From Methylocystis rosea (lineage in GTDB: Bacteria > Pseudomonadota > Alphaproteobacteria > Rhizobiales > Beijerinckiaceae), in NCBI RefSeq assembly GCF_003855495.1, contig NZ_CP034086.1, positions 2,579,501-2,643,500 of the forward strand: a stretch of DNA of 64,000 bases, read 5' to 3'. Shown one piece after another: positions 1-64,000 of the stretch. Every line of letters begins with the position of its first letter. Position 1 is the stretch's first letter. The notes beneath the pieces are model-generated. The model worked only from the letters and a program-made list of their open reading frames with translations, made no database searches and was not told where the DNA came from. The position numbers and the translations under genes were made by a program.

Positions 1-383
1 GCCGAGAGTCCGGCGCCGATGGGCAGATTTCCGTCGAGGACGAGATCCGCGCCGCTCAGCTTGTAACCGGCGCGCTCAAGAAAAATCGCCACGCCACGCA
101 CATAATCGGTCCAATCGCCGCGCGGCTGTGCGTTCGCATCATCGAGATCGAATTCGACGACTTCGTCCATAATCAGCGAGCGTATGCGCAAGCGCCGGTC
201 GGCGCGCGGCGCGATCGCGGCCCAGATCGAGAGGTCAAGCGCCGCCGGCATGACGAAGCCGTCGTTGTAATCGGTATGCTCGCCGATCAGATTGATGCGG
301 CCCGGCGCCCGAAAAAGGCGCGGCTCGCGCTCGAAACTCTGGCGGAAGGCGGCAATCAGATCTTGCTCGATCCTCGACTCCAT
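1..383 (-). CDS. galK: Galactokinase, 5' part (runs off left edge)
   Basis: Only the first 127 codons are in the window; the rest lies beyond the left edge. The translation begins MESRIEQDL and carries the galactokinase signature GRINLIGEHTDYN at residues 28-40, the galactose-binding segment of GHMP kinases. The window ends inside LPIGAGLSA, the start of the ATP-binding GHMP motif (family form LPxGAGLSS). Galactokinase phosphorylates galactose to galactose-1-phosphate in the Leloir pathway, in the cytoplasm. The ATG at 381-383 is chosen because the signature then sits at the usual distance from the N-terminus. The gene is divergent from a beta-galactosidase across 83 bases, so release of galactose and its phosphorylation are probably encoded side by side. 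Confidence 0.9.
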   Translation of the reverse strand, partial: MESRIEQDLIAAFRQSFEREPRLFRAPGRINLIGEHTDYNDGFVMPAALDLSIWAAIAPRADRRLRIRSLIMDEVVEFDLDDANAQPRGDWTDYVRGVAIFLERAGYKLSGADLVLDGNLPIGAGLS

Positions 384-466
384 TCCGGCCACAATCCCAT
401 TGTCATCAAATCGTCAAGGCGACGCCGCATCGGATCGGCGGTAGGGGATCAAATGATAGTCCGCGC

Positions 467-2425
467 ATGACACGTCAACGGCTTGGCGTTTGCTATTATC
501 CTGAACATTGGCCTCAGTCACGCTGGAGCGAAGACGCGGCCATGATGAAGGAGATAGGTCTCTCCTTCGTGCGGATTGGCGAATTCGCCTGGTCGCGGCT
601 GGAGCCGAGCGAGGGCGCCTATCGTTTCGAGTGGCTAAGCCACGCCGTGGATACGCTGGATCGCGCCGGCCTCAAGGTCGTGCTTGGCACGCCAACGGCG
701 ACGCCGCCGAAATGGCTCGTCGATAAGATGCCGGAGATGGCGGCGTTCGACGCCAATGGGCGACCGCGCAAATTCGGTTCGCGCCGGCATTACTGCTTCA
801 GCCACGAAGGCTACGCTCAAGAATGCGAGCGCATCGTCGAGCATCTGGCGCGAGCTTTCGGCGGGCATCCCGCCGTAGCGGCGTGGCAGACCGACAATGA
901 GTATGGCTGCCACGACACGGTGCTCAGCTATTCGCCGGCCGCTCTGCAGGCGTTTCGGCGTTGGTGCGAGGCTAAATATCGCTCGATCGAGGCACTGAAC
1001 GAAGCCTGGGGCAATGTCTTCTGGTCGATGGAATATCGATGCTTCGACGAGATCGAGCTGCCGAACCTAACCGTCACCGAAGCCAATCCATCGCATCTGA
1101 TGGATTTTCAGCGCTTCTCGTCGGATCAGGTCGTCGCCTTCAATCGGCGCCAAGCCCAGGTCATCCGACGTCATGCGCCCGGTGCGACGATCCTGCATAA
1201 TTTCATGGGCGCATTCGCCGACTTTGATCACTATGCGCTCTCAGACGATCTCGACGTCGCCGCGTGGGACAGCTACCCGCTCGGCTTTCTCGAACGCTCC
1301 TCTCACGACGACGCCTTCAAGCTGCGCTACATGCGCGTCGGCGATCCAGACTTTCAAGCCTTTCATCACGATCTCTACCGCGCCTGCGGGCGCGGCCGAT
1401 GGCAGGTGATGGAGCAGCAGCCCGGCGCCGTGAACTGGGCGCCATGGAATCCGGCCCCCGCGAAAGGCGCCGTACGGCTCTGGACCTTCGAGGCCTTCGC
1501 CGCCGGCGCCGAGACAGTGAGTTATTTTCGATGGCGGCAGGCGCCTTTCGCGCAAGAGCAGATGCATGAAGCGCTGCTGCTGCCAAACGCCGCACCGAAC
1601 GAAGCCTCTAACACAGTCGCGCGCATGTCTGAGGAGCTCGCCATGCTCGATGCGCGCGTCGAAACAGCGCGCGCAGAGGTGGCGCTGGTCTTCGATTATG
1701 AAAGCGCCTGGGCGTGGCGCATCGAGCCGCAAGGCCAGGACTTCGCCTATTTCGATCTTGTCATGTGCTTCTATCGGGCGCTGCGGCGCGCGGGGCTTTC
1801 TGTCGACGTCGTTCCGCCGACCGCGGCGGAGGTCGCCGAACGCAGGCTGATCATCGCGCCCGCGCTTTTTGCGCCGTCTGAGAACTTCGCAGAGGCGCTG
1901 GCGAAAAGCGGCGCGACGATCCTGCTTGGTCCGCGCACGGGATCGAAGACGGCGGATTTTCAGATACCGGCGGATCTCCCTCCCGGAGTTTTGCGACGCG
2001 TGATCGACATTCGCGTCAGACGAGTCGAGAGCCTTCGGCCCGGCGCACGGATTACGCTTTCTGGACATGGCGCTTTCGTGCGGTGGCGCGAATTCTTGGC
2101 CCTCGGCGAGAGCGTCGCGCCCGAGTTCACATCGGAAGACGGCCAAACTGCGCTCGCGCGAGCCGACAACGTCTTTTATCTCGCCGGTTGGCCGGACGAA
2201 GAATTGCTGACGAACCTGCTGCGCCATGTTGTTCATGTCGCCGGCGTATCGACGCTCGATCTTCCAGAAGATATCCGCGTCCGCGACAATGGGGCGATGC
2301 GTTATATTTTCAATTACGGCGCGTCAACGACGGATATTTCGGCGCTGGTCGGCGAAGAGACTCTCTTGATCGGCGAGCGCCTTCTCGTACCCTGCGGCGT
2401 CGCGGCCTTCAGGCGTCGCGACTGA
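467..2425 (+). CDS. GH42 family beta-galactosidase
   Basis: This 652-residue protein matches glycoside hydrolase family 42 in length and layout. The N-terminal TIM barrel starts with GVCYYPEHWP. The acid/base glutamate is E145 in WQTDNEYGCH and the nucleophile is E316 in WQVMEQQPG, both in the positions expected for the family. A trimerisation-like domain and a small beta domain follow. The family removes terminal beta-galactosyl residues from oligosaccharides, often plant-derived, rather than acting mainly on lactose. No signal peptide is visible, so it is probably cytoplasmic. It is divergent from galK, which supports a role in galactoside use. No transporter or regulator gene lies beside it within the window. 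The specific substrate cannot be read from the sequence. Confidence 0.92.
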   Translation: MTRQRLGVCYYPEHWPQSRWSEDAAMMKEIGLSFVRIGEFAWSRLEPSEGAYRFEWLSHAVDTLDRAGLKVVLGTPTATPPKWLVDKMPEMAAFDANGRPRKFGSRRHYCFSHEGYAQECERIVEHLARAFGGHPAVAAWQTDNEYGCHDTVLSYSPAALQAFRRWCEAKYRSIEALNEAWGNVFWSMEYRCFDEIELPNLTVTEANPSHLMDFQRFSSDQVVAFNRRQAQVIRRHAPGATILHNFMGAFADFDHYALSDDLDVAAWDSYPLGFLERSSHDDAFKLRYMRVGDPDFQAFHHDLYRACGRGRWQVMEQQPGAVNWAPWNPAPAKGAVRLWTFEAFAAGAETVSYFRWRQAPFAQEQMHEALLLPNAAPNEASNTVARMSEELAMLDARVETARAEVALVFDYESAWAWRIEPQGQDFAYFDLVMCFYRALRRAGLSVDVVPPTAAEVAERRLIIAPALFAPSENFAEALAKSGATILLGPRTGSKTADFQIPADLPPGVLRRVIDIRVRRVESLRPGARITLSGHGAFVRWREFLALGESVAPEFTSEDGQTALARADNVFYLAGWPDEELLTNLLRHVVHVAGVSTLDLPEDIRVRDNGAMRYIFNYGASTTDISALVGEETLLIGERLLVPCGVAAFRRRD

Positions 2426-2451
2426 CCGCCGCACGCTTTTAAACGCGCGGC

Positions 2452-3474
2452 TCAGAACACCAGCCAAGAAGCGACGACAAAATAGGTCAAGAGGGAAAAC
2501 GTGTCTTGCACCACGGTCGCGACCGGGCCGGAGCCGAGCGCTGCGTCATAGCCGAGCCGCGCGAAAATCCAGGGCATTAGAAATCCGAACGTCGTTGCGA
2601 TGGTGCTCGCGACCGCCAGCGAAATTCCGACGGTCGCGGCGAGGCCGACGCTTGAAAAGAAGAACCAGACGATCGGGAAAGCGAGACCGCCGAGCATCGC
2701 GCCGAGCAGCGCCCCGGTGCCCAGCTCCCCGGCGAAAAGCGGCAGCAGCGCAGAATCCGTCAGGGACATGCCGCGGATGACCACGACTTCCGACTGTGTG
2801 CCGACCGAATCCGCGAGATAAACGATCGCAGGGATAAAGAAGGCGACGGCGATATGCGCGCTGAGCGCGGTTTCGAAGCGCGACATCATGGCGGTCGCCG
2901 CGGCGCTGCCGGCCATGCCGACGAGCAGCCAGGGCAATCGATAAAGCGCACGACGGTGCGGCGCGGCCGTCAACGCGTCTCTTGCAGCCTCCGACTTGCC
3001 GAGGATGCCCACCATGTGATGCAGATCCTCAAGATGCTCGTCGCGCAGGATGGTCATGAGCGCGCGCGCCGGCACGGCGCCGAGAAATCTTCCTTCGGCG
3101 TCGCAGACGGCCAAGATCGACAGGCCCGAGTGAATGGCGACGCTGGCCGCAGCTTCGCGATCCGCGCCGAGCGGGACGCTGTAGGCGTCGGCCGTTCGCG
3201 CAATGTCATGCAGCGGCGTCGACTCCGGCGCGCCAAGCAGATCGCGTATGGCGACGACGCCAATCAGGCGACCGTCTTCGGCAAGCACGAAAACATGCGA
3301 GGCGTCGTCGAAGCGCTGGCCGATCAACCGCCCCCGCGCCTCGCCGGCGCTTTCCCGCGAGCGGGCCACTGGCACGGACGTCACGAGATAGCGCGCCACG
3401 GTCTGGCCGTTCGTCTCCACTGGAGGCAGGCGGTCTAGCGTCGAGATACGGGGCATTGCGGTCATGGCTTCCAT
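2452..3474 (-). CDS. MgtE-like Mg2+/divalent cation transporter (CBS pair plus membrane domain)
   Basis: About 340 residues. The N-terminal half carries a tandem CBS pair (roughly residues 30-155), followed by a five-helix MgtE-type membrane domain. Family hallmarks remain in altered form: VGTQSEVVVIRG corresponds to the usual GNAGTQS..VVRG, and GSGPVATVVQDTFSLL to the SGP..T...D motif in the last helices. MgtE proteins are Mg2+ channels gated by cytosolic N and CBS domains. The superhelical N domain (about 120 residues) of canonical MgtE is missing. The start is uncertain: ATG at 3474 is given, an in-frame ATG at 3465 has a better GGAAG ahead of it, and a TTG lies at 3507. The gene converges on the beta-galactosidase, with 26 bases between the stops. 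Confidence 0.82.
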   Translation of the reverse strand: MEAMTAMPRISTLDRLPPVETNGQTVARYLVTSVPVARSRESAGEARGRLIGQRFDDASHVFVLAEDGRLIGVVAIRDLLGAPESTPLHDIARTADAYSVPLGADREAAASVAIHSGLSILAVCDAEGRFLGAVPARALMTILRDEHLEDLHHMVGILGKSEAARDALTAAPHRRALYRLPWLLVGMAGSAAATAMMSRFETALSAHIAVAFFIPAIVYLADSVGTQSEVVVIRGMSLTDSALLPLFAGELGTGALLGAMLGGLAFPIVWFFFSSVGLAATVGISLAVASTIATTFGFLMPWIFARLGYDAALGSGPVATVVQDTFSLLTYFVVASWLVF

Positions 3475-3684
3475 GATGTTCTGAGAAACGAGCGGCGTCC
3501 GGGCCAATTGAGCAGCGGGCAGCGCAGATCATAGGAACGCGCCACGTTACAATTATGTGACGGCGTCCGCGCGCTCTTTTCGCGAGCGCGTCGATTGTTG
3601 CATGATAGGATGTCTTGATAGAATTTCCTCGCCGTCTTCGCTTGGCCCTGGTGGCCCGTAGCGAATCGGACCGGAGTCGAAGTG

Positions 3685-4065
3685 ATGAAACCCTTTGGAT
3701 TTGCGTTGGGCGCGTTGACGGGCGCCGCCGCCGTTTTGCTCCTGAACCGTCAGGGAACGCAGCGCGTGCGCCCGGTCGCCAAGGCGGCGATGAAAGCCGC
3801 GGTGATGGCCTATCACGAAGCGCGCGTGCAGGGCGCCGAACTCGCCGAAGCCGCCGAAGATCTCTTCGCCGAAGCCAAGGCCGAGGCCGTAGCCGATATT
3901 TTCGCTGCGGCGATGGCCGCCGCGCAGACGAAGGCTGCGCAAGCCAGAACCGAAACAAAGACCGAAACCAAGCCCGAAACCAAGCCCGAAGCGACGTCAA
4001 AGCCCGAGAGCGCGACGCCAGCAGGCGAGGCTCACGCGTCGCGAGCCGCAAGCGAGAGCGCGTAA
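3685..4065 (+). CDS. Small membrane-anchored Ala/Lys/Glu-rich protein
   Basis: 126 residues. A short hydrophobic segment at residues 4-20 (GFALGALTGAAAVLLL) is followed by an alanine- and glutamate-rich helix that could form a coiled coil, then a low-complexity tail of repeated TETK/PETKPE units. It resembles the small anchored proteins (DUF5132-type) found beside HMA-domain proteins and P-type ATPases, but I am not certain of the family. ATG at 3685 is preferred to the GTG just before it; a GGAG lies about 10 bases upstream. The stop codon is followed directly by the ATG of the HMA-like gene, so the two are surely co-transcribed. A role as a membrane scaffold or partner of the nearby ATPase is inference from position only. 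Confidence 0.6.
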   Translation: MKPFGFALGALTGAAAVLLLNRQGTQRVRPVAKAAMKAAVMAYHEARVQGAELAEAAEDLFAEAKAEAVADIFAAAMAAAQTKAAQARTETKTETKPETKPEATSKPESATPAGEAHASRAASESA

Positions 4066-4509
4066 ATGAATGACGCAATCCTGCCACTCGCGCAGGTGGC
4101 CCACGCCATGCCCGGCCGCGCGCGGCTGCGCGTCGCCGACCGCCGCGGCGACGCCGCTTATTTCGCTTCGGTCTCCAAGGGCCTTTCGGCGATCGCCGGC
4201 GTTCGCAACGTCGAAGTGGCGCCAATGACGGGCAGCGTGCTCATTCAGCACAGCGGACCTTTGGCGCGCATCGGCGTCGCGGCGCAGGAGGCGCGGCTCT
4301 TTGTCGTCGGCGAAGCGCCTCACGCCGCGCGCGCGGCGCCAGCAGTCTCGATCGACCCGAAAGCCGTCGCGGCGCTCGCGCTCTTTGCCGCCGCGCTGTG
4401 GCAAATGTCGAAGGAAAGCGTTTTGCCGCCGGCGATCACCCTGCTGTGGTACGCGAGCCGACTGGGCGGCGTCTGGTCGCTGGATGGCGACGGCGGGAAT
4501 GGCGATTAG
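4066..4509 (+). CDS. HMA-like domain protein with C-terminal membrane segment
   Basis: 147 residues. Residues about 8-70 form a ferredoxin-like fold resembling the heavy-metal-associated (HMA_2) domain: the sequence runs HAMPGRARLRV, then IAGVRNVEVAPMTGSVLIQ, which is the usual beta-alpha-beta-beta pattern. The CxxC metal-binding pair is absent, as in many HMA_2 members. A hydrophobic stretch near residues 105-130 (AVAALALFAAALW) suggests membrane attachment. The P-type ATPase at 5683-8721 carries a similar HMA_2-like segment at its N-terminus, so the two proteins may share an evolutionary source or interact. The gene ends 2 bases before the 3' end of the convergent metK-like gene. Its substrate is unknown. 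Confidence 0.6.
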   Translation: MNDAILPLAQVAHAMPGRARLRVADRRGDAAYFASVSKGLSAIAGVRNVEVAPMTGSVLIQHSGPLARIGVAAQEARLFVVGEAPHAARAAPAVSIDPKAVAALALFAAALWQMSKESVLPPAITLLWYASRLGGVWSLDGDGGNGD

Positions 4510-4511
4510 TC

Positions 4512-5693
4512 CTAGCCCCTAAGCGCCTCAGCGACGTCGGTCGCTTCCCACGGGAGATCGAGATCGGCGCGGCCAAAATGTCCGTAGGTCGCCAGCGGCA
4601 GATAGAAGCCTGCCGGGCCGCACATCTGGGGCGCGGTGCGCAAGCCGAAGCGGCGGACGATCGAGCCAGGCCGGAAATCAAGGAGCGCGGTGAGGCGTCT
4701 GGCGATTTTCTCATCCGCAAGATGGCCCGTGCCGAAGGTCTCAACCGAGAGACTGATGGGCTCCGCCCGCCCCGCCGCGTACGCCAGGTGGACTTCGCAA
4801 CGCTCGGCAAGGCCCGCCGCGACGATGTTCTTGGCGGCGTGCCGCGCGGCGTAAGCGCCGGCGCGTTCGATGCGCGAAGGGTCCTTGCCTGACAGCGCGG
4901 AGCCGCTCTGGCGCGCGATCTCGCCATAAGTATCGATCCCGTTCTTGCGCCCGGTCAGGCCGGCGTGGCGCGCCGGTCCGCCGATTTCAAAGGGTTCGCC
5001 GGCGTTGATGTGAACCGTCGTGTGAGCGTCGGGGCTCATGTCGCCCGCGGAAAGCGCATCAAGCGCGATCGCGCGCAGCCGGTCGAAACTGGCGTCGTCG
5101 ATCGTCGCGCCGTCAAAGGCGACGGTCAGCGAAACCCCATAAATACGCGCGGGACGACCGCCGCGAAATTCGACGGAGACTTGCGTCTTGGCGTCCGGCG
5201 AGAGCGACGAGAATCCGTCGCGCCGAGCGGCGTCGAGGGCGCGGGCGACCTTATGCGCGAGGCTGATCGGCGCCGGCATGAATTCAGGCGTATCGCGACA
5301 GGCGTAGCCGAAAACATTGGCCTGCTCGCGCGCCACCCGCCTGCCGACGGCTGCATCATCATCCAGTTCCGCTAAAGGCGGCTCGCGCGCCTCGAGCGGC
5401 AATTCCACGAAGCTCGTCAGAATCGAGCAGTTGCGCGCGTCGAAGCTCCCAGCGGCGTAACCGGCCTCCTGCATGACCGCGCGCGCGAGCGCCGGCAAAT
5501 CGACGAGCGCGTCGGCGGCGTATCGCGCGGCGAGAAAGACGACGCCCGTCGCCAGGGCGCATTCCACAGTTGCGCGCGCGCGATCGTCTTCACGCAGCAG
5601 CGCATCGATGGCCGCATCGCTGATCTGATCGCAGAGCTTGTCGGGGTGCCCCGGAGTCACCGACTCCGACGTGAAGATCATGTCAGGCGACAT
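4512..5693 (-). CDS. metK: Divergent S-adenosylmethionine synthetase (MetK paralogue)
   Basis: 393 residues, the normal MetK length, with all three domains. MetK joins methionine and ATP to give SAM. Conserved features are GHPDK at 15-19, MPAPIS, DAKTQV, GGP..HAGLTGRK and SGKDPS at 268-273 with active-site K270. Two usually invariant stretches differ. The GAGDQGLMFGYA loop reads AREQANVFGYA (121-131), with glutamate E123 where the family has aspartate, and the GGGAF part of GGGAFSGKDP reads GSALSGKDP. The start overlaps the end of the ATPase gene by 11 bases, so the two are translationally coupled, which is an odd partner for a SAM synthetase. It is probably a secondary paralogue; whether it is active cannot be judged here. 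Confidence 0.85.
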   Translation of the reverse strand: MSPDMIFTSESVTPGHPDKLCDQISDAAIDALLREDDRARATVECALATGVVFLAARYAADALVDLPALARAVMQEAGYAAGSFDARNCSILTSFVELPLEAREPPLAELDDDAAVGRRVAREQANVFGYACRDTPEFMPAPISLAHKVARALDAARRDGFSSLSPDAKTQVSVEFRGGRPARIYGVSLTVAFDGATIDDASFDRLRAIALDALSAGDMSPDAHTTVHINAGEPFEIGGPARHAGLTGRKNGIDTYGEIARQSGSALSGKDPSRIERAGAYAARHAAKNIVAAGLAERCEVHLAYAAGRAEPISLSVETFGTGHLADEKIARRLTALLDFRPGSIVRRFGLRTAPQMCGPAGFYLPLATYGHFGRADLDLPWEATDVAEALRG

Positions 5694-8600
5694 GGCTTTC
5701 TCCGTTGCCGCGCGGCGGCGTCTCTTCGCGATCGGCGATTCTGCCGATGATATCGTTGGCGAGCGAACTGCCGAGCGCGATGGCGCCGATCCGCAACAGG
5801 TCGCCGGCGCCGAGCGGCGACAGGCCGAGAAGGCGCCGGGTCAACGGAAAGAGTTGCACGCCCGCCTGCAGCAGCAGGGTCGCGCCGACGGCGCCATAGA
5901 GCGTCGAATTGGGCGGCCTGCCGACCTCGGAGCTTAATCCGCGTAACTCCGAACGACAGGCCAGACTGTGGAGCAACTGGCCGCAGGTGAGGCCGTGAAA
6001 GGTGACGGCGCCAGCGCGCGCGCCGCCGGCGCCGCCGCCGAGGCTGAAATAACCGATCAGCGCCGCGACGCCCATCACCGACCCCTCGCGAAGAATGCGC
6101 CGGAAATCGGAGGCGGCGAGTATGGGCGCTTTCGGATCATGCGGCGGCCTGTCGAGCACGTCGGGCTCCGGCGGCTCAAGTCCCAGCGCGATCGCCGGCA
6201 GCGCGTCGGTCGCCAGATTGAGCCAGAGCAGCTGCATCGGCGTCAACGGCTCGCCCCCGACAAGGGCGGCGCCGAGCATGGCGATCGTTTCGGATGCGTT
6301 GGTCGAAACGAGATAGCGCAGGACCTTGCGAATATTCGCATAGGTGGCGCGGCCGAGTCGTATGGCCTCGACGACGCCGTCCATGTCGTCGGTCGCGAGC
6401 ACGATGTCGGCGACCTGCCGGGCGACGTCGGCGCCTTCGCCGCCCATCGCGATTCCGACGTCCGCCGCGCGCAAGGCGGGGCCGTCGTTGACGCCGTCGC
6501 CGGTCATCGCCACGATATGGCCGTGGCCTTGCAGCGCCTTGACGATATTGAGCTTGTCGACGGGGCTGACGCGCGCGAAGACATGCGGCTGCCTCGCCAG
6601 CGCCTCGAGCATCTCGGGCTGCATCTTCGCCATCTGCCCGGCTTCGAGCACGCGCAGCTCGCCGCCGTGATTGAGATCGAGGCGCCGCGCGATGGCGAAG
6701 GCGGTCGCGCTTTGATCGCCGGTGATCATCACCGTGCGCACGCCGGCGCGATGCAGCTGCTTGAGCGCCGGGCCGACGCTGGCGCGAATCGGATTTGCGA
6801 TGCCGGCAAGGCCGAGCCACACGAGATCATGCTCGTCACGGGGATCGCCGCCGGCTTCGCCGACCGCGACGCCGAGAACGCGCAGCGCGTCGCCGGCCAT
6901 GCGCTCATTGGCCTTGAGAATGGCGGTCCGCGCCGGGCCGTCGAGCGGCGCGGCGCCATCGGCCGTGCTGCGGGCCGCGCAACGCGCCAGCACCTCGACC
7001 GGATCGCCTTTGACGCAGAGCACGCGCGCGCCGCCGGTCGCTTCGTGGAGCGTGCTCATGCGCTTGCGGCCCTCGCCGCGCGCCACGCAGGTCGCCATAG
7101 GCGCAGATCGCCGCAGAGCGATGGGATCGACGCCCATGGCCACGCCCGCTTGCACCAATGCTGTTTCGGTCGGCGTGCCGTCGATTTCCCAACCTTTCGC
7201 CGCGGGCGCGACGGCGGCGTCGCTGCACAGCGTCGCGGCTTCGAAGAGGCGACGCGCAATAGCGATTGTCGCGGCGTCGGCATCGACGCCGTCGCGCAAC
7301 AGTCGGCCTTCCTGTAGCTCAAACGCGCCATCGTCGACGTGAACGCGAACCGCCGCCATGCGGTTTTCGGTGAGCGTGCCGGTTTTATCGAGTCCGATCG
7401 TCTCGATCGCGCCAAGCGTCTCCACGGCGTCGATCTTGCGCACCAGCACCTTGCGCTTGCGCATGTCCTGCACGCCCAAGGCGAGCGTCGTGGTCGCGAC
7501 GGCGGGCAGCCCTTCGGGGATGGCGGCCACGGCAAGCGAAATCGCGCTGCGCAAGGTCGGGATAAGCCCGTGGCCGCGCAGAAGGCCAAGAGCGAAGACG
7601 CACGCGCAAATGGCGCCATTGACGATGACAAGTTCGCGCTCGACGTCGCCCAGTTCGCGCTGAATCGGCGTTTGTGGCCGTTGTAGCGCGCCGAGCAACT
7701 GTTGCACGCGGCCAATCTCGGTCTGCGCGCCGATGGCGGTGATGATGGCTACGCCGGATCCGCCGGTCACCGCCGTGCCGCGAAACACCATATTGCGACG
7801 GTCGGAGACTCCCGTTTCCGGCGACAAAACAATCTTTGCGTCTTTCGGGGCCGGTTGCGCTTCGCCGGTCAGCGGCGATTCGTTCACGGTCAGATCGTCG
7901 CTGGCGATCAGTCGCGCGTCTGCCGGCACGAAGGCGCCGCGCTCGATCAGCAAAAGGTCGCCCGGCGCGAGATCGCGCGCGTCAATCCTCAGTCGCGCGC
8001 CGTCGCGGACGACGGCGGCGTCCGACAACTCCTCCGAGGCAAGGCCCGAAATCGTTCGGTCCGCCTGACGTTCGGTGGCCGCGGCGATGCCGGCGTTGAT
8101 CAGCACCACCGCAGCGATCATCACCGCGTCGGCGACGCCGCCGGTGGCCAGCGACACCACCGCCGATGCGCCGAGCAAAACAATCGGGAGACTGGTCAAC
8201 TGTTCCGCGAAAACGATCGCAGCCGAGCGCGGCTCTGCGCGGCGGAGCTCGTTGCGCCCCCATTTCCGCAGTCGCTCCGCCGCGTCTTCCGCCGTTAGGC
8301 CTCGATCGACATCCGTTTCCAACCGCGCCGCGAGCGCGTCCATCGCCTCGGCGTGAGCGGCGTTTTCCGGCGTTGGCGACGCGCCTTCGCCGACGTCGCA
8401 TGCCGGCTCTTCGGCGACCGCCGCTTCGAGCGCCTGCATCAGTCGCGCGCTCGTGAGAGGCTGCTGGAATTCGATGAGAGTCGAACCCGTCAATTCGCTG
8501 GAGCGAACGAAAAGGACGCCGGGTAGACGTCGAAGCCGCTTCTCGACGGCCCGCGCGAGCGCTGCGCGGCCGCGCAGCCCCATATGGCGGATCCGCGCGC

Positions 8601-8721
8601 GGCCGCAACAAGCATCATGAATAAGCTCGGCGCCAGATTGCGCACAGGACTCCACGCCGAAGCGACGTGAACCTACGGGCGCGTTCTCTGAGTTCGCTTC
8701 AGCCAGGATCATTGAGCACAT
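5683..8721 (-). CDS. P2A-type (Ca2+-ATPase-like) cation-transporting P-type ATPase
   Basis: 1012 residues. Domains in order: an HMA_2-like segment (about 47-105), cation-ATPase N-terminal domain (about 125-165), actuator loop with ESPLTGEA (281-288; family TGES/TGEx), M4 motif PEGLP (402-406), phosphorylation site DKTGTLTEN with D445, and hinge TGDGVND (740-746). M5 has NASE and M6 has NLATDALPA, matching the N..E and N..TD calcium-ligand pattern of SERCA-type pumps. This argues for Ca2+ or a similar hard cation rather than Cu/Zn, despite the HMA-like N-terminus. The first about 46 residues look atypical, so a start at an in-frame ATG near 8583 is possible. Its stop codon overlaps the start of the downstream metK-like gene. 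Confidence 0.88.
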   Translation of the reverse strand: MCSMILAEANSENAPVGSRRFGVESCAQSGAELIHDACCGRARIRHMGLRGRAALARAVEKRLRRLPGVLFVRSSELTGSTLIEFQQPLTSARLMQALEAAVAEEPACDVGEGASPTPENAAHAEAMDALAARLETDVDRGLTAEDAAERLRKWGRNELRRAEPRSAAIVFAEQLTSLPIVLLGASAVVSLATGGVADAVMIAAVVLINAGIAAATERQADRTISGLASEELSDAAVVRDGARLRIDARDLAPGDLLLIERGAFVPADARLIASDDLTVNESPLTGEAQPAPKDAKIVLSPETGVSDRRNMVFRGTAVTGGSGVAIITAIGAQTEIGRVQQLLGALQRPQTPIQRELGDVERELVIVNGAICACVFALGLLRGHGLIPTLRSAISLAVAAIPEGLPAVATTTLALGVQDMRKRKVLVRKIDAVETLGAIETIGLDKTGTLTENRMAAVRVHVDDGAFELQEGRLLRDGVDADAATIAIARRLFEAATLCSDAAVAPAAKGWEIDGTPTETALVQAGVAMGVDPIALRRSAPMATCVARGEGRKRMSTLHEATGGARVLCVKGDPVEVLARCAARSTADGAAPLDGPARTAILKANERMAGDALRVLGVAVGEAGGDPRDEHDLVWLGLAGIANPIRASVGPALKQLHRAGVRTVMITGDQSATAFAIARRLDLNHGGELRVLEAGQMAKMQPEMLEALARQPHVFARVSPVDKLNIVKALQGHGHIVAMTGDGVNDGPALRAADVGIAMGGEGADVARQVADIVLATDDMDGVVEAIRLGRATYANIRKVLRYLVSTNASETIAMLGAALVGGEPLTPMQLLWLNLATDALPAIALGLEPPEPDVLDRPPHDPKAPILAASDFRRILREGSVMGVAALIGYFSLGGGAGGARAGAVTFHGLTCGQLLHSLACRSELRGLSSEVGRPPNSTLYGAVGATLLLQAGVQLFPLTRRLLGLSPLGAGDLLRIGAIALGSSLANDIIGRIADREETPPRGNGESHVA

Positions 8722-9272
8722 TGTCTGACGCGCATCGAAGCCCGCTTTTCACGACCGTTCGATGACATTTTCCGCTCTGCGGAATCGCTTCCGCAAAACC
8801 GCTGTCTGATTCATGTCGTCGGCAGCCGATCGTAAACGGCGACGCGCAATGGGCGCGCTCCGCAATGTTGGAGATCGCTACTATAGTTGCGCGCAAGGGA
8901 TAGGCGCAACCGCGGCCACTGCGGTGCGCGCTGCGCATCCTGCGCTGCAAAATCGACTGCCGGCGGAACCTTAACGAAGGATCGGCGTTCCCCACAAGCG
9001 GCAAGCCTATATTGCGGCTTTGCCAGTTTGCAAATCTGATAGTGTTAGCGTTTTCAGTTTCGTCGATTCGGGTGGGAGCGAACAATGGTCTTGAGCGAGT
9101 TGCTTGCGGCGAACTTCGCCGCAACCGCATCTGCTGTCGCCGGCTCAACATTCTGCACAACGTCGTTAGCGCCATTCTAGGCGTCAAGGTCACGCGGGCG
9201 TATAACGTCCTTGCGGCGGACTTCTTTCAAATGCGCAATTCAAGAAATCGCTTTCTCGAGGGGAGGGAAAAC
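8722..9272. other. Intergenic stretch, divergent promoters
   Basis: 551 bases between the divergent ATPase and catalase-like genes. I see no recognisable gene. Open frames here have no ribosome-binding site or family likeness. Promoters for both flanking genes should lie here, but I cannot name convincing -35/-10 boxes. Confidence 0.5.
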
Positions 9273-10415
9273 ATGATGAGAAGACGGAGCGCGTCTGTCG
9301 CGACGGCCGCCATGCTTTTGGCGATGTCAGCAAGCCAGCGCCAAGCCAGCGCCGAACAGGCGGCGGCCGCCGTACCGGCTGCCCCGCTCACCAAATTCGA
9401 GAAAGCGCCTCAGGGCGAAGCCGAGCAGATCGGGCAGATCATTTCGCTCACCACGCAGCTTCTGCAGATGCGCTATCCGGAAGGGATGGCGCGGCGCGGC
9501 GTGCATCCAAAAGATCACGGCTGTGTCAAAGCGACATTTACCGTCAATTCGGATATTCCCCCAAATTACCGGGCTGGCGTCTTCGCGACGCCGGGCAAGA
9601 AATATCCCGCCTGGATTCGCTTCTCCAACGCCACGCCGTTTCTCGCGCCAGATCTCGGCAAGAATGGTCCCGACAGCCGCGGCATGGCGATCAAGCTCAT
9701 CGGCGTCGAGGGAGAAACCTTGCTGAACGAGCCGGGAGCGAAGACGCAGGATTTCCTGCTGATCAATCTTCCCGGCTTCGCCTTTCCGAACGTCTCCGAA
9801 TATTTGGAAGTTACAAAAATCCAGCTCGCCAAACACGACGACATCTCGTCTTTTTTTGCGCCGCCGCTCTCGCCCGAGAAGAAGAAGACCCTGGGCGTCG
9901 TCAAGAAGATCCAGCAAACCAATGTCGGCAATCCGCTCGAGAGTCCGTATTTTTCGGCTGCGCCGTTTCTTTATGGCTCCGACAGGGTCGCGAAATTCAG
10001 CGTGACGCCGAGAAGCGCGGAAAAGACGCCCGTGCCGGCAAATCCAACCACGAATTATCTGCGCGAGGCGATGAAGAAGAGCCTCGATCCCGCCAATGGC
10101 AAGCCGGCTGTCTTCGATTTCAAAGTCCAGCTGCGTAATGACGATTCGCTGCCGATCGAAGATGCGACGGCCGAATGGTCGGAGACGACCGCGCCGCCGC
10201 AAAATGTCGCGACCATCGAGATCGACCAGCAAGATTTCGACAATGCGTTTCAGGTGACGGAATGCGAGCATATGGCGTTCACGCCATGGCACGGACTCAC
10301 GGCGCATCAGCCGATCGGCGGCATCAATCGGCTGCGTCGCGACGTCTATATCGCCTCCTCGAAGTTCCGGTCCCAGCCCAAAGAGCCGACGGGATTCCCA
10401 AAATGGCCGTGGTGA
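9273..10415 (+). CDS. Exported catalase-fold haem protein (y4iL-like)
   Basis: 380 residues from ATG 9273 (or 9276), chosen because GGGAGGG lies just upstream and an N-terminal signal peptide follows (basic MMRRRS, hydrophobic VATAAMLLAMSA, cleavage near ASA). The rest matches the catalase-like y4iL group: HPKDHGC at 78-84 in the place of the distal histidine region, WIRFSNATPF, and RGMAIKLIGVEGE, which corresponds to RGFAVKF of true catalases. Such proteins are smaller than catalases and are thought to be periplasmic haem proteins with peroxidase- or lipid-oxidising-type activity; the reaction here is unknown. The gene overlaps the next, a di-haem cytochrome c, by 13 bases, so the two products probably act together in the periplasm. 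Confidence 0.8.
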   Translation: MMRRRSASVATAAMLLAMSASQRQASAEQAAAAVPAAPLTKFEKAPQGEAEQIGQIISLTTQLLQMRYPEGMARRGVHPKDHGCVKATFTVNSDIPPNYRAGVFATPGKKYPAWIRFSNATPFLAPDLGKNGPDSRGMAIKLIGVEGETLLNEPGAKTQDFLLINLPGFAFPNVSEYLEVTKIQLAKHDDISSFFAPPLSPEKKKTLGVVKKIQQTNVGNPLESPYFSAAPFLYGSDRVAKFSVTPRSAEKTPVPANPTTNYLREAMKKSLDPANGKPAVFDFKVQLRNDDSLPIEDATAEWSETTAPPQNVATIEIDQQDFDNAFQVTECEHMAFTPWHGLTAHQPIGGINRLRRDVYIASSKFRSQPKEPTGFPKWPW

Positions 10416-12223
10416 CGCGTCTCACACGCGCGATCGCGCGCATTTCGTTCGTCGCATGCCTGACTCTGGCGTCACACGCCTGTCTCCACGCGCCGGCATT
10501 CGCGCAAACGGCGCCGGCCGGCGGCGAGTGGCGCGCCGAGCAGGAAAAAAGATTGAAGGCGCTCGACGCCTATATCAGCCGAAAGCCGGTCGCCTATCGC
10601 TGGTTTGCGGATTTTCCCTTCGGCCTGACCGACGGCGCTCCGTTCATCATTTTGAAGCTCCTGCCAAAGCTCGCGCCCGAAGAATGGGGAAGCGCCGATA
10701 ATTTTCTCGACGTCGCCGGCCTCTTCATCGACGAGCGCGATCCCACCTACCCCATCGCGCGCGGCTTCGGCTGGACCGGCCTGGCGCGCAACGATCCCAG
10801 CGGCGCCCTCGACTACGCGGCGTTGAGTTGCGGCGCCTGCCATATCGGTCGGGTGCGGCTCGACGACGGCAGTCTGCGCTATCTCGACGGCGGCGTGAAC
10901 GCGCAGTTCAACCTCGTCCAATATCGCGTCAGAGTGAGAAACACGATCAAGAAGATCACCGCGGACGCGACAACGCCCGAGGAGAAGATCGAACGCGCGA
11001 CGCGTGCCATTCTCGTCGCGCTCGACAAGGCGCATGCCCAAGACAGAAATTACTTCTACAAGAATTACTCTTTCGCCGGCCGCCGCTTCGACGCCGCCTA
11101 TGAGACGCGTCAGATCGAACTCTTCATGCAGGACGCGCCGGCGATCGTCGAAAAATTCCTGACGCGCGCCGGACTCGAATACGTCTCGCTCCTCGATCTC
11201 GTCTTCAAGAACTACAAAGGCTTCGAGGAGCAGATGACGCAAGGCTTCGGCGGCATGGCCGACGCGACCGGCGTCAGCACGTCGATGGTCTACGCCGCCG
11301 CCGAAGCGCGCGGCGAAACTCCCGATCCGAAAACAAGCCTGCCGCCGACGCCGGGCATCACCGACTTCATGGCCGTGTGGGAGCAGGAGAAGCGTCTGGC
11401 CCGCTGGTCCCCGGATCACACGCAACTCGTCGACGGCGGCGGGCAATGGAACGGCAATATTCCGATTCCGATTTTCCGCAACCTCGCCGCCGAATTGACG
11501 CTGGGGCTCGGACGCGACACCGACATCCGCATCGCCGCCTTCAGCGAGGATCTGCTGCGCGATCTGCCGGCGCCCGTGTACCCCTTCCCCGTCGATCTCG
11601 CGCTCGCGAAAAAAGGCGCGGCGCTGTTCGACGAGAACTGCGCGGCGTGTCATCGGCCGCATAACGGCAAGGTCTACGACCTCGGCACCGATCTCGGACG
11701 GGCGCGCGTCGTCAGCGACACGATTGCGAAAAACGCCCGCGACAGTTTTACGAAGATCTGTCCGCCGACGAGAGTCGTCGAGATGCCGCCCTCGGGCGAC
11801 CGGCTTGCGCCCTGCGCGAAGTTCGAAGACGTCTCGCTGGAGAACCGCGCCGACGTCTCCATGGCCGATCCCGCGACGCATGAGGGCTATAACGCCCTGC
11901 CGCTTGGCGGCGTGTGGGCGCAGGCGCCCTATCTGCACAACGGCTCAGTGCCGACGCTTTATCATCTCCTCGTGCCGCGCGAGCGCCCGGCCGTCTTCAT
12001 CAAGAGCCGGCTCGACTATGACAAGAAGCTCGTCGGCTTCTCCTGGGAGCCGGCGCAGACGCTCTCGCGCGAGGGCTATCGTTTCGACACGGCGTCCTTT
12101 CCGGCGCTTTCCAACAAGGGGCACGACAAGGACGTCGTCGAGGACGGCAAGACCTTGAAGCTCGATTGGTCTGACGACATCCCCGGCGCCATGGCGATCG
12201 TCGAATATCTGAAGACGAAGTGA
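10403..12223 (+). CDS. Exported di-haem cytochrome c, peroxidase/RoxA-like
   Basis: 606 residues from ATG 10403, which lies inside the end of the preceding gene; two GTG codons (10409, 10412) are alternatives. An N-terminal signal peptide (hydrophobic to about residue 33, cleavage after AFA) exports it. Two haem c motifs are present: CGACH at 143-147 and CAACH at about 413-417. The C-terminal part resembles the di-haem cytochrome c peroxidase superfamily, with GGVWAQAPYLHNGSVPTL, a very common end motif. The length and spacing of the haems resemble the rubber oxygenase RoxA/RoxB branch more than classical CcpA. Function is probably oxidative chemistry in the periplasm with the upstream catalase-fold protein; the substrate is unknown. 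The gene is followed by an intergenic region with repeats. Confidence 0.8.
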   Translation: MAVVTRLTRAIARISFVACLTLASHACLHAPAFAQTAPAGGEWRAEQEKRLKALDAYISRKPVAYRWFADFPFGLTDGAPFIILKLLPKLAPEEWGSADNFLDVAGLFIDERDPTYPIARGFGWTGLARNDPSGALDYAALSCGACHIGRVRLDDGSLRYLDGGVNAQFNLVQYRVRVRNTIKKITADATTPEEKIERATRAILVALDKAHAQDRNYFYKNYSFAGRRFDAAYETRQIELFMQDAPAIVEKFLTRAGLEYVSLLDLVFKNYKGFEEQMTQGFGGMADATGVSTSMVYAAAEARGETPDPKTSLPPTPGITDFMAVWEQEKRLARWSPDHTQLVDGGGQWNGNIPIPIFRNLAAELTLGLGRDTDIRIAAFSEDLLRDLPAPVYPFPVDLALAKKGAALFDENCAACHRPHNGKVYDLGTDLGRARVVSDTIAKNARDSFTKICPPTRVVEMPPSGDRLAPCAKFEDVSLENRADVSMADPATHEGYNALPLGGVWAQAPYLHNGSVPTLYHLLVPRERPAVFIKSRLDYDKKLVGFSWEPAQTLSREGYRFDTASFPALSNKGHDKDVVEDGKTLKLDWSDDIPGAMAIVEYLKTK

Positions 12224-12282
12224 CATTCGAAGCCCGGCGCGGCGGGCATCAGCCGTCCGGAATCTTCCTCCCCGCAGCCGTC

Positions 12283-12305
12283 ATGCCCGGCCTTGTGCCG
12301 GGCAT
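12283..12305. repeat. Intergenic palindromic repeat, copy 1
   Basis: Perfect inverted repeat ATGCCCGGC-CTTGT-GCCGGGCAT followed by CCACG. It belongs to the dispersed palindromes common in Hyphomicrobiales intergenic regions. It lies between the cytochrome gene and imuA, and a related copy in the opposite orientation follows at 12390. Confidence 0.75.
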
Positions 12306-12389
12306 CCACGCCGGGACATCGCGAAACGCATCACGTGGAGACGGCATGTTCGGCTCATGTCCTGACATTTGCGTCGTGTCATCGCGTGG

Positions 12390-12412
12390 ATGGCCGCGAC
12401 AAGCGCGGCCAT
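12390..12412. repeat. Intergenic palindromic repeat, copy 2 (inverted relative to copy 1)
   Basis: Perfect inverted repeat ATGGCCGCG-ACAAG-CGCGGCCAT. Read on the minus strand it has the same plan as copy 1 (TCATG, 9-base arm, CTTGT loop, arm, CCACG). The two copies therefore face each other across about 85 bases. Confidence 0.75.
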
Positions 12413-12496
12413 GACGCGGTGAGATGACGCCTTGTTAACCTGGATACGGAGCCCTGCAGCCCCGCCTTGACTCTCCCGCATGGCGAGTCATTATAA

Positions 12497-12511
12497 GAAC
12501 ATAACAGGAAC
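12497..12511 (+). promoter_or_regulatory. LexA (SOS) box
   Basis: The sequence is GAAC-ATAACAG-GAAC, an exact match to the direct-repeat LexA site GAAC-N7-GAAC of alphaproteobacteria. It ends 7 bases before the preferred imuA start codon and overlaps its ribosome-binding region. This places imuA-imuB-dnaE2 under SOS control. Confidence 0.8.
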
Positions 12512-12518
12512 TCATGAG

Positions 12519-13325
12519 ATGACCCAACCGCTGGCGTCGCTGCGGCAAAGCCTGGCTTGCGCCTATTCGGCCGTCCCTTCCGAGACGATCGCGCTCGGAG
12601 CGGAAAGCCTCGATCGGCGGCTCGGCGGCGGCATTCTCCGCGCCGGGCTGCATGAGGCCTATGCCGAGACCGCCGCCGACGCTCCGGCGGCGACGGGCTT
12701 CGCTTTGGCGCTCGCCAGGCGCGCACTGGCGGGCGCGGAAAAGCCGCTGCTCTGGGCGCGCCCCGAGGCGCTGAGCGCCGAATCCGGCGCGCCCTATCCG
12801 CCGGGCCTCGCCGACATCGGCCTCGATCCCGCCGCCGTCGCCTTCATTCGCGTGCGCGACGCCAAGGAGGCGCTGCAGGCGGGCGTCGAAGCCGGACGCT
12901 GCGCAACTGTGGGCGCGACGCTGATCGAACTCTTCGGCGAAGCGCGCGCCTATGATCTGACCGCGAGCCGGCGCCTGGCTCTGGCGGCCGCCACCGCCGG
13001 CGCGCCGATCTTCGTGGCCCGCGTCGGCGCCTCCCCTGCGCCGAGCGCCGCCGCCAGCCGCTGGCTTGTGCGCGCCGCGCCTTCCCGCGCGCTTGCGGCG
13101 AATGCGCCGGGATCAGCGGCTTTTACGATTTTTCTGCTGCGCCAGCGCGGCGGCGCGGCGGGGCAAGAGTCGCATGAGTGGCGTGTGGAGTGGAACCGTG
13201 ACCGTGGCGCCTTCGAGGACAGAACATTCGACGCATCGTCGCTATCTGGCCCTGTGGCTTCCCTTCCTGTCGGCGGAACGCCTGGCGAAGGCGCGTCGCA
13301 GAGGGCCGGACGCAAATTCGGATGA
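12519..13325 (+). CDS. imuA: ImuA, RecA-like SOS mutagenesis accessory protein
   Basis: 268 residues from ATG 12519; an upstream in-frame ATG at 12480 is less likely because AGGAA sits right before 12519. The protein has the RecA/SulA-like plan of ImuA: LGAESLDRRLGGGILRAGLHE near the N-terminus (family form LDxxLGGGLxxGxLHE), then an alpha/beta core, with WRVEWNRDRGAFED near the C-terminus. ImuA supports ImuB and DnaE2 in error-prone lesion bypass after DNA damage and has been found to act as a RecA-interacting partner. It is the first gene of the three-gene imu operon, directly behind a LexA box. Its 3' end overlaps imuB by about 150 bases in another frame, a long overlap. Confidence 0.88.
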   Translation: MTQPLASLRQSLACAYSAVPSETIALGAESLDRRLGGGILRAGLHEAYAETAADAPAATGFALALARRALAGAEKPLLWARPEALSAESGAPYPPGLADIGLDPAAVAFIRVRDAKEALQAGVEAGRCATVGATLIELFGEARAYDLTASRRLALAAATAGAPIFVARVGASPAPSAAASRWLVRAAPSRALAANAPGSAAFTIFLLRQRGGAAGQESHEWRVEWNRDRGAFEDRTFDASSLSGPVASLPVGGTPGEGASQRAGRKFG

Positions 13326-14781
13326 CGCGCCGCTCATCCTCGTCAAAAAAGAACGCAGCGCGCTGCGCATCGACGCGCTCGATCGAAAGGCGATCGCGCT
13401 CGGCCTGACGCCGGGCATGACGCTCGCCGACGCCAGGGCGCGCGCGCCCCATCTCTCAGTCGCGCAGGCCGACCCTGACGCCGACGAGCGGCTGATGCTG
13501 CGGCTGGCCGCCTTTTGTGAACAGTTCACGCCGCTCGTCGCGCTCGATCCGCCCTGCGGCCTCATACTCGACGCGACCGGCTGCGCGCATCTTTTCGGCG
13601 GCGAAGCGGCGATGCGGGCCTGCATCTTACAGGCGATGGCGCGCCTCTCCTTCACGGGACGCGCCGCCGTCGCCGGAACGCCGGACGCCACGCGCGCTCT
13701 GGCGCGTTTTGGCCAAGAGGGCGTCACGCCTCCGGGCGAAGATGAAATTTTCACACGCCCGCTCTCCATCGCCGCGCTCGAAGCGCCAAAAGAGACGAGC
13801 GTGGCGCTGACGCGCGCCGGCCTTACGACATTGGGCGATCTCGCCGATCGTTCCTCGGCCGCGCTGACGGCGCGTTTTGGCGACGAAACCATGCGGCGGC
13901 TGACCCGCATTCTGGGACGCGAGGACGCGCGCATCACGCCCTTGCGGCCCTTGCCGGAATGCATGGTCGAGCGGCGCTTCGCCGAGCCTTTCCTCGATCT
14001 CTCCGCGATAGAGAATGTTCTGCGGCCGCTGATCGCGGAAGCGATGGGCATTCTCGAAAGGCGCGGCGAGGGCGGGCGCGCTTTTGAAGCGCGCTTCTTT
14101 CGCACCGACGGCGCCGTCGCGGCCCTCAATTTCGAAACCGGCGCGCCCTCGCGCAATGTCGAGGCGCTGCTGCGGCTCTTTCGCCTGAAGGCCGAGTCGC
14201 TCGCCGATCCGCTCGATCCGGGATTCGGCTTCGACGTTATCCGCTTTTGCGTCCTCAACGCCGAAACTCTGGCGCAAAGCCAGATCGGCTTCGAGCGGCA
14301 GGACGCGCAGGAAGGCGACGTCGCCGATCTCGTCGATCGCCTGGCGGCGCGTTTTGGCCGCGAACGCGTGCTGCGCTTTGCGACGCATGAGACGCATGAT
14401 CCCGTGCGCGCCGCCTCCTATGTTTACGCGGCGTCTCCTTCCAAACCCAATTCCTGGGAGAAGCCGGAGCCGGGCGAACCGCCCTTGCGGCCGCTGTTTC
14501 TGTTTGATCCGCCGCAGCCCATCGACACAATGGCCGAGACGCCGGACGGGCCGCCGATGCATTTCAAATGGCGCCGCGTGCGCCACATGATCGCCCGCGC
14601 CGAAGGGCCTGAGCGCATCGCGCCGGAATGGTGGCGCAACGCAGTCGGCCGCGACAGGCGAACGCGCGACTATTACCGGCTGGAGGATCGCGAAGGCCAC
14701 CGCTTCTGGGTGTTTCGCGAAGGGCTCTATGAAAGCGAAACCGCCGCGCCGCGCTGGTTCCTGCATGGGCTCTTCGCATGA
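13174..14781 (+). CDS. imuB: ImuB, inactive Y-family polymerase homologue
   Basis: 535 residues from ATG 13174, giving MSGVWSGTV followed about 20 residues later by RRYLALWLPFLSAERL, the typical ImuB opening. Y-family palm and finger regions follow (FTPLVALDPPCGLILDATGC), but the catalytic acidic residues of real DinB enzymes are not in place, as is normal for ImuB. ImuB binds the beta clamp, DnaE2 and ImuA and serves as the hub of the mutasome. The start lies well inside imuA; shorter starts at GTG codons around 13200 are possible. The stop overlaps dnaE2 by 4 bases (ATGA), so translation is coupled. Confidence 0.88.
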   Translation: MSGVWSGTVTVAPSRTEHSTHRRYLALWLPFLSAERLAKARRRGPDANSDDAPLILVKKERSALRIDALDRKAIALGLTPGMTLADARARAPHLSVAQADPDADERLMLRLAAFCEQFTPLVALDPPCGLILDATGCAHLFGGEAAMRACILQAMARLSFTGRAAVAGTPDATRALARFGQEGVTPPGEDEIFTRPLSIAALEAPKETSVALTRAGLTTLGDLADRSSAALTARFGDETMRRLTRILGREDARITPLRPLPECMVERRFAEPFLDLSAIENVLRPLIAEAMGILERRGEGGRAFEARFFRTDGAVAALNFETGAPSRNVEALLRLFRLKAESLADPLDPGFGFDVIRFCVLNAETLAQSQIGFERQDAQEGDVADLVDRLAARFGRERVLRFATHETHDPVRAASYVYAASPSKPNSWEKPEPGEPPLRPLFLFDPPQPIDTMAETPDGPPMHFKWRRVRHMIARAEGPERIAPEWWRNAVGRDRRTRDYYRLEDREGHRFWVFREGLYESETAAPRWFLHGLFA

Positions 14782-17700
14782 GCGCGCCTTTCGCCGAACT
14801 CGTCGCGGCGACGAATTTCTCCTTTCTGCGCGGCGCGTCGCATCCGTCAGACATGGCGCTGACGGCGCTGCTGCTCGGCCATAGCGGCATTGGCGTCGCC
14901 GACCGCAACAGCGTCGCCGGGGTCGTGCGCGCCTATGCCGCGCTTAAGGAACTGCGCGAAAAATTAAGCGATCCGCCAGCTGGCGACGATGCGGCGCTTC
15001 TGGCGCAGCTCGACGCAGAGCGCGCCCAATCCTTCAAGCTCGTCGTCGGCGTGCGGCTCGTCTTCGCCGACGAGACGCCCGACATCGTCGTTCATCCGCA
15101 AAACCGCGACGGCTGGGGACGGCTCACGCGGCTGCTGACGATAGGGAATCTTCGCGCCAAGAAAGGCGAATGCCGTCTTTATTTCGACGATCTTGCACAA
15201 GCCGCGCGCGATCTGCTGCTGATCGTCATGCCTTCACGCAATCTGGCGCGCCTGCCCTCGACGCTCGCGCGTCTGAGCGATCTTGCGCAAGGCGACGTCT
15301 GGCTCGGCGCGACCATGCCGCGGCGCGGCGACGACAGGCGGCGTCTTTCCAGATTGAAAGAGATCGCCGCGCGAACGCAGACGCCCTTGCTCGCGACGAA
15401 TGACGCGCTTTACGCCGATCCCGCCCAGCGCGATCTGCAAGACGTCATGACCTGCATTCGAGAAGGCGTGACGCTCGCGCAAGCTGGACGCCGGCTCGAG
15501 ATCAACGCCGAGCGCCATTTGAAGACGCCCGACGAAATGACGCGTCTCTTCGCTGACGCGCCGGAGGCGATCGAGGAGACGCAATGTTTTCTCGCGCGCG
15601 TCGATTTCTCGCTCGATCAACTTAAATATGAATATCCGGACGAGCCTGTCCCGCCGGGGCGCAATCCCCAGGAATGGCTCGAGGAGCTGACCTATCGCCA
15701 CGCCGTCATGCGCTATCCAGACGGCGTGCCGGAGAAGGTCGAGAGGCTTCTGCGCGAGGAGCTGGCGCTCATCGAGACGCTCGACTACGCACGTTATTTT
15801 CTTACTATTCACGACATCGTGCGGATCGCCGAAGACAAGGGGATTCTCTGCCAGGGGCGCGGCTCCGCCGCCAATTCCGCCGTCTGCTATGTGCTCGGCG
15901 TCACCTGCGTCGATCCGGCGGAGAACGATCTGCTCTTCGCCAGATTCATCTCGCAGGAGCGCAAGGAGCCGCCCGACATCGACGTCGATTTCGAGCATGA
16001 GCGGCGCGAAGAGATCATCCAGCATATTTACGGCAAATACGGCCGCGAGCGCGCCGGCCTCGTCGCGACCGTCATCAGCTACCGGCCGCGCAGCGCCATT
16101 CGCGAAGTCGGCAAGGTCTTCGGACTGACCGAGGATGTGACCGCCGCGCTCGCCAGCACGCAATGGGGCAGTTGGGGCTCCGACATTCCGCAGGCTTACA
16201 TCCGCCAGACCGGGCTTGATCCGGAAAATCCCATCATCCGCCGCGCCATTCGTTTCGCGACGCGGCTGCTCGGCTTTCCGCGCCATCTCTCGCAGCATGT
16301 CGGCGGCTTCGTTCTCGCGCGCGGACGACTCGACGAGCTGACGCCCATCGCCAACGCCGCGATGCCGGAGCGCACTTTCATCGAATGGGACAAGGACGAC
16401 ATCGACGCGCTCGGCCTGATGAAGGTCGATGTGCTGGCGCTCGGCATGCTCACCTGCATTCGCAAATGTTTCGATTACTTGCGCGCCCATGAAGGAAAGG
16501 ACATGGGCCTCGCCGACGTCCCGGCCGACGATAGAGCGACCTACGACATGCTGTGCCGGGGCGATTCCATCGGCGTCTTTCAGGTCGAAAGCCGCGCCCA
16601 GATGAACATGCTGCCGCGTCTGAAGCCGCGTGAATTCTACGATCTCGTCATTCAGGTGGCGATCGTGCGGCCGGGACCCATTCAGGGCAATATGGTGCAT
16701 CCCTATCTGCGCCGCCGCTCCGGAAGCGAGCCGGTGATCTATCCCTCGCCGGCGCCCGAGCACGGGCCGGCGGATGAATTGCGCAAGGTGCTCGAAAAGA
16801 CCAAGGGCGTGCCGCTCTTTCAGGAGCAGGCGATGAAGCTCGCCATGGTCGCCGCAAAATTCTCCGACGTTGAAGCCAATCGTCTGCGCCGCGCGATGGC
16901 GACTTTCCGCAATCTTGGCACCATCCATGAATTCGAGGCGCTGATGGTCGAACGCATGGCGGCGCGCGGCTATGATCGCGGCTTCGCGCAAAGCTGTTTC
17001 GAGCAGATCAAGGGCTTCGGCTCCTATGGCTTTCCCGAAAGCCACGCCGCGTCCTTCGCCAAGCTCGTCTACATCTCCTCCTGGATCAAATGCCACTATC
17101 CGGCGATCTTCGCCTGCGCGCTGCTCAACTCGCAGCCGATGGGCTTTTATGCGCCGGCGCAGATCGTGCGCGACGCGCGCGAGCATGGCGTCGACGTGCG
17201 CGCCGTCGACGTGAATTTCAGCGAATGGGACAATACGCTGGAACGTACGGGAGATTTGGCGCTGCGTCTCGGCTTCCGGCAAGCGGACGGCGTGCATGAG
17301 AACGAAGGACGGCGCATCGTCGAAGCGCGGACGAAGCCCTATGACAGCGTCGAAGACCTTGCGCGGCGGGCGGCGCTCAACGGGGCGACGATGCGCGCGC
17401 TCGCCGACGCCGACGCTTTCCGCTCATTGCAAAGCGACCGCCGCGACGCGCTCTGGGCCGTGCGGCGTCTGCCCGACGCCAAACCCCTGCCGCTCTTTGC
17501 CGCCGCCGACGCGCGCGAACTCGCCAAGGAACAAGATCCGCTGCTGCCGTCCATGTCGCTTGGCGAACATGTCGCCGCCGACTATCAGACGCTGCGGCTC
17601 TCGCTGAAAGCCCATCCAATGGCGGTGCTGCGGCCGATTTTCGCGCGCGAGCGCATCAGGACCTGCGCGGAAGTTTCGGCGCTCACTGACGGCGCCTTTG

Positions 17701-18071
17701 CGCGCGGCGCCGGCGTCGTGCTGGTGCGCCAGCGGCCCGGCCAGGGCAACGCCATTTTCGTCACGCTCGAAGATGAAACCGGCATCCTCAATATCGTCAT
17801 CTGGGCGCGGCTCTTCGAGCGCTACCGCCGCGAGACGATGGCGTCACGACTCATGCTGGTGGAAGGAAGGGTGCAGAAGAGCCCCGAAAATGTCGTGCAT
17901 CTGATGGCGCAGCGCATTATCGACCGCAGCCAGGATCTCAATAGGCTGTCAGAAGCGCATCGGCCGGAAATCGTCCTGTCTCGCGCCGACGAATTCATCC
18001 ATCCCCAGCATCCGCGCGGCGGCCATCCGCGCAATGTCCGCGTTCTGCCGAAGTCGCGGGATTTCCATTGA
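14778..18071 (+). CDS. dnaE2: Error-prone DNA polymerase III alpha subunit DnaE2 (ImuC)
   Basis: 1097 residues, the usual DnaE2 length. The N-terminal PHP domain starts with ELVAATNFSFLRGASHP; the polymerase core has QGRGSAANSAVCYVLG and PPDIDVDFEHERRE, which holds the catalytic aspartates (DIDVDF). HVGGFVLARG and GSYGFPESHAASFA follow, with an OB-fold near the C-terminus (IFVTLEDETGILN). DnaE2 performs translesion synthesis and induced mutagenesis, with ImuB linking it to the clamp. The ATG overlaps the imuB stop by 4 bases. It is the last gene of the SOS-controlled operon and converges on a LapA-like gene 24 bases downstream of its stop. Confidence 0.95.
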   Translation: MSAPFAELVAATNFSFLRGASHPSDMALTALLLGHSGIGVADRNSVAGVVRAYAALKELREKLSDPPAGDDAALLAQLDAERAQSFKLVVGVRLVFADETPDIVVHPQNRDGWGRLTRLLTIGNLRAKKGECRLYFDDLAQAARDLLLIVMPSRNLARLPSTLARLSDLAQGDVWLGATMPRRGDDRRRLSRLKEIAARTQTPLLATNDALYADPAQRDLQDVMTCIREGVTLAQAGRRLEINAERHLKTPDEMTRLFADAPEAIEETQCFLARVDFSLDQLKYEYPDEPVPPGRNPQEWLEELTYRHAVMRYPDGVPEKVERLLREELALIETLDYARYFLTIHDIVRIAEDKGILCQGRGSAANSAVCYVLGVTCVDPAENDLLFARFISQERKEPPDIDVDFEHERREEIIQHIYGKYGRERAGLVATVISYRPRSAIREVGKVFGLTEDVTAALASTQWGSWGSDIPQAYIRQTGLDPENPIIRRAIRFATRLLGFPRHLSQHVGGFVLARGRLDELTPIANAAMPERTFIEWDKDDIDALGLMKVDVLALGMLTCIRKCFDYLRAHEGKDMGLADVPADDRATYDMLCRGDSIGVFQVESRAQMNMLPRLKPREFYDLVIQVAIVRPGPIQGNMVHPYLRRRSGSEPVIYPSPAPEHGPADELRKVLEKTKGVPLFQEQAMKLAMVAAKFSDVEANRLRRAMATFRNLGTIHEFEALMVERMAARGYDRGFAQSCFEQIKGFGSYGFPESHAASFAKLVYISSWIKCHYPAIFACALLNSQPMGFYAPAQIVRDAREHGVDVRAVDVNFSEWDNTLERTGDLALRLGFRQADGVHENEGRRIVEARTKPYDSVEDLARRAALNGATMRALADADAFRSLQSDRRDALWAVRRLPDAKPLPLFAAADARELAKEQDPLLPSMSLGEHVAADYQTLRLSLKAHPMAVLRPIFARERIRTCAEVSALTDGAFARGAGVVLVRQRPGQGNAIFVTLEDETGILNIVIWARLFERYRRETMASRLMLVEGRVQKSPENVVHLMAQRIIDRSQDLNRLSEAHRPEIVLSRADEFIHPQHPRGGHPRNVRVLPKSRDFH

Positions 18072-18095
18072 AGGCGCAGCGACAGCAACAGCCGC

Positions 18096-18437
18096 TTAAC
18101 TGCTCTTCACTCTCTTATCGGCCGGCAGGCTCGCCAACGCCTGCTGACGCAGCTTATCGATCTCCACGCGCGTCTTGCGCGCCTCGGCGCGAGCGATCTT
18201 CGCGGCGCGGCGCACGGAGAGATGCCCCAGCCAGGAAGAGATCCCGCCCGCAAGCACGCCAATCGCCATCGACGCCAGAACGACAAGGAAGATCGGCGCC
18301 TCGAAAGAAGGACCCGATCCGTCGCTCGGTGCGAAGGGATCAAGCCCGATGCGCACCGAGCCACGATTGGCCATCGAGAAAAACAAAATGATGAGCGCCA
18401 GAGGAACGAAAACGATGACGCGCAGGATGGACTTCAT
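18096..18437 (-). CDS. LapA-domain (DUF1049) inner-membrane protein
   Basis: 113 residues from ATG 18437, preceded by GGGAG. Two hydrophobic helices (residues about 4-22, ILRVIVFVPLALIILFFSMAN, and about 48-68) are followed by a basic, helical cytoplasmic tail (RRAAKIARAEARKTR). This is the LapA (formerly YciS/DUF1049) layout. In enterobacteria LapA/LapB regulate lipopolysaccharide synthesis; in alphaproteobacteria the single-domain protein commonly lies beside ihfB, as here, and its role is less clear. It is probably in one operon with ihfB, 115 bases upstream. Confidence 0.8.
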   Translation of the reverse strand: MKSILRVIVFVPLALIILFFSMANRGSVRIGLDPFAPSDGSGPSFEAPIFLVVLASMAIGVLAGGISSWLGHLSVRRAAKIARAEARKTRVEIDKLRQQALASLPADKRVKSS

Positions 18438-18552
18438 AACATCTCCCTCTTGCCGGCGCCGCGCAACACGCTGGGCAGCCGCCACATACAGCCGCCGCTT
18501 CGCCGCTGCCGCGCGTCCCGAGACCCAGAGGACGCAGCCGCTTTAAATCGCC

Positions 18553-18843
18553 TCAGCCCGGATAATTCTCGTTGAGGCGCTCGCGCATCTCTTTACCGGT
18601 TTTGAAGAACGGCACGCTCTTTTGCTGCACCGACACCTGCGCGCCCGTGCGCGGATTGCGGCCGGTGCGCGCATCGCGCTTCTTGACCGAGAAAGCGCCG
18701 AAGCCTCGCAATTCAACGCGATCGCCCCGCGCCAGCGCCGAGGTGATCTCGTCAAGAATCGTGCTGACGATCGTCTCGACGTCGCGCTGGTACAGATGGC
18801 CGTTTCGGCGCGCGATACGTTGAATAAGTTCCGACTTTATCAT
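18553..18843 (-). CDS. ihfB: Integration host factor subunit beta
   Basis: 96 residues from ATG 18843, the normal IHF-beta length. The protein starts [11 protein letters not shown] and carries the DNA-bending arm with [21 protein letters not shown] and the intercalating proline in this loop, then [15 protein letters not shown]. With IHF-alpha it binds and sharply bends DNA in the nucleoid, affecting transcription, replication and recombination. It lies 46 bases after sppA on the same strand, the arrangement usual in alphaproteobacteria (sppA-ihfB-lapA). Confidence 0.93.
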
Positions 18844-18889
18844 GAGCCGATCCAATATGTTGGCGTCGAACACAGCGCGGACGCCCGAG

Positions 18890-19861
18890 TCAGTTTGCGG
18901 CCGAATGCTGCCAAATCGCCAAAAGGCCGTCAAGCTCGCCGCTCCGTTCGAGCAGAATTGATTTTTCTAAAAAACCGGCGATCGATTCCAATCCGGCGAC
19001 CCGCGCGAGGCCGGCGGCGGCGCCGACAAGCCCAAGCCGCTCGAGGCTGGATTTCTTCTTCCACTCGCGCACAGGCGTGTCTTTCGCAATTCCCTTGTTG
19101 GCGACCAGCCAGTCAATGGCCTCGCGCTGGCCGCCGATGAGATCGACGAGCTTCAGCGGCACGCCCTGCCGCGCGGTGAAGACACGGCCGTCAGAGACCT
19201 TCGCGAGTTCCGCGTCGTCAAGCTTGCGCCGCTCCTGAACCAACGCCTTGAACCAAGCGAAGGAGTCGGCGACAAGACTGGCGATCGCTTCGCGCGCTGC
19301 GGGGCTCGTCGGTTCGAGCCCGTTCGGCGCGGCCTTGAGCGGCGACGATTTTATCGTCTCGACCTCGACGCCCCAATTATTAAGCAACTTCGAGACGTTG
19401 GGATATTGGAACAGCACGCCGATCGAGCCGACCAGCGAATTGCCGCGCGCGACGATCGTGTCGGCGGCGAGCGCGGCGATATAGGCGCCGGACGCGGCCA
19501 CCGTTCCGACAACGGCGACGACGGGCTTCTTCTCGGCGACGCGCCGAAGCTCCTCATAGAGCCGTTCCGAGCCCGTCGTCGTGCCGCCAGGACTCTCAAT
19601 TTCCAGCAGCAGAGCCTTCGTCTGGCTCGATTCCCCGATCTTCTTGATCATATCGATCGTATCATCGTCGCCAGTGATGACGCCCTGCAGCTCGAGAAGG
19701 GCGATGTGCGGCGTGAGCTTATCCGCCGAGTCGGCTCCGCCGAGCCGAACCACGGCGACGAGGCCCGCGACACCCAAAGCGATCAGAGCGGCGAGACGCC
19801 ACCAGCCGAGCTTGCGGCGAAGCCTGCGGCGATCAACGAAATAGTCGGTGGGAGGTGACAT
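18890..19861 (-). CDS. sppA: Signal peptide peptidase SppA (short form)
   Basis: 323 residues from ATG 19861, chosen because it gives a cytoplasmic [17 protein letters not shown] followed by a membrane anchor ([19 protein letters not shown]). The protease domain carries [16 protein letters not shown], the nucleophile S124 in [10 protein letters not shown] and the general-base lysine K176 in [10 protein letters not shown]. This Ser-Lys peptidase degrades cleaved signal peptides in the inner membrane. It is the short form with one protease repeat, as in most bacteria outside the enterics. It is 94 bases downstream of cutA and 46 bases upstream of ihfB on the same strand. Confidence 0.92.
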
Positions 19862-19955
19862 CCAGGGGTCCCGATGGCTAGCGTGGCGCGCGGAGGCTCG
19901 CCGCGCAGAACGTAATGCCGAGATCGACGCTTTGGAAGACGCTCCGCCGGCGCGC

Positions 19956-20273
19956 TTACCGTCGCGTCGCCTCCATCGCCCAGGCGAGATAATCTCGGTC
20001 CGCCTCAGCGACGTCGATGCGCAGAATTTCCGGCGTCTCATAGCTATGCAGACGGCGGACCAGTTGGGCAAGCGCGGGATAGTCGTCGCCGCGCGCTTTC
20101 ATGTGCAGTAAAAACTCCGGCTCTTCGCGCATCTCATCCTTCCAGACGTAATGGCTGCGAGTGGGATATATCTGAACGCAGGCGGCGAGCTTCGCGGAGA
20201 GCGCCGCCCGGGCAAGCGCGCGCGCCTTTTCCTCGTCGTCGATCGTTGTGACGAGGATCACAAGGCCGCTCAT
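19956..20273 (-). CDS. cutA: CutA1 divalent-cation tolerance protein
   Basis: 105 residues, the normal CutA1 size. Family features seen are VILVTTIDDEEKARALA at the N-terminus, LAACVQIYP, SHYVWKDEM (family form S.Y.W.G.), FLLHMKA and YETPEILRIDV. CutA1 is a trimeric ferredoxin-like cytoplasmic protein linked to copper and other divalent metal tolerance in E. coli, though its molecular function remains debated. It starts 6 bases after the stop of the DegP-type gene and is probably co-transcribed with it and with sppA. Confidence 0.93.
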   Translation of the reverse strand: MSGLVILVTTIDDEEKARALARAALSAKLAACVQIYPTRSHYVWKDEMREEPEFLLHMKARGDDYPALAQLVRRLHSYETPEILRIDVAEADRDYLAWAMEATRR

Positions 20274-20279
20274 GCCGAT

Positions 20280-21770
20280 TTAACCGCCGATGACGGTCGT
20301 GAACACCTGCCCGCCGCGCGCCAGGGTGATCTTCCAATAGTAGGCGCGCCCTGCCGTTACGCTCTCCAGATCGCGCGTCGTTCCGATCTTTTGATCATTG
20401 ACCGCGAGAATGATGTCGCCGCGCTGCAGATTGAGCTGCTGCGCATAGGAGCCGTCGTCGACCTCGGACACGACGACGCCATTGGTCGTTCCCTGCACCG
20501 ACATCTCTTCGATGACCGCGGGAGAAATATTCATCACCGTCGCGCCGGCGAAGGGCGACGCGCCCTTTATCTTTATCGCGTCGCGCGGCGGCGTTTCCGG
20601 CGCCGGCGCGAGGCGAATTTGCGCGACAATCTTTTTGCCGCCGCGCAACACGCCGAGCGTCGCCTGCCCGCCTATCGGCTTGGTGGCGAGCCGATAGCCG
20701 ACCGCCTCCGGGTCATCGGCCGTCTGGCCGTCAACCGAGATAATGACGTCGCCGCGCTTTAGGCCGGCTTCAGCTGACGGCCCCTTCGGATCGACGTCGG
20801 CCAGCAGAGCGCCGGTGGGACGATCGAGCCCGAGGCCGTCGGCGATCTCCTGCGAGAGCGTCTGCAGCGTCGCGCCCATCCAGGCCCGCCGCACCTGCTT
20901 GCCGCCGCCCTTCGCGGCGGCGATCACGCTCTTCACCATATTGACGGGAATGGCGAAGCCGATGCCGACAGATCCGCCGGACTTCGAGAAGATCGCGGAA
21001 TTGATGCCGACGACGCGCCCGTTCATATCGACCAGCGGTCCGCCCGAATTGCCGGGATTGATCGCCGCGTCCGTCTGAATGAAAAAGCCATAGTCGCTGA
21101 TGCCGACATGGGTGCGGGAAAGCGCCGAAATAATGCCTTGCGTCACCGTTTGACCGACGCCAAAGGGATTGCCGATCGCGAGCGTCAAATCGCCGACCTC
21201 GAGCGCGTCCGAATCGCCAAGCTCCATCGTCGGAAAATTGGCGCCGTCGACCAGCTTCAGCACCGCGAGATCGGTGCGCGGATCGCGCAACAAAATCTTG
21301 GCGGCGAATTCGCGCTTGTCGGCGAGCGCCACTTTCACGTCGGTCATGCCCTCGATCACGTGGTTGTTGGTGACGACTAGGCCGCTTTGATCGACGATGA
21401 CGCCCGAGCCCAGCGACTGCGCCATGTTGCGCCCCGGCATGCCGCCACCCTCGCCGAAAAAGCGACGAAAGATCGGGTCGTCGAACAGCGGATTGGCGGG
21501 CATGCGCTCGACGCGCGACGCGAAGACGTTGACAACGGCCGGCTGAGCCTTTTTGACCACCGGCGCGAAGGAATTCATCAGCTCGCCGCGGCTGGTCGGC
21601 ACGGCGCGATCGGGCGCCGGCGGCGTAAAGCTCTCGACACGGCCAGGCGGCCTTGGCGAGGCGGTCTGAGCCGCCTCGGGCGAGACTTCGGCGCGCGCGA
21701 AGGCCAAAGGCGCCGCGAGGGCGCAGGCGAGCGCCGCAGCCATAAAAATGTGACGCGCCGAAATCTTCAT
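20280..21770 (-). CDS. degP: DegP/HtrA-type periplasmic serine protease
   Basis: 496 residues from ATG 21770, which gives a clear signal peptide (MKISARHIFMAAALACALAAP, cleavage near AFA-RA). The trypsin-like domain has the triad H137 (TNNHVIEG), D167 (RTDLAVLK) and S242 (GNSGGPL). Two PDZ domains follow (about 300-390 and 410-490), with LKRGDVIISVDG and LQRGDIILAVND. DegP-type proteins degrade or refold damaged envelope proteins. It is the first gene of a likely degP-cutA-sppA-ihfB-lapA run on the minus strand. The Q-linker between residues 30 and 60 is proline-rich. Whether it is DegP, DegQ or a Do-like paralogue cannot be settled from one copy. Confidence 0.92.
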   Translation of the reverse strand: MKISARHIFMAAALACALAAPLAFARAEVSPEAAQTASPRPPGRVESFTPPAPDRAVPTSRGELMNSFAPVVKKAQPAVVNVFASRVERMPANPLFDDPIFRRFFGEGGGMPGRNMAQSLGSGVIVDQSGLVVTNNHVIEGMTDVKVALADKREFAAKILLRDPRTDLAVLKLVDGANFPTMELGDSDALEVGDLTLAIGNPFGVGQTVTQGIISALSRTHVGISDYGFFIQTDAAINPGNSGGPLVDMNGRVVGINSAIFSKSGGSVGIGFAIPVNMVKSVIAAAKGGGKQVRRAWMGATLQTLSQEIADGLGLDRPTGALLADVDPKGPSAEAGLKRGDVIISVDGQTADDPEAVGYRLATKPIGGQATLGVLRGGKKIVAQIRLAPAPETPPRDAIKIKGASPFAGATVMNISPAVIEEMSVQGTTNGVVVSEVDDGSYAQQLNLQRGDIILAVNDQKIGTTRDLESVTAGRAYYWKITLARGGQVFTTVIGG

Positions 21771-21922
21771 GAAGCGCTCCGTAGCTCGTTTTTGCCGGCG
21801 CATTTATAGACGCAAAGACGCGAGACGATAAGAATGCGCCGCAATGTTCGTTCTGCGCGAGATGCGTCGTCGAGCGCCAGCCGGACGTCCGGCGGCGTGC
21901 GAGTTCTCGGACGCTTCTTGCC

Positions 21923-21968
21923 CTTAAAACACTTTCGGCGCCGCATCCCGATGACCGGGTGCGACGCC
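21923..21968 (-). terminator. Probable terminator of the ribosomal operon
   Basis: Downstream of the rplQ stop, the minus strand forms a long hairpin (GGCG/CGCC, CGCA/TGCG and CCCG/CGGG arms, 21937-21968) followed by GAAAGTGTTTTAAG. The U-tract is imperfect, so this is a moderate call. Confidence 0.5.
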
Positions 21969-22015
21969 GCGTTTGTTGATCATCATGACGATCGAAGCGT
22001 TCGTCCTTGAGCCGT

Positions 22016-22429
22016 TTACGCCGCCGCCTCACCTTCGTGGACCGGTCCGGAGTCCTGCCCCCTGGCGTTCACGTCGCGGTCGACGAATTCGATGACCGCG
22101 AGCGGCGCATTGTCGCCATAGCGGAAGCCCGCCTTCAGCACGCGCGTATAGCCGCCGTTGCGATCCTTGTAACGAGGTCCGAGCACGTCGAAGAGCTTGC
22201 CGACGAGCTTGACGTCCTTGATCTTGGCGATCGCCTGCCGGCGCGCGTGGAGGTCGCCGCGCTTGCCGAGCGTCACGAGCTTCTCGACGACCGGACGCAG
22301 ATCCTTCGCCTTCGGCAGCGTCGTGACAATCTGCTCATGCTTGATGAGCGCCTGCGCCATATTGGCGAACATCGCCTTGCGGTGCTCATGCGTGCGCCCG
22401 AAGCGGCGCTTCTTGTGACCGTGATACAT
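22016..22429 (-). CDS. rplQ: 50S ribosomal protein L17
   Basis: 137 residues, starting [20 protein letters not shown], the usual L17 opening (family form MRHrkkgrkLgRt.sHR.AM). L17 lies near the peptide exit tunnel of the large subunit. It is the last gene of the alpha operon here and is separated from rpoA by a 180-base gap filled with a complex palindromic repeat. The C-terminal tail, after [15 protein letters not shown], is short and hydrophilic. Confidence 0.97.
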
Positions 22430-22486
22430 GCGGCTCTCCGTTGATTATGCGGCCGCCGTGCCAAGGAACGGCCGTCTCCATTATTT

Positions 22487-22606
22487 CCCTCTCCCGCTCG
22501 CGGGAGAGGGTGGCCCCGCGAAGCGGGGTCGGGTGAGGGTATTTCCCGCGCCCTCATCCGTCGCGCATTCGCGCGACGCCTTCTCCCGCAAGCGGGAGAA
22601 GGGGGA
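22487..22606. repeat. Composite intergenic palindrome repeat between rpoA and rplQ
   Basis: Four hairpins in a row: CCCTCTCCCG-CTCG-CGGGAGAGGG (22487-22510), then GGCCCCGC/GCGGGGTC, a GTCGCGC/GCGCGAC hairpin, and CCTTCTCCCG-CAAG-CGGGAGAAGG (22579-22602). The outer hairpins are related to each other, so the element is a near-symmetrical block. This is a dispersed intergenic repeat type, here inside the ribosomal operon, between two essential genes. It may affect message stability or reduce read-through into rplQ. Confidence 0.8.
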
Positions 22607-22609
22607 AAC

Positions 22610-23629
22610 TCAATAATGCTCCTCGAATCTCTTCGCGAGATCGTCGATGTTCTCCGGCGGCCAGCCGGGAACTTCCATGCCCAGATGCAGACCCATCTGC
22701 GCCAGCACCTCCTTGATCTCGTTCAAGGACTTGCGGCCGAAGTTCGGCGTGCGCAGCATCTCGGCTTCCGACTTCTGGATAAGGTCGCCGATGTAGACGA
22801 TGTTGTCGTTCTTCAGGCAGTTCGCCGAACGCACCGAAAGCTCCAACTCGTCCACCTTCTTCAGCAGCGCCGGATTGAAAGCGAGCTGCGGAATCGACGG
22901 CGCGGCCTCTTCGCGGCGCGGCTCTTCGAAATTGACGAAGACGTTGAGCTGGTCCTGCAGAATGCGCGCTGAATAGGCGATCGCATCTTCCGGGCTCATC
23001 GCGCCATTCGTCTCGACCGTCAGCGTCAGCTTGTCATAGTCGAGAACCTGGCCCTCGCGGGTGTTTTCGACGCGATAGCTGACCTTTTTAACCGGCGAAT
23101 AGAGGCTGTCGATCGGGATGAGGCCGATCGGCGCGTCTTCGGCGCGGTTGCGGTCAGCGGGCGCATAGCCCTTGCCGTTCGCGACGGTGAACTCGATGCG
23201 GATCTCGGCGCCCTCATCGAGCGTGCAGATGACGAGCTCAGGGTTGAGGATCTGCACGTCGCCCGTCACCTGGATGTCGCCGGCGGTGACGGCGCCCGGT
23301 CCCGTCTTCTTGAGCGTCAGGCGCTTCATGCCATCGCCCTGATATTTGATGGCGATGTCCTTGATGTTGAGGACGATGTCGGTCACGTCCTCGCGCACGC
23401 CGGGGATCGACGAGAACTCGTGCAGCACGCCGTCGATGTGAATCGACGTGATCGCCGCGCCCTGCAGGGAAGACAGCAGAATGCGGCGCAGCGCGTTGCC
23501 AAGCGTCACGCCGAAGCCGCGCTCCAGCGGCTCGGCGACCGCGGTCGCGACGCGCTTGGGATCGTCTCCGGCGGCGACTTCGAGCTTGTTCGGCTTGATG
23601 AGTTCCTGCCAGTTCTTCTGGATGCTCAC
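22610..23629 (-). CDS. rpoA: RNA polymerase subunit alpha
   Basis: 339 residues. The N-terminal assembly domain has [20 protein letters not shown] and the C-terminal domain has [16 protein letters not shown], the helix that contacts UP-element DNA and activators. It starts the assembly of the polymerase core as a dimer. It sits in the alpha operon between rpsK and rplQ, as is standard. Length and motifs are normal for alphaproteobacteria. Confidence 0.98.
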
Positions 23630-23708
23630 TTGGAGGCCTTTCCTTGAAGCTCCTGAGTGCGGCGCTGGGCATGCGCCGCGCCGCGCGAAATCAAATCAGA
23701 CAATAAAC

Positions 23709-24098
23709 TCAGACGCGGCGTCGCTTGCGCGGCCGGCACCCGTTGTGGGGAATGGGCGTCACATCGCGGATCGAAGTGACGGTGAAGCCCGCCGCTTGCA
23801 GCGCGCGCAGCGCCGACTCACGGCCGGAGCCCGGACCGGAGACTTCGACTTCAAGCGTGCGCACGCCATGTTCGCCAGCCTTGCGGGCGGCGTCTTCGGC
23901 GGCCATCTGCGCGGCGTAGGGCGTGGATTTGCGCGAGCCTTTGAATCCCATCGACCCCGCGGACGACCACGACACAGTGTTGCCCTGCGCGTCGGTGATG
24001 GTGATCATGGTGTTGTTGAACGTCGAATTCACATGCGCGACGCCGGAAACGATGTTCTTGCGCTCGCGGCGGCGAACGCGCGTTGTGTCCTTAGCCAT
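23709..24098 (-). CDS. rpsK: 30S ribosomal protein S11
   Basis: 129 residues with the S11 core [20 protein letters not shown] and [15 protein letters not shown], and the end [18 protein letters not shown], which is nearly invariant in bacteria. S11 forms part of the platform of the small subunit at the mRNA exit. It lies between rpsM and rpoA; the gap to rpsM holds a dispersed palindrome. Confidence 0.98.
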
Positions 24099-24156
24099 TT
24101 TTTCTTTCGTCCTTCAAACGCGCCCGTAGTTCCAGGCGCTAGGGATTTCGGTTGTC

Positions 24157-24179
24157 ATGGCCGGGCGTGTCCCGGCCAT
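24157..24179. repeat. Intergenic palindromic repeat, copy 3
   Basis: Perfect inverted repeat ATGGCCGGG-CGTGT-CCCGGCCAT, of the same plan as the copies at 12283 and 12390 (9-base arms, 5-base loop). It lies in the 103-base gap between rpsM and rpsK. Confidence 0.75.
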
Positions 24180-24201
24180 CGATGATCGTCCTGACGGCCG
24201 A

Positions 24202-24570
24202 TTACTTCTTCTTGCCGGCGATCGGCTTCGCCTTGCCCTTGCGGGTGCGGGCGTTGGTGTGCGTGCGCTGGCCGCGCACGGGGAGCTGGCGGCGATGGCG
24301 CAGGCCGCGATAGCAGCCGAGATCCATCAAACGCTTGATGTTGATCGCGACTTCGCGGCGCAGATCGCCTTCGACCATATAGTCGCGGTCGATGGTTTCG
24401 CGAATTTGCAGAACTTCCGCGTCAGTGAGCTGCGCCACGCGGCGCTCGGCCGGGATGCTCACCTTCTCGCAGATTTCCTCTGCCTTCTTGGCGCCAATGC
24501 CGTGAATATACTGGAGCGCGATGACGACGCGCTTGTTGGTCGGGATATTGACGCCTGCAATACGGGCCAC
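24202..24570 (-). CDS. rpsM: 30S ribosomal protein S13
   Basis: 122 residues, beginning [20 protein letters not shown] with YIHGIG, and ending in the basic tail with [16 protein letters not shown]13 sits in the head of the small subunit and contacts the P-site tRNA and L5. First gene of the alpha-operon part of the block, 208 bases downstream of adk. Confidence 0.98.
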
Positions 24571-24778
24571 TTTGTCTCTCCATGTGAGAAGGAGCCTTAA
24601 GCTCCGGGATGACGCCCGCGTCCGGTGGAGCCCGGCCCATGCGCGCGGTTGTGAACCGTTTTCATACGAAAACAGGCCCCGCCCCCCAATCCGGGAGCCG
24701 GAGCCGACTGTCCAACAACGTGAAGACTGCCTATTTAGGGGCCAACGGGTTGATGGTCAAGCGATTCCGCGAAAAAAT

Positions 24779-25366
24779 CTAGCCGGCGCCCGACAGGGCG
24801 CGATCGATCTCCGCCGTGACATCCTCGATCGGCGCCATCCCGTCGATTTTGGTCAGTTCGCTACGCTTGGCGTAGTGCGCCGACACCGGGGCCGTCTGGG
24901 CCCGATAGGCTTCGAGCCGCGTCTTGAAGCTTTCCGGATTGTCGTCTGCGCGCACCGCGCCGCCCGCGGCGCGGGTTTCATCCACCCGTTTGCGCATCCG
25001 GTCGACGAGCGCGCCTTCGTCGACGGCGAGCTCGAGCACGGCGTCGAGCGATAGACCCCTGCGCACGAGAAGCTCCTGCAGCGCCTCGGCCTGCGCCACA
25101 GTGCGCGGGAAGCCGTCGAGAATGAACCCGCTGGCGCAGTCAGACGCGCCGAGCCGTTCGTCGATCAGGCCGATCACGACCTCGTCCGGCACCAGCGCGC
25201 CAGCGTCCATGATCTCCTTGGCCCTCAGGCCAATCGGTGTTTTCGCCGCGACCGCGGCGCGCAGCATGTCTCCTGTCGACAGCTGCGGCACGCCGTGCTT
25301 TTCGACCAACCGCGCCGCCTGCGTTCCCTTGCCGGCCCCGGGCGGACCGAGCAGCACCAGCCTCAT
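24779..25366 (-). CDS. adk: Adenylate kinase (short form)
   Basis: 195 residues. The P-loop is [10 protein letters not shown] at 7-16 and the AMP site includes [12 protein letters not shown]. The lid is the short form without the extended zinc-type insertion, so the protein is about 20 residues shorter than E. coli Adk. It converts ATP and AMP into two ADP. Its start overlaps the secY stop by 4 bases, so translation is coupled; secY-adk is a common pair in alphaproteobacteria. Confidence 0.96.
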
Positions 25367-26703
25367 CGGGCGCGTTTCCCGCCGCGAAGCTTTGTCTTGC
25401 GAATCAGCCCCTCATATTGCTGCGCCTGCATATGACCGTGGATCTGCGCCACAGTATCCATGGTGACGCTGACGACGATCAGCAGCGACGTGCCGCCGAA
25501 ATAGAACGGCAGATTGGCGTAGGCGATGAGCCCTTCCGGAATGATGCAGATGACCGCCAGATAGGCCGCGCCGAGCACCGTAATCCGCATCAGCACTTCG
25601 TCGATGAATTTCGCCGTGCGTTCGCCGGGGCGAATGCCCGGCACGAAACCGCCGTGCTTCTTGAGATTGTCCGCCGTCTCGACCGGATTGAAGACGATCG
25701 CGGTGTAGAAGAAGGCGAAGAACACGATCAATCCGACATAGGCGAGCATATAGAGCGGCCGCCCGTGGCCGAAATAGGCGGAGATCGTCGCGAAGATGCT
25801 TTCGCTGCCGGTCGATTGGTAGAAATTCGCCACGGTCGTCGGCAAGAGCAGCAGCGACGATGCGAAGATCGGCGGGATGACGCCGGACGTGTTCAGCTTC
25901 AGCGGCAGGAAGGACGTCTGTCCCTCATAGACCCGGTTGCCGTGCTGACGCTTGGGATAGGTGATCAGCAGACGCCGCTGCGCGCGCTCCATGAATACGA
26001 TGAAGGCGACGACGGCGAAGGACATGATGATGACGCCGATGATCAGCGCCGTCGAAATTGCGCCCTGCCGGCCGAGCTCCAAGGTCGACACGATCGCCGA
26101 CGGAAACGCTGCGACGATGCCTGCGAAGATAATGAGCGAAGATCCGTTGCCGATTCCGCGCGAGGTGATCTGCTCGCCAAGCCACATCAGGAACATCGTG
26201 CCGCCGACCAGCGTCACGACCGTGGTGATGCGGAAGAACATGCCCGGATCGGTGACGACGCCCTGCTGGCCCTCGAGCCCGATCGCCATGGCGTAGGCCT
26301 GGAACGTCGCGAGCGCGACGGTGAGGTAGCGGGTATATTGGTTGAGGACCTTGCGGCCCTGCTCGCCCTCTTTCTTCAACGTCTCGAGCGTCGGAATCAC
26401 CGACGTCAGCAGCTGAATGATAATCGACGCCGAGATATACGGCATGATGTTGAGCGCGAAGATCGCGCGGCGCTGCACGGCGCCGCCCGCGAACATGTTG
26501 AAGAGCTCCAGCATGCCCTTCGACTGGCCGAAAAAGCTTTTCGCGAAAGCCTCGGGGTCGATGCCCGGCAGCGGCACGTAAGTGCCGAGGCGATAGACGA
26601 TCAGCGCGCCCAGCGTGAACAGGATGCGCTTTTTCAATTCCTCGGATTTGCCGAAGGCGGAGAGATTGACGTTGGCCGCGAGCTGCTCGGCTGCCGATGC
26701 CAT
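25363..26703 (-). CDS. secY: Protein translocase subunit SecY
   Basis: 446 residues with ten hydrophobic segments. The N-terminus has [22 protein letters not shown], and the plug/TM2 region [20 protein letters not shown]. SecY forms the protein-conducting channel of the inner membrane with SecE and SecG. It follows rplO across a 154-base gap in the spc part of the block and overlaps adk by 4 bases. Length and motifs are typical. Confidence 0.97.
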
Positions 26704-26857
26704 GAAGGAACTCCCCTTTCGCGCCGCTGTCGACGCGACGCCATTTTGTTGGGCTCAGCGCTCGGAGCTAGCAGCGCGCGAGGCTCGCCCGCTCCGTTCG
26801 GAGCGTTTGGTATAAAACAGCGCAGCCGCTCATGCGAGAGCGGCGCGCCTTTTTGAG

Positions 26858-27334
26858 TTACTGCGCTGGCGTCTCGCCGGCGAGAAGTTTCACGGTGCCG
26901 CCGGCGCCCTCGATGGCCGCGACCGCCGACTTGGAGGCCGCCGAGACCTCGAAGGCGAGCTTCGTCTTCAACTCGCCCTGGCCGAGGATCTTGACGCCGT
27001 CGCGCGGCCTGGTGACGACGCCGGCCGCAAGCAGCGCCTCGATCGTCACCGGCGCGGCGGCGTCGAGCTTGCCGGCGTCGAGCGCCTGTTGAATGCGCCC
27101 GAGATTGACTTCGTTGTAGTGGGTCGAGAACGGATTGTAGAATCCGCGCTTCGGCAGACGCCGATGCAACGGCATCTGACCGCCCTCGAAGCCTTTGATC
27201 GCCACGCCGGTGCGCGCCTTCTGGCCCTTGACGCCGCGCCCGCCGGTCTTGCCCTTGCCGGAGCCGATGCCGCGGCCGACGCGCATGCGGTTCTTGCTCG
27301 CGCCTGGATTGTCGGTGATTTCATTAAGTTTCAT
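26858..27334 (-). CDS. rplO: 50S ribosomal protein L15
   Basis: 158 residues. The N-terminus [12 protein letters not shown] leads to the glycine- and basic-rich stretch [20 protein letters not shown], which is typical of L15. L15 is a late assembly protein of the large subunit. It lies 10 bases downstream of rpmD in the spc order and is followed by secY. Confidence 0.97.
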
Positions 27335-27344
27335 GGCCGCGTCC

Positions 27345-27554
27345 TCACTTCCCGTCGACGGTTTTGGCGTCGACGATTTTCACGAGATGCGCCACCTTAG
27401 CGATCATCCCGCGCACGGCCGGCGTGTCTTCCAGCGCGCGGCGGCGGCCGATGCGCGTCAGGCCGAGGCCAAGAAGCGTACGGCGCTGCCGTTCGGGACG
27501 GCCGATCGGGCTGCCGATCTGTTCGACGACGATCTGCTGCGTGCTCTTCGTCAT
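27345..27554 (-). CDS. rpmD: 50S ribosomal protein L30
   Basis: 69 residues with the L30 core [19 protein letters not shown] and [22 protein letters not shown]. It is a small protein of the large subunit that is absent from some bacterial lineages. It lies between rpsE (11 bases) and rplO (10 bases), as usual. Confidence 0.96.
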
Positions 27555-27565
27555 GGGTCGTCTCC

Positions 27566-28138
27566 TTACGCGTCGACGGCGTCGGCGTCGACGCCTTGAC
27601 GGCGCGACTGCAGCACCGAAACTTTAAGCGAGCGGCGCGCCGCGACGGAGCGCGGCGAGTCTTCGCGGCCGAGCGCATCGAAGGTCGCGCGGATCATGTT
27701 GTAGGGATTCGACGACCCCTGGCTCTTCGCCACGACGTCGTGCATGCCCAGCGTTTCGAAAATCGCGCGCATTGGGCCGCCGGCGATGATTCCGGTGCCG
27801 GCCGGCGCAGCGCGCAGAATGACGCGGCCCGCGCCATGGCGGCCATGAACGTCATGATGCAGCGTGCGGCCTTCGCGCAGCGGCACGCGGATCAACGCGC
27901 GCTTGGCCGCTTCCGTGGCCTTGCGGATCGCCTCAGGCACTTCGCGCGCCTTGCCGTGTCCATAGCCCACGCGGCCCTTCTGATCGCCGACGACGACGAG
28001 CGCGGCGAAGCCGAAACGCCGGCCGCCCTTCACCACCTTCGCGACGCGATTGATGTGGACCAGACGATCCACAAATTCGCCGTCGCGATCGTCACGATCC
28101 CGATCGCGGCCGCGACCGCCTTCTCCTTCACGCGCCAT
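27566..28138 (-). CDS. rpsE: 30S ribosomal protein S5
   Basis: 190 residues from ATG 28138, chosen over the GTG at 28153 because GGAAGAG sits 3 bases before it. A charged N-terminal stretch rich in Gly, Arg and Asp ([15 protein letters not shown]) precedes the standard S5 core ([37 protein letters not shown]). S5 helps maintain decoding accuracy and mRNA unwinding at the entry site. The gap to rplR is 138 bases, longer than most in this block. Confidence 0.96.
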
Positions 28139-28276
28139 TGTCTCTTCCGTCACTTACGCGGCGTGATGCGCCGCTCGCTTCCTTCACTGCCGACCCATCG
28201 GATCGACGCCCGGCGCATGAGCGCCGGCACGCATTCCGCGCGAGAAGCGCACGCCCTCAACGGCGCGCGCCCCCAG

Positions 28277-28639
28277 TTAGAACTCCAGACCGCCCTCGCG
28301 GGCGCCGTCGGCCAGCGCCTTGACGCGCCCGTGATACATGTAAGCGCCACGATCGAAAACGACCTCTTTGACGCCCTTGGCGACGGCGCGCTCCGCGAGG
28401 AGCTTGCCGACGACCTTCGCCGCCTCGACGTCCGCGCCGGTCTTCAGACCCTCGCGGTTCGCCTTCTCGAGCGAAGAGGCGGCGGCGACCGTCGCGCCCT
28501 TCTCGTCGTCGATGATCTGCGCGTAGATCTGCTTGGACGAGCGAAACACCGAAAGGCGCAACCGCCCCTTGGCGCGTTCACGGATCGCCCGGCGCACCCG
28601 CGCCTTTCGACGCTGTTCGACTTTGACATCCCTGGCCAT
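28277..28639 (-). CDS. rplR: 50S ribosomal protein L18
   Basis: 120 residues. [21 protein letters not shown] and the C-terminal [20 protein letters not shown] are diagnostic. L18 binds 5S rRNA with L5 and L25 in the central protuberance. It lies 9 bases downstream of rplF. Confidence 0.97.
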
Positions 28640-28648
28640 GGCGGGTCC

Positions 28649-29182
28649 TTACTTCTTCTTGCCTTCCTTGCGGAAGATGAATTCATTGGCGTATTTGACG
28701 CCCTTGCCCTTGTAGGGCTCGGGCGGGCGCAAGGCGCGGATCTCGGCGGCGACTTGACCGACCTGGCGCCGATCCATGCCGCTGATGCTGATTTCCGTCG
28801 GCTTCGGCGTCACGATCGCGATGCCGGCCGGAATCGGATAGTTCACGTCATGCGAATAGCCGAGCGCGAGTTGCAGCGTTTTTCCCTGCACCGCCGCGCG
28901 ATAGCCGACGCCGGTGATTTCAAGCTTCTTTTCAAAGCCCGTGGTCACGCCGACGACGATATTGTTGATCTGGGCGCGCGCCGTGCCCCACAGCGCGCGG
29001 GCGCGCTTGGTTTCATTGCGCGGGTCGACCGAGATGGCGTTGTCCTGCTGGACGACGGAGACGTCGTCGGGCGCCAGGAACTCCAGCTGGCCCTTCGCGC
29101 CCTTCACCTGCACGAGCTGACCGTCCACCTTGGCGGTGACGCCGGCGGGAATGACGACAGGCTTCTTGCCGATACGAGACAT
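28649..29182 (-). CDS. rplF: 50S ribosomal protein L6
   Basis: 177 residues from ATG 29182, giving [16 protein letters not shown], the usual opening. The end, [19 protein letters not shown], is the conserved C-terminal motif. L6 sits near the factor-binding site of the large subunit. A longer frame upstream overlaps rpsH and is not used. Confidence 0.97.
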
Positions 29183-29214
29183 GGTTGCAAATCCTGTTTG
29201 ATGAGGCGCAAGGT

Positions 29215-29613
29215 CTAGAAGACCTTGCACAGCACCTCGCCACCGACATTATTCTCGCGCGCCGCGTGATCGGCCATGACGCCCTTCGGAGTCGACACGA
29301 TGGTGACGCCGAGGCCATTCGCCACGCGCGGCACTGCGTCAACCGCCGCATAGACTCGGCGGCCCGGACGCGACACGCGCTCGATCTGCTTGATGACCGG
29401 CTCGCCGTCGAAATACTTCAGTTCGATCTCGAACTCGGTCCGGCCATTGCCGAAGTCGGTGCTGCTATAGCCGCGGATATAGCCCTCTTCCTTCAGCACG
29501 TCGAGCACATGCGCGCGCAGCTTCGAGCCCGGAGAGGACACCTTGTCCTTGCGGCGCATCTGCGCGTTGCGGATGCGGGTGAGAAGATCGCCCAATGGAT
29601 CGTTGATCGCCAT
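29215..29613 (-). CDS. rpsH: 30S ribosomal protein S8
   Basis: 132 residues, starting [20 protein letters not shown], with the C-terminal [20 protein letters not shown], both typical. S8 binds the central domain of 16S rRNA; in E. coli it is also the translational repressor of the spc operon. Whether such control exists here cannot be seen. It lies 10 bases downstream of rpsN. Confidence 0.97.
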
Positions 29614-29623
29614 CTGCGTCTCC

Positions 29624-29929
29624 TTACCAGCTTGACTTCACGAGGCCGGGCACCAGGCCGCGGGACCCCAATTCGCGTAGCGCAATGCGCGACATTTTCA
29701 GCTTGCGATAAAAGCCGCGCGGACGGCCCGACACTTCGCAGCGGTTACGCACGCGAACGGGCGCGGAATTGCGCGGGAGCTCAGCAAGCTTGAGACGCGC
29801 CTCGAACTGCTCTTCGACGCTCAGCGTCTTGTCATTCGCGACCGCCTTCAGCCGCGCGCGCCGCCCGGCGTAGGACTTCACGAGCCTTCGCTTCCGCTTG
29901 TTGTTCTCAATCGCGCTTTTCTTCGCCAT
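29624..29929 (-). CDS. rpsN: 30S ribosomal protein S14 (zinc-free type)
   Basis: 101 residues, the long C- form without the CxxC zinc ligands found in short S14. [20 protein letters not shown] and [20 protein letters not shown] are diagnostic. S14 is in the head of the small subunit. It lies between rplE (47 bases) and rpsH. Confidence 0.97.
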
Positions 29930-29976
29930 TACCAGTTTCGCCTTTCAGTATCCGCGTTTGAGGAGCTGTTACGCCC

Positions 29977-30699
29977 TCACTGCCGGAACGGGAAATTGAA
30001 CGCCTTCAGCAAGGCGCGCGCCTCTTCGTCGGTCTTGGCCGTCGTGCAGACGATCACGTCCATGCCCAGGATCGACTCGGCCTTGTCGTAGTCGATTTCG
30101 GGGAACACGATGTGCTCCTTGATGCCGAGCGCATAGTTCCCGCGACCGTCGAAGGACTTCGGATTCAATCCGCGGAAGTCGCGCACGCGCGGCAGCGCCA
30201 CGGTGATCAGGCGATCCAGAAACTCATACATCCGCGTCTTGCGCAGCGTCACCTTCGCGCCGATCGGCATGTTCTCGCGCAGCTTGAAGGTCGAGATCGC
30301 CTTGCGCGCGCGGGTCACGACCGGGCGCTGGCCGGCGATGAGACCAAGGTCGGCCGCCGCTGACGTCGCCTTCTTGCTGTCGTTGACAGATTCGCCGACG
30401 CCCATGTTGAGCACGATCTTCTCGATCGTCGGCACTTCGAGCGCGTTCTTATAGCCGAACTGCTTCTGCAACGCTTCGCGCACGACCTCTTCGTAATGCT
30501 TGCGCATGCGCGGCACATACGAGCCGTCGGCGCCAAACGCCGCCGCGTCGTCGCCGGATGTCGCCGGCTTTTCCTTAGCCGCAGGCTTTTCGCCGGATTT
30601 GGCGGCGGCCTTCTTGGGCTCCTTCGCCTCCGCGCCTTCGGCGGCGGGCTTTTGAGCCTTGGCGGGCTTTTCGGCCTTGGGCTTCTTTTCCTCAGCCAT
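29977..30699 (-). CDS. rplE: 50S ribosomal protein L5 with long N-terminal extension
   Basis: 240 residues, where L5 is usually about 180. The core starts at [18 protein letters not shown] (about residue 61) and shows [13 protein letters not shown], the conserved [14 protein letters not shown] and the end [11 protein letters not shown]. The first about 58 residues are a low-complexity Lys/Ala/Pro/Glu-rich extension resembling the tail of a histone H1-like protein. The ATG at 30699 is the only reasonable start for the longer form and it overlaps rplX by 8 bases; an internal start just before the core is not obvious. L5 binds 5S rRNA and the P-site tRNA. Confidence 0.95.
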
Positions 30700-31009
30700 C
30701 GATCAATTCTCCGGAACGCTTGGCGACGCGGACCTTGCGGCCGTCGTCGAGAATCTTGAATCCAACCCGCGTCGCCTTGCCGTCCTTGGGATCGGCGACC
30801 GCCAGATTCGACAAATTGATCGGCGCGGCCTTGTTGATGATGCCGGCTTCGCGATCCTTGGTCTGACGCTGATGGCGCTTGACGATGTTGACGCCGTCGA
30901 CGACGGCGCGGCCCTCGTCGGGAATCACGCGCAGCACCTCGCCGCTGCGGCCCTTGTCGCGGCCGGCGAGAACGACGACTTTGTCGCCCTTCTTGATCTT
31001 GGCGGCCAT
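30692..31009 (-). CDS. rplX: 50S ribosomal protein L24
   Basis: 105 residues from ATG 31009, starting [20 protein letters not shown] with the KOW motif. L24 starts assembly of the large subunit. Its ATG overlaps the rplN stop by one base (TAATG), and its stop overlaps the rplE start, so three genes are tightly coupled. Confidence 0.97.
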
Positions 31010-31377
31010 TACAAAACCTCCGGGGCGAGCGAGATGATCTTCATGTGGTTCTTGGCGCGCAGCTCGCGCGGCACCGGTCCGAATATGCGGGTGCCGATCG
31101 GCTCTTTCTGATTGTTGATCAGCACCGCGGCGTTCGAATCGAAACGGATCACGGAGCCGTCGGCGCGCTTGATGTCTTTCGCGGTGCGAACGACGACGGC
31201 CTTCAGCACATCGCCCTTCTTGACGCGGCCGCGCGGAATCGCCTCCTTGATCGACACGACAATAATGTCGCCGACGCCGGCGTATTTGCGCTTGGAGCCG
31301 CCCAGCACCTTGATGCACATCACGCGGCGCGCGCCGGAGTTGTCGGCGACGTCGAGATTGGTTTGCATCTGAATCAT
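31009..31377 (-). CDS. rplN: 50S ribosomal protein L14
   Basis: 122 residues, [20 protein letters not shown] at the start and [19 protein letters not shown] at the end, both typical. L14 contacts 16S rRNA in an intersubunit bridge. It begins the spc gene order, 72 bases downstream of rpsQ. Confidence 0.98.
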
Positions 31378-31449
31378 GGCTTACCCGCCTTTCGTTCCGG
31401 TCTGGTTTCGGTTTCGCGCCGACTTCGTCCGGACAATTCGTTCTAACGA

Positions 31450-31692
31450 CTACGCCTCGGCCGTCACTTCGACGACCCGCCAGCGCTTCAATTTCGAGAT
31501 CGGCGCGGTCTCTTCGATCGTCACCGAGTCGCCCACCTTGAACGCGCCGTTCTCGTCATGGGCGTGATAGTTCTTCGTGCGGCGCACCGTCTTCTGGAAC
31601 AGCGGGTGGGTGAAGCGACGTTCGACCTTCACCACCACGGTCTTGTTCTGTTTGTCGCTGACGACGACGCCCTGGAGAATTCGCTTCGGCAT
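31450..31692 (-). CDS. rpsQ: 30S ribosomal protein S17
   Basis: 80 residues with [20 protein letters not shown] and the family motif [20 protein letters not shown]17 is an early-binding small-subunit protein. It is the last gene of the S10 order, 6 bases downstream of rpmC. Confidence 0.98.
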
Positions 31693-31698
31693 GGCGCT

Positions 31699-31911
31699 TT
31701 AACCCTGCTTTTCGGCGCGCTTATGCGCGGCGATGGTTTTCGTGCGGGCAATGTCGCGACGAACGACGCGCACGCGTGAGGTGTTCTCGAGCTGGCCGGT
31801 CGCCCGCTGGAAGCGCAGATTGAACTGCTCTTTCTTGAGCTTCAGCACTTCGTCATTGAGCTGATCTTCGGTCATCGCCTTGATGTCGGAGAGGCGCTGT
31901 TTGGATTTCAT
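31699..31911 (-). CDS. rpmC: 50S ribosomal protein L29
   Basis: 70 residues from ATG 31911, giving [18 protein letters not shown], and the core [20 protein letters not shown], typical of L29. A longer frame overlaps rplP and is not used. L29 lies at the exit tunnel where nascent-chain factors dock. Confidence 0.97.
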
Positions 31912-31921
31912 CACGTTCCCC

Positions 31922-32335
31922 TTATTCGGCGATGCGTTCGATGAAGCGCGTCTTAATCGGCAGCTTCGCGGCGGCAAGCGTCAAGGCCTCCCGCGCGATA
32001 GGCGCCGGCACGCCGTCGATCTCGAACATGATGCGGCCGGGCGCAACGCGCACGGCCCAGAATTCCGGCGCGCCCTTGCCCTTGCCCATACGCACTTCGG
32101 TCGGCTTCTTGGAGACCGGCACGTCGGGGAAGATGCGAATCCAGACTCGGCCGGCGCGCTTCATATGACGCGTCAGGGCGCGGCGCGCGGCTTCGATCTG
32201 GCGCGCGGTGATGCGATCCGGCTCCAGCGCCTTAAGGCCGAACTGACCGAAGTTCAGCGAAAAGCCCGCCTTGGAGGCGCCACGGATGCGGCCCTTGAAG
32301 GCCTTGCGGAACTTGGTGCGTTTGGGTTGCAGCAT
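31922..32335 (-). CDS. rplP: 50S ribosomal protein L16
   Basis: 137 residues, [17 protein letters not shown] at the start and [20 protein letters not shown] within, diagnostic for L16. L16 is near the A site and is needed for peptidyl transfer. It lies 10 bases upstream of rpmC and 24 downstream of rpsC. Confidence 0.98.
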
Positions 32336-32359
32336 GATTGCGCTCTTTAATCTTGTTCG

Positions 32360-33109
32360 TTACGCCGCGTCGCGCGGTTCGCGGTGCTCGCGACGGCGGC
32401 GTTCGCCGCCGCGGTCGCGATCGCCATGATCGCCGCCGGACGCCTGTTCAGCCGCCTTCTTATCCTGCGCCATCGGATCATGCTCAAGGATTTCGCCCTT
32501 GAAGATCCAAACCTTGATGCCGCAAGCGCCATAGGCGGTATGCGCGGTGGCGGTGCCGTAATCGACGTCGGCGCGCAGCGTGTGCAGTGGCACGCGCCCT
32601 TCGCGATACCATTCGAGACGGGCGATCTCGGCGCCGCCAAGACGGCCCGAGCAATTGATGCGAATGCCCTGCGCGCCCAGCCGGATGGCTGATTGCACGG
32701 CGCGCTTCATCGCGCGGCGGAAGGCGACGCGACGCTCGAGTTGCTGCGCGATCGACTCGGCGACGAGCGCGGCCTCGGTTTCGGGCTTGCGCACTTCGAC
32801 GATGTTGATGACGACTTCGCTGCCGGTGAGCTTGCCCACGAGCTTGCGAATCTTGTCGATGTCCGCGCCCTTCTTGCCGATGACGACGCCGGGACGCGCC
32901 GAATAGATCGTGACGCGGCACTTCTTGTGCGGGCGCTCGATGACGATCTTCGACACCGCCGCCTGCTTCAGCGTTTTCGACACGGTTTCGCGGATCGCCA
33001 TGTCCTCATGCAGGAGCTTGGCGTATTCGCCCTTATTGGCGAACCAGCGCGAATCCCAGGTGCGGTTGACGCCCAGTCGCAGCCCGATCGGATTAACCTT
33101 CTGACCCAT
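32360..33109 (-). CDS. rpsC: 30S ribosomal protein S3
   Basis: 249 residues. [20 protein letters not shown] opens the protein; the KH domain has [34 protein letters not shown] ends the conserved part. A charged tail of about 35 residues (rich in Arg, Asp, Glu, Gly) extends beyond the E. coli length. S3 forms part of the mRNA entry site and has helicase-like activity with S4 and S5. Confidence 0.98.
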
Positions 33110-33122
33110 GGTTTTAAATCCT

Positions 33123-33509
33123 TTAGGCGTTGGCCTGCGCTTCGACTTCGCGCACGATGATCGTCAGATTGGCGAATGGCTTCTCGACGCGGCTCGCACG
33201 GCCGCGGGCGCGGGCGTGGAAACGCTTCATCACCAGCGCCTTGCCGACAAAGGCCTGGGCGACGACGAGATCGTCGACGTCGAGACCGTGATTGTTCTCG
33301 GCGTTGGCGATGGCGCTTTCCAGCGCCTTCTTCACCTCATGCGCGATCCGCTTTCTGGAGAACTCCAGATCGGCGAGCGCGCGATCCACCTTCTTGCCGC
33401 GGATCAACTGCGCGAGCAGATTGAGCTTCTGCGGCGAGACGCGCAGCATGCGCGCGACGGCCTTCGCTTCATTGTCCGCAAGCCGGCGCGGATTGGCTTC
33501 CTTCGACAT
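33123..33509 (-). CDS. rplV: 50S ribosomal protein L22
   Basis: 128 residues with [20 protein letters not shown] and the beta-hairpin loop region [19 protein letters not shown], which lines the exit tunnel and is a site of macrolide effects. Order is rpsS-rplV-rpsC, with gaps of 22 and 13 bases. Confidence 0.98.
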
Positions 33510-33531
33510 CGTGAGCCTCTCTTAGCCTCTC

Positions 33532-33810
33532 TTAGCCCCTCTTGGCCTTCTTGTCGGCCGCATGGCCGTGGAAGGTGCGGGTCGGAGCGAATTCGCCGAA
33601 TTTGTGCCCGATCATGTCTTCCGACACTGCCACGGGAATATGTTTCTGGCCGTTGTGCACGCCGAAGGTCAGTCCCACGAATTGCGGGATGATCGTGGAG
33701 CGGCGGCTCCAGATCTTGATCACCTCGGAGCGGCCTGAACCGCGCGAGGTCTCGGCCTTCTTAAGAAGATAGCCGTCGACGAACGGGCCCTTCCAAATCG
33801 AGCGCGCCAT
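33532..33810 (-). CDS. rpsS: 30S ribosomal protein S19
   Basis: 92 residues, [20 protein letters not shown] at the start and [23 protein letters not shown] end (here [16 protein letters not shown]), the standard motif. S19 is in the head of the small subunit and contacts tRNA in the A site. It lies 3 bases downstream of rplB. Confidence 0.98.
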
Positions 33811-33813
33811 GGG

Positions 33814-34653
33814 TTAGCCCTTCTTCTTGCGATTGTGTCGCGAGGACACAATGAAACGGTCGGTGGATTTATTGGTGCGGGTCTTCTTGCCCTTGGTCGG
33901 CTTGCCCCAGGGCGTGACCGGATGACGACCGCCAGAGGTGCGGCCTTCGCCGCCGCCATGCGGATGGTCGATCGGATTCATCGTGACGCCGCGATTGTGC
34001 GGGCGGCGGCCGAGCCAGCGTGAGCGGCCGGCCTTGCCGATCGAAGTGTTCATATGATCGGGATTGGACACGGCGCCGAGCGTCGCAAAGCACTGGCCAT
34101 GCACCAGGCGCTGCTCGCCGGAATTCAGCCTGATGATCACATAGCCCTGGTCGCGGCCGACGATCTGCGCATAGGTGCCGGCCGATCGCGCAATGGCGCC
34201 GCCCTTGCCGATCTTCATCTCGACATTGTGCACGATGGCGCCGACAGGGATGTTGGCGATCGGCATGGCGTTGCCGGGCTTCACGTCGACCTGATTGCCG
34301 GCGATCACTTCGTCGCCGACGGAGAGCCGCTGCGGCGCGAGAATATAGGCAAGCTCATTGTCCGTGTAGCGAATGAGCGCGATGAACGCCGTGCGGTTCG
34401 GATCATATTCGAGCCGCTCGACCTTGCCGGCGACATCGAGCTTGCGCCGCTTGAAGTCGACGACGCGATAGGCCTGCTTATGGCCGCCGCCGCGAAAACG
34501 CACGGTGATCCGCCCGGCGTTGTTGCGCCCGCCCTTTGAGCTCTTGCCTTCGGTCAGCGTCTTGACCGGCTTGCCCTTATAGAGCTCGCTGCGGTCGACA
34601 ATGACGAGCTGGCGAAGGCTCGGCGTGACCGGCTTGAATGTCTTCAGCGCCAT
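33814..34653 (-). CDS. rplB: 50S ribosomal protein L2
   Basis: 279 residues. [20 protein letters not shown], the conserved loop near the peptidyl-transferase centre, is present, and the start [17 protein letters not shown] is typical. L2 is essential for peptidyl transfer and subunit joining. It lies 21 bases downstream of rplW. Confidence 0.98.
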
Positions 34654-34674
34654 CGTTCTATCCTCACGCCTTCC

Positions 34675-34971
34675 TTACAGTCCGGTCGTCACGTCGATCT
34701 TGTGGCCCTCGGCGAGGGTCACGACCGCTTTCTTGACGTCGCTCTGCTGGCCGCGCTTGCCGCGGAAGGTCTTGACCTTGCCCTTGCGCACCAGCGTATT
34801 GACCGCTTCGACCTTGACGTCGAAGAGACCTTCGACCGCCGCCTTGATCTGCGGCTTCGTGGCGGTCTTCGAGACCTTGAAGACCACCTTATTGCTCTCC
34901 GAGGCGAGCGTCGCCTTCTCGGTGATGACCGGGGCGACGATCACGTCATAATGGCGAACGTCCTTGCTCAT
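34675..34971 (-). CDS. rplW: 50S ribosomal protein L23
   Basis: 98 residues with the L23 core [20 protein letters not shown] and [20 protein letters not shown]23 lies at the exit tunnel and docks trigger factor and SRP. Its start overlaps the rplD stop by 4 bases. Confidence 0.98.
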
Positions 34972-35588
34972 TTCAGTCGCGCCTCCAGCGCGTCCACCGC
35001 GGCGCGGGTCAACACCAGCTTCTCGCGGCGGAGGATGTCGTAAACATTGACGCCTTCGACGGGCAGAATGTCGATCTTCGGGATATTGCGTGCGGCGAGC
35101 ACGAAATTGTTCTGCGGCGCGCCGCCAACGATGATGATCGCGTTCTCGAGGCCGGTCTTGGCGAAACTCGATACGAGCAGCTTCGTCTTGGGCTCGGCGA
35201 GCTCCGCCGTCTCCCAGACGATGATGCCGCCATCCTTGGCTTTCGCCGACAGAGCATGTTTCAGCGCGAGCTGGCGCACCTTCTTGGTCAGATCATGCGC
35301 ATGGCTGCGCACCACCGGGCCGAAGGCGCGTCCGCCGCCGCGGAACTGCGGCGCGCGCGCCGAGCCGTGACGGGCGCCGCCGGTGCCCTTCTGCTTGTGC
35401 AGCTTCTTGCCCGAGCGCGCGATCTCGGCGCGGTTCTTCACCGCATGGGTGCCGGCGCGCCGCTTGGCGAGCTGCCAGCGGATCATACGGAAGATCAGGT
35501 CCTTGCGCGGCTCAAGGCCGAAGACCTCATCGGAAAGCTCGATCGAACCGGCCGCCTGGCCGTCGAACGACGTGACGTCGATCTTCAC
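34968..35588 (-). CDS. rplD: 50S ribosomal protein L4
   Basis: 206 residues. The tunnel-lining loop has [20 protein letters not shown] followed by [11 protein letters not shown], the hallmark of L4. In E. coli L4 also represses the S10 operon; no such leader structure was recognised here. Overlaps rplW by 4 bases and lies 3 bases downstream of rplC. Confidence 0.98.
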
Positions 35589-35591
35589 GGC

Positions 35592-36329
35592 TCAGTCCTC
35601 CTTCTGCGCTTCTTGCGGAGCGGCGTCTAAATTCGCGGCTTCACCCTGTCCGTTGCCGAGGCGGAATTTGCCCGGCTGCGGCGCATCCTTCGGCAGCGCG
35701 CGCTTCACCGCGTCGCGCACGAAAATCCAACCGCCGGCCGTTCCCGGCACCGCGCCCTCGACCAGCAGCAGTCCCCGCGCGGGGTCAGTCTGCACCACCC
35801 GCAGATTTTGCGTGGTGACGCGGTCGACGCCCATATGGCCGGCCATTTTCTTGTTCTTGAAGGTCTTGCCCGGGTCCTGACGGCCGCCGGTCGAACCGTG
35901 CGAACGGTGCGAAACGGAGACGCCGTGGGTCGCGCGCAGACCCCCGAAGCCCCAGCGCTTCATCGGGCCGGCAAAGCCCTTGCCGGTGGAGGTTCCCGTC
36001 ACGTCGACGAACTGGCCGACGACGAAATGATCCGCCGTGATCTCGGCGCCGATCGGCAGCAACTCTTCCTCTTTCACCCGAAACTCAGCGAGCTTCATCT
36101 TCGGCTCCACCGAGGCCGCGGCGAACCGCGTGCGTTCGGCTTTCGAGACATTCTTGACCTTGGCGCGGCCGATGCCGAGTTGAACGGCGGTGTAGCCGTT
36201 CTTCTCTTGAGTCCGCTGCGCGACGACCTGGCAGCCGTCGAGCTTCAGGACCGTGACCGGCACATGCTCGCCCGCCTCCGTGAAGATGCGGGTCATTCCG
36301 ACCTTTTGCGCGATGACGCCCGACCGCAT
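35592..36329 (-). CDS. rplC: 50S ribosomal protein L3
   Basis: 245 residues from ATG 36329, which gives [16 protein letters not shown], the usual L3 opening; an upstream in-frame start at 36359 is not used. The conserved [20 protein letters not shown] with [10 protein letters not shown] is present. L3 reaches the peptidyl-transferase centre and is an assembly initiator. An acidic C-terminal tail of about 25 residues (rich in Ala, Glu, Gln) is present. Confidence 0.98.
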
Positions 36330-36387
36330 GATCCAATCCTTCGCAAAGCGCGCTCGCATCCTTTAGCGAGCGCCGCCTGAATTCCGT

Positions 36388-36696
36388 TTAGAGCTTGATC
36401 TCGACATCCACGCCGGCGGCGAGATCAAGCTTCATGAGCGCGTCCACCGTTTGCGGGGTGGGATCGACGATATCGAGAACGCGTTTATGCGTTCTGATCT
36501 CGAACTGTTCGCGCGACTTCTTGTCGATATGCGGCGAACGGTTCACCGTGAATTTTTCGATGCGCGTCGGAAGCGGAATCGGACCGCGGACCTGAGCGCC
36601 CGTGCGCTTGGCCGTCGAGACGATTTCCTTCGTCGACGTGTCGAGAATCCGGTGATCGAACGCCTTAAGGCGAATCCGGATATTTTGACCGTTCAT
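36388..36696 (-). CDS. rpsJ: 30S ribosomal protein S10
   Basis: 102 residues, with [20 protein letters not shown] and [20 protein letters not shown], both diagnostic. S10 is in the head of the small subunit and, as NusE, takes part in transcription antitermination. It follows tuf across 112 bases; a short GCGAGC/GCTCGC hairpin (36716-36733) lies in that gap just ahead of the gene. Confidence 0.98.
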
Positions 36697-36808
36697 TTTT
36701 CCGTCCTTTAGGACCGCGAGCGATTCTGCTCGCCTTCATGCGCCGCGCGCCGTTGCGCGCGACTTCTTTCACAAGAGCGAGCGCTTGGCCCGCGGCCCGG
36801 GATTCGCT

Positions 36809-37999
<1,191 letters not shown>

Positions 38000-38045
38000 C
38001 GCCGTGCTCCTTTGAAGAGTACCTGTCGCCCCGTCGCGTTCGAGA

Positions 38046-40121
<2,076 letters not shown>

Positions 40122-40132
40122 GACGGTTGTCC

Positions 40133-40986
<854 letters not shown>

Positions 40987-41279
40987 TCAATAGGGTCCTT
41001 CGCGTGATTGCGAATGGCGGATGTCAAGGGATCCCGCCGCGCATGGCCCTTAAAGGCACGCGCAAACGAGCGAAGCGCCGATGGCCGTAAGGGCCAAGGC
41101 GCTTCTAACGCAGAGGATCCCGTCGCCGGGATCGTGCCTTCCTGTCAGTCGCTTTCGCGACGTGCTGATTACCAATTACATTTGGCGGTCACAGGCAAGG
41201 CGACAGCGTTTAAGTTCGAAGGATCGAGAGCGAGGCGCTCGCCGACGGCATGAACTTACGGCCTGTCGAAAGTGGGCGG

Positions 41280-41308
41280 AACCTAATGGCGACGCTGGGC
41301 GGCGTCAA
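41280..41308 (-). promoter_or_regulatory. Candidate promoter of the str-S10-spc block
   Basis: On the minus strand: TTGACG (41303-41308), a 17-base spacer, then TAGGTT (41280-41285). The -35 is near-consensus, and a TAGGTT-like -10 is often seen at strong alphaproteobacterial promoters. It would give an rpsL leader of roughly 285 bases. Confidence 0.5.
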
Positions 41309-41391
41309 GCAAAGAATCTGTCATGATTGAAGAAATTCGCACCTGCTTGCCGCCAGGATTTTATTAGGTTTGTCTATCGGTGCGACGGCCC

Positions 41392-41506
41392 TCATTCGCC
41401 GGGAGTGAAATTCTTCAAAAACTCAATCACCGGCTCGACATGCTCGCCGAGCTGCTTTGCAACCTCATCCCAGCCTTTAATGCCAGCCTTTAATGGCGAA
41501 CTCCAT
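41392..41506 (-). pseudogene. Possible small gene broken by a 13-bp tandem duplication
   Basis: From ATG 41506 the frame reads MEFAIKGWH and stops. Removing one copy of the perfect tandem repeat CCAGCCTTTAATG (41470-41482 and 41483-41495) restores a frame reading MEFAIKGWDEVAKQLGEHV and ending ...NFTPGE at 41392. As it stands, the downstream part is joined to another frame giving a 71-residue reading from 41607. I recognise no family. This may be a recently broken small gene, or the 71-residue frame may be genuine, or neither may be coding. Confidence 0.25.
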
Positions 41507-41912
41507 GTCTTGCCCTTTTCCGACTCCAGCGCTTCGATCCGGTCTGGCCCAGACGCCAGAACGCCTAGCTCTAGCTGAGGCGCTGGAAAGGTCTGCCTGG
41601 CGGCCAAGCCTACTGAAAGCGCAAGGGCATATGGCGTTCGAGTAGGCGCCCCGGATTGGCGTGCGCCTTCGCCATTCTGAACGCTGCATGCTACAGGTGG
41701 ATCGAGACCGGCCCCGAGATTCTACCGATCGCAACCGTGTGGCGCCGGCGCGCCGTTGGCTCGGGGACGGGGCGCAGCCGCCAAATCCGCGGAAGCGTCT
41801 CATCTGCGCAGTTTGGTCGCATGCCGACGGCATTGCGCCTGGCGCGAGCCGGTAACATCATCCCCCACTGCGACGGCGACGCCGCCAAAGTTGATCAAGG
41901 AAGGAAGCTCGA

Positions 41913-42152
41913 ATGAGCCATGTTGCGCATGAGTTGCACGAAGAATTTCCCCAGCACGCCGAGGCCATTCACGCCTTGAAGGCCAAGAACGCGCACTTCG
42001 CGCGCCTCACCGAGGAATATCACACGCTCAATCGCGCCATTCACCGCATGGAGACCAATGTCGAGCCGGCCGATGACGGCACGATCGAGGATCTCAAGAA
42101 GAAGCGGCTCGTCCTCAAGGATGAGATCGCCGGCTTCCTCGAAACGGCGTAA
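41913..42152 (+). CDS. YdcH-like protein (DUF465)
   Basis: 79 residues forming a two-helix coiled coil: FPQHAEAIHALKAKNAHFAR, then LTEEYHTLNRAIHRMET and DLKKKRLVLKDEIAGFL. This matches the DUF465/YdcH family, small cytoplasmic proteins of unknown function that are common and often abundant in proteobacteria. A good AAGGAAGG site precedes ATG 41913. The gene stands alone and is followed at 23 bases by a strong terminator, so it is a single-gene transcript. Confidence 0.88.
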   Translation: MSHVAHELHEEFPQHAEAIHALKAKNAHFARLTEEYHTLNRAIHRMETNVEPADDGTIEDLKKKRLVLKDEIAGFLETA

Positions 42153-42174
42153 GCTGCTTCTCTCAAATAGCGTG

Positions 42175-42204
42175 AAAACGCCCCGGCCTGCGCCGGGGCG
42201 TTTT
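42175..42204. terminator. Strong bidirectional intrinsic terminator
   Basis: AAAACGCCCCGGC-CTGC-GCCGGGGCGTTTT: a perfect 13-bp stem with a 4-base loop and A/T flanks on both sides. It lies between convergent genes (42152 and 42210) and can end both transcripts. Confidence 0.92.
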
Positions 42205-42209
42205 CGGTT

Positions 42210-42635
42210 CTAACGATATTGCGCAGGCGGCTGCGGATTGTTCGCGGGATTGCTGTCGTGCTTGGTCAGGCGGGCGACCAACGGCCCGCCGACGAGCGGC
42301 TGAAGTTCCGCCTCCAGCGCGTCGGCGACGTCCTTCCCATAGATTTCCTCACCGGCGACATGGATCGAGAAGGCTTTGCTGTGCTTCTCGATTTTCGCCG
42401 GGTCTTCAATCACCGCCTTGGTCCATTTGTAGAGCGGGAAATTCTCCTCCCCGCGTTGTTCGGCTGCGGCGACATAGTCGGCAAAAGCGTCGAGCTGGTT
42501 CCGAAGCTTCGCGTGATGTTTGGCGAGAATGTCGCTGAGAGGCTTGAGCGCCGGATTTTCCGGATCCTTGCGAGCGAGCTTGGCCGCCGCATCGACGAGA
42601 TTGACCCGAACCTGATATGCCCACTCTTCGCTCAT
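42210..42635 (-). CDS. Uncharacterised 141-residue protein
   Basis: The frame starts MSEEWAYQVRVNLVDAAAKL and has a helical, hydrophilic composition with no signal peptide or membrane segment, so it is probably cytoplasmic. Residues 17-60 look like a helical bundle (LARKDPENPALKPLSDIL, HHAKLRNQLDAFADYVAAAE); the C-terminus is low-complexity (NPANNPQPPAQYR). I do not recognise a family. Codon use and a convergent terminator 5 bases downstream support a real gene. The 488 bases upstream hold no other gene. Confidence 0.6.
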   Translation of the reverse strand: MSEEWAYQVRVNLVDAAAKLARKDPENPALKPLSDILAKHHAKLRNQLDAFADYVAAAEQRGEENFPLYKWTKAVIEDPAKIEKHSKAFSIHVAGEEIYGKDVADALEAELQPLVGGPLVARLTKHDSNPANNPQPPAQYR

Positions 42636-43123
42636 CGATCCACTCCCTGGGGCTGACGCCGCGCGCTGCGCCTCTTTTCACTAGGCTTATGAGCCGACCG
42701 GCGTCGGGGCTAAAAGAACCTTAGCAAATTGGCGAAAACCCGAGATTTTCCAAGACCCCGGGGACGCCGCCGAGTGTCGCTCCTGCTCAGCTATCCCATT
42801 GTCGTCATTATGTTTAATTGCGCATACCCAGGCACAAGGTGATTTTTTTAGCAATATTGTGTATAAGCGGTCCAGCGGCATCCAGGCGGCGCCGCCCTCT
42901 GGGAACGGACCTCGGCCACATTTCAGCCGCCTTGGCCTCCGACTTTGTCGGGTCGACGGCGCGCCTTTCGAAAGTCCCGCGGTCGAGCCGATAAGAGTAT
43001 CGGCTGTTGAGCATCGACGTCGCGCCCTTCGAGGAGTCGGGGGCGGCCGTTTCGCGCGGAACGCGCAGTCACGTCGCGCCGGCCCGGACGTTAAATTGCG
43101 GCCGCAAATAGCAAAGGGTGAAG
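42636..43123. other. Intergenic stretch upstream of chvI
   Basis: 488 bases without a recognisable gene. An AT-rich patch around 42835-42870 (with TTTTTTTAGC and TTGTGTATAAG) may include the chvI promoter. In many relatives pckA is divergent from chvI; it is not present here. Confidence 0.45.
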
Positions 43124-43822
43124 ATGCCGACCATCGCTCTCGTCGACGACGATCGAAACATTCTCACCTCTGTCTCCATCGCTCTGGAGGGCGAGGGGTA
43201 TCGCGTCCAGACCTATACCGACGGCGCGCAGGCGCTCGACGGGCTGCGCGCCAACCCGCCCGATCTGGCGATCTTCGACATTAAGATGCCGCGGATGGAC
43301 GGCATGGAGCTTCTGCGTCGACTGCGGCAGAAGTCGGACCTCCCGGTGATTTTTCTCACCTCCAAAGACGAGGAAATCGACGAGCTGTTCGGCCTGAAGA
43401 TGGGGGCGGACGACTTCATTCATAAGCCTTTCTCGCAACGGCTGCTCGTCGAGCGGGTCAAGGCGATTCTGCGGCGCTCCAATCCAAAGGAGGCCGCGGC
43501 TCAGAAGGAATCGGAGGCCAAGGTCTTGGAGCGCGGCGCGCTGCTGATGGACCCTGAGCGCCACACCTGCACCTGGCGCGGCGATCCGGTGGTGCTGACG
43601 GTCACGGAATTCCTGATTTTGCAGTCGCTGGCGCAGCGTCCCGGCGTCGTGAAGAGCCGCAACGCGCTCATGGACGCGGCCTATGACGACCAGGTCTATG
43701 TCGACGATCGAACGATCGACAGCCACATCAAGCGTTTACGCAAGAAATTCAAGGTCGCGGACAACGACTTCGAAATGATCGAGACGCTCTATGGCGTGGG
43801 CTATCGATTCAAGGAAGCCTGA
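43124..43822 (+). CDS. chvI: Response regulator ChvI (OmpR/PhoB family)
   Basis: 232 residues from ATG 43124; a GTG two codons earlier is in frame but AAGGG fits the ATG. The receiver domain has acidic residues D8-D10, phospho-acceptor D52 in [13 protein letters not shown] and K101 in FIHKPF. A winged-helix DNA-binding domain follows with [18 protein letters not shown] and [11 protein letters not shown]. ChvI works with the ChvG kinase; in Rhizobiales this pair controls envelope, exopolysaccharide and acid-response genes. It heads the chvI-chvG-hprK-EIIA-ptsH cluster. Confidence 0.93.
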
Positions 43823-43844
43823 GTTCTCGCGGAGGGGACGCGAG

Positions 43845-45764
43845 ATGGACGCAAGCGTCGAGGGTGACGGCGACGTGACCGCCGTCGGCGACCAGGTCGC
43901 GGAAGCGCCGCGTCCGGCGGTCCCGGCGACCGCTTCAGCGCGCGACGCCGCGGCGGCGCGGGCCCGCCTGTGGCGGACGGTCTCCGTCCGTTTGGCGCGG
44001 GCGCAGCGCACTGTGCGGCGAACTGTCCAGTCGCATCTTTCGTCCTCGCTCACGCGCCGCATCGTCGTTCTCAATCTTGGCGGGCTGGTCGCGCTGCTGG
44101 CTGGGTTCCTCTACCTCAACCAGTTTCGCGAAGGTCTGATCGACGCCCGCGTGCAAAGCCTGCAAACGCAGGGCGAGATCATCGCCGCGGCGGTGGCGGC
44201 GTCAGCGACAGTCGACACCGACGCCATTTCCATCGATCCCGAGAAGCTGTTGAAGCTTGCGCCGGGAGAAAGCGCGAGCGACGCCGACGGCTCCCCGCTG
44301 GAGTTTTCGCTCAACCCCGAACGCGTCGGGCCGCTGCTGCGGCGACTGGTGTCCCCGACGCGGCTGCGGGCGCGCATCTACGACCGCGACGGCTTTCTGC
44401 TGCTCGACTCGCGCTCCGTCTCCGGTCGTTCGAACATTCTGCGTTTCGAGCTGCCGCCCGCAGGCGGCCAGCCCACCACCCTCGACGCATCGTCTTTCCT
44501 CGAACGGTCGCTGGAGTTTGTCCAGCGCCTGTCGCATCGGCCGGAGCTGCCGCTCTACGAAGACATCGGCATGGGCAATGGCAAAGCCTATCCTGAAGTC
44601 GGCAGCGCGCTCGGCGGCCATATTCATTCGGTGGTGCGCGCCAACGCCAGGGGCGAAACCATCATTTCCGTCGCCGTCCCGGTTCAACGTTACCGGTCGG
44701 TGCGCGGCGCGCTGCTCCTCTCGACCATGGGCGGCGACATCGACGCCGTCATCGTCACGGAACGCTGGGGCATCATCCGCATCTTTCTGGTCTCGGCCGG
44801 CGTGATGCTGCTGATTTCGCTGTTCTTCACCAACACGATCACCGAACCGATGCGCCGCCTCGCCGAGGCGGCCGAGCGCGTGCGGCGCGGCGTCAAATCC
44901 CGCCAGGAGATCCCGGACTTCTCGGACCGGCCGGACGAGATCGGCCATCTTTCGGGCGCGCTGCGCGACATGACGAAGGCGCTCTACAACCGCATCGACG
45001 CGATCGAGCATTTCGCCGCGGATGTCGCGCATGAACTCAAGAATCCGTTGACGTCTCTGCGCAGCGCCGTCGAGACGCTGCCGATCGCCAAGACCGAGGA
45101 GTCGCGGGACAGGCTGCTCGCCATCATCAAGCATGACGTCGGCCGGCTCGACCGTTTGATCAGCGATATTTCCGACGCGTCTCGTCTCGACGCCGAACTC
45201 GCGCGCGCCGACATGGACGTCGTCGATCTCTCGGCGGCGCTGTCGACCGTCGTCGACTTGGCGCGCGCGGTGGAGCGCGGCGACGGCGTCAACATTCAGC
45301 TGACCGTCCGCTCCTCTCCATACGACGCGACGCGCAGCCGCTGGCGCGTTCTCGGCAATGACTCGCGCCTCGGTCAGGTGTTCAACAATCTGATCGACAA
45401 CGGCCGGTCTTTTTCAAAGCCCGGCGGCGTCGTGCGGGTGCTGCTGTGGCCGGAGCGGGCCAAGGGGCCGGGAGGCCAGCAGATCGAAGGCTTCGAGATC
45501 ATCGTCGACGACGACGGCCCCGGAATTCCCGACGGCGCGTTCGAACGCATTTTCGAACGTTTCTACACCGATCGGCCGGAACAGGGGTTTGGCCAGAACT
45601 CCGGGCTCGGGCTCTCGATCTCCCGCCAAATCATCGAGGCGCATGGCGGACGCGTGCGCGCCCTCAACCGCACCCGCGCGCATCCGCAGGGCACTGACGA
45701 GCCCCTGCCCGGCGACGCCGTGCTCGGGGCGCGCTTTGTCGTCTGGTTGCCTTCGGCGCGATGA
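43845..45764 (+). CDS. chvG: Sensor histidine kinase ChvG
   Basis: 639 residues from ATG 43845, 22 bases after chvI, with AGGGG upstream. An N-terminal cytoplasmic stretch (about 75 residues) precedes TM1 (IVVLNLGGLVALLAGFLYL), a periplasmic sensor domain of about 230 residues, TM2 (IRIFLVSAGVMLLISLFF) and a HAMP domain. The dimerisation helix has the phospho-acceptor H396 in DVAHELKNPLTSLRSA, followed by the ATPase domain with NLIDNGRSFSKPGG, DDGPGIP and GLGLSISRQI. It senses envelope or acid conditions; in Sinorhizobium its homologue ExoS is held inactive by periplasmic ExoR. Its stop overlaps hprK by 4 bases. Confidence 0.93.
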   Translation: MDASVEGDGDVTAVGDQVAEAPRPAVPATASARDAAAARARLWRTVSVRLARAQRTVRRTVQSHLSSSLTRRIVVLNLGGLVALLAGFLYLNQFREGLIDARVQSLQTQGEIIAAAVAASATVDTDAISIDPEKLLKLAPGESASDADGSPLEFSLNPERVGPLLRRLVSPTRLRARIYDRDGFLLLDSRSVSGRSNILRFELPPAGGQPTTLDASSFLERSLEFVQRLSHRPELPLYEDIGMGNGKAYPEVGSALGGHIHSVVRANARGETIISVAVPVQRYRSVRGALLLSTMGGDIDAVIVTERWGIIRIFLVSAGVMLLISLFFTNTITEPMRRLAEAAERVRRGVKSRQEIPDFSDRPDEIGHLSGALRDMTKALYNRIDAIEHFAADVAHELKNPLTSLRSAVETLPIAKTEESRDRLLAIIKHDVGRLDRLISDISDASRLDAELARADMDVVDLSAALSTVVDLARAVERGDGVNIQLTVRSSPYDATRSRWRVLGNDSRLGQVFNNLIDNGRSFSKPGGVVRVLLWPERAKGPGGQQIEGFEIIVDDDGPGIPDGAFERIFERFYTDRPEQGFGQNSGLGLSISRQIIEAHGGRVRALNRTRAHPQGTDEPLPGDAVLGARFVVWLPSAR

Positions 45765-46225
45765 CGCCGCCGCAAGCGTCAGAGTATGTTCACGCCAATG
45801 CGCTGGTTCTCGGCGCGTTCGGCCTGCTGCTGCGCGGACCGTCCGGCGCCGGCAAGAGCGCCCTCAGCTTACAGCTTGTCGCCGACTGGCGGGCGCGCGG
45901 CGCTTTCGCGGCGCTCATCGGCGACGACCGAGTCGCGCTCGAAGCGCGCCACGGCCGCCTGATCGCAAGGCCGCACCCGTCGATCCGCGGGATCATCGAG
46001 GCGCGCGGTCTCGGGCTGTTACGCGTCGCCTATGAGCCGGCCTGCGTCTTACGGGCCGTCATCGACCTCCTCGCGTGCGGAGAGTCGCCGAAACGATATC
46101 CCGATGAAGAGGAAGCAACGACTCGGTTGAGCGGCGTGACGCTGCCGCGTATGTTCGAAAACGCCGCAGAGGTCGGGGCGGTGGCGCGGATTGCAGCTTA
46201 CATTCAGAACGTTGCGACAAATTGA
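45761..46225 (+). CDS. hprK: HPr kinase/phosphorylase, short alphaproteobacterial form
   Basis: 154 residues with only the catalytic domain: Walker A GPSGAGKS at 26-33 and D55-D56 of GDDRVAL. The N-terminal domain of the Firmicutes enzyme (about 130 residues) is absent, which is normal for alphaproteobacteria. HprK phosphorylates or dephosphorylates a serine of HPr and so links metabolism to regulation. It overlaps chvG by 4 bases, so sensing and PTS signalling are co-expressed. HPr below retains the target serine. Confidence 0.92.
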   Translation: MTPPQASEYVHANALVLGAFGLLLRGPSGAGKSALSLQLVADWRARGAFAALIGDDRVALEARHGRLIARPHPSIRGIIEARGLGLLRVAYEPACVLRAVIDLLACGESPKRYPDEEEATTRLSGVTLPRMFENAAEVGAVARIAAYIQNVATN

Positions 46226-46414
46226 CGGGGTCCTGCTGTTTTCGCTTGCCTATTTCGCCGCGTTGCACAAAATGTCGCCCCTGTTGAGCGGGGCGATCAC
46301 GGCGGGCGCAACGGCTCCTCCTGGGATGCAATTTGGCTCCGTTCGCCCTTGCGGGCCGACGCATTTTACGAGACATCGGCGCGCAAGAGACGTCTTCATG
46401 AGTGGTAGGGTCGT

Positions 46415-46816
46415 ATGATCGGAATGGTCTTGGTGACCCATGGCCACCTTGCCACTGAGTTTCGCGCGGCGCTCGAACACGTCGTCGGACCTCAAAAGCA
46501 GATTGCGGCGATCTCGATTGGGCCCGAGGACGATATGGAGCGCCGGCGCGGGGATATCATTGAGGCGATCCGCGAGGCCGACAGCGGCGAAGGCGTGGTG
46601 CTGCTCACCGATATGTTCGGCGGCACGCCCTCCAATCTTGCAATATCCGTAATGGATGGCGGAAAGGTGGAGGTTCTCGCGGGGGTCAACCTGCCAATGC
46701 TGATCAAACTCGCTTCGGTCCGCGATACGCAACCTTTGGAGCAGGCGGTGCTGCAGGCGCAGGACGCCGGCCGCAAATATGTTTACATCGCCAGCAAAGT
46801 GCTCAACGCTAAATGA
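46415..46816 (+). CDS. PTS EIIA component, mannose family
   Basis: 133 residues, starting MIGMVLVTHGHLATEF with the phosphorylated histidine H9, and LLTDMFGGTPSNLA. This is the mannose/fructose-family EIIA (often called ManX or PtsM in Rhizobiales), present without EIIB, EIIC or EIID genes here. It therefore serves a regulatory rather than transport role. It is 189 bases downstream of hprK; that gap shows nothing I can identify. Its stop overlaps ptsH by 4 bases. Confidence 0.92.
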   Translation: MIGMVLVTHGHLATEFRAALEHVVGPQKQIAAISIGPEDDMERRRGDIIEAIREADSGEGVVLLTDMFGGTPSNLAISVMDGGKVEVLAGVNLPMLIKLASVRDTQPLEQAVLQAQDAGRKYVYIASKVLNAK

Positions 46817-47130
46817 ATGATCTCGTGACCGATAAATTGCATCAGACTGCGGCCGAAGACGCCATGTCGCGGGAGCTCGCGATCGTCAACAAGAAGGGGC
46901 TGCACGCCCGCGCAACCGCAAAATTCGTGCAGTGCTGCGAAAAATTCGACGCCGTCATCACTGTTTCGAGAGGCGACGAAACCGTTGGCGGCAGCTCGAT
47001 CATGGGCATTCTGACGCTGGGCGCCAGCCAGGGCACGACCATCGCCGTCACGGCGACCGGACCACAGGCGAAGGCGGCGCTCGATGCGCTGGAGACGCTC
47101 GTCGCCAATCGCTTCGGCGAGGACGAATAG
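46813..47130 (+). CDS. ptsH: HPr family phosphocarrier protein
   Basis: 105 residues from ATG 46813. The His site is H31 in NKKGLHARATAKFV, and the regulatory serine is S62 in GGSSIMGILTLGAS (Ser46 of standard HPr), the target of HprK. The first about 17 residues before MSRELAIVNK are extra compared with classical HPr; a start at ATG 46864 would give the normal 88 residues. The 4-base ATGA overlap with EIIA favours 46813. HPr carries phosphate from EI to EIIA; EI (ptsP or ptsI) is not in the window. Confidence 0.92.
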   Translation: MNDLVTDKLHQTAAEDAMSRELAIVNKKGLHARATAKFVQCCEKFDAVITVSRGDETVGGSSIMGILTLGASQGTTIAVTATGPQAKAALDALETLVANRFGEDE

Positions 47131-47300
47131 CTCGGCGAGACGCCGCCGGAAGCGATCGCAAGTTCTCACTTGCAAAACTTGCGCGCAAGCGGCCAGCCCT
47201 GTAGAGCGCGTTCGCCACACTCGCCATGTTATTCGAAGCAAACGCGAGTTGCGATTCGTCGCACGTTTGCTGAACCCTTCCCTGCTGGCAGGCGTCGTCA

Positions 47301-49115
47301 ATGTCCGTCTTTAAAGTTTATGTGCGCGTGCTGGGGCTGTTGCGGCCTCAGGCGCGGCTTGCGCTCATACTGGTCGCGGCCAATCTGGCGCTCGCGATCT
47401 CGGCCTTCGCCGAGCCGATTCTCTTTGGGCGCATCATCGACCGCATGACGCGCGCGCAAGCGCCCGGCGCAACTTTGACGTGGAGCGATCTGCTGCCGCT
47501 CGTGTCCGCCTGGGCCGCCTTCGGCCTGTTTTCGATCGGCGGCGCCATCCTCGTCGGGCTCAACGCCGATCGTCTCGCGCATCGCCGGCGGCTTGCGATC
47601 ATGTCGGATTATTTCGACCACGTTCTCAGCCTGCCGCTGAGTTTTCACACCAACGTCCACTCCGGACGTCTGTTAAAGATCATGCTCGACGGGGCGAACG
47701 CCATGTCGGGGCTGTGGCTGTCGTTCTTTCGCGAGAACTGCGCGTCCTTCGTTGCGCTTTTCGTGCTGTTGCCGGCGACGCTATTCGTCAATTGGCGGCT
47801 CGGCTCGCTGCTCATGGCGCTTGTCGTGATCTTCTATTTCGTGACGAGCTTCGTCCTGCGACGCACGGAAGATCTGCAGGGTCAGGTCGAGCGCTACAAT
47901 TCGACGCTCGCCGAACATGCGTCGGATGCGCTTGGCAATATCCCGGTGGTGCAGAGCTTTACGCGCATCGAAAGCGAGTCGCATGCGCTGAACCGCATCA
48001 TCGATGACGTCATCGCGGCACAAATGCCTGTTCTCTCCTGGTGGGCCTTCGTCGCCGTCGCCAGCCGCGCCTCGGCGACGCTGACGATTTTGGCGATTTT
48101 CCTTTTGGGAATCTGGCTGCATTTGCGCGGCCTCGCCACGATCGGCGAGATCGTCGCCTTCATGAGCTTTGCAACCATGCTGATCGCCCGCCTCGAACAG
48201 GCGGTCGGCTTCGTCAATGTCCTATTCCAGCAGTCCGCGAAGATCGCGGAATTCTTCGGCGTCATCGACACGCCGGCGAGCGTCGCCGATCGCCCGCATG
48301 CCCGCGACGCGGAGCGGCTTGTGGGCGCGGTCGAATTCGACAACGTCACCTTTGCCTACGACGGACGACGGCCCGCGGTCCGCGACGTGTCGTTTACAGC
48401 GAAACCTGGCGAGACGATCGCGCTCGTCGGCTCGACGGGCTCTGGAAAATCAACGACGCTCGGGCTTTTGCATCGGGCCTTCGATCCAGACAGCGGCTCT
48501 GTGAAAATCGACGGCGTCGACATCCGCGAATTCACTCTAAGCTCGCTTCGCCGCAACATCGGCGTCGTCTTTCAAGAGCCGATGCTGTTTGCGCGATCGA
48601 TCGAAGAAAATCTGCGAATCGGCAATCCGGACGCGACAGACGAGGAGATCGCCCATGCGCTCGAACTGGCGCAGGCGACGGAATTCGTCGCGCATCAGAG
48701 CGACGGGCGGGCGACGCGCGTCGGCGAACGCGGCCGCTCGCTCTCGGGCGGCGAGCGCCAGCGGCTCTCGATCGCCCGGGCGCTGTTGAAAAACCCGCCG
48801 ATCATGGTCTTTGACGAGGCGACCTCGGCGCTCGACGCGACGACCGAGCGGATGATCCAAAAGGCGCTGGAGGCGGCGATGAAGGGCCGCACGACCTTCG
48901 TCATCGCCCATCGGCTGGCGACGGTGCGCAACGCCGACCGCATCCTCGTCTTCGATCAGGGCGAGATCGTCGAGAGCGGCGGCTTCGACGAATTGGTCGC
49001 GAAAGGCGGTCGCTTCGCGATGCTCGCGGCGGCGCAGTTCATGACCGAGCCCACCGTTTCGACGACGCCGCTCGACGGGGTTTACGAAGCCGGCGCGCAG
49101 CAGCCGGCGGGGTAG
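47301..49115 (+). CDS. ndvA: Cyclic beta-1,2-glucan ABC exporter NdvA/ChvA-like
   Basis: 604 residues, a half-size ABC exporter with membrane and ATPase domains fused. The membrane domain starts VYVRVLGLLRPQARLALILV; the ATPase has GSTGSGKST, QEPMLFARSIEENLRIGN, LSGGERQRLSIARALL and VFDEATSALDATTE. The overall sequence and length match NdvA/ChvA, which export cyclic beta-1,2-glucans to the periplasm for osmotic adaptation. The glucan synthase gene (ndvB/chvB) is not nearby. Near the ChvG/ChvI genes it fits an envelope theme. The region just after it carries a terminator and then a foreign-looking island. Confidence 0.9.
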   Translation: MSVFKVYVRVLGLLRPQARLALILVAANLALAISAFAEPILFGRIIDRMTRAQAPGATLTWSDLLPLVSAWAAFGLFSIGGAILVGLNADRLAHRRRLAIMSDYFDHVLSLPLSFHTNVHSGRLLKIMLDGANAMSGLWLSFFRENCASFVALFVLLPATLFVNWRLGSLLMALVVIFYFVTSFVLRRTEDLQGQVERYNSTLAEHASDALGNIPVVQSFTRIESESHALNRIIDDVIAAQMPVLSWWAFVAVASRASATLTILAIFLLGIWLHLRGLATIGEIVAFMSFATMLIARLEQAVGFVNVLFQQSAKIAEFFGVIDTPASVADRPHARDAERLVGAVEFDNVTFAYDGRRPAVRDVSFTAKPGETIALVGSTGSGKSTTLGLLHRAFDPDSGSVKIDGVDIREFTLSSLRRNIGVVFQEPMLFARSIEENLRIGNPDATDEEIAHALELAQATEFVAHQSDGRATRVGERGRSLSGGERQRLSIARALLKNPPIMVFDEATSALDATTERMIQKALEAAMKGRTTFVIAHRLATVRNADRILVFDQGEIVESGGFDELVAKGGRFAMLAAAQFMTEPTVSTTPLDGVYEAGAQQPAG

Positions 49116-49140
49116 GCCACGCAATGGCGCGCACCTTTTT

Positions 49141-49164
49141 GTCCACCACCGTTTGGACTTTTTT
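49141..49164 (+). terminator. Probable terminator of ndvA
   Basis: Short hairpin GTCCA/TGGAC with an 8-base loop, followed by six T residues. A second small hairpin GTCTTT-TTG-AAAGAC follows at 49172-49186. Both lie at the left border of the AT-richer island. Confidence 0.5.
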
Positions 49165-49275
49165 GAGTCTAGTCTTTTTGAAAGACACGCACGCTATGCC
49201 ATTTCCGGTTGATATCACGTTTCAACGAGAAATCGTACCTCGCCCGCCTGCACCGATTTTGCTAGGGTTTAGCTG

Positions 49276-50292
49276 ATGTCGCTCCTCCCTTCCACAACCA
49301 AGGTCTTTGATACGTATTGGCGTTTTGCAGCCGAGCGATTGGCGATGTATTATTGCCGCCTCGAAAACTCGGTTGGTCCGTGGACTGAGGATCGGATTTT
49401 ACGCGAGTATCGCTTCACGAACACGTTTCGTGCAGCGGATCGTGTCAGCCAATATCTTATCAGAGAGGTTCAATATCGTAACGATCGCTCTCAGACACCC
49501 GTCGACGTCTTTTTTCGAACAATGCTTTTCAAACTATTTAACCGCATTGAAACGTGGGAGCGGCTCGAGAGGGAATTAGGTCCCTTGAACTGGCAAAGCG
49601 CTCAAATGGATTCGATAGCAGGCGTCCTCGACCGAATGGCGGAAAGGGGCCATCGCCTATATTCGGCCGCTTATATCATGCCCTCGCCGGCGTTCGGTTA
49701 TCCGCGTAAGCACACCAACCATCTAGCGCTGCTAACGAGAATGATGCACGATGGACTGCCAGGTAGACTCACTCGCGCTAAAAGCTTGTGCTCAGCTTAT
49801 GAGATGATTTTGGATTATCCGGGGTTGGGACCATTTTTAGCATTTCAATACACAATTGACTTGAATTACTCCACGCTTCTTGAATTCGACGAAGGAGATT
49901 TCGTCGTAGCCGGTCCTGGAGCTCTCGACGGCATCGCCAAATGTTTTAAGCAGAACGGCTTAGCCAGCCCCGAAGCTATTATATATGCTATGGTTGATTG
50001 TCAGGAGGAGGAATTCGCGCGCCGCGGTCTTAATTTTGGGGGACTCTTCGGTCGACGACTTCATCCCATCGATTGCCAAAACCTCTTCTGCGAGATTTCG
50101 AAGTACGCTCGCATTGCTCATCCCGATGCGGCGGGTCTATCTGGTCGAACCCGTATCAAGCAGCGCTATCGGTCGACAGTTCGCTCAGAAAATATTCCTC
50201 CCTACTTTCCGCCTAAGTGGAGACTGGAGCCTTATCCACTGAAAGTTATATCTCCGATACGAAGCGAGCCCGCTCAATTATTTCTCTTTTAG
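49276..50292 (+). CDS. Alpha-glutamyl/putrescinyl-thymine pyrophosphorylase / 5-hmdU DNA kinase helical family protein
   Basis: 338 residues. The sequence shows the family's conserved stretches in order: YRFTNTFRAADRVSQYLIRE (about 53-72), FRTMLFKLFNRIETWE (about 83-98), KHTNHLALL, DLNYSTLLEF, VAGPGALDGIAKCF, LHPIDCQNLFCEISKYARI and SGRTRIKQRY. I recognise these from the group described with thymine hypermodification in phages, where enzymes replace the pyrophosphate of 5-(pyrophosphoryl)oxymethyl-uracil by an amine, and from related DNA kinases. A bacterial chromosomal copy has no proven reaction. It faces, tail to tail at 14 bases, the MazG-like gene. AT-richer composition than the neighbours suggests acquisition. 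Confidence 0.8.
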   Translation: MSLLPSTTKVFDTYWRFAAERLAMYYCRLENSVGPWTEDRILREYRFTNTFRAADRVSQYLIREVQYRNDRSQTPVDVFFRTMLFKLFNRIETWERLERELGPLNWQSAQMDSIAGVLDRMAERGHRLYSAAYIMPSPAFGYPRKHTNHLALLTRMMHDGLPGRLTRAKSLCSAYEMILDYPGLGPFLAFQYTIDLNYSTLLEFDEGDFVVAGPGALDGIAKCFKQNGLASPEAIIYAMVDCQEEEFARRGLNFGGLFGRRLHPIDCQNLFCEISKYARIAHPDAAGLSGRTRIKQRYRSTVRSENIPPYFPPKWRLEPYPLKVISPIRSEPAQLFLF

Positions 50293-50306
50293 GGAGCAGA
50301 AAAATA

Positions 50307-51968
50307 TCAGTCGTCTGCCAGGGCAATCGCTGTGCAATAGAATTCGCCTGTGGCTCCTCGCAATGTCGTGGTGCGAAAAGAAATTATATTTCGATCCCAA
50401 AAAGCTTTTCGAACAAGGCCGGCTGTCTTCACGCTAATTTCATTGCCTTCGAGTTCTCTAATTTGCAGTGCCGAAAGATTGGGCTCACTGGGCTCGAGAC
50501 CCACGGCACCGAGGACGGCGCGTTTTATGACTTCAACGCGTGTCGCATCATCTATTGCCCGACTGCTATCGTTGCTGTCTTGCACTTGGGAGGGGAACTC
50601 CTGTTTAAGCTCGTCTGCGGCGACGCGGGCCGATCCAATGCCCGCCACCTTGCCGGTCAGCCGCACGGAAACCTCTGGCTTAAAACTGATCAAGCGCTTG
50701 TTCAGATCCACAACTACAGTTCCCTGTTCCTCACACCGTAAACGATGGAACAAATCATGGCCATTTACGATGGCGTCCTCCCACTCCCAGTATCGGTTAT
50801 TCGCGACTTCTAGGCCCGCTACGAGGCTGTGGATGAACTTTAAAAAGCGAAACGTGATTTCCGTTCGATCTGGAAAGAGACGCACGGCGATATCGGGCTC
50901 TCGTCCACCTCGCTGCTCGGCAAGGCGCTCGCCTTCGGAATGAATGGCCTTAATGATCGCTTCCTCTACGATCCTCGCGCGGGCGCCATCCTCGACCTCG
51001 TCAATTGAAGGATTGGCCTTTCTTTTCCGCTTCATTAGATCGCGCAAGACTGGGGACCAACCAAGCTTTGCCGCGTTTGCAATGTGCATGACGTCGTGAA
51101 AGCGATATCCGTCGTCATCATAAGCGTTGTCGGTGAGATCATCGCCTAGGCGCCTGCCGTCGAAGTACATGCGTGACCGGCCCTTTGCGATCGTCACGAA
51201 TGCGACCTCGAATTGGCGAGGAAACTGCTGAAGCGGCAGGCATCCTTCATCGTGTAATGGTGTTGGGTGCGATCTGTCTCGTCTGAAAGAAACCTTCTTT
51301 ATATTTTTCTGCGCGATATCGCTTAAATTCAGTTTGTAGATACTTGCCAAGGCGGATACGTTCCAAGCGATCTCACCAAGCAAGTCGTTTATCGACCGGT
51401 CGGAAAGACCTGTGTTGAGTTCTAGTTCGATCGCTGGAAGCTGTCGTCGCAAAAGCTGCGCGCTGAGCTGCCACAGTAACGCCAAGCACACTACAACCAA
51501 GGTCTTAGGCTCGGTGCGGGCCGTTAAATAAGCTATCGACTGATAGTCCTCGAACTTCATACGCTTTGTACGTTTCGGGAAATTCTTTGCCGCCCGAAGG
51601 AACTCATCTCGCTTAAGTGGATCAAGGACGCAGCGAATGCGGTTCGCGCGAGCGTCGTCCCCTTCAATCTCTCGCTTTATGTTGGCGATGTCATGCGCAA
51701 AAATATTAATCGGCTTCTGTGGGTTAGCGATACCTGCGAGGGAAAAGCAGTACCAGATGACGTCACCCAACTCCTCAATGATCTCTTCGTTTGCAGCATC
51801 CCACTGTTCATCTCCACCCTCGGCAAGAAGGCGCTTCTTAATTGCTGAGACAACTGAACCTATTTCGGATGCAAGGCCGTAGGTGGCAATATCGAGTCTT
51901 ACCTTTTCGGGTTTACCCACTGATTGATCAGTTGATCGCACAAATGTGTCGTAAGCGGATACAAGCAT
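50307..51968 (-). CDS. Double MazG-like NTP pyrophosphohydrolase with MazG-associated C-terminal domain
   Basis: 553 residues from ATG 51968; a longer frame would run into the upstream gene. The first MazG-like unit has GLASEIGSVVSAIKK (31-45) and EEIIEELGDVIWY (61-73), giving the E..E/E..D metal-binding pattern except that one glutamate is serine S38. A second, weaker unit (LLGEIAWNVSALASIYKLNL, about 196-215) lacks the acidic signature and may be structural. Then comes a domain with DDDGYRFHDVMHIANAAKLG (284-303) and a conserved ERLAEQRGG, resembling the C-terminal domain fused to MazG in DNA-modification gene sets. MazG proteins hydrolyse NTPs or dNTPs to NMP and PPi, so this one may act on a normal or modified nucleotide. 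Confidence 0.75.
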   Translation of the reverse strand: MLVSAYDTFVRSTDQSVGKPEKVRLDIATYGLASEIGSVVSAIKKRLLAEGGDEQWDAANEEIIEELGDVIWYCFSLAGIANPQKPINIFAHDIANIKREIEGDDARANRIRCVLDPLKRDEFLRAAKNFPKRTKRMKFEDYQSIAYLTARTEPKTLVVVCLALLWQLSAQLLRRQLPAIELELNTGLSDRSINDLLGEIAWNVSALASIYKLNLSDIAQKNIKKVSFRRDRSHPTPLHDEGCLPLQQFPRQFEVAFVTIAKGRSRMYFDGRRLGDDLTDNAYDDDGYRFHDVMHIANAAKLGWSPVLRDLMKRKRKANPSIDEVEDGARARIVEEAIIKAIHSEGERLAEQRGGREPDIAVRLFPDRTEITFRFLKFIHSLVAGLEVANNRYWEWEDAIVNGHDLFHRLRCEEQGTVVVDLNKRLISFKPEVSVRLTGKVAGIGSARVAADELKQEFPSQVQDSNDSSRAIDDATRVEVIKRAVLGAVGLEPSEPNLSALQIRELEGNEISVKTAGLVRKAFWDRNIISFRTTTLRGATGEFYCTAIALADD

Positions 51969-52014
51969 CAGACGCTCGTTTCGAATTAATAAAGAAAAAA
52001 CGGACAAATTTTTT

Positions 52015-52617
52015 CTATGACCAAGCTCCCGGTCGCCCGCGACAACCCCGCTCCGGCAAGGTCTCAAACCACTCGTTTACAGCCGCCACAAATGCGCTTG
52101 AATACCTGGAACGAGCATCTCGGACGTTCGGGTAAAGATCGTCTCCCTCAAAGTCGCGCAAGTGAGATGGTATCGCAATAGCAGCTCTGCCAAAGTACGT
52201 GAAATCGTCGCTCCATAGAACATGCTCGCAACCAGTATCACGCGCGAGATTATCGGCATTCAAGCTTCCGTCGGGAAAGCTATGATGAGATCGCTCTTGA
52301 AGCCATCCACCCCTTTCGTCGTGATGATAGATGTTGTCGCCATAAGCGCGGCTTTGGTTGCCCTTGAAGAACGGACGCTTAATCGTAAAGCGCGGATTAT
52401 CCCAGTAGTCTTGAAAGCTACATTTTCCGGTTACGCGCAGGACGCAAATTATGCGTCCCAAAAGCCCGTTTTTCTTACAACCACAACCGACAACAATGTC
52501 ACCGAGCTGCGCGGACGAACGTATCCTCGGTTTGCATGTTGCAAGCGTACAAACGCCGTGAAATGGGTTAGGAGCGAATCCATAATCGCGTGCAATCTTG
52601 TATGAGAATACCCGCAT
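52015..52617 (-). CDS. Nucleotide modification associated domain 2 (Nmad2) protein
   Basis: 200 residues. The opening MRVFSYKIARDYGFAPNPF, followed by HGVCTLATCKPRIRSSAQLG and then YGDNIYHHDERGGW, DNLARDTGCEHVLWSDDFTY and YFGRAAIAIP, matches the Nmad2 family, which was defined by its occurrence beside base-modification genes. The family's biochemical function is not established. Residues such as C23, C28 and conserved histidines could form a metal or active site, but this is only a guess. It lies 46 bases upstream of the MazG-like gene and 27 bases downstream of the small Rossmann-like gene, on the same strand, so a single operon is likely. Confidence 0.75.
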   Translation of the reverse strand: MRVFSYKIARDYGFAPNPFHGVCTLATCKPRIRSSAQLGDIVVGCGCKKNGLLGRIICVLRVTGKCSFQDYWDNPRFTIKRPFFKGNQSRAYGDNIYHHDERGGWLQERSHHSFPDGSLNADNLARDTGCEHVLWSDDFTYFGRAAIAIPSHLRDFEGDDLYPNVRDARSRYSSAFVAAVNEWFETLPERGCRGRPGAWS

Positions 52618-52644
52618 AGCTGTTCACATAGTTAGCCGGGAGTC

Positions 52645-53124
52645 TTATTGGCAACGAATATGGACAGTCGCGCGGTCAGAGACTATTGACCGGTCCGGTT
52701 TCTCCCATATCTCAGCGCCGCTGATAGCGTCAGCAAGACGCTCGCTACCGAGCCGCAACATTGACTCGGCCTGATCTTCAAAGGTGGGCGGGTATTTCAT
52801 TCGAGCGCCCGCGACAATGCCAATGGTTCTCTTTCCAAGCTGGTTAGAAAGACCCGCCGCATCACCCAAAATGCAGTCTTCATTTTCCATTTCAGGCAGC
52901 AAGAAAACACATAAACTTGATCCTGAAATGCAAGCAACGAGGGCAGCAGGTAGCTCTGTTTCACCAGCTTGCGCCGCGATGGCGGCATCATTCTCCACTT
53001 TTACCTCGCAGACGGTATAGCCACTTCCCTCAAGGCCAGCCCTCACTTTGTGGCGACCAGCCTCGGTAGCAGTGACGTACACGAGGCACGCTCTCTTTTC
53101 TTCGGACAATTCGACTTGCTCCAT
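52645..53124 (-). CDS. Small Rossmann-like protein of unknown function
   Basis: 159 residues from ATG 53124; the longer frame to 53226 has no better start. The pattern is alternating strands and helices: ACLVYVTATEAGRHKVRAGL, then ALVACISGSSLCVFLLPEM, then DAAGLSNQLGKRTIGIVAG. This is a Rossmannoid arrangement, resembling TIR-like or nucleoside deoxyribosyltransferase-like domains, but I cannot assign a family. No membrane segment or signal. It is the first gene of the three-gene minus-strand operon with Nmad2 and MazG-like genes, so a part in the same nucleotide chemistry is inferred. Confidence 0.55.
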   Translation of the reverse strand: MEQVELSEEKRACLVYVTATEAGRHKVRAGLEGSGYTVCEVKVENDAAIAAQAGETELPAALVACISGSSLCVFLLPEMENEDCILGDAAGLSNQLGKRTIGIVAGARMKYPPTFEDQAESMLRLGSERLADAISGAEIWEKPDRSIVSDRATVHIRCQ

Positions 53125-53298
53125 AACGATCCTCAGCGGCAAATGAAATTCAACTTTTGGTCGACTGCTCGTCGGACAAGACAGCCGAACGAATCGGACC
53201 CGCCTTACCCAGAAATTTCGGCCCAATTGGCCTTCCGGTCAATCGGGCGCTGGGTGAGGTGTGCGTAACTGCTAAGGACGCGCTAAACGTGAAATTTC

Positions 53299-53330
53299 AA
53301 AAAAAAGCCGCGCCCCTTTCAGGGCGCGGC
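53299..53330 (-). terminator. Terminator of rpsF-rpsR
   Basis: On the minus strand, GCCGCGCCC-TGAAAG-GGGCGCGGC followed by eight T residues. A perfect 9-bp GC stem with a 6-base loop, 25 bases after the rpsR stop. It closes the rpsF-rpsR transcript at the right edge of the island. Confidence 0.9.
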
Positions 53331-53354
53331 CGCAGGCTTCAAAACGCGATCTTC

Positions 53355-53591
53355 TTAGCGGATCACGTAAGGCAGCAGGCCCAAGAAGCGGGCGCGCTTG
53401 ATCGCCTGCGCGAGTTCGCGCTGCTTCTTGGCCGAAACGGCGGTGATGCGCGAGGGCACGATCTTGCCGCGCTCGCTGATGTAGCGGGACAGCAGACGCG
53501 TGTCCTTATAGTCGATCTTCGGCGCGTTGGCGCCGGTGAACGGGCAGGACTTGCGGCGGCGGAAGAAGGGACGGCGCGGGGCGGTGCTCAT
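53355..53591 (-). CDS. rpsR: 30S ribosomal protein S18
   Basis: 78 residues with [20 protein letters not shown] and [20 protein letters not shown], both diagnostic. S18 binds with S6 on the platform of the small subunit. The start overlaps the rpsF stop by 4 bases. In most relatives rplI (L9) follows this gene; here a terminator and the foreign-looking island follow instead. Confidence 0.97.
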
Positions 53592-54043
53592 TCGACCTCT
53601 CCTTCAACCTTGCCTTCTTCACGACGCGGGCGACGCTCGGGACGATCTCCCCGGTCGCCTCGATCCCCGCGATCGCCTCTGTCGCCGCGCGGGCCGCGGC
53701 GCTCGCCGCGGTCGTCGTCTTCACGTTTGCGAAGCTGCGCGGAGGGACCCTCCTCCAGCTCGTCGACGCGCAGCGTCAGCACGCGCAAAATATCTTCGTT
53801 GATGCTCTGCTGGCGCTGCATCTCGGCGAGCGCCGCCGGCGGCGCGTCGATGTTCATCAGGGTGAAATGCGCCTTGCGGTTCTTGTTGATCCGATAGGCG
53901 AGCGACTTGACGCCCCAATATTCGGTCTTGCCGACCGTGCCGCCGAGCGACGCGATGACGTTTTTGAACTGCGCGGTCAGAGCCTCCACCTGCTGGGGAG
54001 AAACATCCTGACGCGCGAGATAGACATGCTCGTAAAGAGGCAT
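53588..54043 (-). CDS. rpsF: 30S ribosomal protein S6 with RGD-repeat tail
   Basis: 151 residues from ATG 54043, which gives [20 protein letters not shown], the standard S6 opening; a longer upstream reading is not used. The core includes [20 protein letters not shown] and [10 protein letters not shown]. After residue about 105 the tail is highly charged and contains tandem GDR units ([12 protein letters not shown]) followed by a Lys/Glu-rich end, so the protein is longer than the about 95-residue minimal S6. C-terminal glutamate tails on S6 are known in other bacteria; this one is repeat-like. Confidence 0.96.
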
Positions 54044-54389
54044 GGATTTTCGCCTTTCCGTTGCCGCGAGCCGCTCCGGCGCCAAGCCCTTCGAGCGCTT
54101 CTTGGGGACCTGCCCCCGGAAAGGCTCGAGAAGGAAAGTTCGAAGGCGGAGGCACGGGAAGACGGGCATTTAAACCCTCGCTCTCTGCCCATATTCTCGT
54201 CCGAAAGCGCTTTGTGCGTTTCGGGAATATGCGCTCGAGCGCTTCCGTTCAGCCCCCGGCCGGGAACGTCGCGATCGGCGGTTTATACGCAGCTTTAAGC
54301 AGGATGCAAGAGCGCACGGCCTCGCGGCTTGCCGCAGGGCGGCTCCGCCAGTATGGTCGCGCCGTCAAGCCGCCGCCAGGAGAGACGAG

Positions 54390-54527
54390 ATGACGCGGAA
54401 AATCCGAGTGTTCGCGCTGCTGGCGGCCCTCTCCGCGCTGCTGTCCGCCTGCGACAAATGCGGCGGCTTCCAGGAAATCCGCGTTCCCGGCCAGCCGCAC
54501 GCCTGCAGGGACGGCGTGGCGCACTGA
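54390..54527 (+). CDS. Small lipoprotein (45 residues)
   Basis: A short gene starting ATG 54390, preceded by AGGAGAGA. The product opens MTRKIRVFALLAALSALLSAC, a lipoprotein signal with lipobox LLSAC and modified Cys21, then DKCGGFQEIRVPGQPHACRD, with two more cysteines that could form a disulfide. It would be anchored in a membrane, facing the periplasm. I recognise no family; entericidin-like proteins are similar in size but not clearly related. It lies 71 bases upstream of panB. Confidence 0.6.
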   Translation: MTRKIRVFALLAALSALLSACDKCGGFQEIRVPGQPHACRDGVAH

Positions 54528-54598
54528 CGCCTTCCCAGCCAGCGCAAGCCGTTTGATATAGAGTGTCGTCCTGACGATTAGGCGCGCCGGAGCCCCAT

Positions 54599-55420
54599 TT
54601 GTCGAACGCCAGCACCTTCCTCGACATGAAGCGCCGAGGCGAGAAAATCGTGGTCGTCACCGCCTATGACGCGCCGACCGCGCGCATCGAGGCGGAAGCC
54701 GGCGTCGACATTATCCTCGTCGGCGACAGCGTCGGGGTGAATGTTCTGGGCTATGCGCATGAGCGCGAGGTGACGCTCGCCGATATGGCGCATCATATCG
54801 CGGCGGTGCGGCGCGGCGCGCCCGAAATCTACATCATCGGCGATTTGCCCTATGCGACCTATGACACGCCCCAGCAGGCGATCGAAAGTTCGCGCCTGCT
54901 GCGCGAAGCTGGCGCCGATTGCGTGAAATTCGAAGGCGCGCAGCTCGAAATCATGCGCGCCTTGACGGCGGCGGGCTTCGACGTGTGCGCTCATATCGGC
55001 CTTGAATCGCAGCATCACGACGTGAAGCGGCGCCAGGGCAAGACGGCGGAGGCCGCCGCGAAACTTTATCAGGACGCGCTGGCGCTCGACGCCGCCGGAC
55101 AGAAATTTGTGGTGCTGGAGCTTGTGCCGCAGGAACTCGCGGCGCGGATCACGCAAGCGATCGGCGCGCCGACGATCGGCATCGGCGCCGGCGCCGCGAC
55201 GGATGGACAGGTGCTCGTCGTCAACGATCTTGCCGGGATCACCGCGCGTGAATTCAAGCACAACCGCCGCTACGGCGCCGTTGGCGCGGCGCTGCGCGAG
55301 GCCGTCGGGGCCTATGCGCGCGACGTTCGCGCCGGGCGCTTTCCGGCGCAGGAGCACGCCTTTCACATGGCTGACGACGAACGCTCCGCCTTCGAGCGCG
55401 CGGCGCGCGGCGGGTCTTAA
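54599..55420 (+). CDS. panB: 3-methyl-2-oxobutanoate hydroxymethyltransferase (PanB)
   Basis: 273 residues starting at TTG 54599, with GGAG about 8 bases upstream; the alternative ATG at 54626 would drop STFLDMKRRGE, which belongs to the conserved start. Family motifs are VVVTAYDAPTARIEAEAG, VGDSVGV, HIGLESQHH and the GKTAEAAAKLYQDAL region. PanB makes ketopantoate with methylene-tetrahydrofolate, the first committed step of pantothenate and coenzyme A synthesis. panC is not beside it. Its stop overlaps the end of the convergent glycosyltransferase gene by 4 bases. Confidence 0.95.
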   Translation: MSNASTFLDMKRRGEKIVVVTAYDAPTARIEAEAGVDIILVGDSVGVNVLGYAHEREVTLADMAHHIAAVRRGAPEIYIIGDLPYATYDTPQQAIESSRLLREAGADCVKFEGAQLEIMRALTAAGFDVCAHIGLESQHHDVKRRQGKTAEAAAKLYQDALALDAAGQKFVVLELVPQELAARITQAIGAPTIGIGAGAATDGQVLVVNDLAGITAREFKHNRRYGAVGAALREAVGAYARDVRAGRFPAQEHAFHMADDERSAFERAARGGS

Positions 55421-56772
55421 TCCGCTCCGATGACCATGGGCGGCGCGCCGGCGAGACGCCGCCGCCACATGTCTTCGAACAGCGATTCCAGCGCGCGCGT
55501 GTAGGCATAGACGTCGAAGAGCGCCGTCGTCAGGCGATTGGCGGCGAGCTTGGCCCGCAGTTCGGCGCAACGGACGGGGTCGCCCGCCAAGACCAGCGCG
55601 ATCTCCAAATATTCGTCAAAATCCGCCGCGATCAACTCCGGCAAACCGATTGCATGCAACAGGCTTCCGGCCACGCGCGAGGGAAAGGTCTCGCCGGCGC
55701 AGGTCACGATCGGCACGCCCGCCCACAGCGCGTCGCTCGCCGTCGTATGTGATCCGAAGGGCGCCGTGTCGAGCGCGAGATCGGCGAGTTGCAGGCGCGC
55801 CAGATGTTCGGCCTGCGGCAAATGCGGCGCGAAGATCATCCGCGCGGCGTCAATTCCGCGTCTGCGCATTTCATTGCGGAGATTGCCTTCCGCCAGCATC
55901 GCCGCCGAGAGCCATAGCACCGCGCCCGGCGTCGCCTCGAGCAGTCGCGCCCAAAGATCGAAGATAAAGGGCGTGAGCTTATAGGCCTGATTGAAGCAGC
56001 AATAAACGAAGCCTTCCGCCGGCAGACCGGCGGCGGCCCGCGACGGCGGCGCGCGCAGCGGCGTCCCGCGCCCGTGCGGCTGATAGGCGTGCGGCAGATA
56101 GGCGAAGGCTTCCGAATAGGCCGACGCCGACGACGGCGGCGTGACATAGCGATCGGTCACGATGTAATCGCACACGCCCGTTCCGAGCGTGCCGGGATAG
56201 CCGAGATAATTGACCTGAACGGGCGCCGGCCGCAGCATCATCACGCTGGTGCGCGCGCCATGGGTGAAGCCCTTGAGGTCGACCAGAATATCGACGCCGT
56301 CCGCATTGATGAGGCGCGCGGCCTCGGCGTCGGTCAGCTGCGAAATGTCGGCGAAAGCGTCGAAGGCGGCCCGCAGCCGAGTCCGCATCGCCCCCTCGAC
56401 GCCGCAATAGCTGTAAGCGCGAATCTCGAAGCGGGCGCGATCATGCGCCTCGAGCGTCTCGACGAGAAGATGCGCGGTCGCATGCTCGTGGAAGTCGTTT
56501 GACAGATAGCCGACGCGGATCCTGCTGCGGGCGGAGAGGTCGAAGCGCATCGCGAGGCTGGCGCGCAGCGGCCCGGCCGCCAATAGCCGTGCGGCGGTCC
56601 AGCTCTCGGAACAGGCGCGCTGTTCGCCGGCGGTGATGCCGGGCTCCGACAGCAGGAGGAAGGGGGGCGTCGCCGGCCCGTCCGACATGGCCAGCGCCGC
56701 CCGAATTTGCGGCGCGGCGGTGTCGAAATCGTCCCATTCGCACATGGCGCGGCTGCGAGATATGGATTTCAT
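55417..56772 (-). CDS. GT41/OGT-like glycosyltransferase lacking TPR repeats
   Basis: 451 residues from ATG 56772, with AAAGGG upstream. The sequence matches the catalytic part of O-linked N-acetylglucosamine transferase-type proteins (SPINDLY/OGT): RVGYLSNDFHEHATAHLL, DLKGFTHGARTSVMMLRPAP, VNYLGYPGTLG and FGSHTTASDALWAGVPIV. Most such proteins have many tetratricopeptide repeats at the N-terminus; here only a short capping segment (MCEWDDFDTAAPQIRAALA) is seen. The bacterial substrate is unknown; some homologues glycosylate flagellins or adhesins. It lies tail to tail with panB and divergent from hemH across 172 bases. Confidence 0.82.
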   Translation of the reverse strand: MKSISRSRAMCEWDDFDTAAPQIRAALAMSDGPATPPFLLLSEPGITAGEQRACSESWTAARLLAAGPLRASLAMRFDLSARSRIRVGYLSNDFHEHATAHLLVETLEAHDRARFEIRAYSYCGVEGAMRTRLRAAFDAFADISQLTDAEAARLINADGVDILVDLKGFTHGARTSVMMLRPAPVQVNYLGYPGTLGTGVCDYIVTDRYVTPPSSASAYSEAFAYLPHAYQPHGRGTPLRAPPSRAAAGLPAEGFVYCCFNQAYKLTPFIFDLWARLLEATPGAVLWLSAAMLAEGNLRNEMRRRGIDAARMIFAPHLPQAEHLARLQLADLALDTAPFGSHTTASDALWAGVPIVTCAGETFPSRVAGSLLHAIGLPELIAADFDEYLEIALVLAGDPVRCAELRAKLAANRLTTALFDVYAYTRALESLFEDMWRRRLAGAPPMVIGAD

Positions 56773-56944
56773 GGCGCCCTTTCGCGAGGGGCCAATCCGC
56801 ACATCAGCCGGCCTTCGTGCGCGAAGCGATTTCCATGCCGCGTGACGATCGTCATCTGACGAGTTGCCAGGACCGCCGCCGCCGCTAGAAGATATTCTTT
56901 TGCCGCGCCGCCATCTGGGCGGGCGGTCCGCAACAAGGCTCATC

Positions 56945-57952
56945 ATGACGTCAGCCACGATCTCGAGAGAAGCGCCGGTCGGACTCCTTCTCGTCAATCT
57001 CGGCACGCCTGATGCGCCCGATGTCGCGGCCGTGCGGCGTTACCTGGCGGAATTTCTGTCCGACCGCAGAGTCGTCGACCTCCCACGCACGCTATGGCTG
57101 CCGATCCTCTACGGCGTCGTGCTCAACACCCGCCCCGCGCGCTCGGCGAAGCTCTATGAGTCGATCTGGAACGCCGACACCGGCGAGGGTCCGCTGAAAA
57201 CCTTCACCCGCCTGCAAGCCGAGAAGCTGCAGGCGCGGATTGGCGCTTCGAACCTCATCATCGACTACGCGCTACGCTACGGCGCGCCGTCGATCGCGAC
57301 GCAGATCGAATCGCTGATGGTAAAAGGCTGCGAGCGGATCGCGGTGCTGCCGCTTTACCCGCAATATGCGTCATCGACCACGGGCTCCGCCGCCGACGCC
57401 GCTTTCGACGCGCTGCGCGAGATGCGCAAGCAGCCGGCGCTCCGCATCGGCGCGCCCTATTACGACGACCCTGCCTATATCGACGCGCTCGCGACGAATA
57501 TTACCCGCGCGCGCGCCGCGCTCGATTTCGAACCAGAGGTCATCATCGCTTCATTTCATGGCCTTCCGCAGGCGCAGATCGATCGCGGCGATCCTTATCG
57601 CGCGCACTGCGAAGCGACGTGGCGACTGCTTTGCGAACGGCTCGGTATGAACGCCCAAAGCCTGCGTCTTGCTTTTCAGTCCCGCTTTGGGCGCGCGCGG
57701 TGGATCGAGCCCTATACGTCGGACGTGGTGATCGAGCTTGCCGGCGCCGGCGTCAAGCGCATCGCCGTCGTCGCGCCGGGATTTTCCGCCGATTGCCTTG
57801 AGACGATCGAAGAGCTTGGCGTCGAAATTCGCGATCTCTTTCTCGAGAAAGGCGGCGAGAAATTCGCCCGACTGCCATGTCTCAACGACAGCGACGAAAG
57901 CATGGCGCTGATCGAGACCCTGGCGAAGCGCGAGATCGCGGGATGGATGTAA
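56945..57952 (+). CDS. hemH: Ferrochelatase
   Basis: 335 residues from ATG 56945, giving MTSATISREAPVGLLLVNLG, the usual opening. The conserved SFHGLPQAQIDRGDPY holds the metal-site histidine, and LAFQSRFGRARWIEPYTSD and RIAVVAPGFSADCLETIEE follow. Ferrochelatase inserts Fe2+ into protoporphyrin IX, the last step of haem synthesis, at the inner membrane. No Fe-S-cluster cysteines are obvious. It stands alone on this strand between the OGT-like gene and a repeat-bearing gap. Confidence 0.96.
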   Translation: MTSATISREAPVGLLLVNLGTPDAPDVAAVRRYLAEFLSDRRVVDLPRTLWLPILYGVVLNTRPARSAKLYESIWNADTGEGPLKTFTRLQAEKLQARIGASNLIIDYALRYGAPSIATQIESLMVKGCERIAVLPLYPQYASSTTGSAADAAFDALREMRKQPALRIGAPYYDDPAYIDALATNITRARAALDFEPEVIIASFHGLPQAQIDRGDPYRAHCEATWRLLCERLGMNAQSLRLAFQSRFGRARWIEPYTSDVVIELAGAGVKRIAVVAPGFSADCLETIEELGVEIRDLFLEKGGEKFARLPCLNDSDESMALIETLAKREIAGWM

Positions 57953-57990
57953 CACGGATTCAGGCTGATCCACTTCGCTCGGACCCCTGT

Positions 57991-58030
57991 CGTTCCCGGC
58001 GGGTCGAAGGCCTGACCCGGAATCCAGAGC
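57991..58030. repeat. Intergenic palindromic repeat (GGGTC...GACCC type)
   Basis: A region with inverted GGGTC and GACCC arms around GAAGGCCT, flanked by CGTTCCCGGC and GGAATCCAG. This resembles another widespread dispersed repeat of Hyphomicrobiales. It lies downstream of hemH in a 189-base gap. Confidence 0.5.
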
Positions 58031-58141
58031 CGATCCAACAATGTTGGTTATGCTCTAGATTCACGATTGCGCGCGTCGGGAATGACTTCGGAGCCGTGCA
58101 AAGAGAATTCGTGTCACGCGCCAATTGCCGACATGCGTTCG

Positions 58142-60421
58142 CTATCTTCGCGACAATTCGGTCAGCAATCCGCGCAGCGGCTGGAAGTGGAACCGCACCT
58201 CATGGCGCCCTTCCGGAATCGCGACGGCCCGGAACATGACATTCGCGCGCAGAATCGGCGCTTCCACGCCGTCGAGGTTCGCGAACCACCACGGATGCCA
58301 GACGTCGTGCAAAACGAGCCAGCCTCCGCCTGGAGGCGCGCTGGCCTCGGCGACGATGCGATCGTTCTCGTAGGAGAGGATTTTCGCCGTCGCCGGCGGC
58401 GCATCTTTGCGCGTATGGCAGATCGGCGGCGTCTCCAGGAGCACCGTCTCGCGATAGTCCGCCTCCGGCCACTCGCCGCTCTTCATCATCGCCGCGAAGT
58501 CGACGTGGATGGCGCAGGTTGCGAGTATGACGCGCGGCATGGCGCCGGGATTTTCGTAAATGTGAACGTCGCCGATGCGCGTGAGCTCGACGAAGTCGCC
58601 ATGCTTGTAATTCCCGTCGATCTTTTCGATGGGCACGCCGGTCGCGATAAATCGCAGGCCGAGCATGTCCGACAGGACTGAGCGATAGGAAGGATAGAGC
58701 TTGGAAAACTGGCGCTGCTCGGGAAGCGCGAGATGGTCTCCGGCGCCGGTTACGTCTTCGAAGAGCCGCAGCCGGATAGGATTGTAACCAAGATCATGAT
58801 CGAAGCCATGAACGAGCGACGCGTTCGGCCAATGAAAATCAATCGCCGCAAGCTCGACGCGGTCGCGACGATCCGGCCCCGCCGTCTCCTTGAGCTTGCC
58901 GCGCAGATAGGCGATCACCGGATCCTTGCCGTCGACCCGCAAGGCGTCGAACTGTTCAGGCGGCAAGGCCGTCGATTCATTTGGTCCATTGCCGATCGTA
59001 AGATCGACGCTCATCAGCGTGGCGACCGCCGCGAGCAGATAGGGGCCGCGCAGCAGCCTGTCGCGAGTCGCGAGGATTAGCGCGATAGCGAGCGCGGCAA
59101 AAATCGCGCTTGTCGCGAGCGGCCAGGAGGCTTGGTTGAGATGGCCCTTCACGCCCGCGACAAGCAGCGCGACCGCGAACAGCGCGGCGACGGCGCCGAC
59201 AAGCCAAGCCGTACGCGGCGTGACGTCGCCCCGCTCAATGAGATTGAAGGCATAGCCTGCGAGAACCGCGAGAGTCGTGCAAAACAGGAAGGTGGCGTCG
59301 GCCGGCCGGCGCCAGAGGTCGACGCCGGGAAGATGATAGAAGAAGGCGAAGGCCGGCGTGTAGCGGCCGAAGGCATAGAGGGCGAAAAACAGCGCGGCGA
59401 CGGCGAAGAAGCGGATTTCCTTATCCGAAAAGAAGCGCCTGCCCAGCGCCGCGAGCAACGAAACGAGCGTCAGTTCGCCCATGTAGACATTGGACATGTT
59501 GCGCGCGAGGTATAGGTCGCGCTCGCCGACCGGGGGCCCCCAGAAGTTTTTGAGCGGGCCGTCCGTTCCGAACATATTGGCCGAGATCAGCGTCCAGAAG
59601 GAGCCCGGCGGCAGCGAGCCCTTGAATGCGCCGTCGAGATCGATCTCGGGTCGGTTCGAATGCGCGGCGAGCTCCAGGGTGAACGCAAGCGGCACGGCGA
59701 TGATTGTCAAACCAACGAGCGCGCCCGCGGCGAGCGGCGTGACCGCGCCGAGTTTGGGCGAGTCATCGGTAGCGACGCGATAGGCGGCATAGGCGGACAG
59801 CATCAGCACGCCGAGGAACGCGACCTGGTCCCGTCCCAGCACCAGCAGTGCGGCGGCGGCGCCCGCAGCGGCGCCGTAGAGCGCCGAGCGCCGATCGAGC
59901 CCCCGCGCCAGCAGCCACAGCGTGAACGGGAGCCAGGCGAGACTCATGATCTGCCCGACATGCTGAATTCGCCACGCCGCCGAGCCGCCGAAAGCGAACG
60001 CGAGCGCAGCGAGCAATCCTCCTGCGGCGCTCCAGCCGCGATCGCGAAAATAGGCGATGAGCGCAAGGCCGCCCATGGCCAGCATCGCGAAGACGATCGC
60101 GTCGGCCAGCACGAAGGACGGCTCGGGAACGAGCGCCGCCGCCAGCAGGAAAAATGGCGAGAAAATCAGCGATTGCGGATCGGCGATCTGCGGCATCCCC
60201 GCAAAGACGTGCGGCGTCCAGAACGGCGACTGGCCGCTGTGCAGGGCATGGGCGAGAAAGGCGAATTGCGGGAAAAAATGCGCTTTCGCGTCCCAGGGAA
60301 TGGTGACGCGCCCGGAAAGCCAGGGAAAGGCGAGCGCCAGCGCGCAAACGAGGAAAAACGCCGCCGCGAGGGCGTAGGGCTGACCTTCCGGGCGGCCGGC
60401 GCTTCTACCGATTCGTTGCAT
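58142..60421 (-). CDS. YfhO-like polytopic membrane protein
   Basis: 759 residues from ATG 60421; a longer reading would run into tetR. About 11 to 13 hydrophobic segments fill residues 20-490, with a first extracytoplasmic loop containing IPWDAKAHFFPQFAFLAHAL, typical of C-type glycosyltransferase-fold (GT-C) and YfhO proteins. The C-terminal about 230 residues form a soluble domain. YfhO-like proteins are thought to transfer sugars across or at the membrane; the substrate is unknown. It is 31 bases downstream of the tetR gene on the same strand, so the two may be co-transcribed. Confidence 0.75.
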   Translation of the reverse strand: MQRIGRSAGRPEGQPYALAAAFFLVCALALAFPWLSGRVTIPWDAKAHFFPQFAFLAHALHSGQSPFWTPHVFAGMPQIADPQSLIFSPFFLLAAALVPEPSFVLADAIVFAMLAMGGLALIAYFRDRGWSAAGGLLAALAFAFGGSAAWRIQHVGQIMSLAWLPFTLWLLARGLDRRSALYGAAAGAAAALLVLGRDQVAFLGVLMLSAYAAYRVATDDSPKLGAVTPLAAGALVGLTIIAVPLAFTLELAAHSNRPEIDLDGAFKGSLPPGSFWTLISANMFGTDGPLKNFWGPPVGERDLYLARNMSNVYMGELTLVSLLAALGRRFFSDKEIRFFAVAALFFALYAFGRYTPAFAFFYHLPGVDLWRRPADATFLFCTTLAVLAGYAFNLIERGDVTPRTAWLVGAVAALFAVALLVAGVKGHLNQASWPLATSAIFAALAIALILATRDRLLRGPYLLAAVATLMSVDLTIGNGPNESTALPPEQFDALRVDGKDPVIAYLRGKLKETAGPDRRDRVELAAIDFHWPNASLVHGFDHDLGYNPIRLRLFEDVTGAGDHLALPEQRQFSKLYPSYRSVLSDMLGLRFIATGVPIEKIDGNYKHGDFVELTRIGDVHIYENPGAMPRVILATCAIHVDFAAMMKSGEWPEADYRETVLLETPPICHTRKDAPPATAKILSYENDRIVAEASAPPGGGWLVLHDVWHPWWFANLDGVEAPILRANVMFRAVAIPEGRHEVRFHFQPLRGLLTELSRR

Positions 60422-60452
60422 GGCCACAGTTCTAGCGGCTCCAGGCCATGGC

Positions 60453-61004
60453 TCAAAGCCGCGCTTCAGGCGCCCGCCTGAGGCCGAAGCGCGCAGCGAG
60501 CGCGTCGATATCAACAGTCGGACGGCGCTTGTCATCCGATTCCAGCAGGAGGCGCAACCCCATGCCGCGCAGCATGTCGACAAAGGCGATGATATCGGGG
60601 TCGTCGGCCGTCCGGCCGAAGAGCGGCGCGAGCTGCTCGGCCACGCCTCGGGCGTGCGCGGCGAGCGTTGCGCGAACTTCCGATTGGTCGCTCGCCTGAG
60701 CCACGACGCTCAAGAAGAAGCGCATCCTGTTGCGCTCGAACATGAGCGCGCGCACCGCTTCGAGGGGATCGACGTCGCTTCCGATCGAACCGCGCTTGGG
60801 CTTATGCGCCTGCGCATGCGACGCTTCGAGCGTCGCGGCGAGCAAATCCGTCTTACGCGGAAAATAATAGGTCAAATGCGACTGCCGCAGTCCGGCCGCA
60901 GCGGCGACGCGGGTTTGGGTCAGCGCCGAGACGCCTTCCTTCCTGAGGATTTTGAGCGCAGCGTCCAGAATGCGCTGACGCGCGCTTTTTTCCACCATCG
61001 CCAT
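60453..61004 (-). CDS. TetR-family transcriptional regulator
   Basis: 183 residues. The N-terminal HTH reads ILDAALKILRKEGVSALTQT and RVAAAAGLRQSHLTYYFPRK (residues about 12-50), the classical TetR pattern; the C-terminal part is a ligand-binding bundle. It is divergent from a copper-uptake-associated gene, with a palindrome TTGGTA-N3-TACCAA in the 134 bases between them, and a second identical-arm palindrome lies ahead of the next gene. The likely role is control of this copper cluster and perhaps of its own gene; the ligand is unknown. Confidence 0.88.
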   Translation of the reverse strand: MAMVEKSARQRILDAALKILRKEGVSALTQTRVAAAAGLRQSHLTYYFPRKTDLLAATLEASHAQAHKPKRGSIGSDVDPLEAVRALMFERNRMRFFLSVVAQASDQSEVRATLAAHARGVAEQLAPLFGRTADDPDIIAFVDMLRGMGLRLLLESDDKRRPTVDIDALAARFGLRRAPEARL

Positions 61005-61090
61005 TCCCGTTCATTCAACCTTCGCCGCGCCAGCGTCGTATCAAAAAAAACGCGCCGCGGAAACGGCTCTGACGCTTGCGCCACATTCTA

Positions 61091-61105
61091 TTGGTAATAT
61101 ACCAA
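61091..61105. promoter_or_regulatory. Operator-like palindrome, copy 1
   Basis: TTGGTA-ATA-TACCAA, perfect 6-base arms, between divergent tetR and the copper-associated gene. Copy 2 at 61668 is its exact reverse complement. Confidence 0.7.
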
Positions 61106-61138
61106 CATAGCGCACCACGCTAACGTTGGAGAGAATTG

Positions 61139-61588
61139 ATGAGACTATTTATTATTGGGATGATCAGCGCAGCGGCGTGCCTGAGCGCGCGGGCCGACGA
61201 AGGATCCGAGGCGGCGCGCCGCCTGCTCTTCGAAACATTCGACAAGCCCGAAACGCGCCTGTTGGTCGACGCAATCGTCGTCGAAGGCGACGTCGCCGTC
61301 GCCGACTGGCGCCAGGGCGAACTCGGCGGCCGGGCGTTTCTTACGCGCAAGGGCGATGCGTGGAGCATCTCGCTCTGCGCCGGCGACGCCTTGAAAGACA
61401 GCGCCACGCTGGAAAAGCTCGGCGTTTCGAAAGCAAATGCGCAGGCGCTTTCAAAACGGCTGGCGGCCGAAGAGACGCGGCTCTCACCCGAAATCGTCGA
61501 GCGTTTCTCCCGATTTGACGGCATGGCCGCCGTCGAGGCGGATGGGAGCCATTCGCCGCTCGATCCCCATCACAAGCCCATTCCTTGA
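61139..61588 (+). CDS. Copper-uptake-system-associated secreted protein
   Basis: 149 residues from ATG 61139, with GGAGAG ahead. A short signal peptide (LFIIGMISAAACLSARA) leads to a periplasmic domain: AARRLLFETFDKPETRLLVD, then ADWRQGELGGRAFLTRKGDA and ISLCAGDALKDSATLEKLGV. This layout matches proteins annotated as copper-uptake-system-associated in proteobacteria. It ends in HSPLDPHHKPIP, a His-rich tail that could bind metal. It lies directly behind palindrome 1 and is followed by a Cys-rich secreted protein and a TonB receptor. Confidence 0.75.
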   Translation: MRLFIIGMISAAACLSARADEGSEAARRLLFETFDKPETRLLVDAIVVEGDVAVADWRQGELGGRAFLTRKGDAWSISLCAGDALKDSATLEKLGVSKANAQALSKRLAAEETRLSPEIVERFSRFDGMAAVEADGSHSPLDPHHKPIP

Positions 61589-61667
61589 TTGTCGCGCACT
61601 GTTGCGCCGGAGCAACAGCAACCGAAAATGCGCCCGTCAGGCCAGCCGAAGCGTTGCCCCACGTAAT

Positions 61668-61682
61668 TTGGTATATTACCAA
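61668..61682. promoter_or_regulatory. Operator-like palindrome, copy 2
   Basis: TTGGTA-TAT-TACCAA, the exact reverse complement of copy 1 including the spacer, and followed by CATT as copy 1 is by CATA. It lies about 70 bases upstream of the Cys-rich gene, giving that gene and the TonB receptor the same potential control as the copper-associated gene. Confidence 0.7.
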
Positions 61683-61753
61683 CATTCTGGTTCGGGCTCT
61701 GGACGCCCTCCTTCACGCCTTCGGCGAGACGCAGCCACAAGGATCCGAGACAA

Positions 61754-62134
61754 ATGGCGGCCCTTGCGAGAATGCCTCGCTCGATGATTTTGCGGCGCCT
61801 CGGGGCCCTTTGCATCGCGCTGCTTGTCGTGCTCGCGGCGGTTTCATCCTCCGCGCCGGCGCATGCCGCGCGTGCCGGGACGACCGTGCACTGTCCGGAC
61901 ACTTCCCAACCTGCGCCGACGAAGCATCCGTGTGGCGGCGAGCAATGCTGCTCGCTATGCGGTCACAGCCAGAAAGAGCTGGTTTTTCCCTTTTTCGCGT
62001 CCGCATCCGGCGCCATCGCCTATGCGCCGCCCCGCGCCGCAAGGCGCGCATTCTGCGCCATTCAGGCGCCGGCCAGAAAAACCGTCCGCGCACATTCGCG
62101 CGCCGCCCCGCGCGCGCCGCCCTGCTTCTCCTGA
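61754..62134 (+). CDS. Cys-rich secreted protein (DUF2946-like)
   Basis: 126 residues from ATG 61754; in-frame ATGs at 61772 and 61784 are also possible. A signal peptide (LGALCIALLVVLAAVSSSAP, cleavage near AHA) leads to a mature part with CPDT, HPCGGEQCCSLCGHSQK, a cluster of Cys and His residues suggesting metal binding. A second hydrophobic stretch and a basic tail follow. It resembles DUF2946-type proteins found beside copper genes and TonB receptors. Palindrome 2 lies just upstream and the TonB-dependent receptor gene begins 55 bases downstream, so they are probably co-transcribed. Confidence 0.65.
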   Translation: MAALARMPRSMILRRLGALCIALLVVLAAVSSSAPAHAARAGTTVHCPDTSQPAPTKHPCGGEQCCSLCGHSQKELVFPFFASASGAIAYAPPRAARRAFCAIQAPARKTVRAHSRAAPRAPPCFS

Positions 62135-62189
62135 ACGCTCAGTCTTCCCTTAACGATCGCGCGGCGAGACGCCGCTCAGGAGAGATTCC

Positions 62190-64000
62190 ATGTTCCGGAC
62201 CGGCTTGCTGCGCGGCGCGTCCGCCGTCGCCCTCGTTCTTTCTCTCGCGGATTCGAGCGCCTTTGCGCAACAGAGTCTGCCGACCATCGACATTGGCGGC
62301 GCCAAGCCGCGCGTCGTCGGACGCGGCGGCGGTCGCACGCCGTCTACGGCGACAGCGCCAGCCGCCCCCGCCACATGGACGCAAACCGGCGGCGGCGGCT
62401 CGCTAACAGTGCCATCAGTCGCCCAGCAACGCCGCGAACTCGAGCGCAGCGTCGGCTCGGTCGCCTTCGTCGACGCCAATACGCCCGAGATTCAAACCCG
62501 CTACGTTCACGACCTGCGCGACGCGCTCAAGGACGTCCCGGGCGTCTATGTCGAAAGCCGCTATGGACAGGAACTGCGTCTTTCGATCCGCGGCTCGAAT
62601 CTGACGCGCGACTTCCATCTGCGTGGACTGGAGCTGCTGCAGGACGGCATTCCGATGAATTACGCCGATGGCGGCGGCGATATGTATCAGATCGATCCCA
62701 AATATTTTCGCGCGATCGAAGTTATGAAAGGCGGCAACGCCCTCGCCTATGGCTCCTCGACGCTCGGCGGCGCGATCAATTTCATCTCGCCGACCGCATA
62801 TACGGCGCTCGCGCCGAACATGGCGTCGATCGAGGGCGGCAGTTACGGGACCGTGCGCGGGCAAGCGCAGATGTCCCGCATCATCGGCAATTTCGATTTT
62901 CTCATCAACGGCACGTTCACCCATGCCGACAATTACAGAAAACATTCGACGACGGACTACACGCAGCTCAACGGCAATCTCGGCTATCGCTTCTCCAATG
63001 ATCTCGAGACGCGATTCTATTTCGGCGTCTATGACACGTGGCAGTTGCTGCCGGGACAACTCAATCAGTTCGACGCGCGCAACAATCCGCGACTGTCGCT
63101 GCCGCCGTATCCGCCGGGTTTCGGACCGGACGGCTTTGGCGCCAATCAGGCGCGCAACGTCAAGAACTGGCGCATTTCGAACAAGACCACGATCCTGAGC
63201 GAGTTCGGCCGCATCGACCTCAACAGCTGGTACACGCACAATTATCTCTATCATCCGATTTTCGTGGTCATCGAACAGGACGGCGGGACCTGGGGATTCA
63301 CGCCGCGCCTCACCTCGAATTTCCTCGTTGACGGCCACCCCAACGAGCTCATCCTCGGCGGCCGCGTCTGGGGCGGATCGTCGAGCGATAATTGGGCCGA
63401 CAATTACAATGGGATGCGGCTTAATCCCTATGGCGGGATCCCCGCGAACTTCGCCAATGCGCAGTTCTCCTTTCCGCCCTATTCGTTCAACGGACTCGCA
63501 CAATTTGGCGCGGCGAATTCATGCTTCGGCTTCTGCGGCCTGTTCATCAATCCCGGATTGGATCCGCGTCTGCGCAACAATCGCGCGACGGCGCTCAATC
63601 TCGAAGCCTATTTCGAGGATCGCCTGCACATCACGCCGCAGCTCATCTTCATGTTCGGCGCCAAGCTTTTCGCCGATACGCGGCGCTACGCGGTTCTCGG
63701 CGGCATTCCCTTCGAGCCCGTTCCCGGCGTGTCGGACCAAGTCTACCGCGGCATCGTGCCCAAGGTCGGTCTGATGTACGAAGCGACGCCGGACATTCAG
63801 TTCTTCGCCGACATGACCGGAAGCCGCGACGTGCCGGACTTCATCGACCTGACGCAAGGCGTGTTTCCGCCGCCGCGTGACGGCACGAAATTCACGCCGC
63901 TCGCCGCGCAAAAAGCCTGGACTGGGGAACTTGGCGCGCGCGGCAGATGGGATCGCTACACCTGGGACGTGACCTTCTACCATTCGGAACTGCAGGACGA
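62190..64000 (+). CDS. TonB-dependent receptor, 5' part (runs off right edge)
   Basis: About 603 codons are in the window. ATG 62190 is preceded by AGGAGAG. A signal peptide (LLRGASAVALVLSLADSSAFA) is followed by a Gly/Pro-rich linker, then a plug domain with LRDALKDVPGVYVESRYG, LRLSIRGSNLTRDFHLRG and VMKGGNALAYGSSTLGGAIN. Beta-barrel strands follow with alternating aromatic residues. It lies in an outer membrane. Position behind the copper-associated and Cys-rich genes suggests a copper or copper-chelator substrate, though ferric-siderophore uptake is also possible. The 3' end is missing, so the gene's full length is unknown. Confidence 0.9.
   Translation, partial: MFRTGLLRGASAVALVLSLADSSAFAQQSLPTIDIGGAKPRVVGRGGGRTPSTATAPAAPATWTQTGGGGSLTVPSVAQQRRELERSVGSVAFVDANTPEIQTRYVHDLRDALKDVPGVYVESRYGQELRLSIRGSNLTRDFHLRGLELLQDGIPMNYADGGGDMYQIDPKYFRAIEVMKGGNALAYGSSTLGGAINFISPTAYTALAPNMASIEGGSYGTVRGQAQMSRIIGNFDFLINGTFTHADNYRKHSTTDYTQLNGNLGYRFSNDLETRFYFGVYDTWQLLPGQLNQFDARNNPRLSLPPYPPGFGPDGFGANQARNVKNWRISNKTTILSEFGRIDLNSWYTHNYLYHPIFVVIEQDGGTWGFTPRLTSNFLVDGHPNELILGGRVWGGSSSDNWADNYNGMRLNPYGGIPANFANAQFSFPPYSFNGLAQFGAANSCFGFCGLFINPGLDPRLRNNRATALNLEAYFEDRLHITPQLIFMFGAKLFADTRRYAVLGGIPFEPVPGVSDQVYRGIVPKVGLMYEATPDIQFFADMTGSRDVPDFIDLTQGVFPPPRDGTKFTPLAAQKAWTGELGARGRWDRYTWDVTFYHSELQD

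Follow-up and report, generated by a model that had tools for sequence, protein, structure and literature searches.

A modular gene island of Methylocystis rosea as a predicted mobile anti-phage cassette

Thoeris and Kongming, the latter with a KomA deaminase and SIR2 and HAM1 partners, are models for bacterial defence by nucleotide signalling. According to passages of two studies, nucleobase-biosynthesis enzymes are repurposed in defence as deazaguanylation in type IV CBASS (PMC11996544) and in qatABCD (PMC13279940), where the proposed acceptor is a conserved N-terminal glycine on the unstructured terminus of a protein, CD-NTase or QatB. Brig1 offers a precedent for a glycosylase in defence (passages of PMC11078745). 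Passages of the DefensePredictor study (PMC13092281) place aGPT-Pplase, MazG, MazG-C, dUTPase, UDG and NMAD domains in unvalidated defence systems predicted by a machine-learning model; several of these, according to the study, were also predicted bioinformatically by Burroughs et al. 2015 (cited there as reference 59).

The island considered here lies in a 64-kb stretch of Methylocystis rosea DNA (the window, meaning the whole stretch analysed). What is observed directly is that it has been inserted, which genes it holds, that it recurs, and that two pairs of parts are exchanged between related loci. It is very likely a horizontally acquired, modular and mobile conflict (anti-phage) cassette, its activity being predicted. 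The fuller reading, in which this predicted cassette would act on modified pyrimidines through the thiol of a TIR tail, is given a probability of roughly 0.4.

Position and gene content of the island

Four genes, g1 to g4, lie between ndvA and rpsF-rpsR, where the original prediction had placed them, in an island of 4.2 kb flanked by ndvA and rpsR (Table 1). The AT-richer composition first noted is apparent in the GC profile, which runs at 0.48-0.56 inside the island and about 0.59-0.70 outside. An empty site with only 50-77 bp is found in 12 of the 30 genus loci compared (the window's own locus included). Among the other 18, L112 carries a different insert and 13 gave no usable ndvA match, and three of the 30 (L121, L125 and L126) hold 0.5-0.9 kb of other DNA at the site. 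In L113-L119, whose flanks are 90-97% identical, the end of ndvA (window position 49113) lies 53-62 bp from the counterpart of window 53297-53301. The island is a genuine insertion. In genome G017 (L141) a second insert occupies this site; it gives only GSCFA/WcbI in Pfam and matched no PADLOC model.

Table 1. Island features in window coordinates
Feature	Position	Strand	Basis
Inserted low-GC island, ndvA to rpsR terminator	49114..53296		Empty-site comparison (e.g. L113-L119), junction sequences, GC profile
g1, HMUDK_hel protein, 338 aa	49276..50292	+	Pfam; modelled HhH DNA-glycosylase-superfamily fold
g2, MazG-MazG_C protein, 553 aa from ATG at 51968	50307..51968	-	Pfam; homologue start in L005
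MazG_C domain of g2	50676..51263	-	PF18722, E 2e-61; residues 269-464 of 586-aa frame
MazG domain of g2	51702..51878	-	PF03819, E 2.3e-8; residues 64-122 of 586-aa frame
g3, Nmad2, 200 aa	52015..52617	-	Pfam; modelled YTH/ASCH/EVE (PUA-like) fold
g4, degenerate TIR (ThsB-like), 159 aa, C-terminal Cys	52645..53124	-	PADLOC PDLC00418; intact-TIR homologues at same operon position
Cys158 codon, second-last residue of g4, proposed thiol acceptor	52651..52653	-	Conservation in homologues

Three of the proteins had been assigned by eye to named nucleotide- or DNA-modification families, and the profile searches agree. The protein g1, described as an aGPT-Pplase / 5-hmdU-kinase-helical homologue, matches Pfam HMUDK_hel (E 2e-104, 349 bits, curated cut-off 25), g3 matches Nmad2 (E 3.2e-60, 204 bits, cut-off 26.1) and g2 matches MazG and MazG_C (the latter with 207 bits, cut-off 29.7). 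The open reading frame of g2 can be extended to a TTG at 52067, giving 586 aa, and its product also matches phrog_229, a 'MazG-like pyrophosphatase' (E 4.6e-26). As to the double MazG once ascribed to it, Pfam finds one MazG domain, and the second MazG-like stretch was recognised by eye. NCBIfam gave the four proteins only matches below cut-off. As had been anticipated, none of the four matched an integrase, phage structural or methylase family (Pfam, NCBIfam, PADLOC and phage families), and ARAGORN found no tRNA in the window.

The match of g1 covers the helical domain only; Pfam finds in it no P-loop domain of 5-hmdU DNA kinase. It matches the phage protein family phrog_2396 (E 2e-56), and a search of viral contigs returned no relative. 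Sequence searches of the PDB with g1, g2 and g3 gave no match at E <= 1, and the g1 profile found only aquaporins, taken as chance. In structure prediction, HMUDK_hel models as a fold of the DNA-glycosylase superfamily, not as a kinase, near a phage 5-PmdU glycinyltransferase. The solved structures nearest to the model include AlkA/OGG glycosylases, the transferase PUGT and the queuine-salvage enzyme DUF2419; PUGT is gp46, the 5-PmdU glycinyltransferase of phage PaMx11 (PDB 8z2m), which acts in thymidine hypermodification. Nmad2 models as a YTH/ASCH/EVE-like fold. The model is similar to modified-base readers, and its weak matches include VcaM4I and a 5hmC-specific endonuclease.

The fourth protein, g4, had been called a small Rossmann-like protein and proves instead to be a TIR/ThsB derivative. 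Its longer frame, to 53226, matches the PADLOC model PDLC00418 (ThsB, TIR-like; E 6.8e-7), and no Pfam family scores above cut-off. In an alignment of TIR proteins, g4 has Ala89 in the column of the glutamate that is catalytic in TIR NADases and cyclases, and its TIR catalysis has probably been lost in Methylocystis rosea. The g4 profile gave three weak matches in the PDB and one locus in a search of genome contigs restricted by exact patterns, and a plasmid search with the g4 sequence gave no match. A plain nucleoside deoxyribosyltransferase was rejected as the identity of g4: PF05014 occurs in one of 78 listed homologues (P0160), and the relative in the L033 cassette is PF08937.

Recurrence of the cassette

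The same four genes stand together elsewhere, in order on one strand in L005 and as a group in L043, which together with the empty sites bears out the idea of an inserted, self-contained and recurrent block. Across 385 genomes of the class (the window genome included), the g4 profile is found in 6 at E <= 0.01, MazG_C in 13, Nmad2 in 13 and HMUDK_hel in 8. All six g4-bearing genomes also have MazG_C and Nmad2. With related sequences treated as independent, the hypergeometric p is 1e-12 for MazG_C with Nmad2 (nine genomes in common) and 1e-8 for HMUDK_hel with MazG_C (six in common). A gathering of unrelated genes by chance would fit the convergent orientation of g1 to g2-g4, and a GC shift by itself speaks for foreign origin only. 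However, the arrangements in L005 and L043 and the co-occurrence of the main pairs oppose it; the survey rules it out, and its probability is negligible.

The distribution also bears on a role in the bacterium itself, in which a base modification would be installed in, or cleared from, its own nucleotides. These protein families were reportedly named in studies of DNA hypermodification, and one HMUDK_hel gene adjoins dnaQ and dnaE on an Erythrobacter plasmid. However, the patchy presence of MazG_C (3 of 61 genomes, the window genome included), the clean insertion, the occurrence of some relatives on plasmids and the defence genes beside others (HmaC; CBASS phospholipase with SIR2; CBASS phospholipase; SIR2; Shedu) suit conflict genes better, and Pfam finds neither the P-loop hmdU kinase nor the hydroxylase families in the island. 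Such a host role is quite improbable.

Alternative modules and the near-terminal cysteine

Related loci were sorted by module, 42 in all (27 TIR+Nmad2 loci including the window, 10 carrier loci and five of six test loci). The 27 with the TIR+Nmad2 module have no match to the AcpS, ACP-like, TS-like or IrrE profiles, and the 15 with the carrier module (ACP-like/AcpS, IrrE and TS-like) have none to TIR or Nmad2. HMUDK_hel and the UDG-like protein, assigned to its superfamily through PF03167 in L033 (E 3.3e-7), are found together in none of the 42. Cassettes of the Tistrella and Beijerinckia type have the layout TIR-Nmad2-MazG_C-UDG; Allocoleopsis and Streptomyces are examples of genera with a sister cassette that encodes an ACP-like protein. 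The test loci came from records unlisted by the Nmad2 plasmid search, so that the absence of TIR+Nmad2 was expected beforehand and the presence of the carrier module, in five of the six, is the only real test. Outside this set stand L145 (a test locus with neither MazG_C nor either module), the near-duplicates L094 and L100, loci with Nmad2 or TIR alone, and those classed as other (L032, L037 and L041, the latter two near contig ends, L071, L072, L090 and L109). L032 mixes the modules, having the carrier module and a TIR fragment. Within the carrier loci, an AcpS profile match is found in 8 of 15, with PF01648 in L042 (E 1e-12) and PF00550 in L110; a D/N-S-L/K motif is present in 13 of 14 small proteins, and the five ACP-like proteins compared with Pfam in this respect have no match.

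This alternation of two glycosylase-type enzymes, together with the modelled folds of HMUDK_hel and Nmad2 and the Brig1 precedent (passages of PMC11078745), is consistent with a modification-dependent base-excision defence. Nmad2 would find the modified phage base and the glycosylase-fold protein would excise it, with MazG and the TIR or carrier proteins as accessories. However, because PUGT and DUF2419 are among the closest structures, DNA excision by HMUDK_hel is not implied, and base excision leaves the ACP/AcpS module and the near-terminal cysteine without explanation. It is the best placed of the rivals and still an unlikely one.

That cysteine is present in all 76 rows of an alignment of close g4 homologues (the window included; fragments P0019, P0197 and P0198 left out). 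Of TIRs directly upstream of Nmad2, 27 of 27 have a cysteine within 6 residues of the C-terminus, compared with 6 of the 35 remaining TIRs of the scanned loci; two of these six (L032 and L034:10606) are Nmad2-group members that the distance rule overlooked. These 27 TIRs differ from the 27 loci of the module table: the window g4, L034 and L100 are not among them, L079 contributes two TIRs, and the near-duplicates L085/L094 are both counted. The catalytic-position glutamate is kept in 18, missing in 7 (one by a gap) and ambiguous in 2, and the cysteine is kept also where the glutamate is missing.

The 18 TIRs with the glutamate, and the additional TIR genes beside several cassettes, favour a signalling defence: a TIR NADase or cyclase effector would be switched by a modified nucleotide, which the base-modifying enzymes would either produce or remove. 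However, since the glutamate is missing in the window and in 7 of 27 TIRs, TIR catalysis cannot be general and was rejected as a general effector; furthermore, the 15 carrier cassettes have no TIR. Nucleotide signalling is improbable. TIR proteins are retained after loss of the glutamate and, given that loss in the window, the thiol tail would be what selection keeps. Since all 27 TIRs carry the cysteine, both modules may offer a thiol on a flexible arm. A search of openly accessible literature, represented by passages, returned no recognised account of the C-terminal thiol or ACP module.

Proposed mechanism and known systems

In the preferred reading, MazG-MazG_C would hydrolyse or screen deoxynucleotides. 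The glycosylase-superfamily enzyme, which is HMUDK_hel in the window and UDG-like in other loci, would have as its substrate a pyrimidine bearing a C5 substituent or another modification, and would either excise it or substitute at its C5-methylene. Nmad2, judging from its modelled fold, would recognise this modified base; C28, K29, R33 and D40 mark a candidate conserved pocket in it. The TIR-derived protein would be effector or target through the thiol that ends its variable C-terminal tail. In sister cassettes its role would fall to an acyl-carrier-like protein, whose thiol is presumably that of phosphopantetheine. That the chemistry concerns pyrimidines and that the thiol arm is functional is a tentative proposal, somewhat short of an even chance. 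A covalent link is distinctly unlikely; in that form the TIR cysteine or the ACP phosphopantetheine would receive a pyrimidine nucleobase or nucleotide activated at C5, the base being prepared or transferred by MazG_C and HMUDK_hel/UDG-like proteins and read by Nmad2.

Orphan 'nucleotide modification associated' domains may be placed in a modular system whose rule can be tested: MazG_C is accompanied by one of two modules, both perhaps bearing a thiol arm, and by either of two glycosylase-type enzymes. Even if the thiol is not an acceptor, this rule suggests which protein sets to co-express in these predicted defence systems.

Thoeris, type IV CBASS and Kongming were each rejected as the identity of the island because required partners are missing from its four proteins. 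The profile match of g4, a ThsB-like TIR derivative, points towards Thoeris, and its relative in Tistrella gives a full-length match to the PADLOC ThsB model (E 4.6e-93); unlike Thoeris, the window TIR has no catalytic glutamate, and PADLOC matches no ThsA partner among the four. Neither the CD-NTase nor the QueC-like Cap9 of type IV CBASS is among them, nor are the KomA deaminase, SIR2 and HAM1 of Kongming. Unlike phage thymidine hypermodification, the four proteins include no hmdU synthase or kinase in Pfam. The likeness to Brig1 is by family only, through the UDG-superfamily protein of sister cassettes in place of which the window carries HMUDK_hel. The DefensePredictor systems share the domain families of the island, whereas module exclusivity and the C-terminal cysteine are features seen here and absent from the passages of PMC13092281. 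Like deazaguanylation, as presented in passages of its two studies, the cassette pairs nucleobase-type enzymes with a conserved residue at a flexible protein terminus; there a deazapurine, the QueC family and an N-terminal glycine are involved, whereas here the enzymes are of pyrimidine type, the residue is a C-terminal cysteine, a TIR protein carries it and a conjugate is only proposed. If the thiol is the acceptor, base-thiol joining would be a second, unrelated nucleobase-protein conjugation in immunity, a new type that forms the pyrimidine, thiol-based counterpart of deazaguanylation.

The four-gene block and its insertion site

The original prediction had placed four genes here; all four open reading frames were found where claimed, and Pfam profiles confirmed HMUDK_hel in g1 (E 2e-104), MazG (E 2.3e-8) with MazG_C (E 2e-61) in g2 and Nmad2 in g3 (E 3.2e-60). 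The Pfam search found no family for g4, which in PADLOC matches the ThsB (TIR-like) model PDLC00418 (E 6.8e-7). Phage-family matches link g1 to phrog_2396 and g2 to phrog_229. The GC content of the block is 0.48-0.56, compared with 0.59-0.70 in its surroundings; the window is part of a 3.64-Mb contig in a 4.21-Mb genome.

The rpsR-rpsF region was located in 36 of 37 genus genomes, this one included, and 30 loci were compared. The distance from ndvA to the rpsR side is only 50-77 bp in 12 of these, 0.5-0.9 kb of other DNA fills the interval in three, and a usable ndvA match is absent in 13. Because the closest loci (L113-L119) match the window up to 49113 and resume at 53297-53301 after 53-62 bp, the segment 49114-53296 is extra DNA. 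A different two-gene insert (GC 0.52-0.54) occupies the same ndvA-rpsR junction in G017, a genome 99% identical over the query. Thus, the site seems to have acquired foreign genes more than once and is perhaps an insertion hotspot.

Coordinates of cassette genes and of features in related loci
Feature	Locus	Coordinates	Remark
g1, HMUDK_hel	window	49276-50292 (+)	
g2, MazG-MazG_C	window	50307-51968 (-)	
g3, Nmad2	window	52015-52617 (-)	
g4, degenerate TIR	window	52645-53124 (-)	Cys158 second last residue
Two-gene insert of G017	L141	11405-13689	GSCFA/WcbI protein and unknown protein; low GC
Carrier-module locus with TIR fragment and adjoining short Nmad2 match	L032	9821-12498	fragment ends RNKC
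TIR-Nmad2, no MazG_C match	L082 (Sinorhizobium)	5971-11404	with thymidylate synthase, O-methyltransferase, HMUDK_hel
TIR-Nmad2, no MazG_C match	L085 (Parabacteroides)	5989-10631	with HMUDK_hel, radical SAM
TIR not adjoining Nmad2	L034	11851-12405	Cys near end (QCE)
TIR not adjoining Nmad2	L090 (archaeal plasmid)	4992-5462	Cys near end (TGCGRS); HMUDK_hel nearby
Short plasmid TIR, other context	L087	5001-5399	ends in Cys (IKDC)
Short plasmid TIR, other context	L089	5001-5399	ends in Cys (IKDC); resistance genes near

Recurrence and module layout

The four genes do co-occur elsewhere, as the prediction required: all are present in locus L005 and, together, in genome G425 (L043). In L005, a MAG locus found in one pattern-limited scan of the genome contigs with the g4 profile, they lie on one strand in the order g4-g3-g2-g1, beside an ORF that we take to be ruvC. 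A survey of 385 class genomes, this one among them, gave matches to the g4 profile in six; MazG_C occurs in 13, Nmad2 in 13 and HMUDK_hel in eight; all six g4 genomes belong to both the MazG_C and the Nmad2 sets. In this same sample, whose sequences are mutually related, MazG_C and Nmad2 share nine genomes (p 1e-12), six of the eight HMUDK_hel genomes also carry MazG_C (p 1e-8), and HMUDK_hel and Nmad2 share four (p 5e-5). The block is patchy, with MazG_C in just 3 of the 61 genomes, its own among them, that lie closest to the window. Genome G421 (L046), not among the class genomes matched by the g4 profile, groups g1, g2 and g3 with a further degenerate TIR, and G427 has a TIR-Nmad2-MazG_C-UDG set on L034 and HMUDK_hel on a separate contig, L035.

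Related loci were drawn from genomes, plasmids and viral contigs, scored with profiles built in this analysis and hand-sorted by module into a set of 42; the module profiles derive from these loci themselves, and the tabulation is therefore descriptive, not proof. The TIR+Nmad2 module is found in 27, window included, and the carrier module in 15. More specifically, the carrier-module loci all match the IrrE and TS-like profiles (the latter so called after the NCBI annotation, although Pfam gave the protein no TS match), and 13 match the ACP-like profile; the ACP of L110 was detected by Pfam instead, and L035 has none. The modules are mutually exclusive in the tabulated loci: the AcpS, ACP-like, TS-like and IrrE profiles match none of the 27 TIR+Nmad2 loci, and the TIR and Nmad2 profiles none of the 15 carrier-module loci. 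UDG-like enzymes (17/27 and 5/15, respectively) and HMUDK_hel (9/27 and 10/15) each occur with both modules and so combine with either, but no locus of the 42 has both; L081, which lies at the end of its record, lacks both. MazG_C is found in 23/27 and 14/15.

L032, excluded from the 42, holds the carrier module, a UDG, a 76-aa TIR fragment and a short Nmad2 match, and looks like module replacement caught midway. Six loci were collected later as a test and five have the carrier module; the sixth, L145, also lacks MazG_C. Judged by gene content, L082 and L085 may represent further chemistries built round the TIR-Nmad2 pair.

Cysteine tails and the carrier module

TIRs were paired with Nmad2 by a rule taking those directly upstream of it. 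All 27 such TIRs have a cysteine among the last six residues (last in 15, second last in 7), compared with just 6 of the 35 remaining TIRs of the scanned loci and, among other cassette proteins, 1/22 UDG, 2/35 MazG_C, 1/22 HMUDK_hel and 6/39 Nmad2. The preceding tail varies (for example KRHPC, TSRC, RVRCQ, SGCAA, KRNKC), and g4 homologues of the window clade end in CQ in 76/76 rows, window included. The TIR glutamate is present in 18 of the 27, missing in seven (one by a gap) and ambiguous in two; g4 itself has lost it, with Ala89 at that position. In L067, L096, L097 and L102, loci without a TIR-profile match, Nmad2 itself ends in or near a cysteine.

The small protein of the carrier-module loci has a D/N-S-L/K motif in 13 of 14 cases, that of B. 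glumae being the one without it by this pattern; in annotated loci it lies near an HTH gene, and AcpS accompanies it in 8 of 15. Single small proteins are identified as ACP in L110 by Pfam and in L146 by NCBI annotation; five other ACP-like ones gave no match in Pfam. When profiles were compared with the L110 ACP, one ACP-like group scored a probability of 22% and the other 0.1%. The product of AcpS action is a protein bearing phosphopantetheine, whose long arm carries a thiol. Our central inference is that the TIR+Nmad2 and carrier modules replace each other, both supplying a mobile thiol.

Proposed role and known systems

Judging from their families, MazG would act on nucleoside triphosphates and the glycosylase-fold enzymes, HMUDK_hel by its modelled fold, at the base; dCTP deaminase-like (PF22769, L029) and TS (PF00303, L082) genes in sister loci point to deoxyuridine-type pyrimidines. 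Nmad2 would read a C5-activated pyrimidine, which would then be removed or passed to the thiol. Base-to-thiol conjugation is the boldest reading of these data and an unlikely one, at roughly one chance in five.

Neighbours of some relatives include HmaC, a CBASS phospholipase, SIR2, Shedu and further TIRs. Mobility, these defence neighbours and the DefensePredictor prediction (PMC13092281) lead us to infer a role in defence. In that paper, a validated system bears a 5-hydroxymethyluracil kinase domain, and systems with aGPT-Pplase, MazG, MazG-C and a nucleotide-modification domain are predicted and unvalidated (PMC13092281).

Type IV CBASS deazaguanylation joins 7-deazaguanine to the CD-NTase N-terminus (PMC11996544), an N-terminal glycine being the site, and QatB depends on an N-terminus that is unstructured and bears a glycine motif (PMC13279940). 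The window cassette may resemble deazaguanylation in working principle; because none of its four proteins is a QueC, CD-NTase or ThsA, it is kept out of the deazaguanylation, CBASS and Thoeris classes. Plasmids of Rhizobium (L091) and Agrobacterium (L092) carry an annotated row of TIR, HhH-GPD glycosylase/DNA lyase, 7-cyano-7-deazaguanine synthase, second TIR and sugar kinase, possibly a purine-side cousin of the cassette. The window cassette is best filed with the predicted nucleotide-centred conflict systems, as a new variant.
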